A program made the translations under genes and the position numbers. This document shows, in pieces, positions 1 through 37,941 of a DNA stretch of 37,941 nucleotides. Within the stretch, counting starts at the first letter, position 1; every line of letters starts with the position of its first letter. The notes below the pieces were generated by a model, which was not told the DNA's origin, did not search any database, and saw only the letters and a program-made list of their open reading frames with translations. This stretch comes from Methanomicrobiales archaeon (GTDB lineage Archaea; Halobacteriota; Methanomicrobia; Methanomicrobiales; JACTUA01): contig JAJRDA010000003.1 of assembly GCA_028678665.1 (NCBI GenBank), forward strand, positions 1-37,941, read 5' to 3'.

Positions 1-103
1 ATCAGGTCCGGGCTCATCGCCCCAACGCAGTCCACCACGCGGCAGCCGGTCAGGCTGGGGTGATACCCATCGAAAAACCGGGGGAGAGGATCCCCCTGGG
101 ATG

Positions 104-1489
104 TTAGAGTTTCTTGAGGGCCTGCACCAGCTTCCCGACCGTCTCCCGCGCGTCGCCGTAGAGCATCCGCGTGTTGTCCCGGTAGAACAGGTCGTTCTCG
201 ATCCCCGCAAAGCCCTTCCCCTGCCCGCGCTTGAGGACGATCACATTCTTTGCCTGTTCGACATCCAGGATTGGCATGCCGAAGAGCGGGCTGCCCTGCC
301 GGTGCGCCGCCGGGTTCACGACATCGTTGGCCCCGATGACGAGGACGACGTCAGTGCCGGGGAACTCGGGGTTCACCTCGTCGCGGTCGAAGAGGTGGTC
401 GTAGGCAACTCCTGCCTCGGCTAAAAGGACGTTCATGTGCCCGGGCATCCGCCCGGCAACCGGGTGGATCGCGAACTTCACCGAAACACCCCTCGCTCCG
501 AGCAGGTCGGAGAGCTCCTTCACTTTCTGCTGGGCCTGGGCGACTGCCATGCCGTAGCCGGGGGCGATGATCACCCGGTCCGCGTAGGCGAGCAGGATTG
601 CAACGTCGTCAACCTCGATCGCCTTCATGCTGCCCGATACCTGGGCCGCCTGCTCCTCCGTTGCGCCGAACGCCCCGAAGAAGACGTTTGCGAGCGAGCG
701 GTTCATTGCCTTCGCCATGTGGAGAGTGAGCAGCGAGCCCGCCGCACCCACAATGATACCCGCGATGATCATCGCGTAGTTGGGGGTAGCAAACGAGAAC
801 CCGTCCAATGCAACGGCGAGACCGGTGAAAGCGTTGTACATCGAGATGACGACCGGCATATCGGCCCCGCCGATCGGGAGCGTCATGAGGAGCCCGAAGC
901 CGAGAGCGAGTAGGAAAAAGAGGGGGAGCCACATGCTGACAGAAAGCGGTACCCAGGAGGGCTGCAGGACGACGAAGATCCCGGAAATGATGGCGAGGGC
1001 AAGGACCACCATGTTGACAGGCTGCTGGCCCGGGAAGGTCACCGGCCGCGATGGCATCCAGCCCTGCAGCTTCAGGAACGCAATGAGGCTCCCCGAGAAC
1101 GAGACAGCCCCGATCAGGCCGCCGGCGACCGCAAGCGAGGCGGTGATGGCAGTGGTGGGGCCAAGAAGGGCGACGGCCGAGATCCCGGCTGCCGCGCCGC
1201 CCCCCATCCCGTTGTAGAATGCGACCATCTGGGGCATGTGGGTCATCGACACGCGCCTGGCCGCGATATAGCCGAAGCCGCCGCCGACCACGATCGCGAT
1301 GGCGATCAGGGCGATGTTGGTGAGATTCGGGGTAAAGAACGTGACGAGCGTTGCGATGAGCATCGCGGCGCCGGCCCATACGATCCCGCTCCGGGCCGTG
1401 AGCGGGTGGCTCATCCGCTGGAGGGCGATGATGAACAAAAAGACCGTCGCCAGGTAGACGGGCTCGATGGCAAAGGAGAGGTCAGCCAT
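104..1489 (-). CDS. pntB: NAD(P) transhydrogenase beta subunit (PntB-like)
   Basis: Multi-TM N-terminus followed by NADP-binding domain (ADRVIIAPGYGMAVAQAQ, KFAIHPVAGRMPGHMNVLLAEAGV, DVVLVIGANDVVNPAA). Start set at MADLSFAIEP inside the longer ORF. Confidence 0.95.
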   Translation of the reverse strand: MADLSFAIEPVYLATVFLFIIALQRMSHPLTARSGIVWAGAAMLIATLVTFFTPNLTNIALIAIAIVVGGGFGYIAARRVSMTHMPQMVAFYNGMGGGAAAGISAVALLGPTTAITASLAVAGGLIGAVSFSGSLIAFLKLQGWMPSRPVTFPGQQPVNMVVLALAIISGIFVVLQPSWVPLSVSMWLPLFFLLALGFGLLMTLPIGGADMPVVISMYNAFTGLAVALDGFSFATPNYAMIIAGIIVGAAGSLLTLHMAKAMNRSLANVFFGAFGATEEQAAQVSGSMKAIEVDDVAILLAYADRVIIAPGYGMAVAQAQQKVKELSDLLGARGVSVKFAIHPVAGRMPGHMNVLLAEAGVAYDHLFDRDEVNPEFPGTDVVLVIGANDVVNPAAHRQGSPLFGMPILDVEQAKNVIVLKRGQGKGFAGIENDLFYRDNTRMLYGDARETVGKLVQALKKL

Positions 1490-1490
1490 G

Positions 1491-1802
1491 TCACGCCCCC
1501 TTTCCGGGCTTCTTTCCGCTGCGGTCGAACATCTGGAGGATCCGTTCCGTGACCACATACCCGCCGGTCACGTTCGCTGCCCCGAGCACAACGGCGATGA
1601 ACCCGATCGCCTGCTCGAGAGGCGTCGTGGCAAGGCCGAGCGCCACCATCGCCCCCACGAGCACAATCCCATGGATGAAGTTCGAGCCGCTCATCAGGGG
1701 TGTGTGCAAAATGACGGGGACACGGCTGATGACCACGTAACCGGTGAATGCGGCGAGCATCGCGATGTAGAGAGCGATCCAGAAGGCCGTGATGTCGATC
1801 AT
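1491..1802 (-). CDS. NAD(P) transhydrogenase alpha subunit, membrane part (PntA2-like)
   Basis: 103 aa, 3 TM segments, MIDITAFWIALYIAMLAAFTGYVVISRVP..HTPLMSGSNFIHGIV; lies between pntA1 and pntB and overlaps pntA1 by 4 nt. Confidence 0.92.
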   Translation of the reverse strand: MIDITAFWIALYIAMLAAFTGYVVISRVPVILHTPLMSGSNFIHGIVLVGAMVALGLATTPLEQAIGFIAVVLGAANVTGGYVVTERILQMFDRSGKKPGKGA

Positions 1803-2971
1803 GGCTTCCCTCCGCTGATGAGGTCACGCGTGGGTGCATGCCGGACCTCGCCTGCGTGGACAAGGAGGCTCGATGCCAGGATCTCGTCAGTGAACTCACG
1901 GGTGAGCGCCCCGTCCTTCCCGAGAAGGAGCGAGAGGAACGACTGGAGGTTCTTCGCGTACATCTGGCTTGCGTGATACGCGACCCGGGCCGGCAGGTTC
2001 TGCGGGCCTACGATTGTAACACCGTGCTCCTTCACGGTCTTTCCGCTCTGGGTCAGCTCGCAGTTGCCGCCCGACTCGGCAGCTAGATCGACGATGACGG
2101 CACCCGGACGCATCGTTGCCACGGTCTCTCTCGTGATAAGGATCGGCGCCTTCCGGCCGGGGATTGCGGCCGTCGTGATCACGATGTCGGCCCGTGCCAC
2201 CGCGGCAGAGACCATCTGCTGTTCCTTCACCTTCTCTTCCGGCGTGAGCTCGCGGGCGTAACCGCCCTGGCCTTCCGCATTGATCTCCAGCTCGAGGAAT
2301 TTCGCGCCGAGGCTCCGGACCTGTTCGCCCGCGGCACGCCGGACATCGTATGCCTCGACCATGGCGCCAAGGCGCCTCGCTGTCGCGATCGCCATGAGGC
2401 CGGCAACGCCCGCACCAAGGATGAGCACTGTGGCCGGCCGGATCGTGCCCGCAGCCGTGGTCAGCATCGGGAGGAACCTGGGGCAGTGGTTGGCACCGAG
2501 TATCGCTGCGGCGTACCCGCCGGCCGTTGCCTGGGAACTGAGCGCGTCCATGCTCTGGGCACGGGTGATCCGCGGGACCAGCTCGAGGGCAAAGGCGGTG
2601 ACCCTGCGGTCACGCATCCGGGTCACGGTGGAGAGGTTGCTGGCCGGATTCATGAACCCGATGACGATCGTGCCCTCGGCGAGCATCTCCACATCGGCCA
2701 TGGCCGGGGGCTGTACGCACAGCACGATGGCGGCACCCTGGAGCAGTTCGGCCCGGCCGGGCACGATCCTAGCACCGGCGGCAACATAGAGGTCGTCCGG
2801 GTAGAACGCTCCTCTCCCCGCATCATGCTCGACCCGGACCTCGTACCCCGACTTCGTGAGTTTCTGGACTACCTCTGGCACGCTCGCAACGCGCTGTTCA
2901 CCGGGGGCCTGTTCCCTGACAACGGCGATCACGATACCCGTTGTTGTGTGTGCAACGGTGGGGGTGCTCAT
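1799..2971 (-). CDS. pntA: NAD(P) transhydrogenase alpha subunit, NAD-binding part (PntA1 / alanine dehydrogenase-like)
   Basis: GEQRVASVPEVVQKLTKSGYEVRVEHDAG, VLILGAGVAGLMAIATARRLGAMVEAYDVR, AESGGNCELT; start chosen at MSTPTVAHTT. Confidence 0.94.
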   Translation of the reverse strand: MSTPTVAHTTTGIVIAVVREQAPGEQRVASVPEVVQKLTKSGYEVRVEHDAGRGAFYPDDLYVAAGARIVPGRAELLQGAAIVLCVQPPAMADVEMLAEGTIVIGFMNPASNLSTVTRMRDRRVTAFALELVPRITRAQSMDALSSQATAGGYAAAILGANHCPRFLPMLTTAAGTIRPATVLILGAGVAGLMAIATARRLGAMVEAYDVRRAAGEQVRSLGAKFLELEINAEGQGGYARELTPEEKVKEQQMVSAAVARADIVITTAAIPGRKAPILITRETVATMRPGAVIVDLAAESGGNCELTQSGKTVKEHGVTIVGPQNLPARVAYHASQMYAKNLQSFLSLLLGKDGALTREFTDEILASSLLVHAGEVRHAPTRDLISGGKP

Positions 2972-3461
2972 CCGTCCCTCCCTGCCTGGCCGGCATGTTC
3001 GATACGGAACAACATACCACTCCTCCCTTGATGGTAGCAATGTCTCCTTCTAGTTGTACCTGTACCCTTTTTACCTTACGCAACCGGACTCGCCACTTCG
3101 TGCCTGGATCGCATTAGAGAGTCACCGGACAATGCCCCTCTTCCCGTAGCCATGATCCGGGTGCCGGAAACGAAAACAACAGTCCCCCCTTTTCTCACGT
3201 CGATAGGCGTGCCGAGCGGGCATGCCGGCCCGCAGGCCCGGGATGGTGGACGGCGCGAAGGAGGAGGGGATCCGGTTCCGGACCATGATACCGGTAACGA
3301 AACGGTCAAATGAGCGGGATTTGAGGGAAGGGCGGACTCGATTGTCCCTGGATTTTGAATATTTTTTAATGAGTACCATCAACAGTAGAGTATGAAAAAA
3401 GATTTCTGGTCATCCATCCCAATCACCTTTTTATTCCGGCGGCTGACTCTGGAGGAGCACC

Positions 3462-4310
3462 ATGCTGAGAGGAGTGAGTGATGTTGCAGCGACGTCGTTT
3501 GTCACCCTCTATTGTCATGCCATTGAGAGCCGTTCAGACAATCCCGTACTCTCTGACCCGAAATCTGTTGAGATCACGACCCAACTGAATAAAACGCTCT
3601 CCCTGTCCGGGCATCCGCTCGACAGGGCCCTTGTCTCCGGCACGTTGGATAAGAGGCTTGTTGTCCATATTGCTATCCGTGCAAAAAAATACGATGACTA
3701 TGCACGGGATTTCTTACAGAGGTTTCCTGACGGCGTTGTTGTCAATATCGGCTGCGGGCTCGATTCACGGTTCCTGCGGATAGATGATGGACGCGTGGTC
3801 TATTATGATCTTGACCTGCCGGAGATCATAGAGATCAAAAAAGCCTTTTTCAACGAGACCGAGCGGTATCACCTTCTCGCCTCCTCAGTATTGGATTTTG
3901 ACTGGATGGTTCCTGTCCTGCGGCACAAAGGGCCGTTCCTGTTCATGGCAGAAGGAGTATTCATGTACCTGGACGGGAAGGATGTCCAATCGCTGGTGCT
4001 GAAGATCCAGGAAAAGTTCCCGGGTTCCGAACTGGTGTGCGAAGTGGTGAATTCAGTCTGGCTCAGATACCCGTTAAAAAAATTACTGGATTACAAGATA
4101 CAGCGACAGGTGCACCTGGGAAAGGATGCCACGTTCCGGTCCGGTATCCACGACGGTCGCGAGATGGAACAATGGCATACCGGCATACAGTTCCTCGACG
4201 AATGGAGTTACTTTGATTCCGAAGAAGAGAAACTGGGGTGGTTCAAAGTCCTGAGCCATATCGAACTCATCAGGAAGACCCAGTGGACTGTCCACTACCG
4301 GTTGAACTGA
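3462..4310 (+). CDS. Class I SAM-dependent methyltransferase, leucine carboxyl methyltransferase / TcmP-like
   Basis: 282 aa; GVVVNIGCGLDSRFLRIDDGRVVYYDLDLPEII, FMAEGVFMYLDGKDV typical of the LCMT/TcmP fold. Confidence 0.8.
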   Translation: MLRGVSDVAATSFVTLYCHAIESRSDNPVLSDPKSVEITTQLNKTLSLSGHPLDRALVSGTLDKRLVVHIAIRAKKYDDYARDFLQRFPDGVVVNIGCGLDSRFLRIDDGRVVYYDLDLPEIIEIKKAFFNETERYHLLASSVLDFDWMVPVLRHKGPFLFMAEGVFMYLDGKDVQSLVLKIQEKFPGSELVCEVVNSVWLRYPLKKLLDYKIQRQVHLGKDATFRSGIHDGREMEQWHTGIQFLDEWSYFDSEEEKLGWFKVLSHIELIRKTQWTVHYRLN

Positions 4311-4621
4311 TAGGACCCGGCGCTGGACTGAATATTGCCCGGATTGCCAGCAATGCATGATCCGGGAAAGGTCCGCGATGGGCCTGTGAAAACCCCTCAT
4401 CAAGCGATACCCTCCCTGGCAACGAAACGTTTTTCTCATCCGGGTACCCAACAGGTTCCCATGGACCACACCGGTTCAGCAGTTCACAGTATCCGTTTCT
4501 CCTGGCCTGCCTGTGGTAAGCGGCCGCTCTTCTTTGTACATTAACCCATATTCTTGATCCGCCCCCTGTGCGGAACAGGACGCCTGCATCTGAACTCTCC
4601 CATCATCATTGGTATACCCTC

Positions 4622-5155
4622 ATGATCCAGACAGAAAAGGAAGGAAAGGGGGTCTGGACCCCCCTGGAAGACGCCCGGCTGTATGATCTCATCGCAGCCC
4701 TGGGCGACCGGACCGAGCACCTGCGCCGTGTTCATGCCGCCGAGGTCCTTGGTTCCGCCAGCGACCCGAGAGCCGTTACCGCTCTCGTGAATGCCCTCAG
4801 GGATGAGCACCCGGACATCCGCAGGCTCTCGGCACGGGCGCTCCGGGAGATCGGCTCCATCCGCTCGGTGGAGCCCCTGATCGACCGCATGAGTGACCCG
4901 GAGGAGAAGTGGAAGACCCGCATCTGTGCGGCGGAAGCCCTGGGCCGCATCGGCACGTCGAGCGCCATCGACGGGCTGGTCGCACGCCTGCGAGACCCGT
5001 CCGAGAACCTGGAGACCCGTATCGCCGTCGCGACGATCCTGGGGAGGACGCGGAGCCCTGCAGCCGAAGGGGCGCTCAGGGAGTGCCTCCGGGACCCGGA
5101 TCCCCGGGTTCGGAATGCGGCGGAGAAGGTGCTGGGGATGGAGGGGAGGGAGTGA
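4622..5155 (+). CDS. HEAT-repeat (PBS lyase HEAT-like) protein
   Basis: Successive repeats DPRAVTALVNALRDEHPDIRRLSARALREIG, AIDGLVARLRD, AEGALRECLRDPDPRVRNAAEKVLG; start set at MIQTEKEG. Confidence 0.85.
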   Translation: MIQTEKEGKGVWTPLEDARLYDLIAALGDRTEHLRRVHAAEVLGSASDPRAVTALVNALRDEHPDIRRLSARALREIGSIRSVEPLIDRMSDPEEKWKTRICAAEALGRIGTSSAIDGLVARLRDPSENLETRIAVATILGRTRSPAAEGALRECLRDPDPRVRNAAEKVLGMEGRE

Positions 5156-5258
5156 AGGGAGACACGCTCTCCCACTCACTCACCAGGTCACATCCCGCAG
5201 CCGGCAATAACCTGCCGGAAAAGGAGAGAAGAAAGGGCTGTGATGCAGCCCATCGGGT

Positions 5259-5543
5259 TTACTTCTTTTCCATCATTTTTTCGAGGTAGTCACCGATGAA
5301 GGCACCGATGATGAAGATGATTACGAGGATGATGATTCCGATGAAGATGCCGATTGCGCCCATGAACCCGGTCGCAAGGCTGATGCCGCCGGGGGCCAGG
5401 AAATACGCGAGGAGCCCGAAGATGACGGCAAAGATGATACCGACAATCGCTCCCTGTTTGAGGAGCCCCATGAAGTCTTCCTTGCCCTTGCGAAGATAGC
5501 CGAACACGATACCGATGATGAGAATCAGCAGCTCAAACCACAT
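5259..5543 (-). CDS. Small membrane protein of unknown function
   Basis: MWFELLILIIGIVFGYLRKGKEDFMGLLKQGAIVG..; about 3 hydrophobic segments; internal start preferred over ORF start. Confidence 0.7.
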   Translation of the reverse strand: MWFELLILIIGIVFGYLRKGKEDFMGLLKQGAIVGIIFAVIFGLLAYFLAPGGISLATGFMGAIGIFIGIIILVIIFIIGAFIGDYLEKMMEKK

Positions 5544-5771
5544 ACACAGACTCCTGATGCCAGGTGAGTTGCCCCACCCTCCCAAGTAACTTTCGAAATG
5601 ACAGTGGGAAATCAGGAGGAGAAGGGGATGGAAACGTGATCCTCTCCGGGGGGTAAGGGGTGTTCATATCGCCTCTGTACCCACCCCTTCTCAGCAGAAT
5701 CTTCCTTTCTGTTCACCGTCAAGGAAACGGAAGGATTTTAAAGAGAGGAATACCGTACAAGACGGGATTTC

Positions 5772-6851
5772 CTACTTCTTCTCCTCTATCTTCATTCCCT
5801 TATTGTCGATCTTCGTCTCCACCGCCACCTTCAGGCCCAGGTCCGCGATTGCCTTCTCCAGCTCCTTCCGGGACCGTTCCGTGACCACCGCGATCGTGGG
5901 GCCCACCGAGGACATGCCCACGAAGTCGAAGCCGGCTTCCCGGATCCTGGCCATGTACTGGTAGATACGGAAGCCGTGGTGCTCCACCTCGGCACGCTTG
6001 GAGCCCCGGAACTCGATCTCCCAGAAGATCTTCCCTGCCTTCTTCACGTCCCCCCGTTCCAGCGCCGGGATCAGATCCATCATGACCATGTGGCACTTCA
6101 CCTCCCGGTCCATGTAGTCCAGGTTCCGGCCCCGGTTCATCAGGAGTTCGATCTCCCGGGTGCCCGCGGACGAGATGTCAGAGGTGGGGATGACAATGAA
6201 GACATTCTGACCCTCGGCAAAGGCATGTTTGTACACGAGCGCCAGGTCGTCCCCCATGATGGCCATGCCACCGTGAGTGGAGACTGCGGGGCCGACCCCG
6301 GTCTCGAACGCGAACGCGATCCTGCCATCGCCCGTCTCCTCCACAAAGTTATAGCCCATCAGGAGCCGGAGCTGGTCCTGGGTGAGGGGGGACCCCACCG
6401 CCCGGTTCATGGCATTCAGGGTCGCGATGGAGATCGTGGAGGTGGACCCCATCCCCACGTGATGGTACTGGTGGTCCCGGGCGGTGATGCGGAAACCTCC
6501 CTGGTAGCCGACGGCCTTCCGGAAGATTTCCACGTGGTGGCGGAGGACCGGTGCACGATCATAGGTGATCTCCACCTCCTTCGGGGTGCAGGTGACCTCA
6601 GCGGTACAGTACACCTGCACCGCGAATCCCACGCCCCCGCCTCCGGGCTTCCCCGGCGCGAACCGGTTCATGTCCAGCACCGTCAGGTGGATCCGGGCAG
6701 GAGCGGTGACCACCACCGTGCCCTTCACCGGCTTCAGGCTGTACTTCTGCTTCTCGAATCCCAGGGTATTCACCTGGTCTCCGGGCAGGAACGGCTGTAA
6801 GTCGTACTCCACGAGATCCAGGTCCCCGCCCCGTATCATCAGTTTCGGCAT
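5772..6851 (-). CDS. GHMP-family protein, beta-ribofuranosylaminobenzene 5'-phosphate synthase-like
   Basis: APARIHLTVLDMNRFAPGKPGGGGVGFAVQV and HHVGMGSTSTISIATLNAMN (GHMP-type glycine-rich motif), C-terminal FVGMSSVGPTIAVVTE. Confidence 0.75.
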   Translation of the reverse strand: MPKLMIRGGDLDLVEYDLQPFLPGDQVNTLGFEKQKYSLKPVKGTVVVTAPARIHLTVLDMNRFAPGKPGGGGVGFAVQVYCTAEVTCTPKEVEITYDRAPVLRHHVEIFRKAVGYQGGFRITARDHQYHHVGMGSTSTISIATLNAMNRAVGSPLTQDQLRLLMGYNFVEETGDGRIAFAFETGVGPAVSTHGGMAIMGDDLALVYKHAFAEGQNVFIVIPTSDISSAGTREIELLMNRGRNLDYMDREVKCHMVMMDLIPALERGDVKKAGKIFWEIEFRGSKRAEVEHHGFRIYQYMARIREAGFDFVGMSSVGPTIAVVTERSRKELEKAIADLGLKVAVETKIDNKGMKIEEKK

Positions 6852-6857
6852 ATGCTC

Positions 6858-7412
6858 TCACACCTTCGGACGGTCAAAGTAGATGTTCTTGCCCGCGGCC
6901 TTCAGCGGGATCCCGTACCCCACCTGGCACCCCTCCAGCCAGCCCAGCGAGAGGGCTGCGACACCGCAGGAGTACATCACCCGGTTGTCCACGTTGTGGA
7001 TCTGGGCGGTCTTCACCGCCGAGCCGATGGCGATGCCCAGGTCCACCATCCGGACGGCACAGTTGGGGCCCCTCAGGGGGGCCTTCTCTGCGGGGGACGC
7101 AGGGACAAACTTCAGCATCCCCGCACACGTGGCAAAGCCGCAGGCGCCGCAGTCGATGCCGGCAGTGGGCTCCTTCCGGGCGCCCAGGAGCACGCATGCA
7201 TCGCTCTGCTCCACGTTGGCGGCATCCCGGAGAAAGAAGACGATGCCACGCGCTTCCCCGATGCTCCTCATGGTCCTTGCCAGCAGAGGGAGGCCGTCCC
7301 GTTTCACCACACGGGTGAAGAGCACGTCTGTCCCCCGCGCCTTCGGGGCAGTCCTCGCTGAAAGCGCCATCAGGCCTGCCACCGTCTCCACGGCCGCAAT
7401 CTCGTCGTTCAT
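6858..7412 (-). CDS. DUF2148 family Fe-S (ferredoxin-domain) protein
   Basis: TAGIDCGACGFATCAGML Cys motif plus NCAVRMVDLGIAIGSAVKTAQIHNVDNRVMYSCGVAALSLGWLEGC; start at MNDEIAAVET. Confidence 0.8.
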   Translation of the reverse strand: MNDEIAAVETVAGLMALSARTAPKARGTDVLFTRVVKRDGLPLLARTMRSIGEARGIVFFLRDAANVEQSDACVLLGARKEPTAGIDCGACGFATCAGMLKFVPASPAEKAPLRGPNCAVRMVDLGIAIGSAVKTAQIHNVDNRVMYSCGVAALSLGWLEGCQVGYGIPLKAAGKNIYFDRPKV

Positions 7413-7539
7413 ACCGTTCGCCCTGTGACACTTCCACGCTCTTGAGATATAACTCTTCCACTCCAACGCCAACGGCGATTCCACACCGGAATACCGGCAT
7501 GCGGTGGGAACTCCACGGGACCCATCGGGAACCCCCCGA

Positions 7540-7553
7540 ACGCAAATACTTAT
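7540..7553 (+). promoter_or_regulatory. Candidate archaeal TATA/BRE-like promoter of catalase gene
   Basis: cgcaaatacttat ~40-50 nt upstream of catalase ATG at 7589; motif only. Confidence 0.35.
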
Positions 7554-7588
7554 CCATTCCCGCGTGCACCACTCACCCGGGATAGACG

Positions 7589-9037
7589 ATGGAGAAAAAA
7601 ACCTTGACCACGAACCAGGGAGTTCCGGTTGCGGATAACCAGAACTCGCTCACTGCAGGGCAGCGTGGACCGGTCCTTCTTCAGGATATTCACCTCGTCG
7701 AAAAACTTGCGCATTTCGACCGGGAGAGAATTCCTGAGCGTGTGGTCCATGCCAAGGGTGCGGGTGCCCATGGATATTTCCAGGTTTACAGGAGCATGGC
7801 CCGCTACACGAAGGCAAAGTTCCTCCAGGACCCGAAAAAGAGAACACCGGTATTTGTACGGTTCTCCACGGTGGTGGGAGCACGGGGATCCGCGGATTCA
7901 GCACGCGATCCCCGGGGATTCGCGGTAAAATTCTACACAGAAGAGGGGAATTACGATCTCGTCGGGAATAATCTCCCGGTCTTCTTCATCCGGGACGCGA
8001 TCAAGTTCCCCGACATGGTACATTCGTTCAAACCTGCACCGGAATCCAACGTCCCCACCAGCTCATCGGCCAACAGCCGGTTCTGGGACTTCATCTCCCT
8101 CACACCGGAGTCCACCCACATGATCACCTGGCTCTTCTCCGATCGGGGCACGGTGAAGTGTTACCGGAAGATGGAGGGGTTCGGGGTCAATACCTATATC
8201 TGGGTGAATGCAAAGGGCAAGGGCGTCTATGTCAAGTACCACTGGAAACCTGCGGCAGGAATTGAAACGATTGACCGCCACGAATCCACCCGTCTCGCGG
8301 GAGAGGATCCTGACATTGCCACAAGGGACCTCTATGACTGGATTGCATTGGGGAAGACGGTTGAGTTCGAGCTCAACGTCCAGCGGATGGAATTCGATGA
8401 CGAGCGGAAGCTGGATTTTGATCCGCTCGATGCGACCAAGACATGGCCGGAGGACAGCTACCCGCTCATGCCGGTCGGTAAAATGATCCTTGACAGAAAC
8501 CCGGAGAATTATTTTGCGGAGGTGGAGCAGGCCGCATTCTGCCCGGCATCCGTAGTTCCCGGGATCGAACCCTCCGCTGACAAGCTCCTGCAGGGCCGGT
8601 TGTTCTCGTACGCGGACACCCAGCGGCACCGGCTGGGGCCGAATTACCTCCAGATCGCCGTAAACCGGCCCAGGGTTGCGGTCCACAACAACCAGAGGGA
8701 CGGGGCGATGCAGTCCGGCGTCGGGCACACGGGAACGGTCAATTATGAGCCCAATACTCTCGGGGGTGGTATGCCCCGCGAGTCCGGGGACAGGACATTT
8801 GAAGGCCGCCCGTTTGAAGGGGGAGAGGTCCGCCGGAAGATCGCTCTCGCGAACGACTTCCAGCAGGCAGGAGAACGGTACCGCTCCCTCTCGAAAAGAG
8901 ACCAGGATCACCTGGTGGAAAACATCGTGGATCCGCTCAGTCATGCAAAGAAGGAGATCCAGAAACGGATGGTGGAGAACCTGAGAAAAGCGGATGCAGA
9001 CCTCGGGAAGCGGGTGGCAAAGGGACTGAAGCTCTGA
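7589..9037 (+). CDS. katA: Heme catalase (monofunctional, KatA-type)
   Basis: RVVHAKGAGAHGYF, VRFSTVVGARGSADSARDPRGFAVKFYTEEGNYDLVGNNLPVFFIRDA, RLFSYADTQRHRLGPNY. Confidence 0.97.
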   Translation: MEKKTLTTNQGVPVADNQNSLTAGQRGPVLLQDIHLVEKLAHFDRERIPERVVHAKGAGAHGYFQVYRSMARYTKAKFLQDPKKRTPVFVRFSTVVGARGSADSARDPRGFAVKFYTEEGNYDLVGNNLPVFFIRDAIKFPDMVHSFKPAPESNVPTSSSANSRFWDFISLTPESTHMITWLFSDRGTVKCYRKMEGFGVNTYIWVNAKGKGVYVKYHWKPAAGIETIDRHESTRLAGEDPDIATRDLYDWIALGKTVEFELNVQRMEFDDERKLDFDPLDATKTWPEDSYPLMPVGKMILDRNPENYFAEVEQAAFCPASVVPGIEPSADKLLQGRLFSYADTQRHRLGPNYLQIAVNRPRVAVHNNQRDGAMQSGVGHTGTVNYEPNTLGGGMPRESGDRTFEGRPFEGGEVRRKIALANDFQQAGERYRSLSKRDQDHLVENIVDPLSHAKKEIQKRMVENLRKADADLGKRVAKGLKL

Positions 9038-9154
9038 TCGGGTCACCGGACTGCAGGTGAACAGACCGCGGTTCACCGGAGCGGGAGAAGGAAAGGCACC
9101 TCACTTTCACACCGGCCGGGAGGGCTTGATAAGCGGGGAACGGCAGGTACCCGT

Positions 9155-10240
9155 GTGGCAGTCGCGGCAGAGACCCTCCGGGCACTGGTGCGGGGGAGTG
9201 TCCATGACCTCTGCGTCCCCGGTCATGAACCGGCATTATCCCCACCGGGAAGACCTGCTGAGGGGAAGGCTGCACCGTGCCGCCGCCTCTTCAAGCTGCT
9301 CCTGCAGGGCTCCTGCCGGTTCGACTGCGCCTACTGCACGCTCCGGAACAGCCGCCGGGACCTCTCCCTAACACCGGAGGAGGCTGCAGGCCTCTTTCTC
9401 GGTATGCAGGCCCGAGGCGAGGCCGACGGCTTCTTCCTCTCTTCTGGAGTCGGTGAAGATACGGACAGGGTGATGCACGATCTCGTGGAGACCGGTGAGA
9501 TCCTGCGCCGGCGGGGGTACACCGGCTACCTGCACCTGAAGATCCTGCCCGGGGCTGCACGGGCCGACATCGCGGATGCTGCCAGGGTGGCGGATCGTAT
9601 CAGCATCAACCTGGAGGTGCCATCGGCAGGCCGCATGAGCGAGGTGGCGCAGGTGAAGGATTACCGGAGCGACCTCCTCACCCGCCTCTCCTGGATCCGG
9701 GAGGCCAGGCCCTTCGGCCACACGTCCCAGATGGTGCTGGGAGCTGCGGGGGAGACGGACCGTGAGGTGTACCGGCGCATCGCCTGGCTCTACGGCAGGA
9801 TGCAGGTCTCCCGGGTGTACTACGTCCCCTTCCGGCCACTGGCCGGTACGCCGATGGAATCCTATCCCCCAGCACCGGTCTGGAGGGCGTGGCGGTGGTA
9901 CCAGCTGGATACCCTCGTGCGAACCTACCGGCTCGGCCCTGCCGACCTGGAGACCCTCTTTGACGGCGGGGGGATGCTCACGAACCGTGACCCCAAGGAG
10001 GTGCTGGCTGAGCAGCACGGACCGGTGGACCTCCTCACGGCGCACCGGACCGACCTCCTCCGTGTGCCCGGCATCGGCCCGCGGACGGCGGAGAAGCTCG
10101 TGGCAGCGAGGATCCGTGGCGGGATCCGGGATCTCAGGGACTGTGCGGCCTGCGGCGTGAACCTCCGCCGGGCGGGACCCCACCTGGCCCTGGGTGGGAG
10201 ATCACCGGCCCAGCGGCCCCTCTCGGATTTCGTGAGGTAG
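9155..10240 (+). CDS. Radical SAM protein with C-terminal helix-hairpin-helix motif (putative DNA modification/repair family, TIGR03916-like)
   Basis: CRFDCAYC (CX3CX2C) cluster motif; DGFFLSSGV; C-terminal LLRVPGIGPRTAEKLVAARIRG HhH. Exact start uncertain. Confidence 0.8.
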   Translation: MAVAAETLRALVRGSVHDLCVPGHEPALSPPGRPAEGKAAPCRRLFKLLLQGSCRFDCAYCTLRNSRRDLSLTPEEAAGLFLGMQARGEADGFFLSSGVGEDTDRVMHDLVETGEILRRRGYTGYLHLKILPGAARADIADAARVADRISINLEVPSAGRMSEVAQVKDYRSDLLTRLSWIREARPFGHTSQMVLGAAGETDREVYRRIAWLYGRMQVSRVYYVPFRPLAGTPMESYPPAPVWRAWRWYQLDTLVRTYRLGPADLETLFDGGGMLTNRDPKEVLAEQHGPVDLLTAHRTDLLRVPGIGPRTAEKLVAARIRGGIRDLRDCAACGVNLRRAGPHLALGGRSPAQRPLSDFVR

Positions 10241-10246
10241 ACCGGA

Positions 10247-10660
10247 TCACTTCCGGAAGGTCACGCCATCGAATGACGCCACCAGCCGGTCCCCGGCCTT
10301 TACCATGACCCGGTACAGGGCGGTGTGCTCCGTCTCGCCCAGGAACTCGGCCACCGCTTCCAGGGGACCGGTGGCAGGGACCATGAAGGTGATGTACACT
10401 GACGTGGCCACCTGCATCTCCTCCTGGTTCGCAGCAATGGCGAAAGCCTGGTCCGCGAGGGAAAAGATGGCGCCACCGTGGATCACGCCGTGGGGGTTCT
10501 CCTTCCCCTCCGGGTTCATCGTGACCCGGGCTCCCCGGGGCCAGACTTCGGTGATCTCCATGCCCAGCAGGTGGGCATAGGGGCTCCCGTTGAAGGCCTC
10601 CACCCGCTCCCGCACCCGCCGGGTGAAATCATCCCCTCCTGTGTGGTGCAGGTCGTTCAT
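10247..10660 (-). CDS. PaaI-family hotdog thioesterase
   Basis: PEGKENPHGVIHGGAIFSLADQAFAIAAN hotdog signature; start at MNDLHHTGGDD. Confidence 0.88.
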   Translation of the reverse strand: MNDLHHTGGDDFTRRVRERVEAFNGSPYAHLLGMEITEVWPRGARVTMNPEGKENPHGVIHGGAIFSLADQAFAIAANQEEMQVATSVYITFMVPATGPLEAVAEFLGETEHTALYRVMVKAGDRLVASFDGVTFRK

Positions 10661-10673
10661 CCGCCACCGTCCG

Positions 10674-11372
10674 TCAGCGGTACTCCTGCCGCGAATACTG
10701 GTATTTCGAGGATTCCCCGCCATGGTATACGATGTACAGCCACCGGTAGATGGAGCGGAGCGTCCCGAACTGCTGGTAGCGCCGCATGGAGAATCCCACC
10801 TTCAGCGCGGGATCCAGCACCACCTGTCCCAGATTCTTCATCCGGAGCGCGATCTCCAGGTCGTCCCCGGCGTCGATGGTCCGGTACATGCCGGCCGTGA
10901 GGAAAGCCTCGCGATCAAACGCGGTGTTGCATCCCAGGGTGTAGTAGAGGGTGCGGGTCCAGTACCCGACACGGGAGAATGCATTGGCGAGAGCAAGGGC
11001 CAGGTGGTTCCGGATGCCTCCCTCCCGGGGGTAGACCGTCCCGTACAGCTGAACCGGGCGGTACCGCTCGAAATCAGAGAGTATCCGCTCCAGCCAGTCC
11101 GGCGGGACCACGCAGTCCGCATCGGTGGTGGCCACGATCTTCCCCCGGGCCTGCTGGATGCCATCGTTCCGGGCGCCCCCGACCTTGGCAGAGATCTGGA
11201 TGAACACGAGGTCAGCGAGGGGTGCCGCCAGCTCCCGGGTCCGGTCCCGGGAGTTCCCGTCCACGACGATCAGCTCGTACTGATCCCGCGGGATTGTCTG
11301 GTGGTTCAGGGATTCCAGACAGGCGACGATGTTTGCCTCTTCGTTGTAGGCGGGGATGACGACGGAGATCAT
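10674..11372 (-). CDS. Glycosyltransferase family 2
   Basis: MISVVIPAYNEEANIVACLESLNHQTIPRDQYELIVVDGNSRDRT..; ATTDADCVVPPDWLERI. Confidence 0.92.
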   Translation of the reverse strand: MISVVIPAYNEEANIVACLESLNHQTIPRDQYELIVVDGNSRDRTRELAAPLADLVFIQISAKVGGARNDGIQQARGKIVATTDADCVVPPDWLERILSDFERYRPVQLYGTVYPREGGIRNHLALALANAFSRVGYWTRTLYYTLGCNTAFDREAFLTAGMYRTIDAGDDLEIALRMKNLGQVVLDPALKVGFSMRRYQQFGTLRSIYRWLYIVYHGGESSKYQYSRQEYR

Positions 11373-12343
11373 GGGACGGACAGCTCCCTGTACAGCTCAG
11401 CGTGGCGCTTCGCGATAAGCCTGATGTCGAAGGGTTCGGTGGCTGCCCGGGCTTTCTCGCCGGAGAGGCGCCACCGGTCCCGGGTCTGGACCAGCTGCTG
11501 CGCATCGTCAAGGCCGTCGAAGAACGCGATGGTGTCGCCGAAGATCTCCCGGAACTCGGGGATCCCCCGGGCGAGAACGGGGAGGCCGCTCGCGAGCGCC
11601 TCCAGGATAACGAGGCCGAAGGTCTCGGCATGGGAGGGCATGAAGAAGAGGTCGGCCCCGCTGTAGGCCTCCATGATGTCCGGGATGAAACCGGTGAAGA
11701 TCACATTCTCGTGGGTCTTTCGCTTCTCCCGCCGGATCCGGAAGTAGTCCTTGGAGAGGGGGCCGTAGGGGAACCCCCCGACCCATACCCAGATCAGGTC
11801 CGGGACCCGTCCGGCCAGGTCCAGGAAGTCGTAGATACCCTTCCGGGGGGTCTGCTGGGCCACCGTGAGCACCACCGTTTCGTCATCGTCCACGCCGAGG
11901 GCAGCCCGGAACGCTCGCCGTTTTGGTTCGGATCGCTGGAAGAAGGCCCGGTCCACGCCGTTCGGGATCATGGTGGTGGGTACGCCGGGGAGCATGGCCC
12001 GCACGTCCCGGTCGCAGGGGTCCGATACGGTGATGATGTGGTCAAAACCCCTGTAGATGGGGGGGTAGAGCCGGTTCACGAGACCGCTGGACGCAATGTT
12101 GCCGACGTTGGTGTGGGGGGTAGAGTGGGCAGTGAGGAGCCGGATCCCCTTCGTGTAGGTGCGGTACAGGAGGGCCAGGGGGCCGAAGGTGTGGAAATGG
12201 GCCACGTCCACGTCCCGCCGGGGAGAGTTCCAGGAGGCCTGGATGTCGCCGCCGGGCAGGTTCCGGTAGACCATCTTCGCGGCGGTGGCACAGCCGATGT
12301 ACTTGAAGACCAGGAAGTCCTCGACCACGAAGTTCACGCGCAT
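11369..12343 (-). CDS. Glycosyltransferase family 4 (GT-B)
   Basis: HFHTFGPLALLYRTYTKG, VLTVAQQTPRKGIYDFLDLAG, FFMPSHAETFGLVILEALASGLPVLARGIPEFREIFGD. Confidence 0.92.
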   Translation of the reverse strand: MRVNFVVEDFLVFKYIGCATAAKMVYRNLPGGDIQASWNSPRRDVDVAHFHTFGPLALLYRTYTKGIRLLTAHSTPHTNVGNIASSGLVNRLYPPIYRGFDHIITVSDPCDRDVRAMLPGVPTTMIPNGVDRAFFQRSEPKRRAFRAALGVDDDETVVLTVAQQTPRKGIYDFLDLAGRVPDLIWVWVGGFPYGPLSKDYFRIRREKRKTHENVIFTGFIPDIMEAYSGADLFFMPSHAETFGLVILEALASGLPVLARGIPEFREIFGDTIAFFDGLDDAQQLVQTRDRWRLSGEKARAATEPFDIRLIAKRHAELYRELSVP

Positions 12344-13653
12344 GGGACCGTCTCCGCAAAGTCCATGGCGGCCCGGATGCAGGCGTCCATGTTCAGGTAC
12401 TCGAACCGGGCGAACCGGCCCAGGAGGTCGATCCCCCGGGCTTCCACGTGGTCCCTCACCACCCGGATATTCCGCAGGTAGTCCAGGTCATAGATCACGT
12501 AGGCGAAGGGCTCCCGTTCCACCCGCGAATACACCACCGCGTCGGGGGAGGGGAGGATCCCCATCCGGCAGAGCCCCGAGACGACATGGCCCACGAGGGC
12601 GGAGTCCGTCATCGATGCGACGGCATCCCCCTCGCGGTACGTGATCTCGGCGAGGAGAGAGGCGTGCCCTTCCGGGGCCACCGCATCGCTGTAGCTGGAC
12701 GGGAACGAGATCCGGTTGAACTGGCCCAGGTCCTTCTCCGGGATGTACATCCAGGAGATCGGTGGGACCGTGCCCCTGATGCCCAGGGAGACCGAGAAGA
12801 GGGAGTTGTATTTCAGGTTCCTGCAGGCGTCCCGGACCGGGACCGGGACGTCCGCCAGGCAGGGGAGGAGCGCCTGGAGCGGGATCGTGGAGATCACCCG
12901 GTCTGCCCGGACGGTCTCCCTGCTGTCAGAGACAAGGTACCCCTTCCCTTCGCGCTCAACGGACCGGACGGGAAAGCCCGTGCGGATAAACTCCTCAACA
13001 GGTGCCGCGATGGCGCAGACCATCGCCTCGATACCGCCCCTGGCCGGGTACGAGAAGACCGCCTGGTGCGTGTACCCCACCGTCGGGATCCCGATGGCGG
13101 CCCGGATCACGTCCTCCACCGGCGGCCGTGGGATCCTCCCCTCCACCCAGTGGGTGGACATCTCCTCCAGGGGATACTTCCAGATCTTCTCATTGTACGG
13201 GACCAGGTAGCAGTCAGCAATCCCCCTGCCGAAGGTCTGATCGATCCATTCCCGGAAATTGGCGGGAGGGTGAACGGTACCCTTCTCATGGGCGATCAGC
13301 GCCTGGATGAAGCCGTGGATGCAGGTATAAAGGTCCTCTTTCGGCAGGGCATACAGGCCGTTTTCGAACGGGTACGGGACCTCCCTTCCCTTATAAAAGA
13401 CGACGGTGTTCCGTTCCCGCACCACCCGGTTCTCTCCCAGCACCTCCTGCATGAAGGCCAGGGCGCCTTTGTCGCGGGAGAAGATGATGTGGGAACCACC
13501 GCGGTCGAAGGTGAAGCCCTGCTCGGTGCGGGACCGGCACAGGCCTCCGATCTGCCCTTCCCGCTCCAGCACCACCACATCGTGCCCCTTCTCATGGAGG
13601 AGCCGGGCTATGGTGACACCGGAGAGACCGCCACCCAGGACTGCCCACTTCAC
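12334..13653 (-). CDS. NAD(P)/FAD-binding protoporphyrinogen oxidase / UDP-galactopyranose mutase-like oxidoreductase
   Basis: GTG start gives (M)KWAVLGGGLSGVTIARLLHEKGHDVVVLEREGQIGGLCRS; DRGGSHIIFSRDKG; adjacent to glycosyltransferases. Confidence 0.85.
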   Translation of the reverse strand: MKWAVLGGGLSGVTIARLLHEKGHDVVVLEREGQIGGLCRSRTEQGFTFDRGGSHIIFSRDKGALAFMQEVLGENRVVRERNTVVFYKGREVPYPFENGLYALPKEDLYTCIHGFIQALIAHEKGTVHPPANFREWIDQTFGRGIADCYLVPYNEKIWKYPLEEMSTHWVEGRIPRPPVEDVIRAAIGIPTVGYTHQAVFSYPARGGIEAMVCAIAAPVEEFIRTGFPVRSVEREGKGYLVSDSRETVRADRVISTIPLQALLPCLADVPVPVRDACRNLKYNSLFSVSLGIRGTVPPISWMYIPEKDLGQFNRISFPSSYSDAVAPEGHASLLAEITYREGDAVASMTDSALVGHVVSGLCRMGILPSPDAVVYSRVEREPFAYVIYDLDYLRNIRVVRDHVEARGIDLLGRFARFEYLNMDACIRAAMDFAETVPCA

Positions 13654-13751
13654 GCCTCTCCTATAGGACCCGGCTCCATATATGGGTGATGCCGTGCCAC
13701 AGGAGGGCCGGCAGGTATTTATTCCCAAAGAAATTATCAAGTATACTGTAG

Positions 13752-14087
13752 ATGATAACAATACAGGAAATCTTCTCGCATCTCCTCGATGACCTGGGGG
13801 AAGAGATCCTGCGGGCCGAGCTGGAGGGGATCGGGCGCAAGCACCGGGGGATCCGTGCCCGGCAGCGGAAGACCGGGCGGGTGGGCCGCTGCGCACGGGA
13901 GATCCTGGTCTTTTCGGGCGGGACCGGTGAGCCCCCCGCACGCCAGGTCGCCCGGAGGGCGCTGGAACGGAACCTCTCCCAGGCCTCGGTCTATCGGCTG
14001 GTGGGGGAGCTGAACCGCCGGGGGAACCCGGTCCGGGGAGCGGTGGTCCTCCGCGAGATGAAACGGATCCGGGAAGGGATTGTGTAA
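13752..14087 (+). CDS. Small basic hypothetical protein
   Basis: 111 aa ORF MITIQEIFSHLLDDLGEEILRAELEGIGRKHRG..; divergent from 13653; no family recognised. Confidence 0.6.
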   Translation: MITIQEIFSHLLDDLGEEILRAELEGIGRKHRGIRARQRKTGRVGRCAREILVFSGGTGEPPARQVARRALERNLSQASVYRLVGELNRRGNPVRGAVVLREMKRIREGIV

Positions 14088-14147
14088 TCTAGACATGAGC
14101 GGAGCGTGCCACAGCATCGGATTGTCTCAGGAAAGGCAGGATCAGAT

Positions 14148-14214
14148 TATCCTCACGGGGGAGGGATCGGGAGGAGGCTCTGCCCCCTCCCGTCACCCAC
14201 CCCCGATGAGGATA
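14148..14214 (+). repeat. Family A intergenic long-hairpin element, copy A1
   Basis: TATCCTCA c GGGGG a GGG at CGGGAGGAGGC tct GCCCCCTCCCG tca CCC a CCCCC ga TGAGGATA: interrupted inverted repeat over the whole 67 nt. Confidence 0.9.
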
Positions 14215-14323
14215 GACGGACGTGTCGGTGAAGTCCGAGACGATGGGACCGTAGGGAACCCATACACCCACTATTTTTGAAAAGAAAGGGTTGTTTCCTG
14301 ATGAAAAAATTGAGAAGAAGAAT

Positions 14324-14778
14324 TCATCTCGGCTGGATGAACCAGCCGGTCAGGGTCTCGTCCAGGATCTTCTTCTCCGTGGGCCGGGTGGCCAGGCTCA
14401 CCGCCACCATGGCGAAGGCCGAGATGACCAGAGCGTAGAAGGAGAAGTGAATCGGGTAGGTGAGGATCTTGAAGAAGGAGAGGCCGCCGACCACGACCGC
14501 CGAGCCAAGGCCGCAGGCCATGGCAGCAAGGGCCCCCTCGCGGGTAGCCCGGCGCCAGTACATGCCGGCGAGAAGCGGCACGGCAAAGGTGGCCAGCATG
14601 ATGCCGATCCCGAGCCAGATCAGGAAGGCCAGGTAATCGGGCGGCTTCACGGCCAGGAAGACGGTGAGGATCCCGGCACCGATGGTGGTGGCCTGGGAGA
14701 CACGGAGGACCGTTTTGTCATCGGCCCCCGGCCGGAGCACGTTCCGGTAGACATCCCACCCGAACATGGAGCCGATGG
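14324..14778 (-). pseudogene. 3' remnant of a sodium:solute symporter (SSS family) gene
   Basis: 147-aa ORF TIGSMFGWDVYRNVLRPGADDKTVLRVSQATTIGAGILTVFLAV.. matches only the C-terminal part of an SSS transporter; in-frame TAA directly before TIGS. Confidence 0.75.
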
Positions 14779-14973
14779 TTTAACTCGATCGATCCGGCAC
14801 CTGGGCTGAGTGAGGGCGGAGCGTCGGTGACGGGATCGACCTTTCAGGAGATGGACAGGCCCGAGGCTGGAAGAAGGTGCACGGAGAGGCCGGTTCTCAC
14901 CCGGCGTCTGGTCATTCTGCCGAACAGGAGATAGGAAGGGGAAAGGAGGAGCGTGCAGAGGAAAAAAGGGATA

Positions 14974-15339
14974 TCACGCGGCCTGCTCGATCTCGTGCAG
15001 GATCTCGGCGATGTCGTACAGGCACCGCTCATCGAACCGGATGCTGTTGATCTCGTCCCGGGTGACCCGCCCGTTCACCCAGAGGGGGATGGAGAGGAAA
15101 TTGAAGAGGTTCTTGTAGAACGAAAGCCAGTAGAGCTGCTCCTGGTCGGTATGATCAGGAAGGTTGTCCAGGTCCAGGGTCCGTACGTCGTATCCGAGAT
15201 CTCCGACCTTCTCCTTGGCATACTCCCGTGCCCTGACCAGCCGGTCCAGCATCTCCTGGATATCCGACACACCGTCCACGTTGAGGAGTTCTTCCACCTC
15301 GTAGGGGAACATCCTCCCGTTATTCCATGATGTCTCACT
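14974..15339 (-). CDS. Hypothetical acidic protein
   Basis: 121 aa from MSETSWNNGRMFPYEVEELL; no family recognised. Confidence 0.6.
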   Translation of the reverse strand, partial: SETSWNNGRMFPYEVEELLNVDGVSDIQEMLDRLVRAREYAKEKVGDLGYDVRTLDLDNLPDHTDQEQLYWLSFYKNLFNFLSIPLWVNGRVTRDEINSIRFDERCLYDIAEILHEIEQAA

Positions 15340-15717
15340 CATACCATCACCTGACAGCCTGGGATTGGAATCCACGACCAGTCATGGACCCGGTGTGAAA
15401 TAACCATGGTGAGCGTTCAGGCTGTTCCGGAAGAGACGGGACCCTCCCGCCTGCTCCAAAATCGTCCAGAACCGTACAGATTCCGAAAAAAACGATGATT
15501 TGAAGGATTCAGATTTCTCCAGGTCCGGGAGAAAACGCTGCGAGAATAGGCCCCGGAACGCAGGGTTTCTCCGCATCAACCCCTGCAGTGAATGCGGGTA
15601 CGCGGGGGTATCCCCACCGCAACAGATGCAGGCGGGGACCTGCCGCTACCCCCGGCCGGCCTGCAGGGAGCGGAGTGTGGACAGGCAATTACTAATTTTC
15701 CGATGGAAAAGAAGAGG

Positions 15718-16221
15718 TTATTTTGTGGGCTGGACCGTCTTTGCCCCACGGAGCATTGTGATCTTCCCGGTCCGGATCAGCTCCTTCACCCCGAACTGGC
15801 GGAGGAGCTTCTCCAGCGCATCGATCTTCCCGGGGTCACCTGCCACCTGGAGCACCACGGTCTTTGCACCCACGTCCACGATCTGCGCGCGGAAGATGGA
15901 GGCGATCTGCATCACCTCCGAGCGGGAGGAGCCGGGTTCCGCGTTCACCTTGATGAGGGCCAGCTCCCGATCCACGATCTCGCTCTCCGTGATATCGGAG
16001 ACCTTGATGACATCGATCAGCTTGTTCAGCTGCTTCATCACCTGTTCGACCTGTGCGTCGTCGCCGATAACGACGATGGTCATCCGGCTCATGCCGGGGA
16101 GCTCACTCGTTCCCACGGCCAGCGACTCGATGTTGAATCCCCGCCTGGCAAAGAGCCCGGAGACCCGGGTGAGGACGCCCGCCCGGTTCTCCACAAGGAC
16201 GGAAAGGGTATGGGCCTTCAT
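15718..16221 (-). CDS. ilvN: Acetolactate synthase small subunit
   Basis: ACT domain MKAHTLSVLVENRAGVLTRVSGLFARRGFNIESLAVG; overlaps ilvB by 4 nt. Confidence 0.96.
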   Translation of the reverse strand: MKAHTLSVLVENRAGVLTRVSGLFARRGFNIESLAVGTSELPGMSRMTIVVIGDDAQVEQVMKQLNKLIDVIKVSDITESEIVDRELALIKVNAEPGSSRSEVMQIASIFRAQIVDVGAKTVVLQVAGDPGKIDALEKLLRQFGVKELIRTGKITMLRGAKTVQPTK

Positions 16222-17966
16222 GCGGCCTTCCTCCCGGGCCTGAAGGTGACATCGCCCTCTTCCGCGGCTGCCAGCTCCAGTTCCCGCTCCGGCACGACGT
16301 GCCCACCGATCATCTCGTTGATGGCGGCCCCCGCCGGCACCATGGGGAAGACGTTCTCCTCCCGCTCGATGCGGACGTCCAGGAGGAAGGGGCCGTCGGT
16401 TTCAATCATCGTGCGGAGGGCCGAGGGGACCTCCTCGCACTGCTCCACCCGGATCCCGTCAATGCCGTAGGCCTTCGCAATGCCCACGAAGTCGACGGGG
16501 GGAAGTTCCGTGTAGGAGTACCGGTGGTCGTAGAAGAGCTCCTGCCACTGCCGCACCATGCCCAGGAACATGTTGTTCAGGATCACGACCTTCACCGGGA
16601 TATTATTGGCAGCCACCGTCCCCAGTTCCTGGATGTTCATCTGGAAAGAGCCGTCACCGGCGATGTCCACCACGGTCTCGTCCGGCCGGGCGAAGTGGGC
16701 CCCGATGGCGGCAGGGAACCCGTAGCCCATCGTGCCGAGACCGCCGGACGAGAGCCAGGACCGGGGTTTCCGGAAGCAGTACCACTGGGCGGTCCACATC
16801 TGGTTCTGCCCCACCTCGGAGACGATGATCCCCTCGCCCTTCAGCAGGTTCGAGAGCTCCTGGATGACGTACTGCGGGCGGAGGCACCCGTCGCTCTTGT
16901 AGGAGAGCGGGTGCTTGCGCATCCATGCCCGGATCCGGGTGAGCCATTGCTTCCGGTCATCGCGCTTTTTCAGCCGGTTGAGCATCACCTGCAGCACCGA
17001 CCGCACGTCGCCGACAATCGGGACATCCACCTTCTTGTTCTTCCCGATCTCGGCCGGGTCGATGTCCACGTGGATGATCTGCGCGTGGGGGGCAAAGGTC
17101 GGGAGCTTTCCCGTGACGCGGTCGTCAAACCTGACACCCAGGGCAATGAGCAGGTCGCTCTCGGTCACGGCATAGTTGGCGTAAACGGTCCCGTGCATGC
17201 CCAGCATCCCCAGGTTCAGGGGGTGGTCGCAGGGAATGGAACCCAGTCCCATCAGCGTGGTCGTGACCGGGCAGAGCAGGCGCTCGGCGAGCTGGACCAT
17301 CTCTCCCGATGCCTCGGAAGTGATAATCCCCCCGCCGGCATAGATCACCGGCCGTTCCGCCTTCTCGATCAGCTCGATGGCCTTGTCGATCTGCCGCGTG
17401 TGTCCTTTCAGGGTGGGCTGGTAGCCACGGAGATGCACCTTCTCAGGAAGGGGGGGCACCTCTTCGATCTGGCCGGCGGTGACGTCCTTGGGCAGGTCGA
17501 CGAGCACGGGGCCCGGCCTCCCGGTACGGGCGATGAAGAACGCCTCCTGGACCACCCGGTCCACGTCCACCGTCCGCTTGACGAGATAGCTGTGCTTGGT
17601 GATGGGCAGGGTGATGCCCGTGATATCCGCTTCCTGGAAGGCATCGTTGCCCAGGAGACTGGTGGGTACCTGGCCGGTGAGGGCCACCATCGGGACCGAG
17701 TCCATGTAGGCGGTGGCGATGCCTGTCACCAGGTTGCAGGCGCCGGGGCCTGAGGTGGCCATGCAGACGCCCACGCGGCCGCTGGCCCGGGCGTACCCGT
17801 CCGCCGCGTGGGCGGCCGCCTGCTCGTGGCGTACGAGGATGTGCCGGATCGGGGAATCGTAGAGTTCGTCGTAGACTGGCAGGATCACTCCGCCGGGGTA
17901 GCCGAAGATGGTGTCGACTCCCTCCCGCTGGAGCCCCTCAACGAGTATCTTTGCTCCGGTCTTCAT
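16218..17966 (-). CDS. ilvB: Acetolactate synthase large subunit
   Basis: MKTGAKILVEGLQREGVDTIFGYPGGVILPVYDEL; LVRHEQAAAHAADGYARASG; TPP motif GDGSFQMNIQELGTVAANNIPVKVVILNN. Confidence 0.97.
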   Translation of the reverse strand: MKTGAKILVEGLQREGVDTIFGYPGGVILPVYDELYDSPIRHILVRHEQAAAHAADGYARASGRVGVCMATSGPGACNLVTGIATAYMDSVPMVALTGQVPTSLLGNDAFQEADITGITLPITKHSYLVKRTVDVDRVVQEAFFIARTGRPGPVLVDLPKDVTAGQIEEVPPLPEKVHLRGYQPTLKGHTRQIDKAIELIEKAERPVIYAGGGIITSEASGEMVQLAERLLCPVTTTLMGLGSIPCDHPLNLGMLGMHGTVYANYAVTESDLLIALGVRFDDRVTGKLPTFAPHAQIIHVDIDPAEIGKNKKVDVPIVGDVRSVLQVMLNRLKKRDDRKQWLTRIRAWMRKHPLSYKSDGCLRPQYVIQELSNLLKGEGIIVSEVGQNQMWTAQWYCFRKPRSWLSSGGLGTMGYGFPAAIGAHFARPDETVVDIAGDGSFQMNIQELGTVAANNIPVKVVILNNMFLGMVRQWQELFYDHRYSYTELPPVDFVGIAKAYGIDGIRVEQCEEVPSALRTMIETDGPFLLDVRIEREENVFPMVPAGAAINEMIGGHVVPERELELAAAEEGDVTFRPGRKAA

Positions 17967-19449
17967 TCTCCTCACCCAGCAGCCGGTTCATGCCCGCAAT
18001 GACTGCTTCGACGCTGGCCATGATGATGTCGGTGCGGGCTCCGCGAGACGTAAGTATCTTTCCGTCCTTACTTAACCTTACCGTAACCTCGACGAGGGCG
18101 TCCGTCCCGCCCCGGATGGCGTCCACGTGGTACTCCTCCAGGCGGATGTCCCCGGCCGCGGCAACGGTGCGGCGGAGCGCCTCGACCGCGGCATCGACAG
18201 GACCGTTTCCCGTCGATGCACCGGTGACATCCTTCCCGTTCACGACCAGGGTCACCGACGCGGTGGGCACCACGTGGCTCCCCGAGACCACCGTGAACTG
18301 CTTGAGAGAGAGGGCAGGGGTGAATGCGAGACCCAGCACCGCCTCGGCGATGGCCATGAGATCGGCATCGGTGACGCGTTTCCCCTGGTCGCCCAGGGCT
18401 TTGATTCGTGCCACGATCTCCCTGAGCTGTTTCTCGTCAGCGGTGTAGTGCATCTCGTCCAGGGCTGCCTGGACGGACGCGGAGCCGGAGTGCTTGCCCA
18501 GCACGATCCGCCGGCGGCGGCCCACGAGATCCGGCGTGATGGGCTCGTAGGTCCGGGAGTCCCGGAGGATCCCGTGGGCATGGATCCCGCTCTCGTGGGT
18601 GAAGGCCATCTCGCCCACGATGGCCTTATTGGTAGGCAGGGGGACGCCGGTGAGCCGGGATACCAGCGTGGAAAGGTGGTAGAGCTCCTGGGTACGGATG
18701 CCGGTCCGGTACCCGTACAGCACCTCCAGTGCCATGACCAGCTCCTCAAACGCGGTGTTCCCGGCCCGCTCCCCCAGGCCGTTCACCGTGGTATGGGCGC
18801 AGGTGGCCCCTGCCTTCAGGGCAGCGAGCGTGTTGGCCATCCCCACCCCCAGGTCGTCATGGCAGTGGATGGAGAGCGGGGCCAGGGCCGCGAGCGGTGG
18901 CATCATCTCTACCGTCCGTTCAGGGGTCAGGATCCCCACCGTATCGCAGAAGCAGAGCCGGTCCGCTCCCCGACGGACGCCCTCGGCAAAGATCTCCCGG
19001 AGGAACGCCTGGTCCGCCCGGGAGGCATCCTCGCCGGAGAGCTCCACGATGAGCCCCCGCTCCTTCGCGTGCTCCACCGCGCTCCACGCCATCTGGCATA
19101 CCTGGTCCCTGCTCTTCCGGAGCTTCTTCTGGATGTGGAGATCGCTCACCGGGACGACCAGGTGGACCGAATCAACCCCGCAGTCCGCGGCCTGGTCGAT
19201 GTCCTCCCGGAGGGCACGGACATACGTGCAGATCTCGGCGGAGAGCCCTGCACCTGCAATGAGGCGGATGGCCTCCCGTTCTCCCTCCGACGCGGCCACT
19301 GAACCGGCCTCGACGACGTGGACACCCACATCGGCAAGTTTCGTGGCGATCTCGAGCTTTCCGGACGGCGTGAGCGAGACACCCGGTGTCTGTTCGCCGT
19401 CACGCAGGGTGGTGTCAAAAAAGCGGATTCCTTCAGCGAATAAAACAAT
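17938..19449 (-). CDS. 2-isopropylmalate / citramalate synthase family (LeuA/CimA-like) with C-terminal regulatory domain; start codon anomalous
   Basis: ORF track begins at the GTG at 19329, but the same frame upstream encodes VLFAEGIRFFDTTLRDGEQTPGVSLTPSGKLEIATKLAD, the conserved N-terminus. C-terminal LeuA allosteric domain present. Confidence 0.88.
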   Translation of the reverse strand: MVLFAEGIRFFDTTLRDGEQTPGVSLTPSGKLEIATKLADVGVHVVEAGSVAASEGEREAIRLIAGAGLSAEICTYVRALREDIDQAADCGVDSVHLVVPVSDLHIQKKLRKSRDQVCQMAWSAVEHAKERGLIVELSGEDASRADQAFLREIFAEGVRRGADRLCFCDTVGILTPERTVEMMPPLAALAPLSIHCHDDLGVGMANTLAALKAGATCAHTTVNGLGERAGNTAFEELVMALEVLYGYRTGIRTQELYHLSTLVSRLTGVPLPTNKAIVGEMAFTHESGIHAHGILRDSRTYEPITPDLVGRRRRIVLGKHSGSASVQAALDEMHYTADEKQLREIVARIKALGDQGKRVTDADLMAIAEAVLGLAFTPALSLKQFTVVSGSHVVPTASVTLVVNGKDVTGASTGNGPVDAAVEALRRTVAAAGDIRLEEYHVDAIRGGTDALVEVTVRLSKDGKILTSRGARTDIIMASVEAVIAGMNRLLGEENEDRSKDTR

Positions 19450-19592
19450 CCCTCATGGTGTGCACCGGAAAGTAGTGGTGGAAGATCGTATTTAAAGATT
19501 GAGGAACGGCATGTCCCGTTTGGATCTCCATCGTTTGGAGGGATAAGAGATCCTGAGAATGCGCTGATCCCGGTTGCGGAGAAAAAGGGGGT

Positions 19593-20261
19593 TCAGGGGG
19601 CCGGTGCCGGGGCGGGACCGGCACTGTCATAGAGCAGGGTGGTGTAGCGTGCACCGAACAGTGCCAGGGGAACACCGAGGAACATCTGGATGAGCCACCC
19701 GATCAGGGGAATCATGCCGATGATGGCCAGGATGAAGGCGAGGACCATGACAACGATGATAAAGATGATGAGTGCCAGGAGGTAGCTGCCCCAGCCGATC
19801 TTCCCGATGTGAGCCAGGATCGCACTGATGTTGAAGGCCTCACCGAATTTATCCGTGCGGGCAAACCGCACTTCCGCAATCACGAGGATAAGTATCGTGA
19901 GGATAAGCACGATGATGGCAAGGAGAATCCCTCCGGCAATGCCAGCCCACATGCCCGCACTCAGGGAGCCTTCAGCTACCGCCGTGATGATGGCAGTCCC
20001 TACGGTCAGGAAGAAGATGGCAAGGAACGGGATAAGGTAGATCAGACAGATGATCAGGAGTTTGATCCCGTCAACCAGGAGCTTCACCCAGTCAGTGAGC
20101 TCCGGGGCAGGCTTGATACCCCGGTAGACCTGCATCTGGTAACCAATCATGAGCGGGAAGAGGATACTGCAGACAAGAAGCAGGATCCAGCGGACCCATT
20201 TCCCCCAGACAGCCTCGACCGCGTACTCGTAGGAATCACCCAGCGCTTTACCTATATCCAT
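19593..20261 (-). CDS. DUF4013 family membrane protein
   Basis: MDIGKALGDSYEYAVEAVWGKWVRWILLLVCSILFPLMIGYQMQVYRGIKPAPEL..FGEAFNISAILAHIGKIGWGSYL. Confidence 0.82.
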   Translation of the reverse strand: MDIGKALGDSYEYAVEAVWGKWVRWILLLVCSILFPLMIGYQMQVYRGIKPAPELTDWVKLLVDGIKLLIICLIYLIPFLAIFFLTVGTAIITAVAEGSLSAGMWAGIAGGILLAIIVLILTILILVIAEVRFARTDKFGEAFNISAILAHIGKIGWGSYLLALIIFIIVVMVLAFILAIIGMIPLIGWLIQMFLGVPLALFGARYTTLLYDSAGPAPAPAP

Positions 20262-20287
20262 AGAATCACCGTACCGGTGTCTTCTTT

Positions 20288-20303
20288 TCCTTATATATAT
20301 ACC
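20288..20303 (-). promoter_or_regulatory. Candidate TATA box of DUF4013 gene
   Basis: ttccttatatatatac on + strand reads as a TATATATA-type box ~30 nt upstream of the ATG at 20261. Confidence 0.4.
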
Positions 20304-20646
20304 TATCTCTCAAAGTCTTCGATATAACGGTTTTTTATGAAAAAAACCTCTCTCCCATCATTTGCGATTTTCTTTTTCCGGCAGAAATTTTGCGAACCTC
20401 GCAGGGATGGCATGGGGGGACCCTCCATGCCCTGGATGGCTCCCATGGAAGGCAGCGGCAACAGCGGGTGGGAATGCCCCCCGGGGTGGTTTCGGAGGTT
20501 CTCGCTGCCATGTCCCGGGGATACTCAGGGAAGATGGAGATACCCATCCAGTCGAGTGGAAAGAGCCGGGAGGCAGATCCGGATGGGGGAGACACGGGTC
20601 AGTGGGAGAAAATTATACGAGATCGTGGAGAAGAGGTAGAGAAGAG

Positions 20647-21075
20647 ATGAGAGGGATGGTGGCGATGCTCCGGTCGTTCCTGGTGTTCGTTCTGATACTC
20701 TCCATTCTGGTCGCGGGATGTGCTGGCAACCAGGAGGCGGTCACCGTCAGGACCGGCGAAGTGTTCACCATCGGCATCGGCCAGAGCGCCCGGATCGCGG
20801 GGGAAGACATGGTGATCACGTTCGAGGAAGTCATCGGCGACAGCCGCTGTCCCAGGGAGGTGGTCTGTGTCTGGGCTGGTGTGGCTGCGAGTCGTGTCAG
20901 GATTATCCACCTGGGCACCCCCTCCTCCCTGGTGCTGAATCAGCCGGGACTTTCAGAGGACGCACAGGAAACTTTTGGTGACTATACGCTCACCTTCAAC
21001 CTGAATCCCTATCCAAGGGCGGGCGAGGAGATACCGCCGGACGAGTACCGACTGACCCTGAGTATCACCAGATAG
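20647..21075 (+). CDS. Predicted lipoprotein of unknown function
   Basis: MRGMVAMLRSFLVFVLILSILVAGCAGNQ signal peptide with LVAGC lipobox; soluble beta-rich remainder. Confidence 0.75.
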   Translation: MRGMVAMLRSFLVFVLILSILVAGCAGNQEAVTVRTGEVFTIGIGQSARIAGEDMVITFEEVIGDSRCPREVVCVWAGVAASRVRIIHLGTPSSLVLNQPGLSEDAQETFGDYTLTFNLNPYPRAGEEIPPDEYRLTLSITR

Positions 21076-21118
21076 TTCCCCTGGCCGCGTACCTCTCATC
21101 CGGAAGAAAAAAGGAAGA

Positions 21119-21885
21119 TCAGGAGATCTGTGGTCCAGGGGTGTCCGGAACCGCTTCGACCCCGGCTGGCGGTATCCCCAGTTCGTAGACCAGCGTCTGG
21201 AACCGGGCACCAAAGATCATCACCGGGACGTACAGGAAGAGCGCCACAACCAGCACCGGTATGATCAGCAGGAGGAGGTAGACCGCGTATTTTCCTGACA
21301 TGAGCCAGACCAGGCTTCCAGGGGGGAACCGGTTGAAGAGGGAGAAGGGTGAGAACGCCACCTGGCCTCCCGGCCAGATATGACACCACCGACCCGCAGG
21401 GCGATGATGTACGGTCCCCATCCGATGGTCCGGATAGGGGCCAGGACGTTCCCGATCTGGAAAGCATCCCCTGCCCTCCCGCTCTGTGCCCCCAAACGAT
21501 GGCGATATACAGGAGCACTGCCGCAACGATGAAGAGAATGACCGCGGCGAGGAGACCCAGCAAGAAGACGAGAACGGGGAACGGAGAGAAACCACTTTTT
21601 GCGACGAGGGACTGGATCAGGGGTATCAGGGAGAGGAAGAATACCAGGAGTCCCGGAAGCAGGTAGACTATGTTGATGGCCAGGTACTTCAGGCCGTCAA
21701 GGAAAAGCCTGCCCTACCCCTCCAGCTCCGGTGGTGATGAGCCGCCGCGATATATACTCATCATATACCCTAGGGACACGGGGAAGACCACGAGGGATAC
21801 GAAAGAGTCCCCACCTCTTCCAGTGTCCCCAGATTGCTACTTTCGTGAACCCGATTGCATCCCCGACCATCTGTTCAAAGTCCAT
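21119..21885 (-). pseudogene. Decayed DUF4013 paralogue
   Basis: Homologous segments to 19593..20261 in order but different frames: MDFEQMVGDAIGFTKVAIWGHWKRW; VSLGYMMSIYRGGSSPPELEG*GRLFLDGLKYLAINIVYLLPGLL; DAFQIGNVLAPIRTIGWGPYIIAL; FLYVPVMIFGARFQTLVYELG. Confidence 0.85.
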
Positions 21886-21903
21886 GGAACCATCACCCTG
21901 CGT

Positions 21904-23388
21904 TCAGTGCCTGAAATATCTGATCCCGGTGAATATCATCGCCACGTCCAGCCGGTTCGCTGCCGCGATCACCTCTGCATCCCGAATGGATCCCCCGGGC
22001 TGGACGAGCGCAGTGGCCCCGGCCGCGGCCGCTTCCTCCAGGGTGTCCGGGAACGGGAGGAACCCGTCTGATGCCACCCCTGATCCCTTCAGGGAGTGGC
22101 GGGCTTTCTGGACGGCGATCTTCGCTGCATCCACCCGGCTCGTCTGCCCTGCCCCGATCCCCAGGGTCCGGCCCCGGTCCGCGTAGACGATGGCATTGGA
22201 CCGGGTGTGGGTGCAGACCTTCCAGGCCAGCCTGAGGGCCTCCAGTTCACCGGCCGTGGGATCCCGTTCGCTGACCACCTTCCAGTGCTCCTGGAACGCC
22301 GGGGTCTGCTGCAGGAGCGCCCCGCCGTCGATGGTCCGGATCTCCGGGCCGGGGGAGGGTGGCGGGAGCGTGAGGACCCGCATCTGCTCCTTCCGTTTCA
22401 TCTCCGTAAGGGCCGGTGCGGTAAACAACGGGGCGATGACCACCTCGATGAACGTGCTGCAGATCTCCCTTGCGGTATCCGCGTCCACCTCCCGGTTCAG
22501 GGCCACGATCCCCCCATAGGCAGAGACCGGGTCCGCTTCCCTGGCTTCGATGTAAGTCCTGTGCAGGTCGTTCCCCACCGCAACGCCGCATGGGTTGTTG
22601 TGTTTCACACAGACAGCGGCGCAGTCGTCGAATTCCCGCAGAAGGCCGACGGCAGCAGAGAGGTCCAGGTAGTTATTGTACGACATCTCCTTTCCCTGCA
22701 GGGGAACGCGGCCAGCAATCCCTGCCTCACCATACACCGCCCCCTGCTGGTGGGGATTTTCGCCGTAGCGGAGGGGACGCCCGTTCCGGAACTGCACGGT
22801 ATACACGTCGGGGAACCGGGTCCCGAGGGAGTGAAGGTGGTTACTGATGGCGGCATCGTAGGCGGCCGTGCGGGCGAAGGCCTTCTTTGCGAGCCGGAGG
22901 CGGTCCTCCGTGGTGAATCCCCCGGACTCCGCGGCCCGTATCACGGCGGGATAATCCTCCGGGTCCACGACCACGGCCACGTCCCGGTAGTTCTTGGCCG
23001 CGGCGCGGATCATGGCCGGCCCCCCGATGTCTATGAACTCTACCAGGTGTTCCAGGTCCAGGCCCTGGCCTGCCATCTGCTCGAAGGGGTACAGGTTCAC
23101 GACCAGCAGGTCAATCCCCTGGATCCCGAGAGTCTGCATGACGGCGTCGTCGATACCGCGGCGTCCCAGGAGACCCCCGTGGATCTTCGGGTGGAGGGTC
23201 TTCACCCGGCCGTCCATCATCTCCGGGGCCCCGGTGTAGGTGGAGACCTCGGTGAACGGGATCCCGGCAGACGCGAGGGCTTTACCGGTGCCTCCCGAGG
23301 AGAGGATCTGTACCCCGTGCCGGGTCAGGGCACGGCCCAGTTCTGTAATGCCGCGTTTCTCCCAGACGGAGAGGAGTGCCCACTGCAT
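21904..23388 (-). CDS. purH: Bifunctional AICAR formyltransferase / IMP cyclohydrolase
   Basis: MQWALLSVWEKRGITELGRALTRHGVQILSSGGTGKAL, EMMDGRVKTLHPKIHGGLL, RYGENPHQQGAVY, CVKHNNPCGVAVG. Confidence 0.96.
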   Translation of the reverse strand: MQWALLSVWEKRGITELGRALTRHGVQILSSGGTGKALASAGIPFTEVSTYTGAPEMMDGRVKTLHPKIHGGLLGRRGIDDAVMQTLGIQGIDLLVVNLYPFEQMAGQGLDLEHLVEFIDIGGPAMIRAAAKNYRDVAVVVDPEDYPAVIRAAESGGFTTEDRLRLAKKAFARTAAYDAAISNHLHSLGTRFPDVYTVQFRNGRPLRYGENPHQQGAVYGEAGIAGRVPLQGKEMSYNNYLDLSAAVGLLREFDDCAAVCVKHNNPCGVAVGNDLHRTYIEAREADPVSAYGGIVALNREVDADTAREICSTFIEVVIAPLFTAPALTEMKRKEQMRVLTLPPPSPGPEIRTIDGGALLQQTPAFQEHWKVVSERDPTAGELEALRLAWKVCTHTRSNAIVYADRGRTLGIGAGQTSRVDAAKIAVQKARHSLKGSGVASDGFLPFPDTLEEAAAAGATALVQPGGSIRDAEVIAAANRLDVAMIFTGIRYFRH

Positions 23389-23595
23389 ACCCAACCCTTC
23401 ACCCGGGGTGTCATAATAGGTGGTATTTCCGCGCTCCCTCGCGGTGAAGCGGCGCAGAGAGAGGGGTGATACCCGCATTCATGGAGGAAAAATACAAACG
23501 AGGCAGGAATCATGCTTCGATTGCAGGAAGGATGGCAATTATCCCTTATGGTGAGAAAAGAGACCCGTTATCGAGTGATTTCCCTGGGGAAAAGC

Positions 23596-23608
23596 AATAC
23601 TTATATAG
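23596..23608 (+). promoter_or_regulatory. Candidate TATA/BRE promoter of grpE-dnaK-dnaJ
   Basis: aaagcaatacttatatag ~45 nt upstream of grpE ATG (23653). Confidence 0.5.
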
Positions 23609-23652
23609 AACTCCACCTCCATTACTGATTGTACACTGACAGAGGGTTCCGT

Positions 23653-24192
23653 ATGGCAGACCCACAACCGGACCAGGAGAATGCATCACCCGCCATGGCG
23701 GAACCAGTCCCTGCCGGCCAGCCGCCGGAAGAGGATACCGCCACCGCGGATCTGCAGCGATCGTACGACGAGCTCCGGGACCGGTATCTGCGCCTGGCCG
23801 CAGACCTGGACAACTTTCGGAAACGGGCCGCCCGCGAGAACGAGGCCGTGATCCGGGAACAGGTGGAGCGGTTCACCCGCGACCTGCTGGGGGGGATGGA
23901 TGACCTGGACCGTGCGCTCCAGTCCGACGGCACCATGCTCCGGGAGGGGCTGGAGCGGATCCGGCAGGTCTTCCTTGCCTCCTTTGCCCGGCACGGCATC
24001 CGGCCGGTGGAGGCAATGGGGGTTCCCTTCAATCCCCGGGAGCACGAGGCGGTGGCCTGCGTGGTCTCGGATGAGCCCGAGGGGATCGTGATCCAGGAAG
24101 TGAACCGTGGGTACGCCAGAGAGGACCGGATCATCAGGTTTGCGAAAGTGATTGTCTCGAAAGGAAAAGAGAAGGAACAGGAGATACAATGA
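23653..24192 (+). CDS. grpE: Nucleotide exchange factor GrpE
   Basis: [78 protein letters not shown]; immediately 5' of dnaK. Confidence 0.95.
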
Positions 24193-26039
24193 CGGCACAG
24201 AAGGTGAGCGAGAAAGTACTGGGTATCGACCTGGGGACCACCAACTCCTGCATGGCCATCATGGAGGCAGGGAGACCGGTGGTGATCCCGAACGCGGAGG
24301 GCGGCAGGATTACCCCGTCCATCGTGGCGTTCAGCAAGGAAGGGGAACGGGTGGTGGGCTCGGTGGCCAAGCACCAGGCCATCACGAACCCCCAGCGGAC
24401 AATCATGTCCATAAAAAGGAAGATGGGCACGAGCGAAACCATCTCCATCGACGACAGGAAGTTCACGCCGCAGGAGATCTCGGCCATGATCCTGCAGAAG
24501 ATGAAGGTGGATGCCGAGGCCTACCTGGGGGAGAAGATCGCAAAGGCGGTGGTCACGGTCCCTGCCTACTTCAACGATGCCCAGCGGCAGGCCACCAAGG
24601 ACGCGGGGAAGATCGCGGGACTGGACGTGCTCCGGATCATCAACGAGCCCACGGCCTCGGCCCTCGCCTACGGGATCGACAGGGAGAAGGAAGCCACGGT
24701 GCTGGTCTACGACCTGGGCGGCGGCACCTTCGACGTTTCCATCCTGAACCTGGGGGACGGCGTCTTTGAGGTGCAGTCAACAGCAGGCAACAACCACCTG
24801 GGGGGGGACGACTTTGACCAGCGGGTGATGGACTTTCTCATCGACGAGTTCCGGAAGAAGGAAGGGATCGACCTCCGGAAGGACCCCATCGCCATGCAGC
24901 GGCTCCGGGATGCCTCCGAGAACGCGAAGATCGAGCTCTCCACCGTGACGAAGGCCGCCATCAACCTCCCCTACATCACCTCCGATGCCAGCGGACCCAA
25001 GTTCCTGAACCTGGACCTGACCCGGGCGAAGCTGGAGCAGCTGACCCGCGACCTGATCGATGCCACCATTGGCCCGGTGAAACAGGCCCTCTCAGATGCC
25101 AAGATGGAACCGAAGGATATCGACCATGTGCTCCTTGTCGGAGGTGCCACCCGGATGCCCGCGGTGCAGGAGCTGGTCAAGGACATGCTGAAGAAGGAGC
25201 CGGACAAGGGGATCAACCCGGACGAGTGCGTGGCAGTCGGCGCTGCCATCCAGGGGGCTGTCCTCACCGGCGAGACGAAGGACATCGTGCTCCTGGACGT
25301 GACCCCGCTGACCCTGGGAATTGAAACCCTGGGCGGGATCGCGACGAAGATCATCGAGCGGAACACCACCATCCCCACGAGAAAGAGCCAGATCTTCTCC
25401 ACTGCCGCCGACGGCCAGACCGCGGTGGATATCCACGTGGTCCAGGGAGAGCGGGCGCTTGCGAAGGACAACGTGACCCTGGGGAAGTTCCAGCTCACCG
25501 GGATCCCCCCTGCACCCCGTGGCATCCCGCAGATCGAGGTCACCTTTGACATCGATGCGAATGGCATCACCCATGTGACGGCAAAGGACCTGGCCAGCGG
25601 CAACGAACAGGCCATCACCATCAAGGGGGGAAAGGGCATCCCTGACAGGGATATCCAGCGGATGGTGAACGAGGCCAAGGGCTTCGAGGAGGAGGACCGG
25701 AAGAAGCGGGAGGAGATCGAGCTTCACAACATGGCGGACACCGCCATCTACCAGGCCGAGAAGACCCTGAAGGATGCCGGGGATAAGATAGAGAGCGCGG
25801 ACCGGTCCGGTATCGAGGCTGCCGCGGACAATCTCAGGAAAGCCATGGACGCGAATGACACCGAGGGCATGAAGAAGGGGTTGGACCGGCTCACGGAAGC
25901 AGTCTACGGTGTGACCCAGAAGATGTACGCAAAGGCCCAGGCAGCGAGAGAGCAGGCACAGGCCGGGCCTGCGGGGAGCGGCGGGGCAACAGACGAGAAG
26001 GTCGTGGATGCCGACTTTGAAGTGAAAGACGACGCGTGA
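24189..26039 (+). CDS. dnaK: Molecular chaperone DnaK (Hsp70)
   Basis: [51 protein letters not shown]. Confidence 0.99.
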
Positions 26040-27208
26040 GCCGGATGACCCCGGGCGACTACTACCAGGTCCTGGGTGTCCCCAGGAGCGCGGGTGAGAA
26101 GGAGATCCGGAAGGCCTACCGGACGCTGGCCCGGAAGTACCACCCCGATGTCTGCAAGGATCCGGGGGCAGAGGAGCGGTTCAAGGAGATCAACCAGGCT
26201 TACAGCGTGCTCTCGGACCCGGACCGGAAGGCCCAGTACGACCGGATGGGCCACGACACCTACACCAGCGCCTCCCGGGGGTCGTACACCGGAGGAGGGT
26301 TCGGCGGGGGGCCCTTCGGAGGGTTCCAGGCAGATTTCTCGGGGTTCGGGGATATCTTTGACACCTTCTTCGGGGGGGGACCCTTCGGAGGGTTCCAGCG
26401 CACCGCCCAGGGTCCTCGGTCCGGTAGCGACCTCCTGATGCGCCTCCAGGTGCCCCTGGAGGACGCGGTGGCAGGCACGGACCGGGAGATCGAGGTCTCC
26501 CACAGCGAGCCGTGCCCTGCCTGCAAGGGAAGCGGCAGCGAGACCGGGAAGGTGGTGAACTGCGCCAAGTGCGGCGGGACCGGCCAGTTCCGGCAGATGA
26601 CCTCCACCGCGTTCGGGCAGTTCGTCCGGATGTCCACCTGCCCGGAGTGCAGCGGGCGGGGAAGAGTCCCTGAGAAGCAGTGCCCCTCCTGCCGGGGCAG
26701 CGGCCATACCCGGACGAAGCGGAAGATCAGGGTCCACATCCCGGCAGGGATTGAGACGGGCATGCGGCTCCGGATGGAAGGCTTCGGCGAGGCCGGCGAG
26801 TACGGGGCCCCCAGCGGCGACCTCTTCGTCGAGGTGGCCGTGCTCCCCCACGACCGGTTCATCCGGGACGGCGACGACCTGGAGACCGCGATCCACATCT
26901 CGCCGGCCCAGGCGGTGATCGGATCCGCGGTGGACGTGGAGACCATCGATCACCGGCACATTGACGTCCACGTCCCCCCGGGAACCCAGCAGAACGCCGT
27001 GATCCGGGTGCAGGGGGAGGGCGTGAAGAGGAAAGGCCGCCACGGTGACCTCAGGGTCAGGGTCAAAATCGCGGTGCCGAAGCACCTGACCGACGAGGAG
27101 CGGGGACTCTACCACCGCCTGCTGGAGCTGGAGGGGAAGAAGGCTCCGGAAAGCGGGGGATTCTTCGGCGACTTCATGGGGAAGAAGCGGAAGAAGAAGG
27201 ACCGCTGA
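26036..27208 (+). CDS. dnaJ: Molecular chaperone DnaJ
   Basis: [35 protein letters not shown]; four CxxCxG zinc-finger motifs; GTG start overlapping dnaK stop. Confidence 0.98.
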
Positions 27209-27356
27209 TCCCCACGGCTGGGGATGAAGAGAGAACGAGCCGCATCCTTCCCGACTCCCATGCCGGGAACAGAGATCCTTTCCCCTCTGTTTCCCTGTAG
27301 TATCTCTTACCCTCCCCGTTGCTCTCCTCCAGGGCAAAGGGGGTCATTATTCTTTT

Positions 27357-27416
27357 GGAATACGTCTGGTGAGACGCTCTCGGGGGCGCCGCCCCCGCCG
27401 CGTGGGCACCCCCCGG
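27357..27416 (-). repeat. Family B intergenic hairpin element, copy B1 (inverted)
   Basis: Reverse complement CCGGGGGGTGCCCACGCGGCGGGGGCGGCGCCCCCGAGAGCGTCTCACCAGACGTATTCC shares its core and 3' tail with B2. Confidence 0.8.
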
Positions 27417-27472
27417 AGGTTTCCGGGCACCCTCACCTGAAGGATACCCCAAAGAAAAAGGATGGGACGGAA

Positions 27473-27535
27473 TATCCTCACGGGGGAGGGGCCGGGAGGG
27501 GGCAGGCCCCCTCCCGCCGGTTATCTCGGAGGATC
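27473..27535 (+). repeat. Family A element, copy A2 (3' outer arm degenerate)
   Basis: TATCCTCACGGGGGAGGGGCCGGGAGGGGGC-AG-GCCCCCTCCCG; outer ATCCTC/GAGGAT pairing retained. Confidence 0.85.
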
Positions 27536-27592
27536 ATCTCACCACCGTCCCCGAGCCAAACCTTCATCTCCCAAAGAGGCGACGGGCTCAGC

Positions 27593-27907
27593 ATGGCCCC
27601 CGGAGAGGAATCCCCGCCGTCCGTCCTCGTTAGGTATCTGGCCGGCCTCGGGGACCCTGACCCGATGCGCCGGTACCGGGCAGCCGAGGCACTGGGGCGC
27701 CTGCGCGATCCGGGCGCAGTGGAGGGGCTTATCCGGGCACTGGATGACCCCGACTGGAGGGTCCGGGTCAAGGCAGCCTGGGCCCTGGGCACCATCGGGG
27801 ACATGCGGGCGTACCGACCGCTGGAGCACCACATGCAGGACCCGGTGGACAGCGTCCAGGAGATGATCCGCGAGGCCCTGGACCGTATCCGGGCAGGGGG
27901 GGGATGA
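27593..27907 (+). CDS. Small HEAT-repeat protein
   Basis: DPDPMRRYRAAEALGRLRDPGAVEGLIRALDDPDWRVRVKAAWALGTIGD; start set at MAPGEESPPS, because the longer ORF reads through repeats B1/A2. Confidence 0.8.
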   Translation: MAPGEESPPSVLVRYLAGLGDPDPMRRYRAAEALGRLRDPGAVEGLIRALDDPDWRVRVKAAWALGTIGDMRAYRPLEHHMQDPVDSVQEMIREALDRIRAGGG

Positions 27908-27992
27908 AGGGAGAAAATCAGGACTATATCATCCCAATCGGGAAAAAAGGGCTTCCATGAACTATTAAGTAGGAGGGAGTGCCACCTTTTTC

Positions 27993-28166
27993 ATGGATTC
28001 GGGCTCCCGGATCAGGACCTGGCTCTTCTTTTACCTGATCTGCCTGGTGGGGCTCCTCTGGGCGACGTTTCTCTTGGCCACGGGAGGCTGGTTCTGGGTC
28101 TCGATCTGGATTGTTCTTGCCGTCGTGGGCACCAACAGTATCGTCCTGGTGCTCCGGTTCCGGTAA
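27993..28166 (+). CDS. 57-aa predicted membrane peptide
   Basis: MDSGSRIRTWLFFYLICLVGLLWATFLLATGGWFWVSIWIVLAVVGTNSIVLVLRFR; two hydrophobic segments; AGGAGGG upstream. Below the length cutoff of the supplied ORF track. Confidence 0.5.
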   Translation: MDSGSRIRTWLFFYLICLVGLLWATFLLATGGWFWVSIWIVLAVVGTNSIVLVLRFR

Positions 28167-28245
28167 CAGCCATCTCACCCTGACCGATGTGCGTGACCTC
28201 AGCCCTTATCATCCGGGGAACAGATTCCCTGGGGTGAACGCTCCC

Positions 28246-28740
28246 ATGGAGAGGAAGGGGGATACCGGTAAAATCCCGATCTTTGTTGCGGCAACAGGGA
28301 AGGTGGAGATGGTGGACCCGATCCGGAAGACTGATGAGGAATGGCGCAGGATCCTTCCGCCATTTTCCTTTGAGGTGGCCCGTGGACACGGGACCGAGCA
28401 GGCCTTCACCGGCCGGTACCACGATTTCCATGGGGACGGCGTGTACCGGTGCATCTGCTGCGGGACCGACCTCTTTCTCTCCCGGGCCAAGTTCGATTCC
28501 GGGACAGGATGGCCCAGCTTCAGCGCCGCCATCGCCCATGAGAACGTGGCGCTCAGGACTGACAGGAGTTACGGGATCGTGCGGACAGAGGTGCTCTGTG
28601 CACGGTGCGATGCCCATCTGGGGCATGTCTTTGACGATGGCCCACCCCCCTCCGGGAAGCGGTACTGCATGAACTCCGCTTCCCTCCGGTTCGTGGCACG
28701 GGGCGATCTGGCGAAAAAGGATCCAGGATCCCCGGGGTAA
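28246..28740 (+). CDS. msrB: Peptide-methionine (R)-S-oxide reductase
   Basis: GVYRCICCGTDLFLSRAKFDSGTGWPSF, CARCDAHLGHVFDDGPPPSGKRYCMNSASLRF. Confidence 0.95.
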   Translation: MERKGDTGKIPIFVAATGKVEMVDPIRKTDEEWRRILPPFSFEVARGHGTEQAFTGRYHDFHGDGVYRCICCGTDLFLSRAKFDSGTGWPSFSAAIAHENVALRTDRSYGIVRTEVLCARCDAHLGHVFDDGPPPSGKRYCMNSASLRFVARGDLAKKDPGSPG

Positions 28741-28750
28741 TACACAGGGA

Positions 28751-29314
28751 TCAGGGACCCGGTCGCGCCAGGATCAGGTAGTGGTACGGGCCGCAGTCCT
28801 GCAGTGATGGCAGGTGAAACCCGGCCTCACGGATCAGGGCCAGGGCATACTCCGGGGGGAACCTCTTCTCTCTGGGAGGACCGATGGGCATCTCCCTCGC
28901 ATGCCAGTCCAGGTCCGCGAGGACTCCCCCCTCCCGGACCATCCTTCGCGCGTTCCGGAGCACCCGTCCGGGATCCGAAAAATCATGCAGGCAGATCCCG
29001 AAGAAGACCACATCCCCGCAGCCGGAACAGAGCACCGTCTCTTCTGCGGCTCCCGCCCGCGCCGAGACCCAGTCCATCCCTGCATCCGCAGCACGGTCCC
29101 GCAGGCGCGTGACCGCTTCCCCATTGATATCGATCCCGCAGACACGGCCGGAGGCGCCGACCCTGCGAGCGGCAGGCAGGGCAAAGTACCCTTCCCCGCA
29201 CCCTACGTCCAGGAACGTCATCCCCGGAACGACCCCGATGGCGGCCAGCACGCGTTCGGGGTCCTGCCAGCGCCGCCGTTCAGGATCATCCGGAGGAAAC
29301 CGGGGATGTGACAT
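28751..29314 (-). CDS. Class I SAM-dependent methyltransferase
   Basis: MTFLDVGCGEGYFALPAARRVGASGRVCGIDINGEAVTRL motif I/II. Confidence 0.88.
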   Translation of the reverse strand: MSHPRFPPDDPERRRWQDPERVLAAIGVVPGMTFLDVGCGEGYFALPAARRVGASGRVCGIDINGEAVTRLRDRAADAGMDWVSARAGAAEETVLCSGCGDVVFFGICLHDFSDPGRVLRNARRMVREGGVLADLDWHAREMPIGPPREKRFPPEYALALIREAGFHLPSLQDCGPYHYLILARPGP

Positions 29315-29562
29315 CTTCTACCCTCAGGATCATTGCGCTGCGCGAAGGCATGAGCCCGGCGCCTGGACCCTCCAGGAATACATTACCATACCATGAAGTT
29401 AATGAAACTCATTGATTCCTTCTTTAATTGCCTATTATTGCTATCAGACCTGTAACAGCCATTATAGCAGAGTTTTAGACCCAATAATGGCTAAATCAAA
29501 ATAGATATACATATATATACGTGCATGAAATTGTAATGTGCAGACACGGACAGTGACCAACA

Positions 29563-29925
29563 ATGTCTCAAGTGAAAATCAAGCCCTGGGTCAGCGCTTC
29601 AGAAGTCGTGTATGCGATCAATGACATCGCGGAGGAGGTGGAACGTTTCAGGCGTCTCCCTGAGGAGACCCTGGAACAGTACAGCATCATCGCCGCGATC
29701 TCGGACCGCGAGTTCAAGAACCTCTTCCTGAAGATGCTGCAGGAGCGGCGTCCCAAGGAGTACCCCAAGTTCCTCCACTACCTGGACCGCATGGCCGAAA
29801 ACGGACGCAAGTACACACGAGAGTACCGAGCACAGATGCGCATGATGTCAGCAAAGGTGGGGATGATGTACCACCTCTACGGGGGGGACCTTCCTTCCAA
29901 GAAAAAGGAGACTGCCACGAACTGA
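29563..29925 (+). CDS. Hypothetical protein
   Basis: 120 aa MSQVKIKPWVSASEVVYAINDIAEEVERFRRLPEETLEQYS..; AT-rich upstream region with TATA-like stretch. Confidence 0.75.
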   Translation: MSQVKIKPWVSASEVVYAINDIAEEVERFRRLPEETLEQYSIIAAISDREFKNLFLKMLQERRPKEYPKFLHYLDRMAENGRKYTREYRAQMRMMSAKVGMMYHLYGGDLPSKKKETATN

Positions 29926-30134
29926 CCATCCCTGATACGTTCCTCTTTACCCTCACCCCTCTCATCCCACCTTTCTGGAAGTTCTTGACCAAATCATTAT
30001 GCGGCAACGGCCCGCATCCCCATCCTCACAAAACCCTTCCATCCTTTTCTCCCACCGGATTCCCTGACCCGACAAGGGGCTGAGCCACGTTCCGTGAGAT
30101 GTGGACCAGTGATCCCCGTGATTCAGGACACCGA

Positions 30135-30199
30135 CAGGGGGGGCGCCCACGCGGCGGGGGGCGGAGCCCTCCCTGGAGCGTCCCCGCAGACGTATTCAT
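30135..30199 (+). repeat. Family B intergenic hairpin element, copy B2
   Basis: CAGGGGGGGCGCCCACGCGGCGGGGGGCGGAGCCCTCCCTGGAGCGTCCCCGCAGACGTATTCAT. Confidence 0.8.
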
Positions 30200-30277
30200 C
30201 GGGGATACCGACCCGCTTCCTTTCCGGGCAACAGTGAGAAAGAGAGGAAAAGGAAAGAAGTGGTGAGAGATTCCGCT

Positions 30278-31444
30278 TCACCGGTACATGCGGTCGTCGC
30301 GGAGGGAAGGTTCGCTCCTCACCTTGGCGAGGGCTGCGGTGAAATCCTGCTGCTCCACGGCGTCCGCACCGCGCCGGACGGCATTCATGCCGGCCTCGCG
30401 GCAGATGGCCTGGAGATCCGCGCCGGTGCCGCTCTCGGTCCCCTTCACCAGATCCTCCAGGTCCACCTCCCCCACCTTCATGGAGCGGGTATGGATCTTC
30501 AGGATCTCCCTGCGCGCCCCTTCGTCCGGGAGCGGGATCCGGAGAACCCGGTCGAACCGGCCGGGCCGCAGGATGGCGAGATCCAGCATGTCCAGCCGGT
30601 TCGTGGCCGCCATGATCCGGATGTCGCCCCGGTTGTCGAACCCGTCCATCTCTGCCAGGAGCTGCATGAGCGTCCGCTGCACCTCGGCGGATCCCGAGGT
30701 GCCGTCATGGGTCCGCATGGAGGCGATGGCATCGATCTCGTCGATGAAGATGATGGAGGGGGCGCGTTCCCGGGCCAGCTGGAAGAGCTCCCGCACCAGC
30801 TGGGCTCCTTCCCCGATGAACTTGTGCACCAGTTCCGACCCCGACATCCGGATGAAGGTGGCGCGGGCCTGGTGGGCGACGGCTTTCGCGATCAGGGTCT
30901 TTCCCGTCCCTGGCGGGCCGTGGAGGAGGATCCCCTTGGGGGGCTCCACCCCGAGCCGCCGGAAGACCTCGGGGCGGGTCAGGGGGTACTCCACCGCTTC
31001 CCGCACCTCCTCGATCTCCTGCCGCAGGCCCCCTATCTGCTCGAAGGTGACATCAGGCGAGGCCTCCAGCTCCATCACCCGCACCCGGGCATCGAACACG
31101 GAACCGATGATCTTGACGACAGAGAGCGCGTTGTTCACCGCCACCTTTGTACCGGGTTTCAGGGTCTTCTGGAGTTCCTCGTTCACGGTGGTGAGGTACT
31201 CCTGGTTGTTCCCCTGCTGCCTCAGGTACACCTCCCCGTCCCCCATCACCTCCACCACCGAGGCGACAAAGAGGGGCATCCGCTTCAGCTGTGCGTTCTC
31301 CCGCCGGAGCTGGTTCACCTCCTTCTGGAGGTTCTCGTTCCGTACCTTGAGATCCAGCTGCTGGGCACGCAGCTCCTGGAGTTCCAGGTTCATCTTCACC
31401 AGGTCTGTCTCGGATCTGACCTGGCTGGACACGGTGTCATCCAT
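30278..31444 (-). CDS. pan: Proteasome-activating nucleotidase (AAA ATPase)
   Basis: N-terminal coiled coil, GPPGTGKTLIAKAVAHQARATFIRMSGSELVHKFIGEGAQLVRELF, SRH region; C-terminus ..DDRMYR fits the HbYX proteasome-docking motif. Confidence 0.96.
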   Translation of the reverse strand: MDDTVSSQVRSETDLVKMNLELQELRAQQLDLKVRNENLQKEVNQLRRENAQLKRMPLFVASVVEVMGDGEVYLRQQGNNQEYLTTVNEELQKTLKPGTKVAVNNALSVVKIIGSVFDARVRVMELEASPDVTFEQIGGLRQEIEEVREAVEYPLTRPEVFRRLGVEPPKGILLHGPPGTGKTLIAKAVAHQARATFIRMSGSELVHKFIGEGAQLVRELFQLARERAPSIIFIDEIDAIASMRTHDGTSGSAEVQRTLMQLLAEMDGFDNRGDIRIMAATNRLDMLDLAILRPGRFDRVLRIPLPDEGARREILKIHTRSMKVGEVDLEDLVKGTESGTGADLQAICREAGMNAVRRGADAVEQQDFTAALAKVRSEPSLRDDRMYR

Positions 31445-31449
31445 CTCAT

Positions 31450-31478
31450 TCTCTATATAGGGCGTGATCGCATATATC
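31450..31478. promoter_or_regulatory. Two opposing TATA-like boxes in a 38-bp divergent spacer
   Basis: tctatatag (31452..31460) ~27 nt before GTG 31483; catatat (31471..31477) ~30 nt before pan ATG 31444 on the other strand. Confidence 0.5.
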
Positions 31479-31482
31479 AGGT

Positions 31483-31902
31483 GTGGCGTCCGTCATCAGG
31501 GGGAGGGGAATCGCGGGGGGCACGGGCACCGGGCCCCTGCTCGCGAGCAGCGAGCCCATCTCCTTCCTGGGGGGAGTGGACCCGAAGACCGGGATGGTCG
31601 TGGAGCCGGGCCATCCGCTGCTGGGGAAGTCGGTGGCCGGGTGCGTGCTCTTTTTTCCGCACGGGAAGGGTTCCACCGTCGGGTCCTACGTGCTCTACGC
31701 CCTCCGGCACAACGGGAAGGCGCCGGCTGCCATCGTGAACCGGGAGGCGGAACCCATCATTGTTGTCGGGGCCATCATCGCGGGCATCCCCATGATGGAC
31801 CAGCCGGATCCTGCCATTGACCGGATCCCGGAGGGGACCCGGGTGACCGTCGACGGTGGGAAGGGGGAACTGACCTGTGAGGGTGAACTGGAGGGTCATT
31901 AA
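31483..31902 (+). CDS. DUF126 / aconitase X swivel-domain protein (candidate phosphomevalonate dehydratase small subunit)
   Basis: VIRGRGIAGGTGTGPLLASSEPISFLGGVDPKTGMVVEPGHPLLGKSVAGCVLFFPHGKGSTVGSYVLYAL. Confidence 0.88.
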   Translation: MASVIRGRGIAGGTGTGPLLASSEPISFLGGVDPKTGMVVEPGHPLLGKSVAGCVLFFPHGKGSTVGSYVLYALRHNGKAPAAIVNREAEPIIVVGAIIAGIPMMDQPDPAIDRIPEGTRVTVDGGKGELTCEGELEGH

Positions 31903-32989
31903 TGCGGCCGCCAGCTCGTACGCCCCCCTGTTCGCATCCTGTGCAGAGTACGGCTTTTACCTGAGACCGGTGGATGCACCCGCGCCGGATATCACCTGTT
32001 ACAGCCTGAACTCGGTGAATGAACCGGCATTCCGGGAGGAGATCGCGAGGGCCGGATGCACCACCATCGTTGGCGGTCCCCACGCGTCCGCGTGCCCGGA
32101 GCAGGTGGCAGCGTATGCCGATTACGTGGTGGTGGGCGAGGGGGAGTTTACGCTGCCGCGCCTCCTCTCCCGTCTGGAGGAGGGAGGGACAGGACCGGTC
32201 CCCGGGGTGGTGTGCCGCGGAGGCACCCTCCCCACGGACCACACGGTGATCCTGGACGCGTTCCCACCTTTCTCGGTCATGAAAGGGTACATCGAGATCT
32301 CCCGCGGCTGTCCCTTCGGGTGTGCCTACTGCCAGACCCCCTGTCTCTTCGGGTCCACGATGCGGCACCGGTCCATTGACACCATCGTCCGGTTCGCGTC
32401 CCGCTACCACGACATCCGGTTCGTCTCCCCCAATGCCCTCGCCTACGGATCCGACGGGAGGACCCCCCGGCTGGAGAAGGTGGCGGCGCTCCTCTCCCGC
32501 CTCTCAGGGAATATCTACTTCGGTACCTTCCCGAGCGAGGTGCGCCCTGAGTTCATCTCCGGGGAAGCCCTGGATCTGATCGCTTCCTGCCGTGCCAGCC
32601 GCCGGATCGCCTTTGGTGCCCAGTCGGGGAGCGACCGGATCCTCTCCCTGATCCGCAGGGGACACACGATCGCAGACGTCATCGCTGCCGTGGAATGCTG
32701 CCGGGCTCATGACTTTGTTCCGTCCGTGGACTTCATCCTGGGATTCCCCTTCGAGACCGCGGAGGACGAGGAGGAGACGCTGGGACTGATCCGGTGGGTG
32801 ACCCGCCATGGGAAGGCCCGGGTGCATGCCTTCATCCCCCTGCCGGGTACCGCACTCGCCGGTACCGTCCCGCGCCCCCTCTCCCGCCATACCCTCCAGA
32901 TCCTGGGGAATCTGGCACTCCACGGGCGGATCACCGGTTCCTGGAACGATCCCGCGGTAAGGTTTTTTAAGGCACGTTCCGATATATGA
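31877..32989 (+). CDS. B12-binding-domain radical SAM protein (TIGR04013-like)
   Basis: IVGGPHASACPEQVAAYADYVVVGEGEFTLPRLL; YIEISRGCPFGCAYCQTPCLFG (CX3CX2C). Start may be a few codons downstream. Confidence 0.85.
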   Translation: MRVNWRVINAAASSYAPLFASCAEYGFYLRPVDAPAPDITCYSLNSVNEPAFREEIARAGCTTIVGGPHASACPEQVAAYADYVVVGEGEFTLPRLLSRLEEGGTGPVPGVVCRGGTLPTDHTVILDAFPPFSVMKGYIEISRGCPFGCAYCQTPCLFGSTMRHRSIDTIVRFASRYHDIRFVSPNALAYGSDGRTPRLEKVAALLSRLSGNIYFGTFPSEVRPEFISGEALDLIASCRASRRIAFGAQSGSDRILSLIRRGHTIADVIAAVECCRAHDFVPSVDFILGFPFETAEDEEETLGLIRWVTRHGKARVHAFIPLPGTALAGTVPRPLSRHTLQILGNLALHGRITGSWNDPAVRFFKARSDI

Positions 32990-33633
32990 CCATGATAAAG
33001 ATTCTGCAGATTGCAGATCTTCACGGGCAGTTCGGGAAACTGGACTCGTTTTTAAGCCTTGAGCCCGACCTGGTCGTCATCTCCGGTGATATCACCGAGA
33101 ACGGGCCCGTGGACGTGGTGCCCGATCTCCTGGACCGTATCGAGGTCCCCGTCTTCGTGGTCCCCGGGAACTGCGACCCCCGGGATATCCTGGACGTCCT
33201 GGAGGACTCGAGCGCTGTCTGCCTCCATGGCTCCACCATGACGCTCGGGAAAGTGACCCTCACGGGAATCGGAGGATCCAACAAGACACCGTTCGGCACC
33301 CCCTTCGAACTCACCGAAGAACAGATCGAGGGGATCCTGAACGGGCTCACCTCGCACCTGGAGAAGAACGTGCACAACATCCTCGTGACCCACGCTCCCC
33401 CGGAGGGGACACTGGACCGGGTAGGCGAGGCCCACGTGGGGAGCCCGGCCCTCCGGAAATTCATGAAGCACTTCGACCTGGTCTGTTCTGCCCACATCCA
33501 CGACGACCGGGGTGAGATGGAGGTGGACGGCGTCCGGATCGTGAACCCGGGCCCGGCCAGCGAGGGTCACTGCGCCATGATCCAGCTGGGCGACGAGCCC
33601 CGCGATATCACCATCAAGATCCTTTCCGTGTAG
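32986..33633 (+). CDS. Metallophosphoesterase (YfcE/MJ0936-like)
   Basis: ADLHGQ, VISGDITENGP, VPGNCDPRDI, LVTHAPPEGTLD, CSAHIHDDRG metal motifs. Confidence 0.88.
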   Translation: MTMIKILQIADLHGQFGKLDSFLSLEPDLVVISGDITENGPVDVVPDLLDRIEVPVFVVPGNCDPRDILDVLEDSSAVCLHGSTMTLGKVTLTGIGGSNKTPFGTPFELTEEQIEGILNGLTSHLEKNVHNILVTHAPPEGTLDRVGEAHVGSPALRKFMKHFDLVCSAHIHDDRGEMEVDGVRIVNPGPASEGHCAMIQLGDEPRDITIKILSV

Positions 33634-34186
33634 AGAGGAGCATCTCCAGGTACGAGACGGAGAGGGATTCTCCCCGGACCCCCAGCTCTTCTGCAATAGT
33701 TCGGATCCGGCGGACCGCCTCTGTTCGGGAGAGACCCATGGGTGCCTCGATCTCGATAAACGTCCCGAGCGACTCCACCGTGTCCAGGGCAATGGTGGCC
33801 CCCTCCCGCCGGTACAGGTCCCGCTCCTTCACCACCTCTGCCGTGGGCCGGAACCCCAGCCGATCCAGCACCTGCTCCAGGAGATCCCCCTCCACCACCG
33901 AGACACAGATCTCCTCCCTGGCCTTGGGCCCGTCGCCGGGGAGTTTTGGTCCCTTGTAGGTGAGCACCGGTGCCTCTCCGGGCCCCGGCGTCCCTCCGGA
34001 CACCGGTACTCCCCCGGAGTACCTGACCCGGAGGGCTTCATCGGTGACCGCGAAATCGCGGTGAGGGGCGTTGAAGTACACGTCCCGTTCCACCACCACC
34101 CCAAGGTGCTCTGCCTTCAGGTCCCGCAGGCGTTTCCTCACCGGTTCCAGGGCACTGACACGGATCTTGGCCTCGATCTCCATCAT
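33614..34186 (-). CDS. CYTH-domain protein (class IV adenylate cyclase / thiamine triphosphatase-like)
   Basis: MMEIEAKIRV (ExExK motif); LTYKGPK; LGTFIEIEAP. Confidence 0.88.
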   Translation of the reverse strand: MMEIEAKIRVSALEPVRKRLRDLKAEHLGVVVERDVYFNAPHRDFAVTDEALRVRYSGGVPVSGGTPGPGEAPVLTYKGPKLPGDGPKAREEICVSVVEGDLLEQVLDRLGFRPTAEVVKERDLYRREGATIALDTVESLGTFIEIEAPMGLSRTEAVRRIRTIAEELGVRGESLSVSYLEMLLSTRKGS

Positions 34187-34304
34187 GGCGACTGCTTCCT
34201 GTAGAAAGGTACCGCCCGGCTGAAGTGAACCTTTCCCCACGTTCCCGCAGGAGAACGGTGCCTATAAATGCCCTTCCCTCCCTGTATTATAGTCAGGTAA
34301 TGAA

Positions 34305-34994
34305 ATGACTGTTGCAGAAGGCGATTTCATCCGGCTCAGCTACACCGGGAAGGTGGACGACCGGATCTTTGATACCACCGACGAGGAAACCGCGAAGGAG
34401 TCAGGGATCCACAACCCGTCCGCCGTGTACGGGCCCGTGATGATCCGGGTGGGATCCCGGCACGTGGTCATCGGACTGGACGATGTTGTCATCGGGAAGG
34501 AGGCAGGCGAGAGCGGGGAGGTTGAGGTGCCCGCCGAGAAGGCATTCGGCCCCCATGACGAGACCCGGATGGAATCCGTCTCCGTGGCCAAGTTCCGGGA
34601 GAAGCCCTGTCTCGGTATGCAGGTGGAGCTGGAGAACCGGGAAGGCACAGTGGTAAACCTGATCGGGCGCAGGGCCATCGTGGATTTCAACCACCCGCTG
34701 GCGGGTAAGACCATCACCTACTCTTACAAGGTGGAGCGCATCGCCGAATCCAATGAGGAGAAGATCGCCGGGCTGATCCACCTCTACACCCAGCGGGAGA
34801 TGGAGGTGAAGGAGGAGGGGTCCACCGTCATGATCCTGCTCCCCCCGGCCATCAACTACGACCGGCGCTGGCTTCTCTGGCGGAGCCGGGTCGTGCAGGA
34901 GATCTTCGAGTACTTCCCCGATGTCCAGGACATCGTGCTCCAGGAGACCTTCCACCGGCCGGAGAACAAAGAGGCCGGCGGGCAGGAGACCTGA
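34305..34994 (+). CDS. FKBP-type peptidyl-prolyl cis-trans isomerase (SlyD-like)
   Basis: GDFIRLSYTGKVDDRIFDTTDEE, VVIGLDDVVIGKEAGESGEVEVPAEKAFGPHDE, DFNHPLAGKTITYSYKVE. Confidence 0.94.
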   Translation: MTVAEGDFIRLSYTGKVDDRIFDTTDEETAKESGIHNPSAVYGPVMIRVGSRHVVIGLDDVVIGKEAGESGEVEVPAEKAFGPHDETRMESVSVAKFREKPCLGMQVELENREGTVVNLIGRRAIVDFNHPLAGKTITYSYKVERIAESNEEKIAGLIHLYTQREMEVKEEGSTVMILLPPAINYDRRWLLWRSRVVQEIFEYFPDVQDIVLQETFHRPENKEAGGQET

Positions 34995-35130
34995 ATTTCG
35001 GCAGGGGCAACGGGGCTCGCCCAATCCCCTGTCCTTTCTCTGCCCCTCTTCTTCGTTTTTTCCCCCCGGACAGATCCACCGGCGGTTATATGGTGACGGA
35101 GCGGTACAACCTCGATAGGACAGGGAACCC

Positions 35131-36507
35131 ATGACCGCCGACCGCTACTTCAACCGCGAGATCGAGACGCTGGACCGGGACCGGCTGGATGAGATTATCG
35201 CTGAACGGGTCCGGTATACGGTCCGGTACGCCAACGAGCATTCCCCCTTCTACCGGGGCTGGTTCCGGAGTCACGGGATCGACCCCGCGTCCATCCGGAC
35301 CCACGAGGACCTGAGCCGGCTGCCCGTCATCTCGGGGAGCACCATCCGGTCGCACCAGCCGCCGGTGGCTCAAGAGTTCGGCTTCCATTCTGCCCCATGG
35401 GATCAGGTCTTCACCATCCACGAGACGAGCGGGACCAGTGGCACCCCCAAGGCGTTCTTCCTCACCTGGCAGGACTGGGAACGATACGCAGAGAAGTACG
35501 CCCGGATCTTTGTCTCCCAGGGCTTCGGGCCCGGGGACCGGGTGGTGGTCTGCGCTTCCTATGGCATGAACGTGGGGGCCAACACGATGACGCTTGCGGC
35601 GCGGTACGTGGGCATGGCCATCATCCCCCAGGGGACGTGTGCCTTCCCTGGCCGGGTGATCACGAGTTACCGGCCTACGGGGATCGTCGGCTCGGTCTTC
35701 AAGCTGCTGAACCTGGCCCGCCGCCTGGAGGCCGAGGGAATCGACCCCCGCACCTCCGGTATCCGGCGGCTGGTAGCAGGAGGGGAGTCCTTTGCCCCGG
35801 AGTCGCGGGCATACCTGGCAGAGGTCTGGGACTGCCCGGTACACAACACCTATGGGTCCACGGAAGGGACGATGTGCGGCGAATGCGACCGGCACACCGG
35901 GCTGCATGTCCCCGAGGACCTGGTGCACCTGGACGTGTACGACCCGGCGCTCCAGGCCTTTGTACCGGAAGGGGAGTGCGGCCGGATCGTGCTCACCACC
36001 CTCATCCCTCCCGGCAGCCACTGCGGCATGCTGCTCCTCAACTACGACACCGAGGACACCACCGTCATCCTTTCCCGGGAGACGTGCGCCTGCGGCCGCA
36101 CCCACCTGCGGATCCAGAACCCCCAGCGGGAGGCCGAGACCTTCCGGGCGGGGGGAGCGTTCCTGAACCGGGTGGACGTGGAGCGGGGGGTCTTCCAGCG
36201 GGGGAACATGGAATACCTGACCGGCGATTACGAGGCCTTCCTCACCGATGGAGACCGGGAAGGCAGCACCGTCCTGCAGGTAACCATGGAAAGCCAGGAT
36301 CCTGCACGGGCGGACCGCGACGGGATCGCGGACCGGTTCGTGCGGGGTTTCATCGGCAGGAACCCGTACCTCCAGGCGGCCCATGACGAGGACCTCCTTA
36401 CCTTCGCATTCTCCTTCTCTGCACCGGGTACCCTCGCGCACCAGCAGGTGAAGGGCAGGCCGAAACGCCTGGTGGACCGGCGGACCGGGACCGGCGGCCG
36501 GGCCTGA
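35131..36507 (+). CDS. Coenzyme F390 synthetase / phenylacetate-CoA ligase-like adenylating enzyme
   Basis: HETSGTSGTPKAFFLTWQDWERYA adenylation motif, NTYGSTEGTMCGECD, CACGRTHLRIQ; methanogen F390 synthetase family is the closest recognised family. Confidence 0.75.
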   Translation: MTADRYFNREIETLDRDRLDEIIAERVRYTVRYANEHSPFYRGWFRSHGIDPASIRTHEDLSRLPVISGSTIRSHQPPVAQEFGFHSAPWDQVFTIHETSGTSGTPKAFFLTWQDWERYAEKYARIFVSQGFGPGDRVVVCASYGMNVGANTMTLAARYVGMAIIPQGTCAFPGRVITSYRPTGIVGSVFKLLNLARRLEAEGIDPRTSGIRRLVAGGESFAPESRAYLAEVWDCPVHNTYGSTEGTMCGECDRHTGLHVPEDLVHLDVYDPALQAFVPEGECGRIVLTTLIPPGSHCGMLLLNYDTEDTTVILSRETCACGRTHLRIQNPQREAETFRAGGAFLNRVDVERGVFQRGNMEYLTGDYEAFLTDGDREGSTVLQVTMESQDPARADRDGIADRFVRGFIGRNPYLQAAHDEDLLTFAFSFSAPGTLAHQQVKGRPKRLVDRRTGTGGRA

Positions 36508-36550
36508 GGTATCAACAGGCGAGACCGGTTATTTTACACGCACGTGACTT

Positions 36551-36611
36551 CTCGTGAGACGCTCCAGGGGGGGACCTGCGTTCCCCCCTGCCGCGCGGAC
36601 GCCCCCCCTGG
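36551..36611 (-). repeat. Family B element, copy B3 (inverted)
   Basis: Reverse complement CAGGGGGGGCGTCCGCGCGGCAGGGGGGAACGCAGGTCCCCCCCTGGAGCGTCTCACGAG. Confidence 0.75.
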
Positions 36612-36660
36612 CTGGTGATCGTTCACCACGTCGGTCCCCGCTGAAAAGCGCGGCTCAGGC

Positions 36661-36721
36661 TATCCTCACGGGGGTGGGACCGGGAGGGGGCTTTGCCCCC
36701 TCCCGCAGCATTTACCGGATA
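36661..36721 (+). repeat. Family A element, copy A3 (3' outer arm degenerate)
   Basis: TATCCTCACGGGGGTGGGACCGGGAGGGGGC-TTT-GCCCCCTCCCG; terminal TATCC/GGATA pairing retained. Confidence 0.85.
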
Positions 36722-36769
36722 CCGATGTTTCACCAGATCGGTATCACCGATGGATCACTCCATCCTCCC

Positions 36770-36823
36770 CCGGGGATGCCCACGCGGCGGGGGCAGAGCC
36801 CCCAAGAGCGTACCACTCGTCGT
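36770..36823 (+). repeat. Family B element, copy B4
   Basis: CGGGGATGCCCACGCGGCGGGGGC-AGA-GCCCCCAAGAGCGTACCACTCG. Confidence 0.75.
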
Positions 36824-36845
36824 ACGCGAAGATGGGAAAAAACCT

Positions 36846-36893
36846 CAGGGGGCACGGCAGGGGGAATCCGCCCCCCCCGGGAGTGTCCAGCAC
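36846..36893 (+). repeat. Family B-like element, copy B5 (diverged)
   Basis: CAGGGGGCACGGCAGGGGGAATCCGCCCCCCCCGGGAGTGTCCAGCAC, alignable to reverse-complemented B3. Confidence 0.5.
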
Positions 36894-36946
36894 CGAAAGA
36901 AGAGGCCCCCTCGATACAGGGTGATATTACCGTCCGGGTTTCCGGT

Positions 36947-37708
36947 CTACCGGCCGATATACCCGGGGGGCAGGGTGCAGAGGGCTTTCCTCAGAACGTC
37001 CTCTTCCGGTCTGAAGTACAGCTGGTCATGCCCCTTCCAGGTGGTGCAGTTGCGGAAGACCACCGCCGGGGTCCCCTGGTGGCTCTCCCCCATCACGAAG
37101 TTGGCGAACCCGGCGATCTCGTCCACCACGGCCTCCTCGGTGATCTTCAGCACGTGCCCGAAGAGGTCCGTGTCCTTCCTGAAGTCCCGGATGGCGGTCA
37201 TCCCGGCCCACCCGATCGCATGGCCGGTCTGGCCCCTCCGGAACGCCCTCCCGACGGTATCGGTGATGATCACGCCCACACTGCTCCCCGATACCTCACG
37301 GATCCTGGCGCGGACCCCTTCTGCGGCGGCCATGGGATCAGGGGGCAGCAGGATTACCATCCCGTCCTCGATATTGGACCGGTCCACACCTGACCGGACC
37401 CCGATGTGACCGTTCTTCATCACCGACAGGATGAAGGGGTGCTCCAGAATCACCTCCTGGGCCTCGTCCAGCACCGCCTGGACGAACCGGGGATCCTCCC
37501 CGTCCCTCTCCGCGATCCGCAGGGCACGGGGGGAGGGAGTGATGGAGGGAAGGGCCCGTGTGTGGCCATTCGCCTTGGAGTAGACGGTGTGGGCCATGCT
37601 CAGGATATCCCCGTCCCGGAGGGGCACCCGGGCGTGGATCAGGGAGGGGAGATCATCCCCCTTCCTGATGAGGGGGAGGCCTTCCACCGGAATCACCGAG
37701 ATCTTCAT
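36947..37708 (-). CDS. cofE: Coenzyme F420-0:L-glutamate ligase
   Basis: MKISVIPVEGLPLIRKGDDLPSLI, ILSVMKNGHIGVRSGVDRSNIEDGMVILLPPDP, VGVIITDTVGRAFRRGQTGHAIGWAGM. Confidence 0.94.
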   Translation of the reverse strand: MKISVIPVEGLPLIRKGDDLPSLIHARVPLRDGDILSMAHTVYSKANGHTRALPSITPSPRALRIAERDGEDPRFVQAVLDEAQEVILEHPFILSVMKNGHIGVRSGVDRSNIEDGMVILLPPDPMAAAEGVRARIREVSGSSVGVIITDTVGRAFRRGQTGHAIGWAGMTAIRDFRKDTDLFGHVLKITEEAVVDEIAGFANFVMGESHQGTPAVVFRNCTTWKGHDQLYFRPEEDVLRKALCTLPPGYIGR

Positions 37709-37837
37709 ACCAGCACTGTGGCACACCTTGGGTGATAAACCGTGGCATGGGGGAAAGAAATGAAGTGGCCGATCGGTGGAGCATCGCGAATGGCCACAGC
37801 CCGGTTGCACATGCGGCGAGATAACCCCATGGAGAGT

Positions 37838-37907
37838 CTCTCCTCACTGGGGGTGGGGTCGGGTGGGGGGCACAGCCCCCACCCGTCGCCCTCCCCGATG
37901 AGGAGAG
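37838..37907 (+). repeat. Family A intergenic long-hairpin element, copy A4
   Basis: CTCTCCTCA ct GGGGG t GGGG t CGGGTGGGGGGC aca GCCCCCACCCG tcg CCC t CCCC ga TGAGGAGAG; same architecture as A1. Confidence 0.9.
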
Positions 37908-37941
37908 GTGAGCCGTGGCTATTCCACGATCCCGTCCCACA

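Follow-up and report, generated by a model that had tools for sequence, protein, structure and literature searches.

A 67-nt sequence that pairs with itself from end to end, located at positions 14148–14214 of the window (the whole 37,941-nt stretch of a Methanomicrobiales contig analysed here), is one copy of an abundant intergenic repeat, the A element, which on comparison with published sequences very probably belongs to the rPQS family of the Methanomicrobiaceae (Chashchina et al. 2021; PMC8044849). We infer that the element is a selected, strand-indifferent site at the 3' ends of genes, acting at the DNA level as a structure or as a protein-binding site; this is the most likely of the readings considered, with a probability of roughly 0.5.

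The copy at 14148–14214 (+), designated A1, has a double-ended (palindromic) form that is seen both in its folds and in its match to a 67-nt covariance model (model R2; E = 9.7e-21, A1 itself being in the model seed). Its 5' outer arm contains the tag, TATCCTCA (14148–14155, +), and its 3' outer arm, TGAGGATA (14207–14214, +), is an inverted copy of this tag that seems to change in step with the 5' arm from genus to genus; with both tags present, all 67 nt become self-complementary. The inner stem pairs the G-rich strand CGGGAGGAGGC (14168–14178, +) with the C-rich strand GCCCCCTCCCG (14182–14192, +), the latter being the C3TC3 tract of the published rPQS. The initial annotation had described an end-to-end hairpin of about 67 nt, with outer arms, an A-A mismatch, an internal loop and an 11-bp inner stem with one mismatch around a TCT loop, and both the sequence and the fold bear out every part of this description. 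With its flanks, A1 folds as RNA at -51.1 kcal/mol, compared with -31.6 +/- 3.4 for dinucleotide shuffles (z = -5.7; 0 of 200 shuffles as good), and with DNA parameters the 67 nt alone fold at -26.8, compared with -13.1 +/- 2.3 (z = -5.9), confirming that the pairing is far above chance. A1 carries a four-run G3 quadruplex motif on the minus strand only (GGGGGTGGGTGACGGGAGGGGG, 14183–14204, -), and this motif has a TGAC loop; on the + strand the fourth G-run is broken (GGAGG). Rfam searches of the window gave no match at the gathering score, and at permissive thresholds gave only weak microRNA-precursor matches far below the cut-off.

As first described, A1 lies between two converging open reading frames, here predicted as genes at 13752–14087 (+), which has no Pfam match, and at 14324–14767 (-), whose product corresponds to the C-terminal portion of a sodium:solute symporter (PF00474). 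The PF00474 match within 14324–15375 (-) covers only profile positions 320–406, and the remainder may sit in upstream minus-strand reading frames; judged by this match, the symporter gene may be split or broken. A T6 tract (14304–14309, -) is found about 15 nt past the stop codon of the minus-strand neighbour, before A1 is reached.

The window contains three more copies, as had been claimed, and all carry the core; as full hairpins the claim holds for one of them, since only 37839–37906 (A4) pairs end to end. Copies A2 (27473–27516, +; quadruplex motif at 27482) and A3 (36661–36705, +; quadruplex motif at 36670) consist of the core only (tag, G-runs, and inner stem), and match A1 over the first ~46 nt, with unrelated 3' ends. 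A2 lies in a tandem gap between dnaJ and a HEAT-repeat gene, and A3 in a convergent gap between a predicted AMP-binding enzyme gene and a cofE-like (F420 ligase) gene. A4 (+) is double-ended, with arms TCTCCTCA/TGAGGAGA and quadruplex motifs on both strands. Relative to A1, both an arm change and an inner A-T to T-A change are compensated; the third quadruplex loop of A4 is T rather than A, and its tract is a compensated C5AC3. A companion repeat, B, is found upstream of A2 (27368–27420, +), forming a composite B-A unit, upstream of A3 (36547–36610, +), and, in the opposite orientation, downstream of A3 (36769–36824, -).

Iterated nhmmer searches of 955,133 bases of the 1.735-Mb genome (the window plus further stretches) found 123 A copies at E < 1e-3, which would scale to roughly 220, in other words about two hundred in the organism. 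With the 67-nt covariance model, at least 138 matches (both strands counted) were found in the genome sequence searched. The core consensus is TATCCTCAYGGGGGWGGGRCCGGGAGGGGGC-loop-GCCCCCTCCCG, and the copies are of two kinds: composite or core-only ones, in which the 3' arm is missing, and some 30 that stand alone and are double-ended like A1. In 48 neighbouring B/A pairs, B precedes A on the same strand with a spacer of mostly 45–60 nt, and the composite consensus is about 200 nt long. Repeat B itself (consensus GTGAGACGCTCTCGGGGG...CCCCCGCCGCGTGGGCACCCCCC) occurs in 82 copies in the 955 kb and has related sequences in another genome of the same family (G004); one B copy, when folded, was no better than shuffles. 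The composite spacer contains conserved inverted CGGTTT...AAACCG and ACCGANGTGGNGG motifs ahead of the tag, and a similar ACCGTGGTGG lies ahead of the tag in a second genome, G043, presumably a Methanoculleus. Positions 15/52 of alignment A1, in the outer helix, almost never form a pair: 33 copies retain a T-T and 4 copies an A-A mismatch there, and the T-T form is also seen in the genus of G033.

The initial annotation regarded the class of the element as not known, yet its core is a quadruplex/hairpin motif for which an account in related methanogens already exists (PMC8044849). The rPQS repeats were reported in 12 of 20 Methanomicrobiaceae genomes as G-runs with loops of 1, 3–5 and A and with C3TC3 at the 3' end; all are intergenic, about half tail-to-tail, 39% tandem and 11% head-to-head, with no strand preference (PMC8044849). 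The A core consists of a TATC tag, four G-runs and a C5TC3 tract, and matches the published oligonucleotides: (i) four G-runs of at least three with loops of 1, 3–5 and A characterise the family, 91 of the 123 copies keeping a G3 motif with loops of 1–3; (ii) C3TC3 lies directly 3' of the G-runs (consensus CCCCCTCCCG in alignments A1–A3); and (iii) the copies are intergenic, biased to tail-to-tail gaps and indifferent to strand. Of the 136 short-loop (1–3) G3 motifs in the 955 kb, 92 fall in A copies. In G043, 19 copies in 400 kb have the consensus TATCRCCCTGGGGGTGGGGGCAGGGGAGGGGGCTCGCCCCCTCCCCGCA, essentially the published GCA-L oligonucleotide, together with the published GCA and ACC loops, and 15 of 24 short-loop motifs fall in A copies. 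In vitro, rPQS oligonucleotides adopted quadruplex, hairpin and triplex forms, the ACC-loop oligonucleotide staying hairpin/triplex rather than quadruplex, and the authors already proposed a role of the DNA rather than the RNA (PMC8044849). Set against the main text of that paper, the TATC tag, the double-ended form, the B-A composite and the evidence for constraint are new, and so are the placement of the element relative to T-tracts, the negative searches for Y1 transposase and the test of decay against a sister species.

Searched with a covariance model of the core, 64 of 120 Methanomicrobiales genomes contained relatives, and in a class-wide sample all of the covariance-model matches listed fall within this order. 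Exact-pattern matches in named genomes came from two Methanomicrobiales MAGs, OWC_0076 and OWC_0083, and full-length DNA matches to the A1 67-mer from three species of a single genus. The double-ended form is also present in the genus of G043, with arms TATCGCC/GGCGATA instead of TATCCTCA/TGAGGATA. In the outer helix of a 21-sequence alignment, 16 cells changed on both sides, compared with 6.9 +/- 1.7 in shuffles (reached by 0 of 500), suggesting that the outer arms co-vary between genera, although this concerns two columns and probably few events. Such co-variation could reflect base pairing or, equally, a pair of tags that both have to suit a single binding partner.

Gene context was tabulated with our own hexamer-based gene caller. 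Although 86% of the sequence is coding, none of 205 A or B copies lies inside a predicted gene. Among gaps of at least 100 nt, an A or B copy is present in 61% of convergent, 25% of tandem and 16% of divergent gaps, a preference for convergent gaps whose trend is inflated in the longest gap classes because gap length counts the element itself. The A copies in assigned gaps number 43 in convergent, 54 in tandem and 15 in divergent gaps, and in G043 15 of 19 are convergent, four tandem and none genic. Measured from the preceding stop codon, the median distance is 76 nt, and to the next start codon it is 134 nt. The single orientation noted for the copies in the window is confirmed there but does not hold genome-wide, where tandem-gap copies are on the same strand as the genes in 27 cases and on the opposite strand in 27 (9/9 for composites).

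The comparison of this genome with that of its sister species (G001) suggests that the copies seem to be kept near their consensus by natural selection. Coding DNA is 86.7% identical between the two and four-fold sites 69.5%; in a neutral-decay simulation at the four-fold rate, 7 of 119 A copies (~6%) were still detectable, with a core identity of 0.71. Observed syntenic copies persisted in the sister species in 9 of 10 cases, an unbiased but small sample that includes tandem and divergent gaps, and orthologous cores are 0.85 identical compared with 0.59 and 0.48 for their flanks, a set that includes loci chosen as element-bearing. In the 48 composite copies, ATCCTC is 96–100% conserved and the outer G-runs mostly 96–100%, both without a pairing partner, while loop positions vary (44–85%), so the sequence is kept beyond what the hairpin requires. 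Deeper in the order, positional conservation with G043 (odds ratio 2.7, p = 0.14, not significant) is suggestive only.

The strongest competing explanation is that the repeat is mobile or selfish without being autonomous (REP/PATE/SMR-like): some enzyme would spread it, copies would survive only where gaps past gene ends make them harmless, and sites would be shared through repeated insertion into the same gaps. The hundreds of dispersed copies with genus-specific consensus, the mosaic composites with B at a fixed 45–60 nt, and the archaeal precedents that move with no target duplication (Haloquadratum PATEs and SMRs; PMC3119063) all fit it, as do presence/absence differences at several syntenic sites and the inverted copies at 8 of 32 shared sites. 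The presence/absence sites differ by blocks of ~200–370 nt within diverged gaps rather than by a clean insert of 67 nt, and neither target duplication nor a clean empty site was seen at the discordant sites examined, whose flanks are highly diverged. Identity among A copies is the same within species (0.820) as between species (0.819), which argues against species-specific bursts, against gene conversion and against a burst after the species split; the persistence of 9 of 10 sites, tandem and divergent gaps included, also speaks against mobility. At the 32 shared sites, subtype is concordant in 27 and orientation in 24, favouring descent over re-insertion, while the eight inversions, together with the slight excess of orthologous (0.848) over random-pair (0.823) core identity, leave room for copy replacement. 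The same intergenic site is occupied in opposite orientation in the two species, for example, at L165:690-754 versus L088:6019-6081 and at L072:6733 versus L188:5588.

Searches for a mobilising enzyme bear on the same question. The Y1_Tnp profile was not found in 13 of 14 genomes searched, including our genome (91% complete) and complete genomes; the DDE_3 and DDE_Tnp_1 profiles were not found in our genome; and the A element was not found in phage, plasmid and IMG/VR viral collections. The initial suggestion of a REP/MITE-like element stands in form, as a dispersed REP-like intergenic repeat; a RAYT/IS200-driven REP is not supported by the 14 genomes searched, nor is a MITE, given the missing DDE profiles and the lack of a clean empty site or target duplication in the diverged flanks. 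Two specific candidates were set aside: a RAYT-driven REP, the conserved tag being TATC, not GTAG or CGTC, and an IS630 MITE with TA duplication, considered because the element starts and ends with TA. Overall, we regard a mobile or selfish repeat as less likely than the selected site, yet as a serious contender.

An RNA hairpin in 3' untranslated regions, working in either orientation to stabilise or process mRNA ends, is unlikely. Its stability on either strand, the position at a median of 76 nt past stop codons and the co-varying outer arms would suit such a role. Against it, within the genus, base-pair covariation is not above shuffles (61 of 500) and G-T wobbles occur no more often than A-C breaks, so that RNA pairing cannot be all that is constrained; in the composites, the tag and the outer G-runs are conserved with no partner; and the transcript is often ended by T-tracts ahead of the element. 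Together with the even strand counts in tandem gaps, these observations do not favour the structured 3'-UTR RNA proposed at the outset.

The same T-tracts make a transcription terminator, another early suggestion, highly improbable, even though a hairpin between convergent genes is what one would expect of it. Among 123 A copies, none is followed by a T5 run within 15 nt 3' of the element; a T5 run lies between the stop codon and the element at 33% of element-bearing ends, compared with 6% in shuffles and 21% at gene ends with no element, and archaeal termination is described as depending on U-tracts and aCPSF1 (PMC8716108). Finally, chance palindromes of separate origin, for which only the GC-richness of the genome speaks, are already refuted by z near -5.8, 0 of 200 shuffles and 123 alignable copies, and the refutation set out at the start, of no further copies or of pairing no better than in shuffles (here z = -5.7), fails on the same numbers.

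As for the DNA-level site that we prefer, the A element would be a variant of an order-wide Methanomicrobiales rPQS, in which the TATC tag, four short-looped G-runs and C5TC3 would allow the strand to fold as a hairpin, quadruplex or triplex. It would work in double-stranded form past the ends of transcription units, by being recognised and/or by adopting an unusual structure, and might set a topological or chromatin boundary where genes converge, with a mode of action like that proposed for REP/BIME elements and with every copy held by purifying selection. More tentatively, and a little short of even odds, hundreds of copies may be individually under purifying selection, the TATC tag being read by a protein and the double-ended form representing two sites in one hairpin with co-evolving tags. 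Repetitive palindromes are commonly regarded as selfish debris. Here, the sister-species comparison suggests copies that stay near consensus past gene ends even as the DNA around them diverges almost to randomness, and no enzyme that would mobilise them is known from this lineage. Should this be confirmed, it would offer a test case for quadruplex-capable DNA repeats that serve the chromosome itself, and some Methanoculleus relatives are cultivable.

Among known systems, the rPQS repeats share with the A element the four G-runs with loops of 1, 3–5 and A, the 3' C3TC3, the high copy number, and an intergenic, tail-to-tail-biased distribution with no strand preference (PMC8044849). Unlike them, the present host belongs to another family grouping of the order, the loops are often RCC, and the motif of A1 sits on the minus strand with its TGAC loop. 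REP/BIME elements with RAYTs (GTAG and CGTC classes; PMC3733652) likewise comprise hundreds of short palindromes that bear a tag, lie between genes and cluster in mosaics, whereas the A element ends in neither GTAG nor CGTC and Y1 transposase was not found in the carrier genomes searched. The PATEs and SMRs of Haloquadratum are also archaeal, palindromic, transposase-free and without target duplication; unlike the A element, they are demonstrably mobile between strains, and PATEs have ends matching those of IS605-type elements (PMC3119063), of which the present searches found none. The E. coli PIT or quadruplex-hairpin repeats (cited in PMC8044849) similarly place G-runs beside a complementary C tract and are triplex-capable, the C tract lying 5' of the G-runs in E. 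coli and 3' in the A element.
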